Source: Anaerolineales bacterium (GTDB taxonomy: Bacteria > Chloroflexota > Anaerolineae > Anaerolineales > RBG-16-64-43). Taken from it: a stretch of DNA of 43,902 bases. This document shows positions 1 to 43,902 of this stretch, piece by piece (the first letter of the stretch is position 1; each line of letters opens with the position of its first letter). The DNA is taken from contig JAFGKK010000067.1 of NCBI GenBank assembly GCA_016928575.1, forward strand, positions 1 through 43,902, written 5' to 3'. A model generated the notes under the pieces. It worked only from the letters and a program-made list of their open reading frames with translations, did no database searches and was not told the DNA's origin. The position numbers were made by a program, and so were the translations under genes.

Positions 1-69
1 AACTCCGGAATGGGTGGCCGGATAACTCCGGAATCACCGGCCGGATAACTCCGAAACGGGCGGCCGGAT
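1..69. repeat. Three tandem 23-bp repeats at window edge
   Basis: Three head-to-tail units (1-23, 24-46, 47-69) each begin AACTCCG and end GGCCGGAT, differing mainly in the middle five bases. The array may continue to the left of the window. There are no unique spacers, so it is not a CRISPR. It lies just upstream of the promoter of the sugar operon. Function unknown. Confidence 0.85.
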
Positions 70-117
70 TAGGCCGGAAAATGCACGGAAAAAAACCGGG
101 CAAAATGTCTTTTTTGC

Positions 118-146
118 TTGACACGCCTCTATGTAAGCGTTAACAT
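118..146 (+). promoter_or_regulatory. Sigma70 promoter of the sugar operon
   Basis: TTGACA at 118-123 and TAACAT at 141-146 are separated by exactly 17 nt, a near-consensus housekeeping promoter. The transcript would start near 153 and reach the AAGGAG ribosome binding site at 168-173, nine bases before the first gene. The -10 element overlaps a LacI-type operator, which suggests repression in the absence of sugar. Confidence 0.8.
131..146. promoter_or_regulatory. LacI/cre-type operator over the -10 box
   Basis: ATGTAAGCGTTAACAT fits the LacI-family/cre consensus WTGNAANCGNWNNCA at every fixed position and has the central CG typical of LacI-family sites. It covers the -10 box, so a bound repressor would block RNA polymerase. 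No LacI-family regulator is encoded in this window. Site assignment is by consensus only. Confidence 0.65.
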
Positions 147-182
147 ACGCAAATTCCACGCTTATTCAAGGAGCTCCTGTAG

Positions 183-1403
183 ATGAACAAGGATATCGAC
201 ATCGTCGCCGCAGGCCATACCTGCCTGGACTTGATCCCCGCGTTCACCATCGACGGGACCGTCGACAAGCTGACCGACGTGCTCGTGCCCGGCAAGATGA
301 TCAACATGGGCGAGTGCGTGGTCGTGGGCGGGGGGCCGGTCACCAATGCGGGGGTATCGATCCGCCGGCTGGGTGTGAAGACCGAACTGATCGGCAAAGT
401 GGGTGACGACGATTTCGGCAAGCAGATCCTGCAGTGGTACGAGGACAAGGAAGGCCACTTTGCGGGGATGAGCGTGGTCAAGGGCGAATCGACCTCCTAC
501 ACCATCGCGATCTGCATCCCCGGAATCGACCGCTTCTACCTGCATCACACCGGCGCCAACGACACGTTCGGCTATGAAGACATGAACTGGACCATCGTCA
601 ACCGGGCCCGCTTGATGCTGTTCGGCTACCCGCCGTGGATGCGCAAGATCTACGAAAACACCGGCGCCGAGCTGACAAAGATCCTCAAGAAAACCCGCGA
701 ACTCGGAACCACCACCGCCCTCGACATGTCGATCCCCGACATGGAAAGCTACGCCGGGCGGCAGGATTGGTATGCCATCTGCAAGGCCTGGGTCCCGCTG
801 ACCGACATCATGGTCCCCAGCGCGGAAGAGCTGTTCTTCTTCCTATATAAGGACCAATTCCTGAAGAAGAAGGCCGCCCTCGGCCCGAAGGAAAGCGTGC
901 TCGATCACCTGAGCGTGGCCGAAATCTCGCAAATGGGCAAGGACCTGCTGGACATGGGCACGGGGGTGGCGATGGTCAAATGCGGGGTCCGCGGCCTGTA
1001 CGTCCGCACGGCGGGCAAGGAGCGGCTGGCCAAGTTCGGCGCGGCGGCCTGCGGCGACCTCGACAACTGGGCCGAGCGCGAGCTGTGGTTCCCGGTCTAC
1101 GAGGAAGAGAAGTTCGTCGGCGCGCTGGGTTCGGGAGATTCGGCGATCGCCGGGTTCCTCTCCGCTTTCGTGCGCGGCCACACGATCGAATCCTGCCTGC
1201 GCTACGCCAACGCCGCCGGCAGCATGAACGTGACCGTCCCCGACGGCCTCTCGTGGAACAAGGGATTCGATGATCTGACCCGCCGGATCGAATCCGGTTG
1301 GAAGACCAAGCCGATGAAGATCGCGGAATCCGGCTGGAAGAAGGAGCGCGAGTTTTGGGCCGGGCCGAACGACCGCGGCAAGTGGGAAGCCGCAAAACCA
1401 TAA
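183..1403 (+). CDS. PfkB-family carbohydrate kinase
   Basis: Ribokinase-like (PfkB) sugar kinase of 406 residues, expected to phosphorylate a sugar or sugar derivative with ATP in the cytoplasm. The N-terminal half has the family glycine-rich stretch GGGPVTNAG and the following RLG..T.LIGKVG segment. The C-terminal signature is GSGDSAIAGF with Asp near 319 as the likely catalytic base. It is about 90 residues longer than typical PfkB kinases, with an insert in the region around residues 215-300. The ATG has an AAGGAG nine bases upstream. It is first in an operon with three glycosidases and a xylulokinase-like kinase. The exact substrate cannot be read from sequence; a pentose or ribokinase-type substrate is plausible. 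Confidence 0.88.
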   Translation: MNKDIDIVAAGHTCLDLIPAFTIDGTVDKLTDVLVPGKMINMGECVVVGGGPVTNAGVSIRRLGVKTELIGKVGDDDFGKQILQWYEDKEGHFAGMSVVKGESTSYTIAICIPGIDRFYLHHTGANDTFGYEDMNWTIVNRARLMLFGYPPWMRKIYENTGAELTKILKKTRELGTTTALDMSIPDMESYAGRQDWYAICKAWVPLTDIMVPSAEELFFFLYKDQFLKKKAALGPKESVLDHLSVAEISQMGKDLLDMGTGVAMVKCGVRGLYVRTAGKERLAKFGAAACGDLDNWAERELWFPVYEEEKFVGALGSGDSAIAGFLSAFVRGHTIESCLRYANAAGSMNVTVPDGLSWNKGFDDLTRRIESGWKTKPMKIAESGWKKEREFWAGPNDRGKWEAAKP

Positions 1404-1529
1404 GCGCCCTTCCGGAGACCCCGGCGTAGAAGGGCCGGAAGCCCGCTCCGCAAACCTCCCCGCCGGGAGGCGGGGGCGGCGCGGTCCGACGGCGTTTCGG
1501 CGAAGAAGCACAATTCCAGGAGGAAAGCG

Positions 1530-3395
1530 ATGTCGAACGGACGGGAAGAATTCGTTTCCAAAAAGCTGGCCCAGATGAGCCTGGCGGAAAGGGTCGGGCA
1601 GCTGCTCACCTTCACTTGGCGCGGCGCCTACCTCACCCCCTCGGGGATCGAGCAGGTCACCAAGCTGAACGCCGGCGGCTTGTGCTTGGAGCCGTACGGC
1701 CTGGAAACCTGCAAAAACCTGTATTGGGGCCACTCGCAGGTGGACAAGACCTTTAAGAAGCCGAAGGACTACTTCGACATCGCCCACACCTACTTCGACG
1801 ACCACAACTACGGCGTGTCCGTCACTCCGGAGGAGCTGACCGAGGCGCTGAACAACCTCCAGAAGATCGCCCTGGGCCGGCCCTCCGGCATCCCGCTCCA
1901 CATCACCATCGACATGGAGGGGGATTTTAAAAACGACTACACCTCCGGCGGGATCCGGCAGTTCATCCCCCCAATGGGCCTCACCGCCATCGGCGACATC
2001 GACCTCGCCTACAAGCTGGCCAACGCCCTGGCGCGGCAGATGGCCGCGATCGGCGTGACCCAGTTTTACCACCCGGTGTGCGACATCAACATCAATCCGC
2101 TCAACCCGGAAATCGGCGTGCGTTCGTTCGGCGACGATCCGGAAGTCTGCGCCCGGTTCGTCGAAGCCACCGTCCGCGGGTACCAGGATGCCGGCGTCGT
2201 CGCCACCGCCAAGCACTTCCCCGGCCGCGGCGATTCGGCCACCGACGCCCACGACGTGCTCGACGTCTGCCGCGCGGACCTGGCGCGGATGAAAGCCGTC
2301 GAGCTGGTCACTTTCGCGGCCGCGATCCGAGCCGGGGCGAAGGCGGTGATGACGGCCCACACGATCTACCCGCCCTACGACAAGACCTACCCCTCGACCC
2401 TATCCCCGGCCATCCTCACCGACCTCCTGCGCCACGAACTCGGCTTCCAGGGCGTGATCGTCTCCGATGCGATCGGCATGGCCGCGATCCTCAAGAAGTG
2501 GCCGCTGCCCAAGGCCTGCGCGATGGCGATCAAGGCCGGGGTCGACACCATCCTGCTTAAAGCCGACGATGAATCCCGCTCGCAGTGCTTCTTCGGGATC
2601 AAATCCGCCGTGGAAAGCGGCGAGCTTTCGGAAGACCGCGTCAACGACGCGGTCCGCCGCCTGCTGTCGATGAAGTACGACCAGGGTCTGTTCGAGAAGG
2701 TCGGCCAGAACGACCCGGCCAAGACCACCGCCGTCGCCCGCGGCCGCGAGATCATCGACCTTTCGCGCGAGGCGGCGCACAAGGCGATGTTGATCGTGCG
2801 CGACGACAAGCATCTGCTGCCCCTTTCCAAAGAAAAGAAGATCCTCGTCATCGAGCAGTGCATCCCTTACCCGTTCCTGGGCAAGGACCTCTACAGCCAT
2901 CCGCACATGTTTTGCGAGGCGATGACCAAGCACTCCACCAACCTGATCCTCGACGACACCGCCTTCCACGCCGACGAGGAGGAGGGCGAGGTGAAGGAAG
3001 CCCTCGAGCTGGCGAAGCAGACGGACTTGGTGGTGATGACCAACTACTACGCGCGCATCGAAAAGCGCGGCAACAATTCGCACTTGGTCAAGGCGCTGAA
3101 GAAGGCCGGGCACACGGTCGTCGTCGTGACCAATTCGCCCTACATTATGGGCACCACCCGCGAAGCCGACGCGGTGCTGTGCAACTTCAGCGGATCCCCC
3201 GATTCCATCCGCCTTTCGGCCGACATCCTCTTCGGAGCGATCCAACCGTATCCGACGACCAAGATGCCCGTCAAACTGCCGCCCGTGGCGCCGGAGCCTC
3301 CGGCCAGAAAATCCGCCGCCAAGAAACCGGCCGGCAAGAAGGCCTCGAAGAAGTCGGCGCCCAAGAAGGGTTTCGCCTTCGGCGGGAAGTGCTAG
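1530..3395 (+). CDS. GH3-family glycosidase with Lys/Ala-rich tail
   Basis: Glycoside hydrolase family 3, closest in motif to NagZ-type beta-N-acetylhexosaminidases or beta-glycosidases. The family motif KHFPGRGDS lies near residues 228-236, followed by a His in the AHD motif. The likely nucleophile Asp is near 313 in VIVSDAIGM. A second alpha/beta domain follows to about residue 580. No signal peptide is seen, so it should act in the cytoplasm. The last ~35 residues are an AKK/KKP-rich basic tail unlike the rest of the protein. AGGAGG at 1518-1523 sets the ATG start. In this operon a role in cutting beta-linked oligosaccharides, such as xylo-oligosaccharides, is likely, but the substrate is not proven. 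Confidence 0.88.
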   Translation: MSNGREEFVSKKLAQMSLAERVGQLLTFTWRGAYLTPSGIEQVTKLNAGGLCLEPYGLETCKNLYWGHSQVDKTFKKPKDYFDIAHTYFDDHNYGVSVTPEELTEALNNLQKIALGRPSGIPLHITIDMEGDFKNDYTSGGIRQFIPPMGLTAIGDIDLAYKLANALARQMAAIGVTQFYHPVCDININPLNPEIGVRSFGDDPEVCARFVEATVRGYQDAGVVATAKHFPGRGDSATDAHDVLDVCRADLARMKAVELVTFAAAIRAGAKAVMTAHTIYPPYDKTYPSTLSPAILTDLLRHELGFQGVIVSDAIGMAAILKKWPLPKACAMAIKAGVDTILLKADDESRSQCFFGIKSAVESGELSEDRVNDAVRRLLSMKYDQGLFEKVGQNDPAKTTAVARGREIIDLSREAAHKAMLIVRDDKHLLPLSKEKKILVIEQCIPYPFLGKDLYSHPHMFCEAMTKHSTNLILDDTAFHADEEEGEVKEALELAKQTDLVVMTNYYARIEKRGNNSHLVKALKKAGHTVVVVTNSPYIMGTTREADAVLCNFSGSPDSIRLSADILFGAIQPYPTTKMPVKLPPVAPEPPARKSAAKKPAGKKASKKSAPKKGFAFGGKC

Positions 3396-3429
3396 GGGGT
3401 ATCCGGAGCCACCGACAAGGGAAACGCCG

Positions 3430-5997
3430 ATGCCGAAATCCGCTGCCTTCCGAGTGAGCGACATCTTCACCATCACGGGCTCCAAAGCCGCCGCCGTCTA
3501 CGAAAAGAACAAAATGACGGTGCACTTTCAGGGCATGTCGAAGACCCTGCAGTTTCCGCAGACGGTGGCCCTGCAGGGCGCCCCGACTTGTTCGGTCGGT
3601 ATTTCCCCCTACGGCCTCTACAACCGCTTTAACGACGCGGGCCGGCTGATCCTGTTAAACCAGAAGGCGATCCAATTCGGATCCGCCCCGTTCGTCCGGA
3701 TCGGCGAGAAGTTTTTCATGCTCACCCAGCTGCCGCCGCAGCGCGCCGAAGTCCCGGACGACATCCCCGCGGTCGAGAACTACTACCATCCCCCGGTAGC
3801 CGAAAGCGCGGTTTCCATCACCATCGCCCCGCCGTCGCTGGTCCTGGCGTACAAACTGGGCAAGGTCAAGGTCACCCGGACTCTGATCTCGCCCTTCCTT
3901 TCCGGCGGCGGGCAGACCCTGATGCCGCTCGGCGTGGAGGAGTATGAGGTCGCCAACGCCTCCGACAAGCCGCAGGAAATCACGCTCGTCGTCCCGCGCC
4001 CGTCGCTGGTCAACCTCCAGGAAAAGGAGCTGAAGCCGACCGACCAGGACAGCATCTACATCTGCTCGGCGCCGGTCCATGGCCACCGGCATGAGGAGAT
4101 CCGCACCGCGGACGTGCAAGGCGTGGTGATGGGCAGCGCGGAAAGTCCGAACCGGATGGCGCTGGCGGTTCCGGGGGAGTTGCCAGACGTGGCGGTGGAT
4201 GTCCAGCCCTACTTCTGCCTGAACCGGCTGGCGCAGGACCTGCTGTTGAACGACGACGGCAGCTTCTACGAAAAACGCGAACCGGTCCTGCGCAGCGACT
4301 ACGGCGCGGCCGTCAGCCTGAGGTTCACGCTGGAGCCGAAGGAATCGCGGAGGATCCCGGTCGCGGTCGTGCTGGATTTTCCGGAACAGGTCTACATCGA
4401 CGGGGTGAAATTCGAGCGCAAGTACGTGAAGAGCTTCCCGGAGGCCGAAGGGCGGACGGCCGCGATGGCCGCCCTCGCGTTGCGGGAATACCCCCGCTGG
4501 CGGGAGCGGACCGAGTCGCTGCAGAAGAAAGTCTGCGAATACCTCCTGGCCGGCCCCTCCTACAAGGGCGACCGGGCCGGAGCCCTGCGCCTCACCCGCC
4601 TGATGTTGAACGAGTTCCACTTCCCGCTTTCCAACGCCGCCGTCTGGGTGGAGGACGCGCGGCACGGCGAACGCGCCCGCTTCCTGGAATGCTTCGACTA
4701 CTCCTACATCAACCCGTCGGACGTGGATTGGTATTCGATGGTGCTGCTGATGCTGTTCCCGCGGGTGGAAAAGGAGCTCTGCCAGAGCTTCATTGATTCG
4801 ATCCTGGCCGAGGATCCCACCCCGCGCTTCTACCACTACCATTCCTCGTTCGTCGAGGCGCGCAAGCACTTCTTCGAGCACCCGGAGGAGTACGAGGGCG
4901 AATCGATGACCCAGATCCGCGGCCCGTTCAAGGTCAAGGGCAGCGTCGCGCACGATGTGGGCATGATGACCAAGGGCCACCCCTTGCGCAACGTCAGCGA
5001 CTACTCCTGGTACAACAATAACTACTGGGTCGACCTCTTCCCCAAGCTGGCGATGCGCGTGATGCGCAACGTCAAGTTCACCGGCGATACCGAATTCCTG
5101 CGCCGGAATTGGGAGACGCTCAAGTTCGGGCTGGATTCCCTGCTCCAGCTGGATTTCGACGGCGACGGCGTGCCCGAGGGGTATCCGGACGAAGTCAAGA
5201 ACACCTTCGACAACCTGGTGCTCTTCGGCGCCGACGCCTACGACGCCACCCACTTCCTGGCCGCCTGCCAGGTGATGATCCGGATGGCGGAGATGATGGA
5301 CGACCGGGAAGCCAAGCAGTGGATTCAACGCGCCTTCGACAAGGCCCGCGAAAGCCTCGAGCTGTTGTGGCGGGATTCCAAAAACCGCAAAGGCGAACGG
5401 CTCCAGTACTACATCACCTGCTACGATCCGCAATCCGGAAAGACCAACACCGACGTATGGACCAACCAGCTCGACGCCCTGTGGTACCTGATCGCCATCG
5501 GCGAGGAGCCGGCCTTCATCCCCGAGGACCGGGTCCGCAAGATCCTGCGCACGATCTACCGCAACAACCGCACCTTCATGGGCTGGGCGATGACCCGCAC
5601 CGAGAACGGCGGAAAGGTCGAATCCGAACAGGGGCAGGACGTCTACACCACCTCGAACTACGTGCTGGCCCAGCTGTTGGATTATTACGGAATGGTCCGG
5701 GAAAGCAAGGACGTCTACAAGCATATGGACCGGGTGGTGTTCGAATACGGCAATTCGCTGATCACCCCCGACAACCTGCGGGCCGAGTTGGAAAAAGAAG
5801 CCGGAGAGCCCAAACCCGGACCGCACTACATCGTCGCCGCCTATCCGCGCCCCGGCGCCGTCTGGACCCACTTGGTGCTGCAGCACGTCAAGCAGCAGCA
5901 GGCCAAGCGGAAAACCCGGACGGTCGATTCGCCGTCGTTGATTTCCTTCCTCGCGGATTTTTGGAACGGCCGCGCCGAACACACGGAGCAGGAATGA
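3430..5997 (+). CDS. GH116-like beta-glycosidase
   Basis: 855-residue protein resembling glycoside hydrolase family 116 (bile-acid beta-glucosidase/SSO1353 type, active on beta-glucosides and beta-xylosides). The C-terminal (alpha/alpha) barrel shows FDGDGVPEG near 576-584 and NTFDN near 591-595. Asp594 matches the family acid/base Asp in its T-Y-D motif. The segment FLECFDYSY near 418-426, followed by DVDWYSMVLLMLFP, fits the nucleophile region, with Glu420 the candidate. The N-terminal half is beta-rich. No signal peptide. The start codon has only a weak ribosome site. The stop codon overlaps the next ATG (ATGA), so the two are translationally coupled. Family assignment is from motifs alone. 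Confidence 0.75.
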   Translation: MPKSAAFRVSDIFTITGSKAAAVYEKNKMTVHFQGMSKTLQFPQTVALQGAPTCSVGISPYGLYNRFNDAGRLILLNQKAIQFGSAPFVRIGEKFFMLTQLPPQRAEVPDDIPAVENYYHPPVAESAVSITIAPPSLVLAYKLGKVKVTRTLISPFLSGGGQTLMPLGVEEYEVANASDKPQEITLVVPRPSLVNLQEKELKPTDQDSIYICSAPVHGHRHEEIRTADVQGVVMGSAESPNRMALAVPGELPDVAVDVQPYFCLNRLAQDLLLNDDGSFYEKREPVLRSDYGAAVSLRFTLEPKESRRIPVAVVLDFPEQVYIDGVKFERKYVKSFPEAEGRTAAMAALALREYPRWRERTESLQKKVCEYLLAGPSYKGDRAGALRLTRLMLNEFHFPLSNAAVWVEDARHGERARFLECFDYSYINPSDVDWYSMVLLMLFPRVEKELCQSFIDSILAEDPTPRFYHYHSSFVEARKHFFEHPEEYEGESMTQIRGPFKVKGSVAHDVGMMTKGHPLRNVSDYSWYNNNYWVDLFPKLAMRVMRNVKFTGDTEFLRRNWETLKFGLDSLLQLDFDGDGVPEGYPDEVKNTFDNLVLFGADAYDATHFLAACQVMIRMAEMMDDREAKQWIQRAFDKARESLELLWRDSKNRKGERLQYYITCYDPQSGKTNTDVWTNQLDALWYLIAIGEEPAFIPEDRVRKILRTIYRNNRTFMGWAMTRTENGGKVESEQGQDVYTTSNYVLAQLLDYYGMVRESKDVYKHMDRVVFEYGNSLITPDNLRAELEKEAGEPKPGPHYIVAAYPRPGAVWTHLVLQHVKQQQAKRKTRTVDSPSLISFLADFWNGRAEHTEQE

Positions 5998-7193
5998 CCG
6001 AGAAGAAAACCCCCCCGGCCGGCCTTCCCGCCGGCTTCTCCCCCGAAGCGGTCCAAAGCCGCATCCGCAAACTTCGCATGGGAAAAATCTCCGTCCAGAC
6101 CAAACCGGGCGCCGAGGTTGCGGTGCGCCAGACCCGGCACGAGTTCCTGTTCGGTACGGCGGTCCCGGATTCGCTCGCCGAGAAGGCGCGCCCTTGCATG
6201 CGCCCGGCGGACCGCCGGCGGTACCTGGAAACCCTGGAGCGGAATTTCACCTTCGCGGTCCACGAAAACGCGCTCAAGTGGTACGACTGCGAAACGCGCC
6301 CGGGCAAGGTCGATTATTACCTGGCGGACCGGATCTGGGAGCTGTGCCACGAGCGCAACATCCCGATGCGCGGGCACTGTCTGTTCTGGGAAAAGGAAGA
6401 GCTGAACCTGCCATGGGTCCGGGAGCTGGGCAGCGACGAATTGCGGGCGGCGGTCGTCCGCCGCGCCCTGAGCGTCACGGGGCATTTCAAGGGCCGGATC
6501 CGCGAGTTCGACCTCAACAACGAAATGATCAACGGCGAGTTTTTCCAGCGCCGTTTCGGATACGGGATCATCAGCGAGATGGCCTGGATGGCCAAAGCCG
6601 GCAATCCGGAGGCCGTGCTGTACGTCAACGACTACGGCATTCTCTACGACCGCGGCTTCAACCTCGATTCCTACGTGATGCAGATCCGCAACCTGCTGGC
6701 CAACGGCGTGCCGATCGGCGGAATCGGGGTGCAGGGGCATTCCGCGGCCCTGCACCAGCCCGGCCTCTCAGAGGAGCACGTCCAGGACGCGCTCGACCGG
6801 CTCTCGGTGTTCGGCCTGCCGATCAAGATCACCGAATGCCTGTTCGACGTCGACGACGAGCAACACCAGGCTTCGGAACTGCGGAAGATCTTTCCGGTGT
6901 TCTTCGCCCACCCGAACGTCGAAGCCATCCTGATCTGGGGCTTCTGGGCGGGCGATCATTGGCGGCCTTGGTCCGCGCTGTGGCGCAAAGATTGGTCGAT
7001 CACCCCGCAAGGGGAGGCGTTCCGCGACCTGGTGTACAACCAATGGTGGACCCAGGCATCGGGGAAGGCCGACCGCTCGGGGATGTTCCAAACCGAAGGC
7101 TTCTTCGGGGAGTATCAGATCACCTCGGAAGGCAAGACCCAAAAGGCCGCCCTGCGCAAAAAGGACAAAGCCCTCAAGGTCGCGTTCTCGTAA
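5994..7193 (+). CDS. GH10-family endo-beta-1,4-xylanase-like protein
   Basis: 399-residue family 10 glycoside hydrolase. Family landmarks in order are ENALKWY, MRGHCLFWE, DLNNEMING with likely acid/base Glu177, VNDYGI, GGIGVQGH, and ITECLFDVD with likely nucleophile Glu281. The ~104-residue spacing of the two glutamates fits GH10. There is no signal peptide or carbohydrate-binding module, so it is probably intracellular and acts on imported xylo-oligosaccharides. The usual nucleophile context ITELD is ITEC here, and DVVNE is DLNNE, so substrate preference may differ from classic xylanases. The ATG overlaps the preceding stop by four bases. Together with the xylulokinase it supports a xylan-derived substrate. 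Confidence 0.87.
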   Translation: MTEKKTPPAGLPAGFSPEAVQSRIRKLRMGKISVQTKPGAEVAVRQTRHEFLFGTAVPDSLAEKARPCMRPADRRRYLETLERNFTFAVHENALKWYDCETRPGKVDYYLADRIWELCHERNIPMRGHCLFWEKEELNLPWVRELGSDELRAAVVRRALSVTGHFKGRIREFDLNNEMINGEFFQRRFGYGIISEMAWMAKAGNPEAVLYVNDYGILYDRGFNLDSYVMQIRNLLANGVPIGGIGVQGHSAALHQPGLSEEHVQDALDRLSVFGLPIKITECLFDVDDEQHQASELRKIFPVFFAHPNVEAILIWGFWAGDHWRPWSALWRKDWSITPQGEAFRDLVYNQWWTQASGKADRSGMFQTEGFFGEYQITSEGKTQKAALRKKDKALKVAFS

Positions 7194-7338
7194 ACGGGAA
7201 CAACCGCCGGATCTGCACCGGCGCCAGCCGTCCTTACCAACTCCATTTCATAGAAAGGAAGCCCTCGTTTCATCCCGGCCTTCCGGCGGCGGGGGAACCC
7301 GTCCCGCCGCGCCGGGAAAGGGTGAGGGAAAAACCATC

Positions 7339-8937
7339 ATGCTATCCCTGGGAATCGAATTCAGCACGCAGTCGGTGAAACTGATCGTCCTCGACCTCGA
7401 ACGGAAGCAGGTCGCCTACACCGGCAAGTTCGACTACGATGCGACCTTCCCGCACTATAAGACGTCCGGCGGGATCCTGCCCGCCGCCTCACCGCAGATC
7501 CGCCACACCTCGCCCTACCTGATGATCGAGGCGCTCGATTTCCTGTTCCAGAAGCTCAAGAGCGACGGGGTGGATCTGGCGCAGATTAAAGCGGTCAAGG
7601 CCGACGGGATGCAGCACTGCACGCTGTATTTCGGCGCGGCGTTCGCGCGCGCACTGGGCGCGCTTCAGCCGGAAAAGAACCTGCTCGACCAATTGCAGGG
7701 TACCCTTTCCCGCAAGACGGCCCCGATCTGGGAAGACCGCAGCACCGGCGCGGAAGCCCGACTGCTGACGGATTTGTTGAAGGGTAAGGGCGGCGTGGAG
7801 AACCTGACCGGCAACCGTGCGGAACTGCGCTTCCCGGCTTCGCAGATCATGAAGTGGGCCAAGGAATCGCCGGAGGAATACAAGGCGACCGCCAACATCC
7901 TGCTTCTCAGCGCGTTCCTCACCTCGGTCCTGGCGGGGAAACTCGCGCCGGTGGATACCGGCGACGGCTGGGGGACGAACCTCAACGCGCTCGACATCGA
8001 CCATCCGCAGTGGAACAAAACCGTCCTCGAGGCGATCGACGGCTACCTCAAGCCGCTCGGCTTGGACGGGCTCGCCCCGCGGATCGGCGGCATCGATCAC
8101 TACGACGCGCCGGTTGGAAAGATCAGCTCGTATTTCGCCAAGAAATACGGCGTCCATCCCGACGCCGACGTGCTGGCCGGAACCGGCGACAACCCCGCCA
8201 CCCTGCTCGGTTGCGGCGGGCAGATCGTCATCTCCCTCGGCTCGAGCTACACCGTCAACGGCGTGATGAAGAAGCCGGTCCCTTCGGCGACCGAGGAGTA
8301 CAACGTCTTCGGCTACACCAAGGGCAACGCCATGGCGCTTTCCGTCATCACCAACGGCGGAAAACTGCACGAAGCCTTCCTGCGCAAGTACATCGTCCGC
8401 TCCGACGATAAGCCACTCAGCCGAGCGGATTGGGACGCCTACAGCAAGGCCGCCGGCGGGGCGGCGCTCTCGGCGGACGAAAAGCTGATGCTGCCGTACC
8501 TGTTCGACGAATCGGTTCCGCTGTGCAAGGCCGGGATCGTCCGCCAGGGCTTCGGCGAGGACGACGCGGCCGCCAACATCCGCGCGCTCTACGTCTCGCA
8601 GACCCTTTCGCTGAAGGCGCACTCGGGCCACCTGAGCAACATCGGCAGCTTCGCCATCGTCGCCGGCGGCTCCAAGGATCCGTTCTTCCGCCAGCTGATC
8701 ACCGATTTGTTCGGCGCGGAGAGCTTCATCATCCAGAACTCCGACTACGCCGCGCCCCTCGGCTGTGCGATCAGCGCCGCCAAGCACGCGCTGAACGTCT
8801 CCTACGAGCAGGCGGCGGATATGTTCGTCGTCAAGGATAAAAACAGCTTCCTCAAGCCGATCAAGGAAAACGCCGCGGTCGTCGGCCGGCTCCTGGAACG
8901 CTACAAGATGCTGGAAGAAGAGCACGTAAATAAATAG
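7339..8937 (+). CDS. FGGY carbohydrate kinase, xylulokinase-like
   Basis: 532-residue FGGY-family kinase, probably phosphorylating D-xylulose to D-xylulose 5-phosphate for the pentose phosphate pathway. The N-terminal LGIEFSTQSVK motif matches the xylulokinase type of the family phosphate-binding strand. The C-terminal domain has GTGDNPATLLG with the candidate catalytic Asp near 283, then LGSSYTVNG. GGTGAGGG ten bases before the ATG is the ribosome site. It is the last gene of the operon, followed by a strong terminator. No xylose isomerase is in the window, so that step must be encoded elsewhere. Substrate is inferred from the family and the GH10 neighbour. Confidence 0.85.
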   Translation: MLSLGIEFSTQSVKLIVLDLERKQVAYTGKFDYDATFPHYKTSGGILPAASPQIRHTSPYLMIEALDFLFQKLKSDGVDLAQIKAVKADGMQHCTLYFGAAFARALGALQPEKNLLDQLQGTLSRKTAPIWEDRSTGAEARLLTDLLKGKGGVENLTGNRAELRFPASQIMKWAKESPEEYKATANILLLSAFLTSVLAGKLAPVDTGDGWGTNLNALDIDHPQWNKTVLEAIDGYLKPLGLDGLAPRIGGIDHYDAPVGKISSYFAKKYGVHPDADVLAGTGDNPATLLGCGGQIVISLGSSYTVNGVMKKPVPSATEEYNVFGYTKGNAMALSVITNGGKLHEAFLRKYIVRSDDKPLSRADWDAYSKAAGGAALSADEKLMLPYLFDESVPLCKAGIVRQGFGEDDAAANIRALYVSQTLSLKAHSGHLSNIGSFAIVAGGSKDPFFRQLITDLFGAESFIIQNSDYAAPLGCAISAAKHALNVSYEQAADMFVVKDKNSFLKPIKENAAVVGRLLERYKMLEEEHVNK

Positions 8938-8986
8938 CCCGAATTCGAGAATCTCATCACCGCAAGAGGAAAGCGCGAGAAAACAC

Positions 8987-9034
8987 AAAAGGCACAGAAG
9001 GCGCATGGATTTATGCGCCTTCTGTGCCTTTTTC
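8987..9034 (+). terminator. Long perfect-stem intrinsic terminator
   Basis: A perfect inverted repeat of at least 19 bp (8988-9006 with 9013-9031) with a six-base loop and a T run at the 3' end. An A run on the 5' side lets it work on both strands. It ends the sugar operon 50 bp after the last stop. The stem is unusually long for a simple terminator. Confidence 0.9.
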
Positions 9035-9335
9035 TGGCCGGTCGCTGGGCGAGGCGGGATTCGGCCGCATCGGCCGCAACGATTACTGCGCCGTTGAAGA
9101 AATCAAGGCGCCGTTTGTCTGCCGGGCGGGTTGGGCGGACAAGGCGGCGGCGCTTTTGCGCGGGCTGAATCCCTGCGAAGAACTGCCGTGCAAATCCGCG
9201 CCGGGGGATGTGAACGCGAAGTGCCGGATGGGTAGATTTTTTGCCGTACGCCATGGCAACCTGATGTTGGTCCCGGAAGCCGAGCCTTCCGCCATGCAGC
9301 TGCTATTGGATTTTCTAAAGGAAACGGTGGGGTAG
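9024..9335 (+). pseudogene. Orphan hypothetical ORF, probably a gene remnant
   Basis: Open frame of 103 codons with GC-rich third positions and a natural-looking composition: five cysteines and a hydrophobic C-terminal helix ending LLLDFLKETVG. The only available upstream start, GTG at 9024, lies inside the 3' arm of the preceding terminator hairpin, and no ribosome binding site is visible. It is therefore most likely the surviving 3' part of a decayed or 5'-truncated gene. I do not recognise the family. It could instead be chance coding on the antisense of nothing known. Confidence 0.35.
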
Positions 9336-9348
9336 GTATGGGCGTTGC

Positions 9349-9384
9349 AGACCTGTCAGGCCTGTGCCAAAACCTGACAGGTCT
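9349..9384. repeat. 12-bp perfect inverted repeat (ACCTGTCAGG type)
   Basis: AGACCTGTCAGG at 9349-9360 is the exact reverse complement of 9373-9384, with a 12-base spacer. It sits between the + strand remnant and the stop of the - strand flippase-like gene. It may terminate that transcript, but it lacks a clear T run. It could also be a dispersed palindromic repeat. Confidence 0.75.
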
Positions 9385-9394
9385 CGGACGGCGG

Positions 9395-10408
9395 TCAGTC
9401 CGCCTTCACTTCCGCCTGAATCTCTTTCACCGACAACCCCTCGCGCAGCCAAAAGAATCCCCCCAGCAGCGTGATCGGCAGCCACAGCGCGGCGTGCAGG
9501 ACGACGGTGTAGGCCGAGGCGACGGCATGCTCCACCCCGTAGGCCTCCAGCACGGCGATCCCGGCCGCCTCGAAGGTCCCGATGTATCCGGGCGCGGAGG
9601 GGATGATCGTCACCAAATTGGCGATCCCGTTCATCAGCATCAGCGCGAAGAAGGAAACGCCGAAGGCGAAGGCGTGCATCAGGAACCAATACTTGCCGGT
9701 CTCGAACAGCCAGATCAGGATCGAGGTGAACAGGACCATCAACACGTCGCGCGGCGAGCGCAGGCTGCTTAATCCCTCCAGCAGTCGGTCGACAATCCCC
9801 TGCGCCTTCGGGCGGAAGCGGGCGGGAACGAAATGGGCGATCAGCCGGCCGGACGCCCGGGCCGTGACGGCCGGAAACATCGCCGCCAGGATGAACGCGA
9901 CCAGCGCGCCGAAGAACAGCACCGTTCCGTAGAGGGCCAATTGCTCGATCGTCCCGGCCACCCCGGATCCTCCGGCGCCGAGCCGGGCCAGCTCGGGCAG
10001 GTTGACGAAGACGAACAGCATCATCACCACCGCGTCGAAGGTGCGCTCGATGAACACGATGGCGAAATTGGCGCTGAACGATACGCCCTCCTTCTGCCGG
10101 ATCAGGTACGGGCGGATGAGCAGTTCGCCGGCGCGCCACGGAAAAATGTTGTTGCCCATGTAGGCAATGCACACAATCGGAAACAGCGTTCGGGTGGGAA
10201 CCTTCTTGATCGGCCGCATCAGGTAATGGAGGCGCCAGGCGCGCACCGCTACGCCCATGAAATATACGGCGATGGCGGGGATCAACCAAAAGTATTGTGC
10301 GCCGCGGATGGAATCCCACAGTTCGGCCCAATTTTGTTGGCGGATGAGAAAATAATACAAGCAAACGATGCTGATCAGCAGGCCGACCCAGAATTGCCAG
10401 CGCTTCAT
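9395..10408 (-). CDS. Flippase-like integral membrane protein (LPG_synthase_TM family)
   Basis: 337-residue polytopic membrane protein with about eight hydrophobic segments. It resembles the transmembrane domain of lysylphosphatidylglycerol synthase/YbhN (UPF0104, AglD2/GLTP-type). Recognisable features are the first segment followed by Gln-Asn-W and an amphipathic loop, MGVAVRAWRLHYLM, the MGNNIFPWRAGELLRP-type loop in the second quarter, and IPSAPGYIGTFEAA near the end, which is the family's conserved P-G-x-x-G-x-E motif. Members are thought to translocate or synthesise lipid-linked compounds. It lacks the soluble aminoacyl-transferase domain. The start overlaps a promoter region shared with the divergent rdgB-like gene. 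Confidence 0.82.
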   Translation of the reverse strand: MKRWQFWVGLLISIVCLYYFLIRQQNWAELWDSIRGAQYFWLIPAIAVYFMGVAVRAWRLHYLMRPIKKVPTRTLFPIVCIAYMGNNIFPWRAGELLIRPYLIRQKEGVSFSANFAIVFIERTFDAVVMMLFVFVNLPELARLGAGGSGVAGTIEQLALYGTVLFFGALVAFILAAMFPAVTARASGRLIAHFVPARFRPKAQGIVDRLLEGLSSLRSPRDVLMVLFTSILIWLFETGKYWFLMHAFAFGVSFFALMLMNGIANLVTIIPSAPGYIGTFEAAGIAVLEAYGVEHAVASAYTVVLHAALWLPITLLGGFFWLREGLSVKEIQAEVKAD

Positions 10409-10422
10409 CGGGTCCTCTTCGC

Positions 10423-10447
10423 GGTAGAATGTGGTTTGAATTCTACC
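10423..10447. promoter_or_regulatory. Palindromic pair of face-to-face -10 boxes
   Basis: GGTAGAAT at 10423-10430 and its exact reverse complement at 10440-10447 each contain TAGAAT, a good -10 hexamer, one for each strand. They lie between two divergent genes. The -35 regions on both sides are weak. The same symmetry could be an operator. Assignment is by pattern only. Confidence 0.4.
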
Positions 10448-10467
10448 ATCGGAGGAGGATGGAGAAC

Positions 10468-11085
10468 ATGACCGGAAAGCCCCGCTTGCTGATCGCCACC
10501 GCCAATCCCGGCAAGCAGCGCGAATACCGCGCCCTGTTGCGCGAAGCGACGGCCGAGATCGTCTTTCCGAACGACCTTGGAATGACGCTTGAGGTGGACG
10601 AGGACGGCGCGACGTTCGGCGAGAACGCAGCCAAGAAGGCCGTCGCCTTCGCGCGCGCGGCCGGGCTTCCCGCCGCGGCGGACGATTCCGGACTGGAGGT
10701 GGATGCGCTCGGAGGCGCGCCGGGCGTGCTCTCCGCGCGCTGGGCGGGCGCGGAGGCCGACGACGCGCGCCGCCGGGCGCACCTGCTGGAGCAATTGAAA
10801 GGCGTCCCCGCGCCGCGCCGGGCCCGCTTCGTGTGCGTGATCGCGGTCGCCTCTCCCGCCGGCGCGGTGGAATTCGCCGAGGGCGAGTGCCACGGGGAGA
10901 TCGCCTGCGCCGAGCGCGGAACGAACGGCTTCGGCTACGATCCGGTGTTTCGGCCGGCGGGGCGCGCGGCGACGATGGCGGAGATCTCCGCCGAAGAAAA
11001 AAACGAAATCAGCCACCGGGCCCGCGCCGTGCGGGCGGCGATTCCGATCATTCGACGAATGCTGGAAAAAGGCCGGAAGAAGTAG
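10468..11085 (+). CDS. rdgB: XTP/dITP diphosphatase (RdgB/HAM1 family)
   Basis: Non-canonical purine NTP pyrophosphatase of 205 residues that removes ITP, dITP and XTP from the nucleotide pool. Family motifs are clear: the N-terminal TANPGKQREYR, DDSGLEVDAL with the catalytic acidic residues, GVLSARWAG, NGFGYDPVF, and the C-terminal EKNEISHRARA. GGAGGAGG at 10451-10458 is well spaced for the ATG at 10468 but abuts the ATG at 10459, so I take 10468. Length is normal for the family. It is monocistronic and convergent with the next gene. Confidence 0.95.
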   Translation: MTGKPRLLIATANPGKQREYRALLREATAEIVFPNDLGMTLEVDEDGATFGENAAKKAVAFARAAGLPAAADDSGLEVDALGGAPGVLSARWAGAEADDARRRAHLLEQLKGVPAPRRARFVCVIAVASPAGAVEFAEGECHGEIACAERGTNGFGYDPVFRPAGRAATMAEISAEEKNEISHRARAVRAAIPIIRRMLEKGRKK

Positions 11086-11128
11086 ACCGGATGGACAGGA
11101 TCTCGCAGGAGTGGGCAGCCGTCCGCCC

Positions 11129-11764
11129 TTACTGTTTTCTGATGCGGGCGGCGGTTCCCGCAACGCGCGAACAGATATCGGGTTGGGACGCGACGACCGC
11201 GGTCAGATAAAACAACATCGCCAGGAAAAAATTGTGCGTCAGGAGGAACAGCACCGCCGAACAGCCGGCGTGGGCCAGGAACAACAATCCGATTGAATCG
11301 AACACTGGGCCGCCCTCGAGCTTGCGAACGAAGGCGAACTCCGCGCCCGCCGCGGTCAGCGCCGCCGCGACCGCGAGCGGCAGGTGCGCCACGAGCGGCC
11401 AAGCCGCGGCGCGGTACAAGGTCCATCGCGCCTCGTCGCCGACCACTCCCCACCCCAATCCGTACTTAAGCCGGTTCGAAATCCGTCCCAACAAGATACC
11501 AAGCAAAATCGCGGCGGCGGCCCCAAGGATCCACTCCGCCGGAGTGTGGCCGGTTATCCCGTAATCCCTGGTGGAAATCCATCCCAACAGCAGGCCGAGG
11601 TAGGCCGGACCGATGTTGCAGATCCACGGCGCCCAGGCAGGCAACCACGGCGCCCGCGCCGCGGCGGCGGAGAAGAACCGCGGCGGGAACAGGCGCAGGG
11701 CGGGCGGAAGGATCCACGCCGCCAGGGCGAGGATCAGGCCGGGAACAAACGGGGTGACGGCCAT
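11129..11764 (-). CDS. Hypothetical integral membrane protein
   Basis: 211-residue protein with about six hydrophobic segments, unknown family. It is encoded directly after the histidine kinase: its ATG shares a base with the kinase stop (TGATG), so translation is coupled. This suggests that the two proteins work together or are made in fixed ratio. A much longer open frame continues upstream, but that part is antisense-like shadow of the kinase and has no better start. No catalytic motif was recognised. Confidence 0.75.
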   Translation of the reverse strand: MAVTPFVPGLILALAAWILPPALRLFPPRFFSAAAARAPWLPAWAPWICNIGPAYLGLLLGWISTRDYGITGHTPAEWILGAAAAILLGILLGRISNRLKYGLGWGVVGDEARWTLYRAAAWPLVAHLPLAVAAALTAAGAEFAFVRKLEGGPVFDSIGLLFLAHAGCSAVLFLLTHNFFLAMLFYLTAVVASQPDICSRVAGTAARIRKQ

Positions 11765-13500
11765 CAGGCTTTGGGAGCGGAGGGCTCGGCGGATGCGAGG
11801 AGTTGCAGGGGCACCCGGACCTGGACCCGGGTTCCCTTGCCCGGGGCGGAGAGGATCTGCAGGTTGCCGCCGGCCAGCTCGGCCCGCTCGCGCAGGTTGA
11901 CCAGGCCCAAGCTGCTGCGCTCGGTGTAGTGTTTTTCCACTTCGGCGAGGTCGAAGCCGACCCCGTCGTCGGCCACTTCGAGGAAGAGAACGTCGACCTC
12001 TTTGTGCATGCGGATCCAGATATGGGCGGCTTTGGCGTGCTTGCGCGCGTTGCCAATCGCTTCGTCGACCAGGTTGAACAGGACGCCCTGGCGGTTGATA
12101 TCCAGCTTGTCGGCGGCGTCGGGCTCCAAGTCGAGGAGGATCTCCTGGTTGAAGGTATCGCGCGTTTTTTCCGCGAGTTGGCGGAGTGCGGTGGCCAGGC
12201 CCTGGGTCTCGAGGACCAGCGGGCGGAGGGTGAAGAGCATATGGCGCATTTCTTTGGTCGCCCGCCGGGCGAGCTCCTCGATCTCGAACAGCTCCTCGCT
12301 GGTGGTCTCCGGGCGGCGCTGCAGCAGCCGCCGGGCGTAATTCACCCGCATGGCGATCGCGGCCGTGGCCTGGATCGGCCCGTCGTGCAGGTCGCTGGCC
12401 AGCTTCTTTCGCGCCTGCTCCTCCACTTCCACCAGCCGGTCGCGCTCTTCGCGCAAAGCGGTGAAGAGCTCCGCATTGCGCAGCGACGAGGCGGTCTGTT
12501 TGGTCATCCCTTCCACCAGTTCGAGGAAATCGCCTTCGATGAAGCGCGGATCCGGATGGGCGAAGAGCAAAGCGCCGCGCACCTCGTCCTCCACCACCAT
12601 CGGCAGGAGGATGCCGGAGCGGCAGGCGTGCAGCGTAACCACCTGCGAAAGCTCCGGGTCCTCTTCCGGCGAATCCGCGCGGGTGGGCATGCGCGACCGC
12701 AGAATGCGCGACAGCGCCCCGGCGTCGCCGGGGAAGGTGGCGCGCAAGTCGGCGCGGGTCAATCGGCGGGCGGTGGCGGTGAAAAATTCGTTCTGGTCGC
12801 GCAGCAGGGCCATGCTGATCAGGCGGCCGGTGCTGCCCTTTTCGCCGCTGCCCTCGGTTGCCAGGTCGAGCGCCGTGTCGAGGATGCGCAGCGGCTCCAG
12901 GCTGCCGGTGATCGCGCTGGCCATCCGGTAGACCGAGCGGTTCATCGTCTTCAGGCGGTCGAGCTCCTGGTTGAATTCTTCGTCGCGTTTGCGGCGCGCC
13001 AGCATCAGCCGGTAATCCAGCCGCTGGGCGAGATTCCCCGCTCCGCCGGCGATGATCATCAGCGGAACGCTCCACACCAGCGCGAAGACCGCGGGGGTGA
13101 TGTTTTCCGGGGACAATTGGAGGAAGACCTGGGCGGCGGCCATGAAACACCCGGTCAGCACGCCCCAGATCGAGCCGAAGAAGATCGAAAACGTCGCCGC
13201 CGGCAGCAAGCCGATCCAGAAGACCGCGCCGGCTCCGCCGCCCGCCCGCAGGTACACGGGCAGGATCAAGAGCGCGTCGAGCAGGGCGATCCCGATCCAC
13301 GAAAGGCGCGGCAGGCGCAGGTTGATGTAGCTGCTGATGCTGAGGACGACCTGGAGGACGAAGAGGAAGATCAGCGCGAGAAACGACTCGGGGGGCAGGG
13401 GGCCGCCGATCGGCGCGAGGATCGCCGTTGCAAGCAGCATTGCCCAGCGCAGGGTGATGGTGGTGCGTTCCAGCGATTCCGAAGCCTCGGGCAACCTCAT
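11764..13500 (-). CDS. Sensor histidine kinase, NarX/HisKA_3 type
   Basis: 578-residue membrane-bound kinase. The N-terminal ~170 residues hold about five or six membrane segments, followed by a coiled linker and a GAF-like region around 190-350. The HisKA_3 dimerisation motif is KKLASDLHDGPIQ with phospho-acceptor His372. The HATPase region shows NLVDEAIGNARKHA, DDGVGFDL and SLGLVNLRERAEL. A GAGAGAGGAT sequence upstream supports the ATG at 13500. Such kinases normally pair with a NarL-type response regulator, but none is adjacent; the partner is instead a small membrane protein downstream. The signal sensed is unknown. Confidence 0.9.
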   Translation of the reverse strand: MRLPEASESLERTTITLRWAMLLATAILAPIGGPLPPESFLALIFLFVLQVVLSISSYINLRLPRLSWIGIALLDALLILPVYLRAGGGAGAVFWIGLLPAATFSIFFGSIWGVLTGCFMAAAQVFLQLSPENITPAVFALVWSVPLMIIAGGAGNLAQRLDYRLMLARRKRDEEFNQELDRLKTMNRSVYRMASAITGSLEPLRILDTALDLATEGSGEKGSTGRLISMALLRDQNEFFTATARRLTRADLRATFPGDAGALSRILRSRMPTRADSPEEDPELSQVVTLHACRSGILLPMVVEDEVRGALLFAHPDPRFIEGDFLELVEGMTKQTASSLRNAELFTALREERDRLVEVEEQARKKLASDLHDGPIQATAAIAMRVNYARRLLQRRPETTSEELFEIEELARRATKEMRHMLFTLRPLVLETQGLATALRQLAEKTRDTFNQEILLDLEPDAADKLDINRQGVLFNLVDEAIGNARKHAKAAHIWIRMHKEVDVLFLEVADDGVGFDLAEVEKHYTERSSLGLVNLRERAELAGGNLQILSAPGKGTRVQVRVPLQLLASAEPSAPKA

Positions 13501-13560
13501 GGAACAATCATATCCTCTCTCCGCGGCTTTGCCAACCCTGACCCACCTCGCGGCGGGTTG

Positions 13561-13569
13561 TGCTATAAT
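13561..13569 (+). promoter_or_regulatory. Extended -10 promoter for smc
   Basis: TGCTATAAT at 13561-13569 is a consensus extended -10 (TGnTATAAT). The -35 region is poor, as is usual for extended -10 promoters. A transcript would start near 13576, about 40 nt before the smc ATG. The leader contains a short GCCCCG/CGGGGC stem. Confidence 0.7.
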
Positions 13570-13616
13570 CCGGTTTGCCCCGCCCGGAGAAGGACGGGGC
13601 ATCTTGCGCCGTCCCC

Positions 13617-16600
13617 ATGTCTCATCTGAAATCGCTCGAACTCCACGGATACAAGACGTTCGCTTCGAAGACCCGCTTTGAGTTCGCGGAAGGCATCACC
13701 GCGATCGTCGGGCCGAACGGAAGCGGAAAATCCAACATCGCCGACGCCATCCGCTGGGTGCTCGGGGAGCAGGCCTACACCCTTCTGCGCGGGAAGAAAA
13801 CCGAGGACATGATCTTCTCCGGAAGCGAACAGCGGCCGCGGGCGGGCATGGCTTCCGCGCTGATCGCCTTCGACAACGCCGACGGCGGCCTGCCGATCGA
13901 ATTCAGCGAAGTCACCGTCGGCCGCAGCGCCTACCGCGACGGATCGAACGAATATTTCCTCAACGACGCGCGCGTGCGCCTGAAGGACATCGACGAACTG
14001 CTGGCGCGCTGCGGCCTTTCCGAGCGCACCTACACGATCATCGGCCAGGGGCTGGTGGACAGCGCGCTGTCCTTGAAGCCGGAGGAGCGCCGGCGGCTGT
14101 TCGAGGAGGCGGCGGGCATCGGCTTGTTCCGCACCCGGCGCGAAGAATCTCTGCGCCGGCTGGAAACCACCAAGCGCAACCTGGAGCGGGTGCTCGACAT
14201 TCTGGCCGAGCTTCAGCCGCGGGTGGAAAGCCTGCGCCGCCAGGCCAAGCGCGCCTCGGAATACGAAACCGTCCGCGGCGAACTGAAGGACGTTCTGTTG
14301 CAATGGCACGGCTACCACTGGCGGATCGCCCAGGAGGAATTGGGCGCGGCGCGCACCACGGCCGAAACGGCCGAGAAGGCGCTGGCCGCCTTGCAGGAGG
14401 CGCAGGAACAAAGCGACGGCCGGTTCGCCTCCGTGCGCACCACGCTCGGCGCCCTGCGCGCGCAATTGAACTCCTGGCACCGGCAGGCGTCGGAACAGCA
14501 CCGCTCGCGCGAAACCCTCAGCCGCGAATTGGCGGTGAACGAGGAGCGCCTGCGACTGCTCGAGCGTTCGCAGGCGGAGGCCGCCGCGGCCCTGACCGCG
14601 GCCGAGGCGGAAGCCGCCGCGCTGGAGGAGCGGGCGGCGGAACACGGCCGCGAACTCGAACGGATCCAAGCCGAGCGGGAGGAGATCCGCGCGCAATTGG
14701 AGCGGGCGGAATCGGCCCGGCAGAACCTGGAGGCCGAGCGCCGCGCCCAACGCGAACGCCGTACGGCCCGGCAGGCGGAACTCCAGGAGTTGGAAGCCGA
14801 GCTGATGCGCAGCGACGCGCGCGCCGCCCAATGTTCCCTGCGGCGCGGCGAGTTGGTCCAACGCGAGGAAGCGGTTATGGAGAGCCGCCGCACGGCGGCC
14901 GCCGAGGCCGAAGCCCACGCCGCCAAAGCCGCGGAGTGCGAACAATCTTGGGAGCGCGGAAAAGAAGCCCTGGAAGCGGCCCGATCGGACCAAGACCGGG
15001 CGCAGGAAGCCGCGGGCGCCCTGAAAGCCGCCGTCGAGGACGCGCGGCAGGCATTCTCCCGGAAGCGCGAGGAGGAAATCCGCTTGCGCGCCCGTTCCGA
15101 CGTGCTGGCTCAGGCGGAAAAAGAACTGCTCGGATACGGGGGCGGATTGCGGCACCTGGTCGGAGCCTCGCAACAGGGCGCGCTTCGCGGGGTGCTTGGG
15201 GCGTTCGCCGCCCAACTCGAAGTGAAGGCCGAACATGAAGCCGCAATCGCGGCCGCCCTCGGCGAATTCCAGGATTCGGTTCTGCTCCAGGAGACGGATT
15301 CCCTCGAGGCGGCGCTCGAATCCCTGGCGGCCGCCGCCGCCGGCCGGACCGGTCTGCTCGCCCTTCCCGTATTGATTCCGCCGGAGCCGGTGCCCCTGCC
15401 CGCGGCATCGGATCTGGTCGGGCGGGCCAGCGAATTGGTGAAAGCATCGGCCGCGCTCCGCCCGGCCTTGGATGCCGTGCTGGGAAACGTGGCGGTGGTG
15501 CGGAGCCGGGCGGCGGCGCGCAGCTTGGCGGCCGGCCTGCCTCCGCAAGCCAAGGTGGTGACCCTTTCCGGCGAAGTGTTCCATCCCGCCGGCCCGGTGG
15601 TGGCCGGGCGGGGCGAGGGTTCGTCGGCCCTTTCCCGGAGCAGGGAGATCCGCGAGCTTTCGCATGCCCTGCGGTCGGCGCAGGAAGCGGCGGCCCGCGT
15701 TGAAGCCGGGCTTGCCGAATCCGAAAACAAACATCGGGAAGCGGTCGCGCGCGCGGAGGAATGCGCCCGGCTGCTTGCGGAGAGGCAACAGGCCGAACAA
15801 GAATTGCGCCGGCTTTTGGAGGAGGCGCACAAGGCGCAGGCGGCCAAAACGGAGGAGCTCCGTTGGCAGGAGGTCCGCCGGCAGGAGATCGAAGGCGAGC
15901 GTACGGCGGTGGCCGAGGAGGAAACCCGCTTGGCCGCGGAAATGGAAGCGCTGCGGGCGAAGATCGAGGCCGTGCGCGCGGAATGCCGTGCGATGGCGGA
16001 GGCGCCGGAACCCGAGGAAGCGGCCGAAGCGGGCAGCGACATTTCCCACTACCAGACCCGGCTGGCGCTGACCGGTCAGGCCCTGCAGGGCGTGGAAGCC
16101 CGGCGGTCCGACGCGCAGGAAACCCTCGAGCGGGCCCGCCGAGCCGTCGAGGACCGGCGCGGCCGCACCCAATCGCTTCGGGAGGAGCAAGCTGCGCTGG
16201 AGGAGGCGATCCGCGGCCTGCGCGAGGAAGAAACGCGGTTGTCGGACTCGATCCGCGAAACCCAGCAGCAAATCGAGCCGGCCGAAAAACAATTGGCCGA
16301 AGCCGAAGCCGAGCAGGGGGCGCTCGAGGAAAGCGAAGCCGAAAGCCGCCAGCGCCTGCATTCCGCCGAGCGGCAGTACACCCAGGCGCAGGTGGAGCTG
16401 GCCCGGCGCCAGGAGGAACTCGAAGGCCTGCGCCGCCGGATCGAAGACGACTTCGGCTTGGTGGAGTTCGAATACGCGAGCGAGGTGACCGGCCCCAATC
16501 CGCTCCCCCTGGCGGACCTGGTGGAACGGCTGCCGCACGTCCCCGAGCTTACCCCGGAAGTCGAGGATCTGGTCAACCGCCGCCGAAGCCAGGTGCGGCG

Positions 16601-17219
16601 GATGGGCGCGATCAATCCGGAGGCGATCCGCGAGTATGCGGAGGTGAAGGAGCGCTTTGAGTTTCTGAATGCGCAGGTCCAGGACCTGCAGAAGGCCGAA
16701 ACCCAATTGCGGGAGGTGATCGCCGAGCTGGATACGATGATGCGCGAAGCCTTCCAGCGCACCTTCGCCGCCGTGGCCGAGGAATTCCCGAAAATTTTCG
16801 TCCGCCTGTTCGGCGGCGGATCCGCCAAGCTGGCGTTAACCGAGACGGCCGACGGCGTGGGCGAAGGCATCGAAATCACCGCCAAGCTTCCCGGAAAGCG
16901 TTCGCAGGGTCTGGCGCTGCTTTCGGGGGGCGAACGCAGCCTCACCGCCGTCGCGCTGGTCTTCTCCCTGTTGAAGGTCGCCCCGACCCCCTTCTGCGTG
17001 CTCGATGAAGTGGACGCCATGCTCGACGAATCCAACGTCGGGCGGTTCCGCGAACTGCTCCTGGAGCTCAGCCGCCAAACCCAATTCGTGATCGTCACCC
17101 ACAACCGCAACACCGTCCAGGCGGCTCAGGTGATCTACGGCGTATCGATGGGATCGGATTCGGCGTCGCAGGTGATCAGCCTGAAGCTGGACGAGTTTGC
17201 CGCGCAAGCCGCCGAGTAG
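13617..17219 (+). CDS. smc: Chromosome segregation protein SMC
   Basis: 1200-residue SMC ATPase, the core of the condensin complex that compacts and separates chromosomes. The N-terminal head carries Walker A GPNGSGKSN near residues 34-42. Two long Ala/Glu/Arg-rich coiled-coil arms flank a hinge at roughly 500-660. The C-terminal head has the signature LLSGGERSLTA and Walker B CVLDEVDAMLDE. It is full length for the family. The ATG at 13617 starts the conserved MSHLKSLELHGYKTF; the longer frame upstream lacks similarity. Partners ScpA and ScpB are not in the window. A 1047-codon open frame on the opposite strand is only a shadow of the GC-rich coiled coil. Confidence 0.97.
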   Translation: MSHLKSLELHGYKTFASKTRFEFAEGITAIVGPNGSGKSNIADAIRWVLGEQAYTLLRGKKTEDMIFSGSEQRPRAGMASALIAFDNADGGLPIEFSEVTVGRSAYRDGSNEYFLNDARVRLKDIDELLARCGLSERTYTIIGQGLVDSALSLKPEERRRLFEEAAGIGLFRTRREESLRRLETTKRNLERVLDILAELQPRVESLRRQAKRASEYETVRGELKDVLLQWHGYHWRIAQEELGAARTTAETAEKALAALQEAQEQSDGRFASVRTTLGALRAQLNSWHRQASEQHRSRETLSRELAVNEERLRLLERSQAEAAAALTAAEAEAAALEERAAEHGRELERIQAEREEIRAQLERAESARQNLEAERRAQRERRTARQAELQELEAELMRSDARAAQCSLRRGELVQREEAVMESRRTAAAEAEAHAAKAAECEQSWERGKEALEAARSDQDRAQEAAGALKAAVEDARQAFSRKREEEIRLRARSDVLAQAEKELLGYGGGLRHLVGASQQGALRGVLGAFAAQLEVKAEHEAAIAAALGEFQDSVLLQETDSLEAALESLAAAAAGRTGLLALPVLIPPEPVPLPAASDLVGRASELVKASAALRPALDAVLGNVAVVRSRAAARSLAAGLPPQAKVVTLSGEVFHPAGPVVAGRGEGSSALSRSREIRELSHALRSAQEAAARVEAGLAESENKHREAVARAEECARLLAERQQAEQELRRLLEEAHKAQAAKTEELRWQEVRRQEIEGERTAVAEEETRLAAEMEALRAKIEAVRAECRAMAEAPEPEEAAEAGSDISHYQTRLALTGQALQGVEARRSDAQETLERARRAVEDRRGRTQSLREEQAALEEAIRGLREEETRLSDSIRETQQQIEPAEKQLAEAEAEQGALEESEAESRQRLHSAERQYTQAQVELARRQEELEGLRRRIEDDFGLVEFEYASEVTGPNPLPLADLVERLPHVPELTPEVEDLVNRRRSQVRRMGAINPEAIREYAEVKERFEFLNAQVQDLQKAETQLREVIAELDTMMREAFQRTFAAVAEEFPKIFVRLFGGGSAKLALTETADGVGEGIEITAKLPGKRSQGLALLSGGERSLTAVALVFSLLKVAPTPFCVLDEVDAMLDESNVGRFRELLLELSRQTQFVIVTHNRNTVQAAQVIYGVSMGSDSASQVISLKLDEFAAQAAE

Positions 17220-17373
17220 ACGACGGGCTTTCGGCGGCATTCCCGGGATTTTATTGCCGCATAACGCACAACAGGCGCACACAGGGGATGGCGATGTACG
17301 CTGTTCACGTCTTCTGAGGCGAAACCGAGGTCGTCGAAAAGACACATGCGGACGCGGATCACAGGGCGTTCAC

Positions 17374-17402
17374 TTGACACGGTTTCCAGGCGGTAGTATA
17401 AA
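17374..17402 (+). promoter_or_regulatory. Sigma70 promoter of the SAM riboswitch-metA unit
   Basis: TTGACA at 17374-17379 and TATAAA at 17397-17402 with a 17-nt spacer. Transcription would start near 17409, about 25 nt before the riboswitch aptamer. The preceding 150 bp after smc show no gene. Confidence 0.85.
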
Positions 17403-17433
17403 CTCGGCCATTCACAAACCGATAAGCGCGCAT

Positions 17434-17534
17434 GCTCTTATCCAGAGAGGCGGAGGGACCGGCCCGACGAAGCCTCGGCAACCTGGCAGACGCCAAGGTG
17501 CCAATTCCGGCAGATGTTTCTGGAAGATGAGAGG
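17434..17534 (+). ncRNA. SAM-I (S-box) riboswitch
   Basis: Carries the conserved S-box core in order: CTTATCCAGAGAGG, GGAGGGAC, CCGACGAAGCC, CGGCAACC, AAGGTGCCAATTCC, and the closing GATGAGAG. The 5' CTCTTATC and 3' GATGAGAG form helix P1. It binds S-adenosylmethionine. A terminator follows 23 nt later, so ligand binding should stop transcription into metA. Confidence 0.97.
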
Positions 17535-17556
17535 CTAAAGGACGCTACGTCTATTC

Positions 17557-17585
17557 GCCCCTTCTCAACCGGAAGGGGCTTTTTT
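17557..17585 (+). terminator. Riboswitch-controlled intrinsic terminator
   Basis: GCCCCTTC at 17557-17564 pairs with GAAGGGGC at 17572-17579, followed by six T. It is the expression platform of the SAM-I riboswitch: it forms when SAM is bound and is presumably disrupted by an antiterminator otherwise. Confidence 0.92.
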
Positions 17586-17683
17586 CCGCGCGGCGCCGCC
17601 GCAAAGACCGGATCGCTGGATGGCCGGCCCGCCGGCCGCACCATGCGGCTCCGCGGAATGATGCAACGCACTTTGGAGGCATG

Positions 17684-18607
17684 ATGCCCGTTTGCATTCC
17701 GGAATCCCTTCCCGCCCGAACCACCCTGGAGAGCGAAAACATCTTCGTCATGGGGGAGGATCGCGCCCGCCACCAGGATATCCGCCCGCTGCGCGTGGCC
17801 ATGCTGAACCTGATGCCGACCAAAATCGTCACCGAAACGCAGTTCCTGCGCCTGCTGGGCAACTCCCCGCTCCAGGTGGAGATCACCCTACTGCACACGG
17901 CCACCCACCGCGCCAAAAACGTCCCCGCGGAGCATCTGATCAACCACTACAAATCCTTCGCCCAGGTGCGGCGCCGCAAGTTCGACGCCCTGCTGGTGAC
18001 CGGCGCGCCGGTGGAGGATCTCGCGTTTGAGGATGTGGACTACTGGCCGGAGCTGACCGAACTCATGGACTGGGCGGAGACGAACGTGTTCACCTCGCTC
18101 TACATTTGCTGGGGTGCGCAGGCCGCGCTGTATCATTTTTTCGGCGTCCCCAAATATCCGCTGCCCGAGAAAATGTTCGGGGTCTTCCCGCACCGCAACC
18201 TCGAACCGAAGCACGAATTGATGCGCGGGTTCGACGACGAGTTCCTGGCCCCGCATTCCCGCCACACGGAAATCCGGCGGGCGGATATCGAGAAGGTGCC
18301 GGAACTGCTCCTCCTGGCCGAATCCGAAGCGGCCGGGCTTCACATCCTTGCAACGCGCGACGGGCGCAAAACCTTCGTCACCGGACACGCGGAGTACGAC
18401 GCCCTCACTCTGAAGCAGGAATACGAGCGCGACCTCGTTAAGGGTCTGCCGGTCCGCGTTCCAGTGAATTACTTTCCGGACGACGATCCTTCGCGGCCGC
18501 CCGTAGTCCGCTGGCGGAGCCATGCGGCGATGTTTTTCGCGAACTGGCTGAACTACCACGTGTACGAAAATACGCCGTACGACTTGCGCCGATTGCCGGG
18601 CGGCTGA
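17684..18607 (+). CDS. metA: Homoserine O-acetyltransferase (MetA family)
   Basis: Activates homoserine for methionine synthesis. The catalytic residues fall exactly on the classical MetA numbering if the second of two adjacent ATGs is used: Cys142 in YICWGAQA, His235 and Glu237 in GHAEYD. Residue 111 is Glu (motif GAPVED). In this family Glu111 goes with acetyl-CoA use and Gly111 with succinyl-CoA, so I predict an acetyltransferase despite the MetA fold. GGAGG at 17675-17679 also fits the ATG at 17684 better than that at 17681. It is under SAM-I riboswitch control. Substrate choice is inference from one residue. Confidence 0.95.
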   Translation: MPVCIPESLPARTTLESENIFVMGEDRARHQDIRPLRVAMLNLMPTKIVTETQFLRLLGNSPLQVEITLLHTATHRAKNVPAEHLINHYKSFAQVRRRKFDALLVTGAPVEDLAFEDVDYWPELTELMDWAETNVFTSLYICWGAQAALYHFFGVPKYPLPEKMFGVFPHRNLEPKHELMRGFDDEFLAPHSRHTEIRRADIEKVPELLLLAESEAAGLHILATRDGRKTFVTGHAEYDALTLKQEYERDLVKGLPVRVPVNYFPDDDPSRPPVVRWRSHAAMFFANWLNYHVYENTPYDLRRLPGG

Positions 18608-18909
18608 CCGGCGGGCTGGACCGGACTTCGCGATCTGAATCCGGTCTTGCGAAGACCGGCTGCCGCCGAACTGCCGCCCGTCCGCCCCCCGCTTGCCCCT
18701 TCGGGGTGAACCGCCGTTGGGGTTTGGCCGAGCGGGCCATCGTCATCAACTTTTTCGAAACGATCCGCCGCGGACCGGAAAAAACCGTCGCGCCGTTTGG
18801 TTTGCCCGAGGCCGGGTGCGGAAACCGCGGTTCTTTCCGCGCCCTGCGGATTCGTCATCGGTCCGGCGCGCCGCTCGGGTGCGGGATATCCCACTCTCCC
18901 GCCTTCGCT
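18608..18909. other. Intergenic region between convergent metA and kinase
   Basis: No credible gene. It contains one perfect hairpin, CCGGTCTT/AAGACCGG at 18641-18659 with a three-base loop. It has no T run, so it is at best a weak terminator. The rest is GC-rich sequence with open frames on both strands that look like chance. Confidence 0.5.
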
Positions 18910-21900
18910 TCAGCTTTCCGGACTGTTCCCGTCGGGCGGCGGTTTGTCTGCTATCGCCCGGTCTTTCGGCAGGGTGAAGGAGAATGCCGCGCCTTTGTCC
19001 TCCTCCCCCTCGGCCCACACCCGGCCGCCGTGACGGTGAACGATCCGCTGGACGATCGCCAATCCGACCCCGGTTCCTTCGAACTCCGCGGAATTGTGCA
19101 GGCGCTGGAAGACGCCGAAGAGCCGGTCGGCGTAGTGCATGTCGAATCCGGCGCCGTTGTCGCGGACGGAAAACACGTCCTCCTCCGGCGTGCTTCGGCA
19201 TTCCACTTCGATCCGCGCTTGCTCCCGTCGGGCGCTGAACTTCACCGCATTGGAAATCAGGTTGACCCAGACTTGGCGGAGGAGGGTCGGATCGGCCGAC
19301 GCCTTGGGCAACGGCCCCAGGCGGAAGTCGATCCGTGCCCGGCTTTCCGGAGTCGTCAATTCCTGGAACACCGATTGGACCATGGAGGAGAGGTCGGTGG
19401 GGATGCGCCGCATCTCGGTTTGGTTCAGGCGGGAGAGCGCCAGCAAATCGTCGATCAACTCATGCATGTGGCGGGTGTTGCGCCGGATGACGGAGCACAA
19501 CCGGCGGGCGTCTTCGTTCAGAGTCTTTCCGTAGTCCTCCGCCAAGGCACGGGTGAAACCGTCGATGGCGCGCAGCGGGGCGCGCAAGTCGTGGGAGACC
19601 GAGAAGCTGAAGGCTTCCAGCTCCTTGTTGGCGGCCTCCAGCTGGGCGGTCCGCTGGAGGACCCGCTGTTCGAGTTCGGCGTTCAGCGAGCGGATTTCCT
19701 CCTCGGCCTGCTTGCGGTCGGTGATGTCTTCGTAGGTGCCGAGGACTCCGACGATGCTGCCGTCAAGGTTGTGGAGCGGCACCTTGCTCGTCCGCAGCCA
19801 AATCCGCCTGCCGTCCGCCTGGGTTTGCTGCTCCTCGTACCCCAATTTCTCCCGTCCGGTCTCGATCACGGTCCGGTCGTCCGCCCGATACCTGTCCGCC
19901 TGTTCCACCCAGCCCATTTGAAAATCGTCCCGCCCCAAGAGCTCAGAGGGCGAGGCGAATCCGGCGTCCCGGGCGAAGGGCTTGTTGCATCCCAGGTAGC
20001 GGGAATCCTTGTCCTTCCAGAAGACCCGCACCGGGATGGTGTCGAGGATCATTTCCAGCATTCGGCGGGATTCCCGCAGCGCCTCTTCCGTCCGCCGGCG
20101 TAGGCTGATATCGCGGATGGCGGAAAGGTGCACCGGTTCGCCGTGCCAGGAGAAATACCGGCTGGTGATCTCCACCGGAAACACCGAGCTGTCCTTGCGG
20201 CGGTGGAGGCGGATCGGCACGGTGATGACGCTTTCCGGAGACAGCGGCGTGGTTTGGGTCAGCTTGCGGGTTTTTTCGGGTTCGGCGGAGAGGTCGGTGT
20301 TTTTCATCGTCCGCAATTCTTCCCGGCTGTATCCGTACAGCGCGGAGCAGGCGTTGTTGGCCTCCAGGATCCGCCCGCTCTTGTTCTCCACCAGGATGAT
20401 CGCGTCGGATTCGGCTTCGAACAGATGGCGGTACCGATCTTCGCTTTCCCGCAGGGCCGACTCGCTGCGCAGACGGCCGACGGCGTTGCCGATCTGGGCG
20501 ACCGTGGTCTCAAGAATTTCGCGCAGGGAGGGGGTTATTTCCGCCATGGATGCGGAGACGAGGTTGAGGCAGCCGATGACTCGGGTTTCGTGCCGGATCG
20601 GAATCCCGATCATGATCCGGAAGTTCTTGTAGATATCCGGGGCCGTGGGCATGCGCGCCTTCAAGGTTTGGCCGTCGGCGTAGATCGGTTGGCCTTCCAT
20701 CATCCAGCGCGCTTCCGGCCGGTCGGGTTCCAACCTCCGGACGACTGCGAGCATCTCGGGGGGAATTCCTCTGTGGACCGCCAAGTCCATCGCTCCGCTG
20801 CGCGGATCCACCACATAAATGCCGCCGGCCTCGATCCCCGTTACCCGCATCGCCGTCTCGAGGCACAGGCGCAGGCCCTGCTCCATGTCGATCGTCGCGT
20901 TCAGGGCCACAGCGAGATCGTGCTGGGCGCGAATCTGGAGTTCGGCTTCCTTGCGTTCGGTGATGTCCTGAACCAAGCCGTCATAACTCAACAACCGGCC
21001 TTCCGCATCGCGGTGCAGGACCGGCGTGTTGCGCACCCAGCGGCGGATCCCGTCCTTGCGCCGGATCCGGTGTTCGATCACCGGCGCCTCCCGTCCGGAT
21101 AGAATCCGGCGCACCTGGTCCTCCACCAGCGGTCGGTCCTGCGGGTCGATCATCCGGATCCATAAACCCGGATCGTGGTTTAATTCCTCCGGCGCATAGC
21201 CCGTCACCGCCGAACAACGCCGGCCGTGAAACGTTTCCACGGCTTTTCCGCCGTCGATCCGGACATGGTAAATATAGTCGGTGATGGTCCGGATCAGCCG
21301 GCGGTAGCGGGCCTCGCTTTCCTCCAGCGCCTGATCCGCCAGTTTGTGTTCGGTGATATCCTCAAAGGTCCCCAGAATTCCGCGGCTGCCGCCGGCCGGG
21401 CTGGGCAGGGGGATTTTGCTCGTGCGCAGCCAGCGTGTGCGGCCGTCGGATTGGACGACCGGCTCCTCGTAGAGCAGTTTGGCATTTCCGCTTTTCAGCA
21501 CCTCGCGGTCGTCCGCGCGGACCAGGTCCGCTTGGGATTTTGGGAGAAAACAATAATCGTCGCATCCGACGATTTCCGCGGCGGAGGAACACCCCGTGGT
21601 CTGGACGAAAGCCCGGTTGCAACCGCAGTAGGTTAACTTGGCGTCTTTCCAGAAAACGCGGACGGGGATGGCGTCGAGGATGGTTGCGAGCATCTGGCGG
21701 GATTCCCGCAGTGCGTCCTCCGCCTGCTTGCGGTCGGTCATGTCGCGGGCCGAGGCGAAGACAAATTTTCCGGCGCGGTAGGCTTTCCACTCCAGCCAGC
21801 GGCAGCTTCCGTCCCGCAGGAGGATCCGGTTGACCACCGCCGGGACTTCCCGTTCGGCCACCGCCTCCCGGTAGGAGGCCAGGGTGTGCGCCCGGTCGTC

Positions 21901-22158
21901 GGGATGGAAGAAGTCCAGGAAATATTTTCCGGCCATTTCCACCGGAGACCGGCCGATCAGCGCCTCCAGTTCCGGGTTGGTTTTCAGAATGTATCCATCG
22001 GGGTCGAGGATGCACAAAAGGTCGAGCGGTGCGTTGAAATACGCGCTGAGGTCCCGGGGAAGAACTCCCCGGCTCGACCGACGGCGCGGAGCGGACGGAG
22101 GCTTCTTCTTGCGCGGCGAGGGGAGGCGGTTCCGGGGGGACGGCTTGCGGGTCTTCAT
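18910..22158 (-). CDS. Multi-PAS/GAF sensor histidine kinase
   Basis: 1082-residue soluble sensor kinase. After a basic N-terminus come PAS1 (LSAYFNAPLDLLCILD), PAS2 (MLATILDAIPVRVFWKD), PAS3, a GAF domain (~430-580), PAS4 (RYRHLFEAESDAIILVE) and PAS5 (MLEMILDTIPVRVFWKD). These are followed by HisKA with phospho-acceptor His856 in SVSHDLRAPLR and HATPase_c with NLISNAVKFS, DNGAGFD and GTGVGLAIV. No transmembrane segment or receiver domain is seen, so the output must go to a response regulator encoded elsewhere. PAS2 and PAS5 are close internal copies. GGAGGCC upstream supports the ATG at 22158. It resembles bacteriophytochrome-type kinases without the chromophore module. Confidence 0.93.
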   Translation of the reverse strand: MKTRKPSPRNRLPSPRKKKPPSAPRRRSSRGVLPRDLSAYFNAPLDLLCILDPDGYILKTNPELEALIGRSPVEMAGKYFLDFFHPDDRAHTLASYREAVAEREVPAVVNRILLRDGSCRWLEWKAYRAGKFVFASARDMTDRKQAEDALRESRQMLATILDAIPVRVFWKDAKLTYCGCNRAFVQTTGCSSAAEIVGCDDYCFLPKSQADLVRADDREVLKSGNAKLLYEEPVVQSDGRTRWLRTSKIPLPSPAGGSRGILGTFEDITEHKLADQALEESEARYRRLIRTITDYIYHVRIDGGKAVETFHGRRCSAVTGYAPEELNHDPGLWIRMIDPQDRPLVEDQVRRILSGREAPVIEHRIRRKDGIRRWVRNTPVLHRDAEGRLLSYDGLVQDITERKEAELQIRAQHDLAVALNATIDMEQGLRLCLETAMRVTGIEAGGIYVVDPRSGAMDLAVHRGIPPEMLAVVRRLEPDRPEARWMMEGQPIYADGQTLKARMPTAPDIYKNFRIMIGIPIRHETRVIGCLNLVSASMAEITPSLREILETTVAQIGNAVGRLRSESALRESEDRYRHLFEAESDAIILVENKSGRILEANNACSALYGYSREELRTMKNTDLSAEPEKTRKLTQTTPLSPESVITVPIRLHRRKDSSVFPVEITSRYFSWHGEPVHLSAIRDISLRRRTEEALRESRRMLEMILDTIPVRVFWKDKDSRYLGCNKPFARDAGFASPSELLGRDDFQMGWVEQADRYRADDRTVIETGREKLGYEEQQTQADGRRIWLRTSKVPLHNLDGSIVGVLGTYEDITDRKQAEEEIRSLNAELEQRVLQRTAQLEAANKELEAFSFSVSHDLRAPLRAIDGFTRALAEDYGKTLNEDARRLCSVIRRNTRHMHELIDDLLALSRLNQTEMRRIPTDLSSMVQSVFQELTTPESRARIDFRLGPLPKASADPTLLRQVWVNLISNAVKFSARREQARIEVECRSTPEEDVFSVRDNGAGFDMHYADRLFGVFQRLHNSAEFEGTGVGLAIVQRIVHRHGGRVWAEGEEDKGAAFSFTLPKDRAIADKPPPDGNSPES

Positions 22159-22252
22159 GGCGGCCTCCGCGGTAAAGGAAATGGGATGCCGAGGATCGCG
22201 CGGGATTCGCCGTTTTCCCCTTCGCCGATTCCGAAAGGGAAAGGGCGCTTCC

Positions 22253-22261
22253 ATAATAGCA
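22253..22261 (-). promoter_or_regulatory. Extended -10 promoter for the PAS kinase
   Basis: On the - strand TGCTATTAT (22261 down to 22253) is an extended -10 element. It lies in the 136-bp gap between the ATPase stop and the kinase ATG and would start transcription near 22246. The -35 match is poor. Confidence 0.45.
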
Positions 22262-22294
22262 TGAATTGACGAAAAGGCCCGCCGCGCGGAGGGA

Positions 22295-23218
22295 TCAGCG
22301 GTCGGGATTGGACGAGGCGGTCAGGGTGAGGAAAATGTCTTCCAGGCCGGGTTCCGCCGGCTCGATTGTCCGGAGGTCGATTCCCTTCCGCCGGAGGCAA
22401 GCGGAGAGTTCCTCTGCGGGGCTTCCGACCGGGGTGATCGCGCGCAGGTGGCCGCCGGCCAAACCGGCGCGCGAAACGATCGGACAATCCGCCAGCGCGG
22501 TCAGCGCCGCCAGCAGGGGCTCGGCGTGGATATCCCAAGCGCGTCCCGGCAGGGCGTCGCGCTTAAGGGCGCGCGGGGAATCCAGCGCCAGCAACCGGCC
22601 GCCGCTCATGATCCCCACCCGGCTGCAGTATTCCGCCTCGTCCATGTAATGCGTGGTGACGAGCGCGGTGATGCCTTGCTCGACCAAGCGGTAGATGAGA
22701 TCCCAAAAGGTGCGTCGGGCGGTGGGATCCACGCCCGAGGTGGGTTCGTCAAGGAAAAACAATTTCGGCCGGTGGACGATGGCCGTGGCCAGCGCCAGCC
22801 GCTGACGCCAGCCGGTGGATAATCCGCCGACCAGGAGATCGCCGAAGGGGCCCAATCCGACCAGGTGCAACACGTCTTCCAACCGGACCGGATCGGTTAC
22901 GCCGTACACGCCGGCGTAGAAATCCAGGTTTTCGCGGACGGTCAGGTCGCCGTACAGCGCGAATTTCTGGCTGACGTACCCGACCCGTTCGCGGATTTCC
23001 TCGGCGTTGGCGCAGATGTCGAATCCGAGCACCTCGCCGCTTCCCGCAGTCGGCTGCAGCAGGCCGAGCAGCATGCGGATGGTGGTGGTTTTTCCGGACC
23101 CGTTGGGGCCGAGGAACCCGACCACCTCCCCGGCCGGGATTTCGAAGCTGACCCGGTCCACGGCGGTGAATTCCCCAAAACGTTTGGTCAGGGATTCGAC
23201 CCGCACGACGGGTTTCAT
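22295..23218 (-). CDS. ABC transporter ATP-binding protein (second NBD)
   Basis: 307-residue nucleotide-binding subunit of an ABC-2 type exporter. Walker A is GPNGSGKTTT, the Q-loop is YVSQKFALYGD, the signature is degenerate (GGLSTGWRQR instead of LSGGQ), and Walker B is LFFLDEPTSGVDP with a switch His in TTHYMDEAE. It ends with the DRA-like C-terminal extension. It overlaps the upstream ATPase by four bases (ATGA). The pair corresponds to the two halves of the fused ATPase YbhF, here encoded as separate proteins. The ATG at 23218 is chosen by the overlap; the longer frame is a shadow. Confidence 0.93.
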   Translation of the reverse strand: MKPVVRVESLTKRFGEFTAVDRVSFEIPAGEVVGFLGPNGSGKTTTIRMLLGLLQPTAGSGEVLGFDICANAEEIRERVGYVSQKFALYGDLTVRENLDFYAGVYGVTDPVRLEDVLHLVGLGPFGDLLVGGLSTGWRQRLALATAIVHRPKLFFLDEPTSGVDPTARRTFWDLIYRLVEQGITALVTTHYMDEAEYCSRVGIMSGGRLLALDSPRALKRDALPGRAWDIHAEPLLAALTALADCPIVSRAGLAGGHLRAITPVGSPAEELSACLRRKGIDLRTIEPAEPGLEDIFLTLTASSNPDR

Positions 23219-24162
23219 CGGCTCGTCTCCAGGAGGAAGATGAACACGTCCTCCAGCCCGGCGGCGATCGGCCGCACCCGTTCGACCGCCGTCTGTCCTT
23301 CGGCGGCCAAGCTCCGGATCCGCCCGGCGACGGCTTCCCGGGCGCCTGCGTGCGTCCGCACGTGCAGGCGGTCGCCGAACATCTGCGCATCCTCCACTTC
23401 CGGATCGGCGCGGAGAATTTCCCGCAAGCGCGGGAGCGGCGCACCGACCACTTCGAGGACGCGGTCGGCGAGGGCCGCCCGCAGACGCGCGGGCGGCCCT
23501 TCCACCACCAAACGGCCGGATTGCAAAAATCCCACCCGGTTGCAGCGCCCGGCTTCGTCCATATAGGGCGTGCTGACCAGGACCGACAGCCCGCCTTCCG
23601 AGACCAGGCGGATGATCAACTGCCAAAAGGACTGGCGGGTGTTCGGATCCACGCCGGTGGTGGGTTCGTCGAGCAGGAGGATTTGCGGACGATGGACCAG
23701 CGCGGCCGCGAGCCCGAGTTTTTGCTTCATCCCGCCGGAGAGCTGTCCGGCCCGCCGGCGGGTGAACGCCCCCAGTCCCACAAAATCCAGGATCTCCCCG
23801 CTCCGCGGCAGCCAATCCCCGCCGGAAAGTCCGCGGACCTCGGCAAAAAATTTTAGATTCTCAAGGACCGTCAGTTCCTCGTACAACGAGAACCGCTGCG
23901 GAAGGTAGCCGATGCAGGAACGGGCCTGCTCGACTTGCTTGGGGATCGGCCAACCGGCTGCGGCGATCCTTCCCGAGGTGGGTGCGACCGCCCCGCACAG
24001 CAGGCGCATCAGCGTGGTTTTGCCGGCGCCGTCCGGGCCGACCAAGCCGTAAATTTCGCCCGCCGCCACGCGCAGGGTGACGCCGTCGACGGCCCGCGTT
24101 CCGCCGAAGGCCTTGACGACGTTTTCCGCTTCGATCGCGTTTTTTTTCTCTGCGTCTGTCAT
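23215..24162 (-). CDS. ABC transporter ATP-binding protein (first NBD)
   Basis: 315-residue ATP-binding subunit. Walker A is GPDGAGKTTLMR, the Q-loop is YLPQRFSLYEE, the signature is canonical (LSGGMKQKLGLA), and Walker B is ILLLDEPTTGVDP. The GPDGAGKTT form and the MDEAGRC segment after Walker B are typical of the YbhF/drug-export subfamily. The His-switch position reads STPYMDEA rather than STHYMDEA, so the switch residue may be missing. It sits between the HlyD adaptor and the second ATPase in one operon. A 26-bp palindrome separates it from the adaptor gene. I start it at 24162 (MTDAEKK). Confidence 0.92.
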   Translation of the reverse strand: MTDAEKKNAIEAENVVKAFGGTRAVDGVTLRVAAGEIYGLVGPDGAGKTTLMRLLCGAVAPTSGRIAAAGWPIPKQVEQARSCIGYLPQRFSLYEELTVLENLKFFAEVRGLSGGDWLPRSGEILDFVGLGAFTRRRAGQLSGGMKQKLGLAAALVHRPQILLLDEPTTGVDPNTRQSFWQLIIRLVSEGGLSVLVSTPYMDEAGRCNRVGFLQSGRLVVEGPPARLRAALADRVLEVVGAPLPRLREILRADPEVEDAQMFGDRLHVRTHAGAREAVAGRIRSLAAEGQTAVERVRPIAAGLEDVFIFLLETSR

Positions 24163-24178
24163 TTGCTTGCGTATCCAT

Positions 24179-24233
24179 CCCCCCTCTCCCATCCCCCCTG
24201 CCCGTTATACGGGCAGGGGGGATGGGAGAGGGG
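24179..24233. repeat. 26-bp perfect GC-rich palindrome
   Basis: Positions 24179-24204 and 24208-24233 are exact reverse complements around a three-base TAT loop. The arms are built of C-runs separated by T/AT and end CTGCCCGT at the loop. It lies within the efflux operon between the adaptor and the first ATPase gene, so its RNA would form a very stable hairpin that may lower or protect the downstream message. A similar element is at 42093-42136. Confidence 0.92.
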
Positions 24234-24251
24234 GGATGGGGCGGCGTCCGC

Positions 24252-25598
24252 TTATTCGCCGAAGGTCACATCCGCCGGCATCCCGGGTTTGAGGTCCGAT
24301 CCCGAGCCGGTTACGGTGATTTCCACAGCGAAGACCGTCGTCCGGCGGCCTTCTTCGGTCTGGACATTGCGCGGCGTGAACTGCGCCCGATCGGCGATGC
24401 GGGTCACCGAACCGGAAAAGGTCCGTCCGGGGAAAGAATCGACCGCGATCGCGACGGTCCCGCCCAGCCGGATCTCGCCGTAGCGGTCCTCCGGGATGTA
24501 GACGGTGATGGTCAGGCGGTCGAGCCGGCCGAGAATCAGCGCGGTGGAGCCGGCGGCGGCGATCTCGCCCGGTTCGACGCTGCGAACGATTACGGTGCCG
24601 TCCGAGGGGGCGGTCACGGTCAGCTTGCCGATCTGCGCGTCGATCGAATCGAGCTGGGCCTGCGCTTGGGCAACGGCCTGCTCCGCCTGCGCCACGGCCG
24701 CTTCGGCCTGTTGAACGGCGGCCGCGGCGAGTTTCACGGCGTACGAATCCTCGCCGGTGTGCAGCCGGGCGAGCCGCTCGAGGGCGGCCAAGTAGCGTTC
24801 CTCCGCCGCGCGGAGACGGGCCCGGGCTTCGATCAGCGTCCGTCCTTGCTCGGTTTGGAGCGATTCGTCGTAAGCTTGCTGGGCGCTTTCCAGATCGTCC
24901 CGTGCGGAGTCGAACTGCTCCTGGGCGGCGTCGATCAGATCGGAATCCCCGGCGGCTCTCGCCTTGGCGAGCGCGTCCTGACTCGTGAGGTACGCCGCGC
25001 GCGCCTGCGCCAGGCGCTGTTCGGCGGCGAGGATCCCGGCGTAATCCGGATCATTCATCAGGCGCTGCAGGTTTTCGCGCTCGGTCTCGAGGGCCTTGCC
25101 GGCGGCTTCCACCTCCGCTTCCATCGCGGCAATCTGTTCTTGCTTGGTGAAATACCAGGCCGGCAGTTCGAACTCCGGCGGCTGGTAACCCGCGGGCGAT
25201 GGCGTGCACGAAGGCGATTCAGCCAGCCGGGCGGCCTCCAGAATTTGTTGATATTGGATCTGCGCGGTTGTCGAAGCGGCGCGGGCGGTTTCCAGCCCGG
25301 CCTGGGCGGCGGCCCGGCCGGCTTCCGCCTGAGTGCGCTGGGCTTGAAGCAGCGTGCCGTCCAGCCGGAACAGCGCTTGGCCGGCGGCGACGGTCTCCCC
25401 CTGGTCGACCATTACCTCGGCGACCTTGCCGGAAAATTCCGGCGAGATGACCACCTCCACCGCCTCGACGGTTCCGGAAGCGGTGATCGGGCCGCGGGTT
25501 TGGGACCCGTTGCGGGAAACAAAATACCAGGCGGCGGCGGCTCCGGCCAGGAGCACGACGGCCGCCGCCGGGAGCAGGCGACGCAGGTTTGCTTTCAT
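24252..25598 (-). CDS. HlyD-family membrane fusion protein
   Basis: 448-residue periplasmic adaptor of an ABC efflux pump. An N-terminal membrane anchor (LLPAAAVVLLAGAAAAWYF, about residues 8-27) is followed by the first lipoyl half (SGTVEAVEVVISPEFSGKV). A long Ala/Glu-rich coiled coil occupies roughly 85-300. Then come the second lipoyl half with TVTAPSDGTVIVRSVEPGEI and a beta-barrel domain. A Pro-rich stretch near residue 130 interrupts the first helix. AAGAGGTG supports the ATG at 25598. It matches YbhG in the order of the operon. No outer-membrane partner is encoded nearby, consistent with a monoderm-type envelope, but that is inference. Confidence 0.9.
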   Translation of the reverse strand: MKANLRRLLPAAAVVLLAGAAAAWYFVSRNGSQTRGPITASGTVEAVEVVISPEFSGKVAEVMVDQGETVAAGQALFRLDGTLLQAQRTQAEAGRAAAQAGLETARAASTTAQIQYQQILEAARLAESPSCTPSPAGYQPPEFELPAWYFTKQEQIAAMEAEVEAAGKALETERENLQRLMNDPDYAGILAAEQRLAQARAAYLTSQDALAKARAAGDSDLIDAAQEQFDSARDDLESAQQAYDESLQTEQGRTLIEARARLRAAEERYLAALERLARLHTGEDSYAVKLAAAAVQQAEAAVAQAEQAVAQAQAQLDSIDAQIGKLTVTAPSDGTVIVRSVEPGEIAAAGSTALILGRLDRLTITVYIPEDRYGEIRLGGTVAIAVDSFPGRTFSGSVTRIADRAQFTPRNVQTEEGRRTTVFAVEITVTGSGSDLKPGMPADVTFGE

Positions 25599-25670
25599 GG
25601 CTGCACCTCTTGAATCCATTTTAGATTGCCGAATCCTCCCCGGCCTTCGGTTGCCGGAGATGGGAAGCGG

Positions 25671-26804
25671 TTAATCCAACCGCTTGCGGAACCTCAGCGC
25701 GGCGATTCCCATGATCACCACGCCGAATGCCGCGAGGGCGACGATCTCCCGGGAAAAAGCTTCGATGCCGACCCCTTTGAGCATCAGCGAGCGGATGATG
25801 ACCAGATAGTAGCGGAGGGGGGTCAGATGGGAAATGATCTGCAGCGCGGGGGGCATGGCTTCCAGCGGGAAGAAGAAGCCCGAGAGGAAGATGCTGGGCA
25901 GGAGGGTCATCCAGACGGTCAGCATAGCCTCCTGCTGGGTGTTGGCCAAGGTCGAAGCGAGAATTCCAATCCCCAGGCTCGACAGCAGAAACAATCCCGA
26001 AAGCAGGGCGATCAACACGAGATCGCCGCGCACCGGAACGCCGAACCACCAATGGCCGAGGGCGATCACCTCAAAGGTGTTCAGGAACGACAGCAGCACG
26101 TACGGCAGGAGTTTGCCGATGATGAGTTCCAGCGGGCGGATCGGGGTGACGATCAGCTGTTCGATCGTGCCGCGTTCCCGTTCGCGGACGATGGCGGTGG
26201 CGGTGAGGATCGAGGTCAGGGCCTGCAAAATCACACCGATCACCCCGGGAATGGAGAAGTAGGCGCTGACCAAATCCGGGTTGTACCAGACCTGGGTGAG
26301 CACTTCGAGCGGCGCCTCGACGGCCGCGACGGAGCCGCGGCGGGCCATGCGTTCGGCCAGGACGGAGGCGGCGTGGGCTTGGCCGATCATTTGGGCGGCC
26401 GAGAGGGCGGTCGAAGCGACGGTCGGATCCGAGCCATCGAAGACGAAGGCGATCTGGGCTTTTGCGCCGCCGGAGATCAACTCCCCGTACCCGGCGGGGA
26501 TGATCACCCCGGCGCGGGCGATCCCGCCGTCGATCATCGCCCGCAATCCTTCCTCCGAATCCGCGTCGCCGATCAGGCGGAAATAATCCGCCGCCCGGTA
26601 GGCGTCGAGCAGCGCGCGGGATTGGGGGCTGCGGTCCTGGTCGAGGACGATCAGCGGCACGTTGCGGACGTCGTTGGTGGCGGCGTACCCGAGCAGGAGC
26701 ATGTTCATGATCGGGATCGCGATCACCAGCACCAGCGTGCGCGGATCGCGGCGGATTTGGAGGAATTCCTTGCGGATCAGAGCCAGCAGGCGCGGGAGGG
26801 ACAT
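25671..26804 (-). CDS. ABC-2 type transporter permease (YbhS/YbhR type)
   Basis: 377-residue membrane subunit of a drug-export type ABC transporter. One N-terminal membrane helix follows LIRKEFLQIRRDPRTL. A ~150-residue extracytoplasmic domain comes next, with a VLDQDRSPQSR start. Five C-terminal helices follow, with the conserved RERERGTIEQLIVTPIRP cytoplasmic motif in between. It lies two bases after the TetR gene and before the HlyD gene. E. coli-type ybh operons have two permeases; only this one is present here, so it may work as a homodimer. The ATG at 26804 is preferred over the longer frame because the conserved N-terminal begins there. Confidence 0.92.
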   Translation of the reverse strand: MSLPRLLALIRKEFLQIRRDPRTLVLVIAIPIMNMLLLGYAATNDVRNVPLIVLDQDRSPQSRALLDAYRAADYFRLIGDADSEEGLRAMIDGGIARAGVIIPAGYGELISGGAKAQIAFVFDGSDPTVASTALSAAQMIGQAHAASVLAERMARRGSVAAVEAPLEVLTQVWYNPDLVSAYFSIPGVIGVILQALTSILTATAIVRERERGTIEQLIVTPIRPLELIIGKLLPYVLLSFLNTFEVIALGHWWFGVPVRGDLVLIALLSGLFLLSSLGIGILASTLANTQQEAMLTVWMTLLPSIFLSGFFFPLEAMPPALQIISHLTPLRYYLVIIRSLMLKGVGIEAFSREIVALAAFGVVIMGIAALRFRKRLD

Positions 26805-26806
26805 GC

Positions 26807-27436
26807 TCACACGGCTCCTGCAGGGGCCGGCGCCAGCACCCCGTGAAGGTAGATTTCGATGAAATCGTCCAGGCAATCGGTCCGCATGGATTTGGGGAGG
26901 AACTTCCAGATCATGATTTCCGATACGTAGTAGGAAATGAACAGGCCGCCGAACGAGCGGATCAGGACGGGCAGAGGGATCGGCCGCAGGCTGCCCTGCT
27001 TGCGGGTCACCGACCGGGTGAATTCCACGAGGCGGGGGATGAAATCGGAAAACAGCGCCGGGATGTGGCGGCTGTCGAATTCGACGATTTCGATCAGCAT
27101 CAGGCGGAGAAAGCCCGGCTCCCGGTCCAGGACCTGGAGGATCCGCCGCGCGGCCTGGCGCAGAAAATCCTCGACCGTATCGCCCCGGACCTCGGCCAGG
27201 GCGGGGAGGATGTGGGTGTAGGGGTGGTGCTCGTGCAGGACGGCGACGAACAGGTCGTCCTTGTTTTTAAAGTGGTTGTAGGCCGCGGCGACGCTTAATT
27301 TTGCCCGGGCGGCGATGTCGCGCATGCTTGTCGCATGGTAGCCCCGCTTGAGGAACACCGCATACGCCGCCCGGAGGATGGCGCCGCGGGTCTCCGCTGG
27401 TTTGACGTCCCTTTTCCTGGCCATGGATTCCTCCAA
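26807..27436 (-). CDS. TetR/AcrR-family transcriptional repressor
   Basis: 209-residue regulator. The N-terminal HTH is clear: RGAILRAAYAVFLKRGYHATSMRDIA, then AKLSVAAAYNHFKNKDDLF. The C-terminal ligand domain is all-alpha and variable. It is the first gene of the efflux operon, two bases before the permease, like CecR (YbiH) in front of ybhGFSR. A palindromic site GAACGTTC overlaps its own transcription start, which implies autoregulation and control of the whole pump. The inducer is unknown; a toxic organic compound exported by the pump is plausible. Confidence 0.93.
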   Translation of the reverse strand: MEESMARKRDVKPAETRGAILRAAYAVFLKRGYHATSMRDIAARAKLSVAAAYNHFKNKDDLFVAVLHEHHPYTHILPALAEVRGDTVEDFLRQAARRILQVLDREPGFLRLMLIEIVEFDSRHIPALFSDFIPRLVEFTRSVTRKQGSLRPIPLPVLIRSFGGLFISYYVSEIMIWKFLPKSMRTDCLDDFIEIYLHGVLAPAPAGAV

Positions 27437-27440
27437 GAAA

Positions 27441-27485
27441 TAAACGAACGTTCATTCATTATAGGACGAACGGGATTTGTGTCAA
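27441..27485 (-). promoter_or_regulatory. Promoter and TetR operator of the efflux operon
   Basis: On the - strand TTGACA (27485-27480) and TATAAT (27463-27458) are both consensus, with a 16-nt spacer. Just downstream lies GAACGTTC within AATGAACGTTCGTTTA, a palindrome of the TetR/AcrR type covering the predicted start point. A repressor bound there would block transcription of its own gene and of the pump genes. A GGAGG precedes the ATG. Confidence 0.85.
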
Positions 27486-27599
27486 GAGGGGCATGGATAT
27501 TGGCGGGCCAATAAGAGCAATCCCATGCTTCTGGATCGTCGTCCCGATCCAAGCTCATGACAGGCGGCCGCCCTTGCCCATCCGCCGGCCTCGCGGAAT

Positions 27600-27630
27600 A
27601 CTCCGGTTCCCGGTTGTTGGGAACCGGAGT
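27600..27630. repeat. 12-bp perfect inverted repeat
   Basis: ACTCCGGTTCCC at 27600-27611 pairs with GGGAACCGGAGT at 27619-27630 around a seven-base loop. It lies in a 387-bp region (27437-27823) that holds the TetR promoter and repeats but no credible gene. The flanking bases GCGGAATA occur on both sides. Confidence 0.8.
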
Positions 27631-27674
27631 GTCTGTGAAGCGGAATATTCATGGCGGGAATGCGGCCGTTGCAT

Positions 27675-27709
27675 CCCTGGATCCCGGCTTGGAACTCGCC
27701 GGGATGACG
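27675..27709 (-). repeat. Short copy of the dispersed CCCGGC palindromic repeat
   Basis: On the - strand it reads CGTCATCCCGGC, then GAGTTCCAA, then GCCGGGATCCAG, a hairpin of eight base pairs. It shares the order GTCAYCCCGGC / TTCNAANCC / GGRTCCRG with the copies at 32609-32832 and 43488-43627 and seems to be the minimal form of that family. Confidence 0.6.
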
Positions 27710-27823
27710 AACCAATTCCTGCATGGGTTTCTCCAAAAACGCCGTCCTCTCGGTTAATGGACGGCCGCGGGCGGACCGAATCACAAAAAAAGAGCAGAAG
27801 CGGGGATTTCCAACGCGGGGCGA

Positions 27824-29383
27824 TTAATTCGGAGTCACACGCAGGATCGTAATTGCTCCGGAGGAAAAGACTTGCGGCTGTAGGCCGTCCGCGGAGGCGC
27901 CGCAGGAGGGTTGATCCCCCGGACAGAGGACATACTCCACCCGCCGATCGGCGAGAATGCGCGACCGGACCGCCGGATCCGCGGTTTGGTAGAACGCCTC
28001 CACGTCCCGCAGCGCCCGGACGGCGTCGGGAGTCTCCATCGGATGGCCGTAGACCACGCGCACGCCGGCCAAACCGGGCAGCCATTTGCCGAGCTCGGGG
28101 GGAGCCAAGACGACCGACCCGCCTGCGTTGGCGTTCAACCAATCCGCAGCGGCGGCTTCGTCGCGGCTGAGGAACAGCGCCGGGTTGCGGGCAAGCCCCG
28201 CGGCCAGGAGCGCCAACAGGAAAACCAGGTTGGTTATCAGCAGGGGAACGCCGGCGGCCAGCAAGCGTCCGCGGGATAGGGAGGGGCGGAAAACCCAAGC
28301 TTCGAGCTTCGGGGCGGCCAGCGCCGCCAGGGGGATCCACATCCCCAGCATCAGCCGCCGCTGGAGGGAAAACGGCGCGTAGAGGAGGAGGAGGTTGACC
28401 GCGAACCACACAATCAGCAGGAAGCGCTTCTCATCGATCGACCGGAGTTGCTCCCGCCACGGCGCCCTGATCCGCAGCCTGTCCGCCAAGGAAACCAAAA
28501 CGGCCGCGCCGGGCAGGCCGAGGGAAAGCGCGATGTCCCACACCGGCGGCGTGGGCGTTTGGTTTTGCGAGAACCAGTCCGCAAAGGCGGGCAACGCTCG
28601 AAGGATCCAGAAATCGTACAGAATCCAAGGAAGAATCCCCGCCGCCGCGGCGGATATTCCCGCCAGGGACCCGTCCGGAAAACGGCCGCGGGTCAGGCGC
28701 ATCCATGCCGCCCAAACCGCGAGCGCGAACCCAAGCGGAAGAAAGGCGAACGGCTGGATTGCGCCCAGCGACGTTCCGCAGAGAAAAACCAAGGCCAGCG
28801 AAAGCGGAGATTGGCGCCGGGCCGGCAGGGCGATCCGCATCGCCAGCAGCAGAACCAGCGCCGTTGCCAGCGGGAAATGCGCGCTCGTAAACATCCCCAG
28901 GAAGGGAATGTATTCCGCCACCCATAAGTCGGCGGTGAAGGATCCGAAGACTACGGCGAGGAAGCCCAGACCCGATCCGAAGCCCGTGATCAGCCAGGCG
29001 GCGGCACGGGCGCGCGGGGAGAATCCGATCCGGCCGAAGAATTCCCAGGCCGCGGTCAGGAAAAAAACGCCTCCCAGGATCCGCGCCGCGTGCCACACGA
29101 CGATCAGCGGCAACCCCAGCAGGCGTGCGCAGTGGCCGAGGAAAAGGTAGAAGGAGAAGATCAGCGCGCCCGGGCCGGGATCCTCGGTGAAGGCCAGCGT
29201 GTAGAGGTATTGTCCGTCGTACCCCTGGCGCATCTTCGCCAGGTAGGAAGCGGCGTCGTAGGGATTGAACAGGAATCCGGAAAAGCGCATGTCGCCGGCG
29301 GAGGCGTACGCGGCTGCATAGGGGATCAACGTGAGCAGGGCGAAGAGAAGCGAAATTCCGATGATCGGCCAACGGGATCGCAT
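27824..29383 (-). CDS. Large polytopic membrane protein, GT-C-like
   Basis: 519-residue protein with roughly eleven hydrophobic segments and a C-terminal soluble domain of about 100 residues (from SRDEAAAADWLN). The layout, with an acidic first loop after the first helix and a membrane core followed by a small soluble domain, resembles GT-C type glycosyltransferases or mannosyltransferase-like proteins that use lipid-linked sugars. No definite catalytic motif was recognised, so the function is open. The start ATG lies 22 bp after the geranylgeranyl-reductase-like gene, suggesting one operon, possibly in lipid or glycolipid metabolism. Confidence 0.8.
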   Translation of the reverse strand: MRSRWPIIGISLLFALLTLIPYAAAYASAGDMRFSGFLFNPYDAASYLAKMRQGYDGQYLYTLAFTEDPGPGALIFSFYLFLGHCARLLGLPLIVVWHAARILGGVFFLTAAWEFFGRIGFSPRARAAAWLITGFGSGLGFLAVVFGSFTADLWVAEYIPFLGMFTSAHFPLATALVLLLAMRIALPARRQSPLSLALVFLCGTSLGAIQPFAFLPLGFALAVWAAWMRLTRGRFPDGSLAGISAAAAGILPWILYDFWILRALPAFADWFSQNQTPTPPVWDIALSLGLPGAAVLVSLADRLRIRAPWREQLRSIDEKRFLLIVWFAVNLLLLYAPFSLQRRLMLGMWIPLAALAAPKLEAWVFRPSLSRGRLLAAGVPLLITNLVFLLALLAAGLARNPALFLSRDEAAAADWLNANAGGSVVLAPPELGKWLPGLAGVRVVYGHPMETPDAVRALRDVEAFYQTADPAVRSRILADRRVEYVLCPGDQPSCGASADGLQPQVFSSGAITILRVTPN

Positions 29384-29405
29384 GCGTGTCCCTCCCCGGC
29401 GCGGG

Positions 29406-30710
29406 TCAACGCATCCGCGCGGCTCGCCATCGGCGGCGGAGGGCGTCGCGCCCCCAATCCGCCAGGTCGCGCGGCCGGAGCGTCATGCGGAACAGATCCC
29501 GGTAGGATTCGTCGCCGGTGAGCATGCCCCAGATCGTCCGCGCCAGGATCTTTTTCTGCTCCGGCCGCCGCTCGTCGAGCCGCAGACTGTAGAGGAAGGC
29601 GGAGGCGAGGCGGGTGTTTTTCATGATCGTGTTGCTGATTCCGAACAACAATTCACCGTAGCGGTTGTCGGCGGCGATCCGCCGCGCGCCGGGGGCGTAG
29701 CCGGATTCGAACGCCGAGGCGCTGACGCCCTCGCGGAGGGCCGCGTCCATCGCCAGCCGCGACGTGATGAAGGCCGAATGGATCCCGTCCTTGTACAGCC
29801 GGGCGACGGCCGAATCCCCCACCGCCACCCACCGGTCCCCGAAGAAGCGGCTGGCGGCTTGCAGCGGGACCCGCGGCCCGCAGCCGCAGCGGCTTTCCGG
29901 TGCGGCGGGAAGGTATTCGGAGAGCGGCTGGCGCTGGGCGCGGAAGAATTCTCCGATCGGGTCCGGCCCCAGGCCGTGCCCCAACAGCGAGACGTTGAGG
30001 TAATCCCGTTTGGGAACCAGCACCCCGAACAACAGGCCTTTGGGATCGCCGAAGAAGGCCGCCACGGTGTGGGCCGGCCAGCCGGGGGGTTTGGGGATCT
30101 CATCCTGGGCCATGATCTCGACCGGCGGCGGAACGTACCCGTACACCGGATCGAGGACCGGGCGGCTGTTGACGCCGTGGGCGACGACGACCAGGTCGGC
30201 GGCGGTCGATTCGGAATCAGTGTGCACGACGGGCCCCGCCTGCCACCCGACGGAACGCACCTGCTCCGGGACGTAGACGGCGCCGCGCGCCCGCGCTTCG
30301 GCGAGCAGGAAGGCGTCGAAGCTTTCGATCGGTTCGCCGGCGTGGATCCGCGGGCCGCGGCCGCGGTAGACGCTGAGGATCCTGCGCCCCGGCCGGGGTT
30401 GGGGCAGGCGGATGACCTTGCCGAGGATGTGGACCCGGTATTCCTCGATGGTCTCCTGGATCACCTTGGGGGGTACCTGCAGACCGATGGATTCCATCGC
30501 CAGCAGCGCGTTGGCCGAGACGATCCCGGCGCAGCCCTTGCAGCTCGCCGCCCCGCGCGCCTCGCGGACAAAGCGCGGATCAAAGATCCGCACGTCCAGG
30601 CGCCGCGAAGCCGCGCGGGCGCGTTCCAGCAGATGGATGGCGGCGAAGCAGCCGGCCGGGCCGCCGCCGATGATGCATACCCGGCTGTTCTCCTGCAACA
30701 GCATGTCCAC
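29406..30710 (-). CDS. FAD-dependent oxidoreductase, geranylgeranyl reductase family
   Basis: 434-residue flavoprotein. The N-terminal dinucleotide-binding motif is CIIGGGPAGCFAAIHLL. A CKGCAG cysteine pair follows near residue 60, and the second FAD motif is WVAVGDSAVARLYKDGIHSA, the geranylgeranyl-reductase form. Enzymes of this group saturate isoprenoid chains or oxidise and reduce lipid-linked substrates. The likely role is modification of an isoprenoid lipid or quinone, but the substrate is not evident. It is followed 22 bp later by a large membrane protein, which may share the pathway. Two in-frame ATGs (30710 and 30704) are both possible starts. Confidence 0.85.
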   Translation of the reverse strand: MDMLLQENSRVCIIGGGPAGCFAAIHLLERARAASRRLDVRIFDPRFVREARGAASCKGCAGIVSANALLAMESIGLQVPPKVIQETIEEYRVHILGKVIRLPQPRPGRRILSVYRGRGPRIHAGEPIESFDAFLLAEARARGAVYVPEQVRSVGWQAGPVVHTDSESTAADLVVVAHGVNSRPVLDPVYGYVPPPVEIMAQDEIPKPPGWPAHTVAAFFGDPKGLLFGVLVPKRDYLNVSLLGHGLGPDPIGEFFRAQRQPLSEYLPAAPESRCGCGPRVPLQAASRFFGDRWVAVGDSAVARLYKDGIHSAFITSRLAMDAALREGVSASAFESGYAPGARRIAADNRYGELLFGISNTIMKNTRLASAFLYSLRLDERRPEQKKILARTIWGMLTGDESYRDLFRMTLRPRDLADWGRDALRRRWRAARMR

Positions 30711-30827
30711 TCCTTGGGGAGGATGATAGCATCCCGGCCGGGAAAACGAAACCCCGGGTCGGCGGCAAGGATCACCAGCGGCGGCCGGAGAGAGTCAACA
30801 ACCGTCGGGGTTCGCCGCGAATGGGGC

Positions 30828-31952
30828 TCAGGACGCCGGAATCCACCGGCCGGGTAGTTCCTTTGAGGGAATCAAAACCGGTACGCGGTTTGGCCGTCCG
30901 CCGGCGAGAAGGTATTCGCCGGCGACCCCTTTCCACTCCGCGCCGGACCGCCAATAAGAGAGAATTTCCGCCCGCGGCGGCGGCCGGCGGATATCGGCCG
31001 CGGAACCTTGCATCAACGGCAGAAGGCAAAGGGTGACGGAATCGTAAACGAGCGCGGCGAGCGGAGGCGGCTCCACGCCGTGGCGGTTTCGGAAATCCTC
31101 GGCAAAAAAGCCGGTTGGGCCATCCGCCTCAATGCCTTGGGCGGCGGGTGAGTAGTACAGGGCGATGCGGTTGGAATGAATCCCCGGCGAAGGAAGACCT
31201 TGCGCCGCAGGGGCCGCGAGGAACAGGGCGCCGTTGTATTCCGCGGCTTCCAAATCCGCCAGAAGAACGGGGGCGTAATCCAGGTCTCCCGCAGAATAAA
31301 CCAACTGTGGCGGCGCCGAGCGCAGGGGAGGGATCCAGGGGGAAGTCCGCCGGTCCGGCGAGAGCTCATATTCGGAGATGTCCAATCCAAGCTGCAAGGC
31401 GCGCAGGCGGAAACCGTCGCCGACGGCCCGGGAACGTCCTTCGGGATCCGCCAACAGGTACACCGTTGTGAAACCTTGTGCGGCGGCCCATTCGGCGTCG
31501 GCTGCGCCGTGCCGGCCGGCTTCCGGAGCCAACCATAGGAGTTCCGGCATCGGGGCGGCTTTTGGAAATGAAGCGGTTTCCGCCGGCAGGACGGCCGGAA
31601 TTCCGGCCGCATGGAGGACTTCGGCGGCGGCCAAGTTGCCTGCGGTCGAGGTGTGCAGCACGGCGCACAGTGTGTCGGACCGGGCGGCGATCCGGGACAC
31701 GGCGGCGGAGAGGGCTGCCGCTGAATCGGGCGCATCCACGGCGGTGAGGTCGATCCGCCAGCCGGCTTGGATCAGCGCGGAAGACATATCCTCCAGCGCC
31801 ATTCCAGCGGCCAGCCGGATTCCCTCGCCGGAAGCCGCTTGCGGTCCGGTCAGGTCGGTCAGCAGGATGATCTGATGGGAACGGGTGGTTTCGCTGCAAC
31901 CGGCAAGGATCCCCGCCCACAGCAGAACGAGAGCGATGGAGCGGACCGTCAT
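30828..31952 (-). CDS. Periplasmic-binding-protein-like lipoprotein
   Basis: 374-residue exported lipoprotein. The signal MTVRSIALVLLWAGILAGC ends in a lipobox with Cys19. The mature part resembles the Leu/Ile/Val-binding (LivJ, type I periplasmic binding) fold: IILLTDLTGPQAASGEGIRLAAGMALED at the start, a central VLHAAGIPAVLPAETAS, and the LVYDSVTLCLLPL segment. No ABC permease or ATPase for amino acids is nearby, so it may be a sensor or orphan receptor. Its ATG overlaps the stop of the peroxiredoxin-like gene by four bases, which implies co-translation. Confidence 0.85.
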   Translation of the reverse strand: MTVRSIALVLLWAGILAGCSETTRSHQIILLTDLTGPQAASGEGIRLAAGMALEDMSSALIQAGWRIDLTAVDAPDSAAALSAAVSRIAARSDTLCAVLHTSTAGNLAAAEVLHAAGIPAVLPAETASFPKAAPMPELLWLAPEAGRHGAADAEWAAAQGFTTVYLLADPEGRSRAVGDGFRLRALQLGLDISEYELSPDRRTSPWIPPLRSAPPQLVYSAGDLDYAPVLLADLEAAEYNGALFLAAPAAQGLPSPGIHSNRIALYYSPAAQGIEADGPTGFFAEDFRNRHGVEPPPLAALVYDSVTLCLLPLMQGSAADIRRPPPRAEILSYWRSGAEWKGVAGEYLLAGGRPNRVPVLIPSKELPGRWIPAS

Positions 31953-32425
31953 CGATCGGAGACTTCCCAGTTGATGCGGTCCAGTTCCGCCAGGAGGATG
32001 TCGTTGGAGGGCAGATCCGGCGCGGAAGCGCCGTCGTATCGGTAGCGAATCCGGCTTGCGCGGTCCACGAGGACCACGCTGGGCAGCCGTCCCTTGTCGA
32101 AAATGTCCACCCGCTGCTGATAGAGTTCGGCGACGCGGTTGTCGGAATCCGAAAAACCCGGAAAGGGGAAGTTCTCCCGCTGCCAATAATCCTGGATCTG
32201 ATCGGGCCGGTCGGGGTCGATGACGAGAATCACCGCCCGGCGCTTCTGGAACTCCTCGTATCCACGGCGCAGTTGGGAAAGATGACGGCGGCAGAACGGG
32301 CAGGAAAGGCCGCGGTTGAACACCAGGACCAGGTTCGCATGGCCGTGGAAGGTGGACAGGGTGACTGGATACCTGTGGGTATCCACGAGTTGGAAATCCG
32401 GAGCGGAGGGAAAGGTATCAGACAA
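31949..32425 (-). CDS. AhpC/TSA-type peroxiredoxin-like protein
   Basis: 158-residue thioredoxin-fold protein. The active-site segment is NRGLSCPFCRRHL with Cys42 and Cys45, characteristic of the peroxiredoxin-like/AhpC-TSA group. VLVDRASRIRYRYDG fits the conserved strand near the C-terminus. I take the TTG at 32425 as start because GGGAGG lies eight bases before it; the frame runs further upstream to an ATG without a ribosome site. It forms an overlapping pair with a binding-protein-like lipoprotein. Likely role: peroxide or disulfide reduction in the cytoplasm. No cognate reductase is adjacent. Confidence 0.82.
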   Translation of the reverse strand: MSDTFPSAPDFQLVDTHRYPVTLSTFHGHANLVLVFNRGLSCPFCRRHLSQLRRGYEEFQKRRAVILVIDPDRPDQIQDYWQRENFPFPGFSDSDNRVAELYQQRVDIFDKGRLPSVVLVDRASRIRYRYDGASAPDLPSNDILLAELDRINWEVSDR

Positions 32426-32458
32426 GGAACGGCCTCCCGATGCGGCGGGGACAATCCG

Positions 32459-32464
32459 ATTATA
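32459..32464 (-). promoter_or_regulatory. -10 box for the peroxiredoxin operon
   Basis: TATAAT on the - strand (32464-32459) lies about 34 bp before the TTG start, with a GGGAGG in between. The -35 hexamer 17 nt upstream is weak. On the + strand the separate extended -10 TGATATAAT at 32524-32532 points the other way, into the repeat region. Confidence 0.5.
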
Positions 32465-32608
32465 TATGCAATCCGCGGAATGCGGATTCCGCCGTCCCTC
32501 CGAGGAAAATCGTCGAGGGGCCATGATATAATTTTCTCTTACGGCGCAAGCGGTTTATTTTGACAGAATAATTTCAACCTACCATCACCGGCGTTATTGG
32601 TTCTGCCC

Positions 32609-32832
32609 GTCACCCCGGCGCTTGCCCTCGCGCCTGCCCTCGCGCCTCCCCTCGCGCCTGCCCTCGCGCCTGCCCTCGCGGAGCGGGGGGAGCGGGGGGA
32701 GCGGGGGGAGCGGGCGGAGCGGGGGTGCTCGAAGCCGGGGTCCGGTATTTTTCAAAGTGGCAATGGATGCCGGCTGAGATCGCCCCCGGCGAAGAACACG
32801 CCGAGGGCGGGCGCCGGCATGACGATCGCTGG
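32609..32832 (+). repeat. Dispersed repeat, long copy with internal expansion
   Basis: Begins GTCACCCCGGC, continues through CTCGAAGCCGGGGTCC, GGTATTTTTC and CCCCCGGCGAAGAACACGCC, and ends near CGCCGGCATGACG. The same order, with near-identical blocks, occurs on the - strand at 43627-43488. A five-unit 12-bp array and a five-unit 9-bp array have expanded inside the leading hairpin. The region 32426-32906 has no supported gene; the Ala/Pro-rich frame on the - strand is a by-product of the arrays. Confidence 0.8.
32619..32725. repeat. Two adjacent minisatellites: 5 x 12 bp and 5 x 9 bp
   Basis: Five units of CGCCTGCCCTCG (32619-32678, units 1 and 3 differ by one base) are followed after two bases by five units of GAGCGGGGG (32681-32725, unit 4 has one change). 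Both lie within one dispersed repeat whose other copy, on the - strand near 43595-43625, has no array at this spot. Confidence 0.92.
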
Positions 32833-32906
32833 CCGAGCAACGACGTTTTTCTTAATCGTTCGCAGGTGAAGAATCCCATCGGAACCGGAATGGCGGAAGG
32901 GAAGGA

Positions 32907-33509
32907 ATGCGCGGCAAAGCGTACCTCTTGATCTTCGCCCTGTGCGCCGCCGCTTCGGCGGGGTGCGATTTCACCCTGCTCGCCCCCGCACCGGCCTTCA
33001 CGCCGACCGCTACGCCCACGGACACCCCGCTCCCTACCGTCACGCCGTCGCCGACCGATACTCCATACCCTACGCGCACCGCTTCCCCCACGCCGATCCC
33101 CGGCATCGAAGAGCCGGTGCAGGTCGGAGAAGCCACCCTGCGGATCACCAAAGCCCTCCGCCGGGATGTCTACCGTTGCGGAGATACCTCCGTGGCGGTG
33201 GAAGATCCGGAATCGAAGGAATTCCTCGTTATTATATGGAATGTCGTCAAAGGGCCGCAGCTTGCCGCGGCCGAAGTGGAGGAATGGCTGCGCGACAACG
33301 ACATCGATGGGATCCGGCTGGAATTTCGAAACGGCGCCGGTCAAACGTGGAGGGAGCACATCGGATACCGTTGCCCCATTCGCAACCGCAATACGTACGT
33401 GATAACCGAAATCCATACGGCTTTTCTCGTCGATCGGGATGCCGAGCGGTTTATCCTGATTCTGCCGGAAGGAGGGGAAATCCCTTTGGAATCCCTCCTG
33501 CCTTCCTGA
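32907..33509 (+). CDS. Lipoprotein with Thr/Pro-rich linker
   Basis: 200-residue exported lipoprotein. The signal MRGKAYLLIFALCAAASAGC ends in a lipobox with Cys20. A linker of repeated T-P/T-D-T-P units runs from about residue 30 to 65, a layout common in Anaerolineae surface proteins. The C-terminal ~130 residues form a compact beta-rich domain with two cysteines (VYRCGDTSVAV and YRCPIRNR). They resemble DUF4352-type immunoglobulin-like domains, but this is uncertain. GGGAAGGA precedes the ATG. The function is unknown; it is transcribed alone, downstream of the repeat region. Confidence 0.8.
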   Translation: MRGKAYLLIFALCAAASAGCDFTLLAPAPAFTPTATPTDTPLPTVTPSPTDTPYPTRTASPTPIPGIEEPVQVGEATLRITKALRRDVYRCGDTSVAVEDPESKEFLVIIWNVVKGPQLAAAEVEEWLRDNDIDGIRLEFRNGAGQTWREHIGYRCPIRNRNTYVITEIHTAFLVDRDAERFILILPEGGEIPLESLLPS

Positions 33510-33617
33510 TCCTTCCTTTTTCCGAATCCCGCACATTCACCTTGGCCTAAACGCCCGCCGCGGAAGGATGCGGCCGATAGAGTACCGCCGGATCGGCGCC
33601 GGCGGGCTTCGGAGGAT

Positions 33618-35117
33618 TTAAGCGGCGATCTTGGAGAGGCTCTCCGCGCGGCGGCAAATGGCGCGAATCAGGCCGGAAAAAATTGCGGAATGGATCGGTT
33701 TGAGAAAATGCCAATAGAGGATTCCCAGGAATCCCTTGGGCAGGTAATACGCCGTAAGCAGCAGGCGGGTTTTTCCGTTTTCGAACGGCAGGGCGAGGAA
33801 CTCCAGCCAGCCCAATCCGAACATGCGCATCTCCGCGCGCAGGCGGAGCATCCGCCCTTGGTCCACCTTCTCCACCCGCCAGAAATCGATCACGTCCCCC
33901 GGGCGCACCTGATGGGGATGCCGGCGGCCGCGGATCCGTCCCACTCCGCCCGCCAGCCGGTCCAGCCAGGCGCGGAGGCGCCAAAGCCAATCCATGTAGA
34001 ACCATCCCTGTTCGCCTCCAAGGGAGGTGAACACGTGGAACACTTCCTCGGGGGCGGCGGCGGCCAAACGCTGACGGTGCTCGAGGATCAGCCCTTCTTG
34101 GGATTCCAAATGGCCGGGCGGCAGGTCCCCCTGGCTGCTGGCCAGCGCGTCGGACCAGGCGGTCTCCACTTTTCCCTGTTCCATCCGCTGGATCGCACGG
34201 CGCAGAGATTCGCGGTAATGCATCAGCGGCAGACGACCGAAGACTCCTTCGGCCGTGTGCGTGTTCACCACCGCCGGCCGGCGGAGGCTTTCGATCCGGG
34301 TGCGGGCAAGCTCGTCCGGGATGGGCGTCATCCAGTGCACCCACTGCGCAGAAATCCAAGGCAGGTGCGCGGGCAGGGGGATCATCCAGCGCCGCTCGCC
34401 GCGTTCCTGCGCGTAGGCGCGCATCATTTGGAGCAGGGTGGTCACCTCCGGCCCGCCGATTTCGATCACCTTGCCCCGCGCGGTCGGCGTGCAGACGGCT
34501 AGCAGCAGGTATCCCAAAAGGTCGCGGATGGCGATCGGCTGAATGGGGGTGAAGAGCCACTTCGGACAGAGGATCACCGGCGAGCGCTCGGTGATGTAGC
34601 GGACGATTTCGAACAGCACGCTGCCGCTGCCCACCACCGGCCCGGAGCGGAACTCGGTAAGGGGGACGCCGGACCGCCGCAGCGCGCCGGCGGTCCGGCG
34701 CTGGGAGGCGAGTAAGCCGGAGCGGTCGCCGGTTTCATCGCCCAACCCGCCGAGGAAAATGATCTGACGGATTTGGGCCGCGCGGGCCGCCTCCGCAAAC
34801 CGCTCCGCCACGGCAAGGTTGCGCTCGAGGAACGCGGTTCCCCCGCGCTGGGAATGGAGCAGGAAAAACGCGGCGTCGACGCCGCGCATGGCCTCCGTCA
34901 GGGGCGCCCTTTCCCGCGCGTCGCCGGCGGCGACGTCGACCTTGCCGATCCACGGCCGGCCGGCTAGGCGGTCCCGATCGCGGACCAGGACCCGCACGCG
35001 GTAGCCGGCCTCCAGCAGGCGCGGCGCCAGGCGGCCGCCGATGTAGCCGGTGACGCCGGTGACGAGGATGCGCGGAGTTTTTTCCTCCATCACGGATTCA
35101 TCGTCCGAGGGAATCAT
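33618..35117 (-). CDS. SDR NAD(P)-binding protein with DUF2867-like domain
   Basis: 499 residues in two parts. The N-terminal ~320 residues are an atypical short-chain dehydrogenase with GVTGYIGGRLAPRLLEAGY as nucleotide-binding motif, DVAAGDARER, and AFFLLHSQRGG. The C-terminal ~150 residues look like the SRPBCC/DUF2867 domain found in this two-domain family (EGLILEHRQRLAAAAPEEVF start, FGLGWLEFLALPFENG). The reaction is unknown; relatives are annotated as nucleoside-diphosphate-sugar epimerase-like. The gene begins three bases after the aldo/keto reductase stop, so the two form one operon. A start at the tenth residue (35090) is possible. Confidence 0.85.
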   Translation of the reverse strand: MIPSDDESVMEEKTPRILVTGVTGYIGGRLAPRLLEAGYRVRVLVRDRDRLAGRPWIGKVDVAAGDARERAPLTEAMRGVDAAFFLLHSQRGGTAFLERNLAVAERFAEAARAAQIRQIIFLGGLGDETGDRSGLLASQRRTAGALRRSGVPLTEFRSGPVVGSGSVLFEIVRYITERSPVILCPKWLFTPIQPIAIRDLLGYLLLAVCTPTARGKVIEIGGPEVTTLLQMMRAYAQERGERRWMIPLPAHLPWISAQWVHWMTPIPDELARTRIESLRRPAVVNTHTAEGVFGRLPLMHYRESLRRAIQRMEQGKVETAWSDALASSQGDLPPGHLESQEGLILEHRQRLAAAAPEEVFHVFTSLGGEQGWFYMDWLWRLRAWLDRLAGGVGRIRGRRHPHQVRPGDVIDFWRVEKVDQGRMLRLRAEMRMFGLGWLEFLALPFENGKTRLLLTAYYLPKGFLGILYWHFLKPIHSAIFSGLIRAICRRAESLSKIAA

Positions 35118-35120
35118 GGA

Positions 35121-36065
35121 TCACCGCTTCGCCGCCGCTTCGCCGGCCGAATCCAAGCGCGCTATTTCTTCCGGCTCCAGCCGCCACCGCAACGCGCCGA
35201 TCACATCCTCCGCCTGGCGCCGATTCTTCACCCCGGGAATGGGAATCGCGCCCTTGCCGATGCCCCAGTTCAGCGCCACCTGGGTGAGGGAGGCGCCGCC
35301 GTGCGCTTGGCCGATCTCGCGCATGGCGAACAGCAGCGGCTGGACCCGGAGCAGGTACTCGCGGGGAAACCGAAAGCGACGGAACCCCGACGGAGGATCC
35401 TGGGCGGAGTACCTTCCGCTGAGAATTCCCTGCATCAGCGGGCTGTAGGCGATGACGGCGATCCCGCGCTCGCGGCAGAGGGAAATCAGGCCGCTGCGTT
35501 CCGGCGCGCGTTCCAGCAGGCTGTACGCGATCTGATTCGAAGCCAGGGGGATTCCGCGCCGGGCGAGGGCTTCGTATGCCGCCCGGGTGCGCCGGGCGTC
35601 ATAATTCGAGACCCCCGCCGCAAGGATCAGGCCGGATTGAACCGCGTCGGCGAGCGCGTCCATCCAGACCGGGATGGGAACCGGGGGAAGGGGTCCGTGT
35701 ATCTGGTACAGGTCGATGCGATCCAGTCCGAGCCGCCGCAGACTGCCGCGCAAGGCGCGGAGCAGGCTGCCCTTGCCCAGCCGGTGCGGAAAAGGGAAGA
35801 ACTTGGAGGCGACGACCGCCCGGCGGTTCCCTTGGGCGAGGAACTTCCCGAGCAAGGTTTCCGATTTTCCGAGCCCGTACACTTCGGCGGTGTCGAAGAA
35901 GCCGATTCCCGCCTGCAGGCAGGCATCGAAGGCGGCGCGGATATCTGCTTCGTGATAGCCTTGCTCATACCCCCAGAACATCTTGTCGCCCCATGCCCAG
36001 GTTCCGATCCCGAGCGGCGGAACCCTTAGGGTTGTCTGTCCAAGGGGAAGGACTGGCGGATTCAT
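35121..36065 (-). CDS. Aldo/keto reductase
   Basis: 314-residue NAD(P)H-dependent reductase of carbonyl compounds. The catalytic tetrad can be read: Asp and Tyr in FFDTAEVYGLG, Lys in VVASKFFPF, and His in LYQIHGPLP. The barrel continues with GVSNYDARR, NQIAYSLLER, and the C-terminal IPIPGVKNRRQAED cofactor motif. It is full length. I start at 36065 (MNPPVLPLG) rather than the longer frame, since the conserved N-terminus begins there. It is the upstream partner of an SDR-DUF2867 protein, suggesting a shared redox pathway of unknown substrate. Confidence 0.93.
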   Translation of the reverse strand: MNPPVLPLGQTTLRVPPLGIGTWAWGDKMFWGYEQGYHEADIRAAFDACLQAGIGFFDTAEVYGLGKSETLLGKFLAQGNRRAVVASKFFPFPHRLGKGSLLRALRGSLRRLGLDRIDLYQIHGPLPPVPIPVWMDALADAVQSGLILAAGVSNYDARRTRAAYEALARRGIPLASNQIAYSLLERAPERSGLISLCRERGIAVIAYSPLMQGILSGRYSAQDPPSGFRRFRFPREYLLRVQPLLFAMREIGQAHGGASLTQVALNWGIGKGAIPIPGVKNRRQAEDVIGALRWRLEPEEIARLDSAGEAAAKR

Positions 36066-36170
36066 GGATTTCTTATTATATAACCGTCGCGCCGGCACAC
36101 GGGGGCGGCCGGTTCCCGGGGGTGGGGATGGGCCGGGGATTAAATGGTAAACTCAGCGCGGAGGGCGGAG

Positions 36171-37208
36171 ATGTCTCTGGGAAACGTCGCCATCATCAGT
36201 TCCGGAGAAACCTCGCCAAGCGGGGGGATTGTCTACCGAAAATTATTCTCGTCCACGCCGCACGGCCTCCGAATCGCCATCCTGGAGACTCCGGCGGGTT
36301 TTGAACTCAACTCCGCCCGGGTAGCCGGGCGGGTGGGGGATTACATTACGCTGCGGGCGGGCGAGTTTTCACCGCGGGTCGACGTCATCCCGGCGCGCAG
36401 GAAAGGGACGGCGTTCAGCCCGGACGCGCCCGAAATCCTGCAGCCGCTGGCGCATGCCGATTGGATTTACCTGGGAGCTGGAAGCCCGACCTACGCCGTG
36501 CGGCAGCTGCGCGGCAGCCTGGCATGGAGGCAATTGCTCGCCTGTTGGCAGCAAGGAGCCGGTTTGGTGCTGGCCAGCGCCGCCGCGCTGGCTGTCGGCG
36601 CCTTCACCCTCCCGGTCTATGAAATCTTTAAAGTCGGGGAGGATCCCGAATGGAAGCCGGGGCTGGACCTGTTCGCCGGATTGGGGTGGAAGCTGGCGGT
36701 TGTCTCGCATTGGAACAACACCGACGGCGGGGAAGAGCTGGACACCAGCCGATGCTTTATCGGGCGCGAACGGTTCGACGTGATGCTGGGTATGCTCCCC
36801 CCGGAGGCGGCGGTTCTCGGATTGGACGAGCACACGGCGGCGATCCTGAATTGGGAGTCGGGCCGGGCCAGCGTGGAAGGAAGGGGGGCCGTCACCGTCC
36901 TGCGCGGCGGAGAGGAACGGGTTCATCCGGCGGGAGAGGAATTCCCGCTTGAGGAATTGGGTGAATACCGCATGCCGTCTAAGCCGTTCGGCGCGGGGGA
37001 AGACGTCTGGAAGGACGTTTCCGACCGCCGATCGGCAGGAGAAACGGTCCCCGTCCCGCCGGCGCAGGTCGCGGAAATGATCGCGCGCCGCGAGCGGGCG
37101 CGCCGCACGGGGGACTACGCCGCAGCCGACGCCCTGCGGACCGACATCGAACGGCTGGGGTGGACCGTGATGGACACGCCGCGGGGATCGCTGCCGCGCC
37201 CGAAGTAA
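36171..37208 (+). CDS. Cyanophycinase-like protein with CysRS-type C-terminal tail
   Basis: 345-residue protein. The first ~215 residues resemble the class-I glutamine-amidotransferase fold of peptidase S51/cyanophycinase: the start VAIISSGETSPSGG, YLGAGSPTYA, and LVLASAAALAVGAFTLP at the nucleophile elbow, where the usual Ser appears in A-S-A-A. The last ~45 residues (RRERARRTGDYAAADALR, then LGWTVMDTPRGSLPR) match the C-terminal tail of cysteinyl-tRNA synthetases. The fusion suggests a link with tRNA or nucleotide handling, but the function is unknown. GGAGGGCGGAG just upstream supports the ATG at 36171. It lies just upstream of tRNA-Gly. Confidence 0.72.
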   Translation: MSLGNVAIISSGETSPSGGIVYRKLFSSTPHGLRIAILETPAGFELNSARVAGRVGDYITLRAGEFSPRVDVIPARRKGTAFSPDAPEILQPLAHADWIYLGAGSPTYAVRQLRGSLAWRQLLACWQQGAGLVLASAAALAVGAFTLPVYEIFKVGEDPEWKPGLDLFAGLGWKLAVVSHWNNTDGGEELDTSRCFIGRERFDVMLGMLPPEAAVLGLDEHTAAILNWESGRASVEGRGAVTVLRGGEERVHPAGEEFPLEELGEYRMPSKPFGAGEDVWKDVSDRRSAGETVPVPPAQVAEMIARRERARRTGDYAAADALRTDIERLGWTVMDTPRGSLPRPK

Positions 37209-37213
37209 AAAGG

Positions 37214-37242
37214 TTGACTCGCTCCCGGCGGCTGGCTATAAT
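37214..37242 (+). promoter_or_regulatory. tRNA-Gly promoter
   Basis: TTGACT at 37214-37219 and TATAAT at 37237-37242 with a 17-nt spacer. Transcription would start near 37249, 21 nt before the mature tRNA. After integration of the element this promoter also points straight into the integrase gene, with no intrinsic terminator in between. Confidence 0.9.
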
Positions 37243-37269
37243 CAACGGGCTGAGCGCAGGACGATCGTT

Positions 37270-37341
37270 GCGGGTGTAGCCAAGTGGTAAGGCACTTGCT
37301 TCCCAAGCAAGCATTCGCGGGTCCGAATCCCGTCACCCGCT
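37270..37341 (+). tRNA. tRNA-Gly (CCC anticodon)
   Basis: Acceptor GCGGGTG pairs with CACCCGC; the anticodon stem CTTGC/GCAAG encloses loop TTCCCAA with anticodon CCC; the T arm CGGGT..ACCCG-type contains the TTCGAA-like GGTCCGAATCC. CCA is not encoded. The gene is intact, since the integrated element regenerates the 3' end. Its 3' 60 bp serve as the attachment site of the element. Confidence 0.97.
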
Positions 37342-37345
37342 CAGG
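37286..37345 (+). repeat. attL, 60-bp direct repeat overlapping tRNA-Gly 3' end
   Basis: Identical to 41857-41916 over 60 bp, from GGTAAGGCAC in the D-arm to CGCTCAGG just after the acceptor stem. Identity stops immediately on both sides. Because integration duplicates the tRNA 3' portion, the left copy keeps a functional tRNA. Confidence 0.97.
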
Positions 37346-37398
37346 AAGAGAAAACGCGGTGCCCTTTTCGTGTGTGAAGTCTCCTCATCGGAGGAGTC

Positions 37399-38310
37399 AT
37401 GCGAGAAGGGCACTTGCTTTCCCCGATTCGAACGTCGGTTAATCTCACCCTCAGCACTTCCCCGATACGGCAAGCCTTCGAGGATTTTCTTCTCTCGCGC
37501 GAGGCGATGCGATGCACTCCCGCAACCTTGGAACACTACCGCTATTCGGCCGGAGCGTTTATCACTTGGCTGGAGAGGCAGAACGTCAAGCACCCCGAAG
37601 AAGTTAAATCTTCTCACGTCCGGGAATGGTTGGCGGGAATGCCCAAGGCGAAGGATACAACCCTCCATGCGAAGGCGCGGGGCGTGAGAACGCTTCTCCG
37701 TTTTTGGCTGGCGGAAAAATACCTTACCGATGCCGTGACGTTTCAAATGCCAAGACTCGAAAAGAAACGGCTTCCCTCTCTCACGCCGGAGCAATTTCGT
37801 AAAGCATTAAAAGCCGTACCCACGGCGCGGGATAGGGCAATCCTTTTACTTCTCGTGGATAGCGGCATTCGACGGGCCGAAGCCCTGGCGCTGAATTGGG
37901 GAGACGTGAATTTCCAAACGGGGGCGGTGCTGATACGCAAGGGCAAGGGGAACAAGGCACGGATAACCGCAATCGGGGCGCGCACCCGGAGGGCGTTGAT
38001 AGCACTGCGGCGCGGTCGTAAGATTGCGGATACCGACCCTATATTTACGACCGATGAGGGAATGCGAATAACGGCCTTCGGCCTTCGGAGCGTGTTTGTA
38101 AGGTTGGGCAAGCGGGCAGGCTTTCCCATCAGCCCGCACATGCTCAGGCGGACCTGCGCAGTGCAATCCCTGACGGCTGGTATGGACGTTATCACCCTGC
38201 AGAAAATTCTCGGGCACGCAGATGTGAGCACGACGGCGATTTACTGTAATCTCTTGACCGATGACGTGCTATCGGAACACCGGGCGCACGGTGCGGATAG
38301 TTGGTTATAG
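37399..38310 (+). CDS. int: Tyrosine recombinase (integrase)
   Basis: 303-residue site-specific recombinase expected to integrate and excise the element at tRNA-Gly. The N-terminal core-binding domain (IRQAFEDFLLS, RYSAGAFITWLERQ) precedes the catalytic domain. The catalytic residues are all present: Arg158 in DSGIRRAEAL, Lys in RKGKGNKARI, His247 and Arg250 in HMLRRTCA, His273 in ILGHADVS, and nucleophile Tyr282 in AIYCNLL. It is read outward from the tRNA. GGAGGAG lies two bases before the ATG, an unusually tight spacing, and the region folds into a hairpin. No excisionase was recognised. Confidence 0.95.
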   Translation: MREGHLLSPIRTSVNLTLSTSPIRQAFEDFLLSREAMRCTPATLEHYRYSAGAFITWLERQNVKHPEEVKSSHVREWLAGMPKAKDTTLHAKARGVRTLLRFWLAEKYLTDAVTFQMPRLEKKRLPSLTPEQFRKALKAVPTARDRAILLLLVDSGIRRAEALALNWGDVNFQTGAVLIRKGKGNKARITAIGARTRRALIALRRGRKIADTDPIFTTDEGMRITAFGLRSVFVRLGKRAGFPISPHMLRRTCAVQSLTAGMDVITLQKILGHADVSTTAIYCNLLTDDVLSEHRAHGADSWL

Positions 38311-38412
38311 GAGGAATCGAAAACACCCAATAGGTTTATACTCATCCTTGGAAACTATGGCCGAACAAAGGAGCATATAAACAGGGGAATTAAACTAATT
38401 GAAGGAGGAAAT

Positions 38413-38994
38413 ATGAAACGCTATGTAGCAATAGGAATAGCCGTAGTGGCTGTGGTTATAATCGGAATATTGTCGGGTTTCTTGATTAGTACAAATTCGG
38501 AATTGGGGCAAACGCGTAATGCACTCTCTTTTCAAAAGCAAACAGACACCGCTGCGTCCTCCGCTGCAGATGCTACACAAGAGCGTCAATTTGGTTTATC
38601 TACAGAGGCGGTTTCGACGCTAACGGCCGAGAACCAACAATTGGATTCGTCTCGCAGTACACTTGAGGCGCTTAACATAGAATTGAATGAGGAGAATGCG
38701 AATTTAAAAATTCTCCAGAATGCCGCCTACTGCAATTTGCCATTCCCGAAAGTAGATTTCACTAGTAACGAAACGGTCTCAAAAGCATTGGTTGAATGGG
38801 TTAGTCATGACGATGGGCCCAATCTTATCGCCGATTGGCAACTCATTTGGAGAAATTCGGACGCGGCAATTCATAGAATTTATGGGGATTATTTGTGGGT
38901 TTACATAGTGACTTTCAATGATGGAATTGCCAGCCGCGATTCGATTCTTGATTTACAGCAGCAGTGCTTTCTGTATCTTGAGAGTTGGAAGTAA
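38413..38994 (+). CDS. Hypothetical membrane-anchored protein
   Basis: 193-residue protein of unknown family. An N-terminal hydrophobic helix (IGIAVVAVVIIGILSGFLI, about residues 6-25) is followed by a Gln/Ala/Glu-rich coiled-coil region (~30-100) and a C-terminal globular part with several Trp and two Cys. AAGGAGG precedes the ATG. It is AT-rich compared with the chromosome, typical of recently acquired DNA. Position as the second gene of the element suggests an accessory role, such as immunity or membrane interaction, but this is speculation. Confidence 0.8.
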   Translation: MKRYVAIGIAVVAVVIIGILSGFLISTNSELGQTRNALSFQKQTDTAASSAADATQERQFGLSTEAVSTLTAENQQLDSSRSTLEALNIELNEENANLKILQNAAYCNLPFPKVDFTSNETVSKALVEWVSHDDGPNLIADWQLIWRNSDAAIHRIYGDYLWVYIVTFNDGIASRDSILDLQQQCFLYLESWK

Positions 38995-39040
38995 CTATGC
39001 CATTGATATTACTTTTTCTCAATTAATTACATAGAAAAAG

Positions 39041-39159
39041 AACTGCCCCGCGAGACGCGAATCTCCGGGGCGGCGGCCAAAGCGATGAGAGCGCTCCGAC
39101 GAAAGCAAGCATAGCATAAAAGAGAGCCGTTCGCATATCGCGGGCGGTTCTTTTCTTTT
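39041..39159 (+). ncRNA. Candidate structured RNA, copy 1
   Basis: About 119 nt with three parts: hairpin I, GCCCCG (39045-39050) with CGGGGC (39066-39071) around a 15-nt loop; hairpin II, AGCG/CGCT at 39081-39095; a purine-rich GAAAGCAAGCATAGCA strand; and an 11-bp terminal hairpin (39124-39150) followed by TTTTCTTTT, an intrinsic terminator. A TTGATA / TTACAT pair (39003-39008, 39027-39032) would start transcription at the first hairpin. The same order recurs at 41669-41782. The U tract abuts the GGAGG of the next gene, so it could be a leader or attenuator as well as an independent RNA. Confidence 0.55.
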
Positions 39160-39171
39160 GGAGGGTGAAAG

Positions 39172-39774
39172 ATGTATAAAAAAAATGACCCAATTATTCG
39201 GAAGTGTACACCCCGTGAATTTTGGATGTGGTTTCAGCTTGAGATAATTCAATCCCGAAAAAGATTCTCCTCCCCGGATGAGGGTATCTTCCTCCTAGAC
39301 ATTCCTTTACCATCCGGCGGGCTGGATGACGCAAGGGTGGAGATTACGACTAAGGGTAATTACTCTATGCCTCCAGGACTTACCCCGCCTCCGTCTTATA
39401 CAGGACCAGCGGCACAGGTAGAATATTTTCATAATGAGATATTACCGAAGATAGAAAAGGTAGTTATTAATTTTTCGTTCGTAAAAGTGGATGCTGAGCA
39501 ATTCGAGATTACTTCTCAAGTTAGCGGGCCGGAAACGATAGTCGATTATTACGAGAATGATTTATTGCGGAAGATAAAAGATAAGTGGCCGGAGCAGCCT
39601 GAGCATGCTCAATTGAAAATAAAAGGACAGTCAAGCCGGTTAAAACAAAAAATAGAAGAGCGAAAAAAACGCGTCCATCACTGGCGTGCTCAGGGGATGA
39701 CTATTAGCGAGATAGCGGAAAGGGAAGACATGAGCGAAGTACAGATAAAGCGTGATTTAGGACTGCGAAAATGA
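39172..39774 (+). CDS. HTH-domain protein of the element
   Basis: 200 residues. The N-terminal ~140 residues are of unknown family, starting KNDPIIRKCTPREFWMWF and containing a 'YFHNEILPKIEKVVI' and 'YYENDLLRKIKDKW' pair that look like an internal repeat. The C-terminus is a helix-turn-helix of the Hin/sigma-factor type (RVHHWRAQGMTISEIAERED, then MSEVQIKRDLGL). It probably binds DNA, perhaps as a regulator or accessory replication factor of the element. GGAGGG immediately follows the U tract of the candidate RNA. Frame chosen by the ribosome site. Confidence 0.78.
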   Translation: MYKKNDPIIRKCTPREFWMWFQLEIIQSRKRFSSPDEGIFLLDIPLPSGGLDDARVEITTKGNYSMPPGLTPPPSYTGPAAQVEYFHNEILPKIEKVVINFSFVKVDAEQFEITSQVSGPETIVDYYENDLLRKIKDKWPEQPEHAQLKIKGQSSRLKQKIEERKKRVHHWRAQGMTISEIAEREDMSEVQIKRDLGLRK

Positions 39775-39806
39775 CCCCTTAAATGACCTTTTATTTGACC
39801 CCCTCG

Positions 39807-39847
39807 CCGGGTTACTGTGATTATGCAGTAACCCGGTTTCTTTTTCT
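39807..39847 (+). terminator. Intrinsic terminator before the small RHH-like gene
   Basis: CCGGGTTACTG (39807-39817) pairs perfectly with CAGTAACCCGG (39826-39836), followed by TTTCTTTTTCT. GGAGG of the next gene begins directly after the U tract, so it could act as an attenuator for that gene as well as a terminator for the HTH gene. Confidence 0.88.
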
Positions 39848-39858
39848 GGAGGTCAACC

Positions 39859-40053
39859 ATGCCCAAGGTAGAAATTATCTTAAGTGAATTGGAACATTCC
39901 GCCCTTGAGCGTTTGTCTCGAAGTGAAGGCAGGACGACAAAGAAGCAAGCGGCGGCGGTTATTCGAGAACGATTGAAACGGCGCGGTCTTCTCCCCAAGT
40001 CAAATCCAACCCCCCAACCATCCATGACGCAACCGATGAGCAACCAAGCTTAA
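39859..40053 (+). CDS. Small ribbon-helix-helix-like DNA-binding protein
   Basis: 64-residue protein. A short strand (KVEIILSELEH) is followed by two helices (SALERLSRSEG and KKQAAAVIRERLKRRG), the pattern of CopG/Arc-type ribbon-helix-helix regulators. A Pro/Gln-rich tail follows. GGAGG lies six bases before the ATG, directly after a terminator-like hairpin. It may control copy number or expression of the element. The family match is by pattern only. Confidence 0.65.
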   Translation: MPKVEIILSELEHSALERLSRSEGRTTKKQAAAVIRERLKRRGLLPKSNPTPQPSMTQPMSNQA

Positions 40054-40102
40054 AAAACCACCGTCCGGTGACAGGCCGGGCGGCATAGGAAGGACACTTA
40101 CG

Positions 40103-40480
40103 ATGCTTACTCAGTATAGCACTACTACCAAGGAGCGAAAGCCAATCCCCATCCATGGAAAACCCCTCTTCGTGGGAAGCCGCTGTATCGGAGAGATTGT
40201 CGGAAAAACTCTCCGAAAGCAAATTCAACCCTCAGGATTCCTACGGATACCACCGGCCATAGCGTGGGCGGTGGAGGCAATACGCGCAGCGCAGGCGGCC
40301 GGGGTGGAAAGGCTGGAAGTGATTTGCGGGGGGGATATCTATCGCCTAACGATGGAAGAATTTCTTCGTCATGCGTTCCCCGTCCATCGGGGCGGCTGGG
40401 AACCACAGCTTGCTGCAGCCTTACACGTTTGGCACATCCAACGGCAGGGCGAACCGGCGCAATTGGCGCTGCCGATATAA
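40103..40480 (+). CDS. Hypothetical protein of the element
   Basis: 125 residues, no family recognised. It has a basic N-terminus, a central helix (AVEAIRAAQAAGVERLEVICGGD) and an amphipathic C-terminus. AGGAAGGA precedes the ATG. It is followed four bases later by the winged-helix gene, so the two are probably translated together. Confidence 0.7.
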   Translation: MLTQYSTTTKERKPIPIHGKPLFVGSRCIGEIVGKTLRKQIQPSGFLRIPPAIAWAVEAIRAAQAAGVERLEVICGGDIYRLTMEEFLRHAFPVHRGGWEPQLAAALHVWHIQRQGEPAQLALPI

Positions 40481-40484
40481 GCCG

Positions 40485-41246
40485 ATGCGGAAAGATGATT
40501 ATCTCCCCCACGAAATCGCAAAGGCCGTAACCCAGGACGGGCGTGAAGTCTGGCAACCCCGGTTTATCAAGTTGGATACGGCTTTCCGGCGCGAGACGCT
40601 GGCGAAGCTGAAGGGCTGTAAGCTCTCGGTTTACTTTGACCTGGCGGAGCACATGAACCGCGAGGGCGAATGCTGGCCTTCGATGGAAACCTTGGCTAAG
40701 GAAACCGATTATTCACGGAGGCAGGTAATCCGCGCGATAAAGGAATTGAAAGCGATGGGAATAATCTCCGTGGAACGCGGTGGAGCGGCGCACGGGCGGA
40801 AGCCGGTAAACCGGTACCGCGTCAATTCCTACGTCCGGTATTGTGATGAGGGCTGGCGCGAGGAAGACGCCCCGGAGTTATCCATAGGTGCGGAGCATGT
40901 CGGAAATGTCACTATGGATGGTGACATTTCGAGCATAAAAAGCATGTCGGAAATGTCACTAGAAGAAGACTTTGTATTTAAGAAGACTTTATCTGAAGAA
41001 GACAGCCCGCCGAAAATCACGGAAGGGGCTGCGCTGCGCGGCGCAAAAAAGCAACCCCGCGCCGCCCGCGCCACCTCTCCCCGGTCGGATGACGAAGTAT
41101 CGCTTGCTATCAATGAAACGGAAGAAGAAATCGTCAAACGGCGCCCGCTTACGCCTTCCGAATTGGGGCGTTATAAAGCACGGGGTGTTTGGGGACCGCT
41201 GGCGCGGTTAGAAGCGGAACATGGTTCCCAGAATATCGGAGGTTGA
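40485..41246 (+). CDS. Winged-helix (HTH_36-type) replication-like protein
   Basis: 253-residue protein. The segment from about residue 50 to 110 (VYFDLAEHMNREGECWPSM, ETLAKETDYSRRQVIRAIKEL, KAMGIISVERG) is the winged-helix type found in phage and plasmid replication initiators (HTH_36). The rest is low-complexity, acidic and Ser-rich, with a repeated MSEMSLEED-like stretch, then a basic tail. No helicase or primase motif. The start at 40485 has a poor ribosome site and depends on coupling to the preceding gene. It may bind the element's origin. Confidence 0.78.
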   Translation: MRKDDYLPHEIAKAVTQDGREVWQPRFIKLDTAFRRETLAKLKGCKLSVYFDLAEHMNREGECWPSMETLAKETDYSRRQVIRAIKELKAMGIISVERGGAAHGRKPVNRYRVNSYVRYCDEGWREEDAPELSIGAEHVGNVTMDGDISSIKSMSEMSLEEDFVFKKTLSEEDSPPKITEGAALRGAKKQPRAARATSPRSDDEVSLAINETEEEIVKRRPLTPSELGRYKARGVWGPLARLEAEHGSQNIGG

Positions 41247-41601
41247 AAATGAGCTGGCGTTTCAAATCAAGGCGGCTGGTTTACCCGTTCCGGCGCGGCA
41301 GGTGCAGATTATCCCGGCGCGGCGTTTCCGGTGGGACTTCGCTTGGCCTTCCGCTCACCTGGCGGCGGAGGTGCAAGGCGGCCTCTACTCCGGCGGGGCC
41401 CACGTCCGGGCGTGGGGAGTGACCCGGGACGCGGAGAAGAACAACCTGGCGGTCCTGGCCGGCTGGCGTGTGCTGTACTTCACCAGCGAGGTTGTCAGGT
41501 CCGGACGGGCGCTCTCCATCCTCGAAGACGCGTTGAAAACCCCTCCAGGAAGCAACAGGAAGCCCCAGGACAGGCGGGAAGGCGGGGTGGATACTTCGTG
41601 A
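41221..41601 (+). CDS. Phage-type PD-(D/E)XK nuclease-like protein
   Basis: 126-residue protein resembling small phage-encoded endonuclease-like proteins. FRWDFAWPSAHLAAEVQGG provides the D-x(n)-E-x-Q catalytic core of a PD-(D/E)XK/VSR-like fold, and SGGAHVRAWGVTRDAEKNN followed by LAGWRVLYFTSEVV matches the following conserved helix and strand. It overlaps the winged-helix gene by 26 bp. A DNA-end or Holliday-junction processing role is plausible. The last ~20 residues are Arg/Lys-rich. Confidence 0.8.
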   Translation: MVPRISEVENELAFQIKAAGLPVPARQVQIIPARRFRWDFAWPSAHLAAEVQGGLYSGGAHVRAWGVTRDAEKNNLAVLAGWRVLYFTSEVVRSGRALSILEDALKTPPGSNRKPQDRREGGVDTS

Positions 41602-41668
41602 ACGGCATCACAAGTCAAGCTTGATGAACAATGGGTTAACAATGCGGAAATAGTGATAAGATAAATAC

Positions 41669-41782
41669 GACCCGAACGAGCAAACGTCCGGGCCGTAAGA
41701 GCAAGCCGGGCAAGCGGCCTGCAAGGAAAAGTATAGCACCCGAAGCCGCTTCCGGTCGATACGTCGGAGGCGGTTTTTTCTT
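41669..41782 (+). ncRNA. Candidate structured RNA, copy 2
   Basis: Same order as the RNA at 39041-39159: hairpin I CCCG (41671-41674) with CGGG (41689-41692) around a 14-nt loop sharing CGAG..C..AA..TC with copy 1; hairpin II GCCG/CGGC (41705-41718); single-stranded GGAAAAGTATAGCAC; and an 11-bp terminal hairpin (41743-41776) with a T6 run, sharing AGCCG at its 5' side. An extended -10 TGATAAGAT (41654-41662) predicts a start at 41669. No gene follows, so this copy acts in trans or as a terminator before the attachment site. Confidence 0.55.
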
Positions 41783-41856
41783 AAGGCACTTGCCCCGGCG
41801 TTTTCGAGGAACGCTTCACAATCGAAAAGGGCTGAATTGCAGGAGCGGCGCCTGCA

Positions 41857-41916
41857 GGTAAGGCACTTGCTTCCCAAGCAAGCATTCGCGGGTCCGAATC
41901 CCGTCACCCGCTCAGG
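41857..41916 (+). repeat. attR, 60-bp direct repeat
   Basis: Exact copy of 37286-37345. It lacks the tRNA 5' half (acceptor strand and D arm), so it is not a functional tRNA. Confidence 0.97.
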
Positions 41917-41923
41917 GTCACAC

Positions 41924-41956
41924 AGACTGGATAAAAGCATCCAGTCTTTTCTTTTC
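41924..41956 (+). terminator. Displaced native tRNA-Gly terminator
   Basis: AGACTGGAT pairs perfectly with ATCCAGTCT around AAAAGC, followed by TTTCTTTT. It lies eight bases past attR, the place where the tRNA terminator would have been before integration. The element has moved it 4.6 kb away from the tRNA. Confidence 0.88.
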
Positions 41957-42092
41957 ATGGGTAGTAAACGGAAATACCCGTCCCGCAATCCGCAATTTCC
42001 TTGGAAGGATATAAACCAAAAAGGGGTCTGCTCAACCTATTCAACATTGAGAAGAAATCCTGCACTTTTCCATCCTCGCCCCTATCCCCTGG

Positions 42093-42136
42093 CCCCTTCC
42101 CCCTCTCCTGACTTATGTCAGGAGAGGGGGAAGGGG
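42093..42136. repeat. 20-bp perfect GC-rich palindrome
   Basis: 42093-42112 and 42117-42136 are exact reverse complements around TTAT. The arms are CCCCTTCCCCCTCTCC then TGAC. It has the same build as the palindrome at 24179-24233: C-runs broken by single T and a TAT/TTAT loop. Confidence 0.92.
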
Positions 42137-42252
42137 TTTGGGGGATTGGAGTGAGGAAAGCGGTAGGACGGTAGGTGGAGGAGATCCATTAAAAAGCTAT
42201 CTCCAAACATGATGGAAATACGGCGACAATCTTGGCATTTGGATTGCGGGAG

Positions 42253-42342
42253 CACCCGCTCGGGAATACACGGATTGGATAAACACATCCAGTCTTTTCT
42301 TTTCATGAGTAGTAAACGGAAACACCCGCGCCGCAATCCGCA
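42253..42342 (+). repeat. Diverged copy of tRNA-end/terminator segment
   Basis: Matches 41905-41994 without gaps, 78 of 90 bases by hand count, from CACCCGCTC through the terminator hairpin to CCGCAATCCGCA. The hairpin is preserved (ATTGGAT/ATCCAGT at 42274-42293 plus T run). A further, much weaker copy of the border may begin near 42434 (CCGCTCAGG). Confidence 0.88.
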
Positions 42343-42729
42343 CTCTCCTGCGCCAAGGATGAAGGCATACTGAGGATATTCACGGACAGATTAAGAATTC
42401 GGTCGTAATGTGCGTATTTGGACTTCGGGATCAACCGCTCAGGTTGAATCCGAGTAGAATGACGCGTCCGATCCGATTGTTTTATAAGAAGGGGTATGAA
42501 GATCCCCATCCCGCAAGTCAACCTTTTCAAAGTATGTTTTCAACGGAACGCCGTTGGGAAGAGCAAAAAGGCGTGGTGATTATTTACGGATAAGCCTCTC
42601 CGCAAGAAAAAATTCCTCGGCGACGGCCCCCCCTGAAATTTTTATTTTTACCGCCGCTGGGCGGACGCATGCCGCTGAGATTTTGAATTGCCGCCCTGCC
42701 ATCCTGTGCGCATGGCGTCGTACCGGGGT

Positions 42730-42751
42730 GTTGTTACAAAACTGTAACAAC
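42730..42751. repeat. 9-bp perfect inverted repeat
   Basis: GTTGTTACA at 42730-42738 and TGTAACAAC at 42743-42751 around AAAC. It has no T run and no clear neighbour gene. It could be a regulator site or a chance repeat. Confidence 0.6.
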
Positions 42752-42894
42752 GCAGGCAAGAAACACCGGCGATTTTTATGTCCTGTGTTAAAACTGGCAC
42801 GTGGAAATCCTTCCATACCGATGTAAAACGCATAGACTATTCACATCCGAATGCCGTCGCGCGTCTCCGATGAAAATGACAAACGGTAGGATGG

Positions 42895-43560
42895 ATGAAA
42901 CGACGAACGACAAACACAGATTCGCAGGCAAACCGTTGGACGGTTAATGTGCTTGGCTCTTTTCCCGTCCTGTCGTTGCTTGCTTTTCCGGCAGAATCCG
43001 TCAGCCGGGCCCAGGCAATCGACCCTTGGGCCGTCAGCCCCGAGGCGGGCGGCGTCGCCAATTTTCCCATCCGGCCGATCCGCCGGACCCGGACGAAGAA
43101 GCCGAAACTCACATCGACCGTATTAGTTTCCCAAACCCCAGCCGGGACGCCTCGGCCGATGCAAAAAGGGAATTTGACAAATACCGCGACACCCGCCGTG
43201 CCGAACGGGCAAGCCTCGACCAGACCGACGCAAACGACAACCATGATGCGGACGGCTACTCCAAGAGTTTTTATTCTTAATCCATGGTTAGTGGGAAAGA
43301 AACGGCGGTTAACAATGCGTGATGGTTGTTTTCCAATTGCGGCGTCAGCTTGGGAAACCGGCTGGTTGACGGTCTGGACAATCGACACGCGAAGGCGGTT
43401 TCTTTCCAACCTCTCGCCTCGGGGATATTTTTCGGAATCCAAAACCATAAAGAAGGGGGAGATGAAAGGAAAAAAGTATCTACTTAACCAGGTATTTCTA
43501 TGCCTGCGCCAGCACTCGGCGTGTTCTTCACCGGGGGTAAATTTAACCGACAGACATTGA
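42895..43560 (+). pseudogene. Possible exported-protein remnant, frame uncertain
   Basis: An open frame of 221 codons starts with a basic segment and a hydrophobic stretch (VLGSFPVLSLLAFPAESVS) like a signal peptide, then a Thr/Pro-rich part (TPAGTPRP, NTATPAV, TATPRV). In another frame, 43026-43280, the same DNA gives an acidic Asp-rich reading ending DANDNHDADGYS, which resembles a type-3 calcium-binding repeat. Only one can be right, and a frameshifted surface-protein gene is possible. The 3' part runs into the dispersed repeat at 43488, so the end is not genuine. Low confidence. Confidence 0.25.
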
Positions 43561-43627
43561 ATGATCGAAAAACACTGGACCCCGGTTTCGAACACCCCGG
43601 CTCCGCGAAGGCGGGTGCCGGGGTGAC
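43488..43627 (-). repeat. Dispersed repeat, unexpanded copy
   Basis: Read on the - strand: GTCACCCCGGC, ACCCGCCTTCGCGGAGCC, GGGGTGTTCGAAACC, GGGGTCCAGTGTTTTTC, then CCCCCGGTGAAGAACACGCC and GGCGCAGGCAT. It parallels 32609-32832 block by block but lacks the 12-bp and 9-bp arrays. Inverted relative to that copy. Confidence 0.8.
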
Positions 43628-43902
43628 GAACACAACCAAGAACTCCGGTGACGATATGTTCTGTTTATTCCCTGGGAATAGCCAGACCAAGCGGATACAG
43701 AAAAAAGGAAGCGATAACCATCAGGGAAAAAAGTTCCTTTCTTCATATGACTCCCCTGCAAAAAGTGGTTTTTAAAATGCCCATTCCGGCTTTCGCGTGA
43801 GAATCCAGGCGCGGCGCGAAAAAAAGAAAAAGGAAGATCCGTATTCACCCTTTCGGTCTGCCTGATTTTTCCTCCGTTCCGCTTCCCTGACCTGCTTTTC
43901 CG
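43628..43902. other. Gene-free end of window
   Basis: No credible gene, RNA or repeat was seen. The region is AT-richer than the chromosome average here and continues the gene-poor stretch that begins after attR. Confidence 0.5.

Follow-up and report, generated by a model that had tools for sequence, protein, structure and literature searches.

A 4.6-kb satellite-like integrative element in a tRNA-Gly(CCC) gene of a Chloroflexota bacterium

As portrayed in the available part of PMC6092414, PICIs are islands of about 15 kb that carry an att-specific integrase at one end, a divergent regulatory pair with a master repressor, and a primase and/or a replication initiator followed by an origin, without structural or lytic genes; phage-dependent induction, packaging and interference with the helper are described there as well. 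The PICMIs of Vibrionaceae, according to the accessible text of PMC10803314, lie at fis, need int, alpA and prim, have a mean size of 6.7 kb and are reported to be packaged from concatemers. Our search of the open PMC literature found no report of phage satellites in Chloroflexota.

We analysed a window (the whole stretch of DNA, 43,902 nucleotides, from a Chloroflexota bacterium) in which a unit of 4,571 bp, comprising the element and one att copy, is inserted in tRNA-Gly(CCC) (Table 1). The earlier note on this DNA had described perfect 60-bp repeats around an intact tyrosine recombinase and six small genes, with no structural genes, and our results agree. The two 60-bp sequences form a direct repeat with 100% identity, far above the chance expectation, and they enclose seven ORFs, all on the + strand, encoding the tyrosine integrase, which starts 53 bp downstream of the left repeat, and then proteins of 193, 200, 64, 125, 253 and 126 amino acids. 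Scans of the seven proteins against Pfam and PHROGs recognised no structural or lytic gene (the best match, Rz-like at 0.028, was insignificant), no packaging gene, including the small terminase subunit (TerS) and capsid, and no AlpA or primase. A defence-system search gave no match above noise.

Table 1. Position of the element, its target and its features in the window
Feature	Position	Strand	Evidence
tRNA-Gly(CCC), integration target, kept whole	37270..37342	+	ARAGORN; Rfam tRNA
attL core, left 60-bp repeat	37286..37345	+	repeat comparison
Candidate integrase arm site, left; inverted partner at 41814-41832	37361..37379	+	inverted repeat
Tyrosine integrase, 303 aa	37399..38310	+	Pfam Phage_integrase 2.6e-31; phrog_1 4e-36
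193-aa protein, hydrophobic N-terminal segment	38413..38994	+	ORF; phrog_15667 superinfection exclusion 0.009, weak
200-aa protein (p200), C-terminal helix-turn-helix	39172..39774	+	weak HTH matches (Pfam, PHROGs)
64-aa ribbon-helix-helix-like protein	39859..40053	+	own profile of element RHH proteins 5e-11; phrog_5333 4.5e-5
p125, 125 aa, element-group hallmark, C-terminal QLALPI	40103..40480	+	profile searches, alignment, tail motif
Rep, 253 aa, winged-helix O-like replication initiator	40485..41246	+	HTH_36 1.5e-13 (Pfam); phrog_270 replication initiation 5.2e-16
Candidate replication origin within rep	40890..41020	.	two exact 21-bp iterons, one inverted copy, AT-rich stretch
126-aa DUF559/VSR-like nuclease	41221..41601	+	phrog_503 2.4e-23
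Core-like motif AAGGCACTTGC, beyond att copies	41783..41793	+	sequence; G001 comparison
Candidate integrase arm site, right	41814..41832	+	inverted repeat; similar stretch in G001 remnant
attR core, right 60-bp repeat	41857..41916	+	repeat comparison

The att core lies in the tRNA-Gly(CCC) gene, within its 3' three quarters, and the tRNA stays whole after recombination. In its own genome the 60-bp repeat is present at 100% identity at two places, the next best matches being 81-87% identical. The crossover is probably located at the anticodon loop (37300-37306), because this loop is flanked by the inverted repeat CTTGC / GCAAG and because the partial tRNA copies of genome G004 start at window position 37299/37300. 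An inverted repeat of 19 nt, 89% complementary, lies inside the element, and its two halves are possible arm sites of the integrase. Rfam matches other than tRNAs (microRNA and other models that hit inverted repeats) were all below the curated scores and were rejected as chance.

Comparison with G001, a genome of the same genus, showed that its tRNA-Gly site is unoccupied and uninterrupted, so that the empty site which the earlier note proposed to look for in relatives does exist. Among 61 genomes the Rep gene was found only in its own, and in 0 of the 60 relatives. The outcome that would have refuted the earlier note, the 4.6 kb as fixed core genes with never an empty site, was therefore not seen. 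G001 also holds a decayed element end, which retains the core-like motif as AAGGCGCTTGC together with a stretch resembling an arm site; elements of this type can therefore die in place. This precedent, the single copy and the draft state of the assembly would suit an island that was recently stranded or domesticated and is kept, immobile, for the sake of its cargo, for instance the nuclease or the membrane protein. We consider this improbable, since the two 60-bp copies have not diverged and the integrase, Rep and p125 all retain open reading frames.

The window element is like a PICI in its terminal integrase, its specific att site, the absence of structural and lytic genes, and its replication initiator with a candidate origin (iterons inside the gene), and some members of its group carry TerS. 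It differs from a PICI in its size (4,571 bp versus about 15 kb), in having all its genes on one strand, with no divergent regulatory pair or master repressor, and in the lack of a primase. To our knowledge, p125 resembles no known PICI gene. With the PICMIs it shares a very small gene set made of an integrase, a replication gene and small regulators, without TerS or capsid remodelling genes, whereas it lies in tRNA-Gly and not in fis, and neither AlpA nor primase was recognised. We therefore call the window element satellite-like rather than a PICI.

Lambda-type O initiators have the origin inside their own gene, with four direct iterons, and act with a P loader. The winged-helix replication-type protein announced by the earlier note is present, and its start is more likely at 40485 (253 amino acids) than at 40371, because the frame from 40371 overlaps p125. 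Rep is like lambda-type O in its winged-helix N-terminal half and in the iterons followed by an AT-rich stretch within the gene, and by this analogy the stretch listed in Table 1 is a probable replication origin. It is unlike lambda-type O in that two direct iterons and one inverted iteron replace the four direct ones and in that no P-like loader is found beside Rep. The rep gene of L156, a related element, likewise holds iterons and an AT-rich stretch.

The gene that precedes rep, p125, matched no Pfam family and no PHROG (PHROGs were negative for 11 of 11 members), and the window copy matched no annotated phage; p125 is therefore not simply a phage gene. The hexapeptide of Hda is an example of a QLxLF-type sliding-clamp motif. 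Such a motif ends the tail in 23 of 45 p125 sequences, which are kin and do not count independently, versus 13 of 2,064 other ORFs, a control set that includes unreal frames. The tail of the window p125 (QLALPI) is a near-match, which agrees with the published clamp-partner consensus, of the QLxLF type in the available part of PMC13254535, only when I is accepted as its final residue. Host DinB, looked for as a clamp-motif control, had no match in the assembly. Like the known clamp partners, p125 proteins of the group carry this motif on a flexible end past the folded core; unlike them, they have a core without a Pfam or PDB relative by sequence (a profile search of PDB gave nothing convincing), and their clamp binding is a prediction. 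The motif suggests that p125 is probably tethered by its C-terminus to the host sliding clamp. Structure comparison with VIA-align gave mostly Hjc, D212, RecU and restriction enzymes as the best rows (Z at most 6.1), Foldseek against PDB gave a best E of 0.043, and no conserved (D/E)xK was seen by eye in the p125 alignment A4; we treat a PD-(D/E)XK nuclease fold for p125 as a lead only.

Of 400 genomes sampled from the order, 29 have an integrase relative at 1e-50 or below. The p125 group was found in 32 of 396 genomes sampled from the class, and it occurs in no fewer than two classes of the phylum; the samples at these three ranks are overlapping draws from larger groups. Three public contigs with members of the group are titled Chloroflexi bacterium, in agreement with the Chloroflexota-like host guessed in the earlier note. 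We delimited 20 elements of 4.07 to 13.4 kb in many different tRNA genes, a set that excludes loci whose fetched stretch shows no exact tRNA repeat as well as L189, found later; it includes L106, through TerS and a primase, which has no p125. L104 and L109, with exact tRNA repeats and a related integrase and no match to the p125, TerS or replication profiles, stand outside it. The window element has the features that define the group (a tyrosine integrase, tRNA integration, and p125 with a replication gene downstream), and it belongs to a widespread group of small tRNA-integrated elements that is apparently undescribed. Two small layouts are those of L108 (4.07 kb: int, p125, Rep and TerS) and of L156 (4.36 kb), which has the stripped layout of the window element, without TerS, in a different tRNA gene and in a different family, and which provides the matching gene order that had been proposed as a check.

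Packaging genes in the relatives bear on how the window element spreads. An integrative plasmid-like hitchhiker with its own Rep would spread by transformation, vesicles, gene-transfer agents or the conjugation of others, and not by phage packaging. The content of the window element (integrase, Rep and regulators only, with no packaging gene) would fit such a hitchhiker, as would the searches of IMG/VR with the integrase, with Rep and with a sub-alignment of p125, none of which returned a relative, and the lack of TerS, by our own profile, in 13 of the 20 delimited elements. However, a solitary TerS homologue is present in 7 of the 20 (confirmed by PHROGs for two members and found by our own profile in the others), and a fusion of a head maturation protease with a major head protein is present in one, L149; these genes are sensible only with phage packaging. 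TerS also lies within 9 kb at 14 of 45 p125 loci, a count that includes L164, whose TerS is outside its element. Among 30 chosen element proteins, PHROGs detected neither a portal nor a large terminase nor a tail protein. Moreover, p125, queried with one member, had no match in 72,556 plasmid records. We therefore regard the plasmid-like hitchhiker as unlikely.

The phage-type nuclease of the earlier note was recovered with strong similarity to phage proteins, its relatives being annotated as DUF559 or very-short-patch-repair endonucleases in Meiothermus phages. In 2 of the 3 annotated phages inspected it sits downstream of protein O or a helicase loader; a further search matched two phage-size contigs, both without p125 or Rep. 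This position, and the resemblance of Rep and the nuclease to phage early genes, could point to a temperate phage that lost its structural genes and left behind its integrase and early replication region. Such a prophage remnant is very improbable: the repeats are perfect, L156 shows this small layout again at a different tRNA gene and in a different family, p125 has no PHROG match and the element group has a gene order of its own.

The remaining proteins are small. From its hydrophobic segment, the 193-aa protein is probably a membrane protein, and it may serve as cargo or in exclusion. The p200 protein occupies the same position as the HTH protein of L156 and is a probable regulator; its sequence showed no link to those of proteins at equivalent positions in related elements. 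The 64-aa protein, whose designation as ribbon-helix-helix is our reading, is likewise a probable regulator.

We favour, with somewhat better than even confidence, a minimal phage-satellite-like integrative element that is packaged by a helper, a reading drawn from the integration anatomy, the unoccupied site in the sister species, the class-wide p125 group, the TerS and capsid genes of its relatives and the iterons. The earlier note's suggestion of a phage satellite or similar hitchhiker is supported, mostly through the relatives, as regards the mobility and the satellite-like nature of the element (the G001 site, Rep in a single genome, and TerS and the protease-capsid fusion in relatives), and it is weakened by the lack of a packaging gene in the element and of a relative in IMG/VR. 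The integrase would recombine the 60-bp att core in tRNA-Gly(CCC) and excise the element, Rep, as a lambda O-like protein, would open the origin inside its own gene for replication, and p125, bound to the host sliding clamp, would help to bring in the replisome of the host. The nuclease of the DUF559 type would probably be a resolvase-like aid in replication or packaging that was acquired from a phage early region. Because the element has no packaging gene of its own, it would most likely be packaged in helper-phage virions, for example from concatemers as in PICMIs; because some group members carry virus-packaging genes, we propose that it probably travels in the particles of other viruses. 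No resident helper was seen in searches of its own genome for two families, portal (PF04860) and HK97-type capsid (PF05065), which gave no match.

More tentatively, and with rather less than even confidence, we suggest that Chloroflexota have a phage-satellite lineage of their own, reaching down to 4 kb, whose hallmark protein anchors its core, nuclease-like and probably DNA-binding, on the sliding clamp of the host. The satellite would thereby capture the replisome at its own origin, or keep it away from host or helper. The capsid protease fusion, nucleases, primases and TerS would then be interchangeable modules, and neither TerS nor primase would define the lineage. If true, this would place phage satellites in a large, mostly uncultured phylum, with p125 as a hallmark gene and search probe, and would narrow the possible minimum gene set of a satellite to an integrase, regulators, Rep and p125. 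The conserved clamp motif in such a hallmark would offer a testable mechanism for the control of replication by so small an element.

The claim of an earlier note that a phage satellite-like integrative element occupies tRNA-Gly(CCC) was borne out in its structure: perfect 60-bp direct repeats lie within this tRNA, and the integrase and six small genes between the two copies are all on the + strand. A genome search located the 60-bp repeat at full identity at two places only in the element's own genome. Rep, a 253-aa winged-helix initiator, most likely starts at 40485. Its gene then follows that of the 125-aa protein p125 after 4 bp and overlaps the nuclease gene by 26 bp, so that the three form a tight head-to-tail series. 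The core of tyrosine recombinases usually has the shape of an inverted repeat like the anticodon stem-loop of this tRNA. A crossover in this stem-loop would fit the start points of partial tRNA-Gly(CCC) copies in the same-family genome G004, whose first base corresponds to window position 37299 or 37300. The same-genus genome G001 has a decayed element end in which the right-hand set of end motifs was still discernible; it lies about 0.7-0.9 kb past the tRNA of that genome.

Positions of features in the window and in loci of related genomes
Feature	Sequence	Position	Remark
Anticodon stem-loop	window	37295-37311	inverted repeat CTTGC-TTCCCAA-GCAAG
AAGGCACTTGC	window	37289, 41783, 41860	present three times
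Inverted 19-mer, left	window	37361-37379	just inside left end of element
Inverted 19-mer, right	window	41814-41832	just inside right end of element
Exact 21-bp repeats in rep	window	40894, 40941	inverted copy between
AT-rich stretch in rep	window	40930 to 41019	35-37% GC (60-base windows)
First intergenic stretch	window	39040-39160	folding z-score -3.1
Second intergenic stretch	window	41655-41785	folding z-score -3.8
Upstream neighbour gene	window	36144-37208	CysS_C 2.4e-7
Repeat of tRNA terminator region	window	42253-42349	97 nt, 86%
Decayed element right end	L029 (G001)	2988-3189	tRNA 3' end and terminator
DNA methyltransferase gene	L164	8528-9694
Unit without p125	L104	7552-12414	giant frame of 1,620 aa
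Unit without p125	L109	7278-13631	giant frame of 2,117 aa

An empty tRNA-Gly site, proposed as a check, was found in G001, where alignment to the computationally joined flanks showed that the window 5' flank continues through the tRNA into the 3' flank (41917 onward) uninterrupted. The same-family genome G003 has the tRNA and lacks the second copy, its 3' flank being too diverged for good alignment. The Rep gene was found in one of the 61 genomes searched, the element's own. The unoccupied site and this distribution of Rep showed that the 4.6 kb are an insertion and not fixed core DNA. The site is used repeatedly, since integrases of G004, 54-56% identical, adjoin tRNA-Gly(CCC) sequence. On four G004 contigs (C302, C53, C388 and C304), several stretches of 26 to 44 bp repeat the 3' end of this tRNA from the same start base, and one of them stands before a related integrase; they read as traces of repeated integration. 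Decayed copies downstream of the site, both in G001 and in the window, suggest that it had served as a target before. The upstream neighbour gene encodes a C-terminal cysteinyl-tRNA-ligase-like domain, the rest of the protein being unmatched, and the gene is retained next to the tRNA in G001 and G003.

Of 400 genomes of the order, 29 had integrase relatives at 1e-50 or better and 14 had p125 matches (own genome counted in both). At these loci, exact tRNA repeats separated by 4 to 13 kb enclosed p125, and the integrase adjoined the tRNA gene. An 11-row p125 profile matched 32/396 genomes of the class, and a 24-row profile 10/301 genomes of the phylum, including two that belong to other classes or none of this one; in one of these two, locus L189 has integrase and p125 between 46-bp tRNA-Cys repeats. 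The own genome carries a second, different element of about 5 kb in tRNA-Leu(CAA) (L152). An 8.1-kb p125 element from another family of the class (L164) also lies in tRNA-Gly(CCC) and contains a methyltransferase gene. Two tRNA-flanked units with a related integrase, L104 and L109, have one giant frame each and look like another kind of cargo element with an integrase of the same clade.

Twenty elements, of 4.07 to 13.4 kb, were delimited. Among 45 p125 loci, a ribbon-helix-helix-like (RHH) gene lay at most 600 bp upstream in 19, a replication gene at most 600 bp downstream in 25 (profiles made in this analysis), and an integrase within 9 kb in 35, many contigs being short. The replication genes differ among elements (D5-type primase-helicase, Prim-Pol, AAA_25 helicase, zinc primase or O-like initiators). 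A profile of the terminase small subunit (TerS) matched in 7 of the 20 elements, PHROGs returning this family for both members checked (L081, 1.9e-12; L108, 4.3e-9), and L149 encodes a head maturation protease fused to a major head protein. Of 30 element proteins scanned with PHROGs, none matched a portal, a large terminase or a tail protein; TerS or capsid genes without the remaining virion genes are the pattern of phage satellites. Five larger elements (L081, L089, L091, L160 and L161) have a second tyrosine recombinase inside or near the end opposite the first. L108 (4.07 kb, tRNA-Arg) combines int and p125 with TerS and a replication initiator. L156, a 4.36-kb element in tRNA-Cys from a different family of the class, encodes an HTH protein and an RHH frame besides int, p125 and an initiator, with no TerS recognised. 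The L156 initiator is similar in sequence to window Rep (phmmer 2e-10 to 3e-10) and shares its best PHROG, 270. The window element is hence one of two or more that share this stripped layout, a finding that argues against a chance remnant.

None of 11 p125 members matched Pfam or PHROG families, and sequence comparison with the PDB gave nothing convincing. The AlphaFold2 model (four sequences; mean pLDDT 77.3, pTM 0.68) has a confident core from residue 21 to 110 (ten-residue means 76-95) and disordered ends. Its nearest PDB folds were mostly PD-(D/E)XK nucleases (for example Hjc and D212) at Z 6.1 or less, with a Foldseek E of 0.043 at best; a library of predicted viral structures gave five matches past 0.001, none with known function among the matches listed. 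A sliding-clamp-like motif closes the p125 tails. In its strict form, QLxLF, it was present in 15/45 tails versus 0.03 expected from shuffled tails, and in 1/2,064 other ORFs (100 aa or more). The C-terminus of window p125, QLALPI, resembles the Hda hexapeptide. It fits the published revised clamp-binding consensus (PMC13254535) only when I is allowed at the last position; this consensus was matched by 23/45 tails versus 13/2,064 other ORFs, the motif of a few of the 23 lying inside the core end rather than at the extreme tail. The motif Q is invariant in the 24-row alignment and the preceding linker varies in length. Neither QLxLF nor related patterns were found in integrases (70), RHH proteins (22), TerS (15) or replication-profile matches.

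The lambda-type origin lies within the O gene as repeats followed by an AT-rich stretch. Window rep has repeats followed by an AT-rich stretch containing AAGAAGACTTT twice, the rest of the gene being mostly 50-67% GC (60-base windows), and in L156 rep a GCAGAAAATTGC-centred repeat, copied in direct and in inverted orientation, comes after the part encoding the winged helix and before a GAAGAA-rich run. Both share the lambda-type layout and hold a putative origin; the L108 initiator has no clear repeat array. Of three phages examined, two have the DUF559 nuclease downstream of protein O or a helicase loader, and the third has it two genes from a terminase; by this context, Rep and the nuclease resemble a cassette of early phage genes. 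Two intergenic stretches are alike in plan, with GC-rich hairpins, AGNATAGCA and then a strong terminator hairpin; they may encode small RNAs or serve as sites for packaging or regulation.

From the observed anatomy and comparative pattern, the most likely course is that the integrase would excise the element, Rep would replicate it from the origin inside its gene while p125 would bring the host clamp and hence polymerase, and a helper phage would package the DNA. Packaging would be headful-like in members without TerS, on the model suggested for PICMIs in PMC10803314, and TerS-directed in others. Three negative results speak against this course: two Pfam families that would mark a helper (portal PF04860 and HK97-type capsid PF05065) had no match in the own genome, scans of IMG/VR with Rep, integrase and a p125 sub-alignment found no copies, and the window element lacks TerS. 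The element was not classed as a PICI because it has no divergent repressor or primase and is 4.6 kb, nor as a PICMI because it is not at fis and has no AlpA or primase. Open-access PMC literature, which leaves out preprints and most subscription papers, yielded no paper on phage satellites or PICIs in Chloroflexi/Chloroflexota. We infer from this analysis that the window element works like a small satellite.

Follow-up and report, generated by a model that had tools for sequence, protein, structure and literature searches.

A putative cis-antisense attenuator family in Chloroflexota, present twice in a small tRNA-integrated element

Why would a small integrative element carry two copies of a structured RNA that matches no described family? 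The question is raised by a contig of an Anaerolineales bacterium (JAFGKK010000067.1), of which we analysed a stretch of 43,902 nucleotides, here called the window. An earlier note, made from the sequence alone, had proposed that segments 39041-39159 and 41669-41782 encode the same structured RNA, of no assigned family, twice within one element. The element could be delimited. A tRNA-Gly(CCC) gene was predicted at 37270-37342, and its 3' part (attL, plus strand, 37286-37345) forms the left element end. The same 60 bp are repeated exactly and directly at 41857-41916 (attR, plus strand, the duplicated 3' part of the tRNA gene), which marks the far end and makes the element about 4.6 kb long. With a tyrosine integrase encoded just inside attL (37399-38310, plus strand; PF00589, E 2.6e-31), the host of both segments is a single small tRNA-integrated element, as had been claimed.

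The integrase is followed by ORF2, the first segment (copy A) and a series of plus-strand genes. These are ORF3 (39172-39774; 200 aa, with a weak C-terminal sigma-region-4-like match), ORF4 of the replication operon (39859-40053; phrog_5333, with relatives in other elements), ORF5 of the same operon (40103-40480; common to related elements), a gene for a replication initiation-like protein (40485-41246; HTH_36, PHROG replication initiation) and one for a phrog_503 protein (41221-41601; PHROG match). The second segment (copy B) comes last. The initiator-like gene is the fourth gene in the operon headed by copy A. No relatives of ORF3 or of the replication protein turned up in protein searches. 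Loci found through the ORF at 41221 were not related elements and were rejected.

We compared the two segments directly. Their local alignment scored 24.5, compared with 12.6 ± 2.5 for 1000 dinucleotide shuffles, none of which scored as high, and when both window strands were scanned, the second segment resembled the first more than any other place did, the first itself aside. A covariance model built from copy A only, with its terminator (R1), recovered copy B in a search of the window (29.4 bits, E 1.9e-5). Both segments are thus located where the earlier note had placed them, and their resemblance is far above chance. Fold prediction also returned the three claimed hairpins, I, II and III, in both. 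The supposed 14-15 nt loop of hairpin I had to be redrawn: it forms an upper stem of 3-4 bp, capped by a loop of 6 nt, and a single bulged base is conserved.

Beyond the window, R1 gave seven strong matches near related integrases, and about 20 genomes had matches at E < 1e-4 among 298 of the class (Anaerolineae-type Chloroflexota). Plain terminators and a tRNA region were matched as well, and four such matches (L081, L083, L087 and L088) were dropped. After these false matches we built a second model without the terminator (R2). An alignment of 23 cores had a two-hairpin structure with 82 double-change cells versus 23.0 ± 3.8 in shuffled alignments. R2 matched 100 of 396 sampled class genomes at E <= 0.01 and 25 of 350 genomes of a phylum sample; the sampled genomes are mostly metagenome-assembled and the E-values rough, as calibration was shortened. 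The named relatives are Chloroflexi/Anaerolineae metagenome genomes. Only two R2 matches were found in 668 kb of integrase-bearing viral contigs, which supports the specificity of the model. Across 94 copies, related ones not being independent of each other, there were 408 double-change cells versus 95 ± 11, and 91.2% of the paired cells could pair versus 36-44% when the structure was slid along the alignment. The earlier note had made its proposal depend on homologues with covarying stems; more than 100 homologues were found, and their stems covary.

No Rfam family matched either copy. Only tRNA and SAM exceeded the gathering threshold in the window, in a search that included the ctRNA and c4 families, and only tRNA did so in 20 homologous loci; permissive thresholds added chance matches only. 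A literature search found no report of this RNA family. By covariation and database comparison, both segments are members of a large RNA family absent from Rfam, an unassigned structured unit kept by pairing and not by sequence, as first proposed.

We then asked which strand encodes the folded RNA, which had been implied to be the plus strand. Read on plus, the paired columns contain 107 A·C and 14 G·U cells. In hairpin II alone the counts are 59 versus 4, or 37 versus 3 among 62 clusters at 70% identity, compared with an A·C to G·U ratio of about 1.4 to 1 predicted from composition alone. A plus-trained model ought to favour G·U over A·C; the opposite was seen. Since A·C on the plus strand is G·U on the minus strand, hairpin II folds in a minus-strand RNA, contrary to the implied orientation. 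Hairpin I has few of either (19 A·C versus 10 G·U), as expected if its folding is needed in both RNAs.

The minus strand has the signals for such an RNA. On this strand the linker reads as an extended -10 box (TGnTATAAT-like) with the TG present in 70 of 93 copies, a statistic that is biased on its own because R1 and R2 were both trained with the linker. The -35 stretch lies outside the R2 model, and a box matching at least 4 of 6 positions was present in 57 of 93 copies versus 13.6 in shuffled sequences, with a mode spacer of 17; it sits in the loop of hairpin III. This promoter is followed by the two hairpins, II before I, and then by a U tract, which is the A-rich run before hairpin I on the plus strand. 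Hairpin I is the terminator of the predicted minus transcript, and it has a U-turn-type loop: YUNR occurs in its minus-strand loop in 47 of 94 copies versus 19.8 ± 3.7, about half of the copies being without it. The U-turn motif YUNR has been discussed in antisense recognition loops (PMC7430163). The purine-rich strand with GAAAAG and ATAGCA, previously taken for an RNA motif, is instead the antisense promoter, and the ATAGCA strand is its minus-strand -10 box. The -35/-10 spacing and the A·C excess together ruled out the ATAGCA strand as a conserved RNA motif, and likewise hairpins II and III as a repeated protein site.

In copy A, the minus-strand -10 box TATGCT (39108-39113, TG-extended as TGC-TATGCT) has a weak -35 candidate, ATGCGA, at 39131-39136 with a spacer of 17. 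The predicted antisense RNA of about 68 nt (39034-39101, minus strand) has hairpin II as its 5' hairpin (39076-39100) and hairpin I as its terminator (39045-39071), the latter identified by fold, covariation and the minus U tract. In copy B, the -10 box TATACT (41730-41735, TGC-TATACT) has its -35, TCGACC, at 41754-41759 with a spacer of 18, and the predicted RNA, again of about 68 nt, covers 41656-41723 (minus strand) with hairpin II at 41701-41722 and hairpin I at 41667-41696, both by fold. The ends of both RNAs are placed by promoter and U tract, which makes the predicted RNA about 70 nt long in place of the 115 nt first suggested.

A second promoter reads into the unit from the other side. 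On the plus strand, a -10 box matching at least 5 of 6 positions lies upstream of hairpin I in 65 of 90 copies versus 10 expected, at variable distance. The -10-like box noticed before hairpin I is indeed a plus-strand -10, weak in copy A, but the spacing of about seven bases attributed to it varies from 8 to 37 nt across the family. Copy B has a plus-strand promoter candidate, TTAACA-15-TAAGAT, at 41636-41662. Behind the linker, an intrinsic terminator follows on plus in 75 of 93 copies versus 16 when shuffled. Both window copies have one: in copy A the terminator and its U tract (39122-39159) are followed by the GGAGG Shine-Dalgarno of ORF3, and in copy B they were placed by fold at 41742-41782. 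Hairpin III, correctly described as a hairpin with a U tract, ends the opposite (sense) leader and not the folded RNA. The first ORFs behind the cassette, as we call the whole unit, often begin within 100 nt, and 56 of 72 are preceded by a Shine-Dalgarno-like motif, although ORF choice favoured such motifs.

The leader and its terminator are matched to each other. Pairing of the leader with the 5' arm of its own terminator had an energy of -20.7 kcal/mol, versus -18.3 ± 0.29 with swapped arms. In folds of the nascent leader, at least 7 arm bases were paired with the leader in 63 of 75 copies versus 37 with arms swapped, and in both window copies hairpin II refolds with the terminator arm. On plus, hairpin I is the 5' hairpin of the sense leader and hairpin II the presumed antiterminator strand. 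The copy A cassette is among the weaker ones of the family: it has a weak minus -35, a weak plus promoter and a modest antiterminator duplex.

These features suggest, with a probability of about 0.75, that each copy is a compact cis-antisense transcription attenuator with an RNA of about 70 nt, similar to the copy control of plasmids pT181 and pIP501. The sense transcript would start upstream, read hairpin I, hairpin II and the linker, and meet the intrinsic terminator just before the gene. By default, the strands of hairpin II would pair with the 5' arm of the terminator, so that transcription continues. From the minus promoter, whose -10 lies in the linker and whose -35 lies in the terminator loop, an RNA of the complementary hairpins II' and I' would be made and would end at hairpin I'. 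Its U-turn loop would presumably form a kissing contact with the corresponding loop of the growing leader and tie up hairpins I and II, after which the terminator would form and the gene would be off. In the window, copy A would throttle the replication operon. With the element integrated, no gene lies ahead of copy B, whose target would be the integrase in the excised circle. What the sequence statistics show is the RNA family, its strand, the two promoters and the two terminators, the complementarity of leader and terminator, and the positions; transcription, pairing in the cell, and the sign and purpose of control are inferred from these. The earlier suggestion of a regulator of the element stands as a probable role.

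The same sense and antisense RNAs could act differently at the output, on translation or stability, as CopA/CopT of plasmid R1 or the Inc RNA of IncI plasmids do. Eighteen of the 93 copies have no recognisable plus terminator, including L050 and L152 from the same order, where a Shine-Dalgarno comes directly next; in L050, the hairpin II loop AACTGCCC matches GGGCAGTT ahead of the Shine-Dalgarno. Two phage contigs (L263 and L265) share this terminator-less arrangement. Control may thus be translational in such copies, and these four loci point to a different output in some lineages. For the family as a whole we consider this output unlikely, as 75 of the 93 copies, both window ones among them, have an intrinsic terminator with complementarity to their own leader. 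A slightly less likely alternative is that the minus RNA is a trans-acting small RNA and that the plus promoter and terminator are simply those of the neighbouring gene, which they insulate. The minus RNA does have its own promoter and terminator, its hairpin plan and loop preference are common to many copies across the phylum, and several B copies lack a gene immediately in front of them. However, a shared target in trans would need conservation, and both stems and loops differ in sequence between copies; nor would it explain why a plus promoter reads into the unit (65 of 90 versus 10) or why the leader is matched to its own arm. A trans-acting role may exist but is not needed.

Two further readings dispense with an antisense RNA altogether. 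If the hairpins were DNA-level palindromes, such as replication origins or recombination sites, both strands should be foldable and G·U rare in hairpin I, as is the case, and replication and integration genes do lie nearby. The strand asymmetry of hairpin II, the conserved promoters at fixed distance and the U tracts are RNA features, however, and many copies stand ahead of defence genes, making this very improbable. Least credible is a leader RNA on the plus strand, such as a metabolite riboswitch. It would fit a plus terminator immediately before a Shine-Dalgarno and a fold that forms on the plus strand, but the G·U/A·C asymmetry places the hairpin II fold on minus, so that the strand test already contradicts it; the loops are variable, the first genes have no common metabolism, and Rfam has no match. 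We therefore retain the cis-antisense attenuator as the likeliest reading.

How are the two copies placed in related elements? Eight elements, including that of the window, share one plan, with tRNA repeats of 60-99 bp, a length of 4.3-8.2 kb and the integrase first. Copy A lies 1.1-1.7 kb from the first repeat in seven of the eight, and the copy B core ends 117-200 nt before the second repeat in all of them. In an excised circle, int would follow copy B after a few hundred nt (231 nt for the window element), with both reading the same way. The two positions correspond to subfamilies, with the nearest neighbour occupying the same position in 13 of 15 cases. Several B copies face no gene as long as the element is integrated. 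The operons behind copy A encode a primase-polymerase, AAA_25/DnaB-like proteins, a CHC2 primase or HTH_36 initiators. One relative (L116), and no other, has a capsid gene and a prohead protease; the window element has neither. The elements look like phage satellites.

Outside such elements, the genes behind the cassette vary widely, so the copies have no single regulated function in common. We counted defence-type domains, called from domain assignments and PADLOC, in about 16 of 60 first genes; this is an association and not an enrichment. They include HsdM, C5 methylase, MmeI, ResIII, SNF2 helicase with NOV_C, DUF499, DUF2806, BrxA, AbiTii, TIR, CHAT-TPR and AlbA_2, among others. Speculatively, and doubtful as a whole, the portable attenuator may be a shared phage-response switch of Chloroflexota. 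Infection or helper takeover would lower the short-lived antisense RNA; satellites would then begin to replicate and to express their integrase, and through the same cassette attenuation would be lifted from defence operons (BREX, restriction-modification, TIR, CHAT and others). The helper-interaction RNA of the earlier note found no support.

A large RNA family, present in about a quarter of the sampled class genomes and elsewhere in the phylum, thus exists where Rfam has nothing. It would extend antisense attenuation beyond the plasmids of Firmicutes, to satellite-like elements in chromosomes and to defence operons; in both settings, how toxic or costly genes are kept off is a current question. 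With the strands, promoters, loops and terminators defined, reporter fusions can test the regulation directly.

The closest parallels are the antisense attenuators of Firmicute plasmids. In pT181, the antiterminator lies in the sensing hairpin and antisense binding frees the terminator (PMC4878617), and pIP501 follows the same logic (PMC4981023). Like RNAI/RNAII of pT181 and RNAIII of pIP501/Inc18, the cassette sets a cis-antisense RNA against an mRNA leader with a terminator before the gene, and resembles them in the antiterminator strand within the antisense-bound hairpin, the interior bulge, the U-turn loop and the association with replication genes. The traits of these systems that we found are an antisense promoter, a structured and terminated antisense RNA, a leader terminator, antiterminator complementarity and a YUNR loop; the initiator-like gene comes only fourth behind copy A, and in other places a defence gene often comes first. 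The cassette has no sequence or Rfam relationship to the plasmid systems and is found in chromosomal elements of Chloroflexota. It also differs in its shorter antisense RNA, in the antisense -35 inside the leader-terminator loop, in occurring twice per element with one copy near attP, and in its presence ahead of defence genes.

Other systems share parts of this design. CopA/CopT of plasmid R1 and c4 of phages P1 and P7 (RF01695) are small two-hairpin antisense RNAs; the 3' hairpin of CopA is both terminator and recognition loop, as proposed here for hairpin I, and c4 has a similar phage context. RF01695 had no match in the window or the 20 homologous loci, and the predicted output of the cassette is intrinsic termination of a sense leader and not translation control. 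The CI RNA of satellite phage P4 is a small RNA that stops the satellite's replication operon early, as the cassette would, but CI RNA and its target leader share a strand, whereas the cassette RNA is antisense to its leader and has a promoter of its own on the other strand. The elements themselves are comparable to phage-inducible chromosomal islands (PICIs), including capsid-forming ones, in tRNA-site integration, a size of 4-8 kb, an integrase with a primase/helicase replication module and, for L116, the presence of a capsid gene. The PICIs known so far are controlled by protein repressors, and the cassette-bearing elements are in Chloroflexota. Considering these comparisons, what is new is the RNA family and its setting, while the kind of control is already known.

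Family-wide, the cassette lies directly before CHAT-TPR, SNF2/NOV_C helicase, HsdM, BrxA and TIR genes, as at the loci L105, L108, L155, L189 and L194 in other genomes. In some satellites, the first gene behind copy A, the cassette preceding the replication operon, has a sigma-70 region 4-like domain at its end. At locus L102, this first gene (8547-9431, minus strand) matched PF08281 with an E-value of 5.4e-9, and its window counterpart ORF3 (39172-39774) gave a very weak sigma-70 region 4-like match. A first gene with such an end perhaps encodes an element-specific transcription factor.

The sense terminator was absent from the cassette copies at loci L050 (7952) and L152 (5743-5819) and on the phage contigs L263 (431-508) and L265 (2815-2884). 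Both hairpins and the antisense promoter were present in these copies, which are directly followed by a Shine-Dalgarno sequence. Control here is perhaps translational.

Just outside attR, the window contains a 97-bp direct repeat of 86% identity (41905-42001 and 42253-42349), possibly left over from previous insertions at the same tRNA. A SAM riboswitch (RF00162, 92.5 bits) lies at 17435-17533. At locus L118 (G602:C213, 2933-11316), a B-type copy, the cassette of an element's far end, was found upstream of a second complete element with its tRNA-Gly and integrase, an arrangement that looks like a tandem of two elements at a single tRNA. This second element also contains a SacI-like restriction endonuclease.

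The 8.2-kb element at locus L116 (G421:C387) is tRNA-integrated and belongs to the same family as the window's element. Its major capsid gene overlaps a prohead protease or is fused to one (9137-10726, minus strand). In this it resembles capsid-forming phage satellites; its host belongs to the Chloroflexota.
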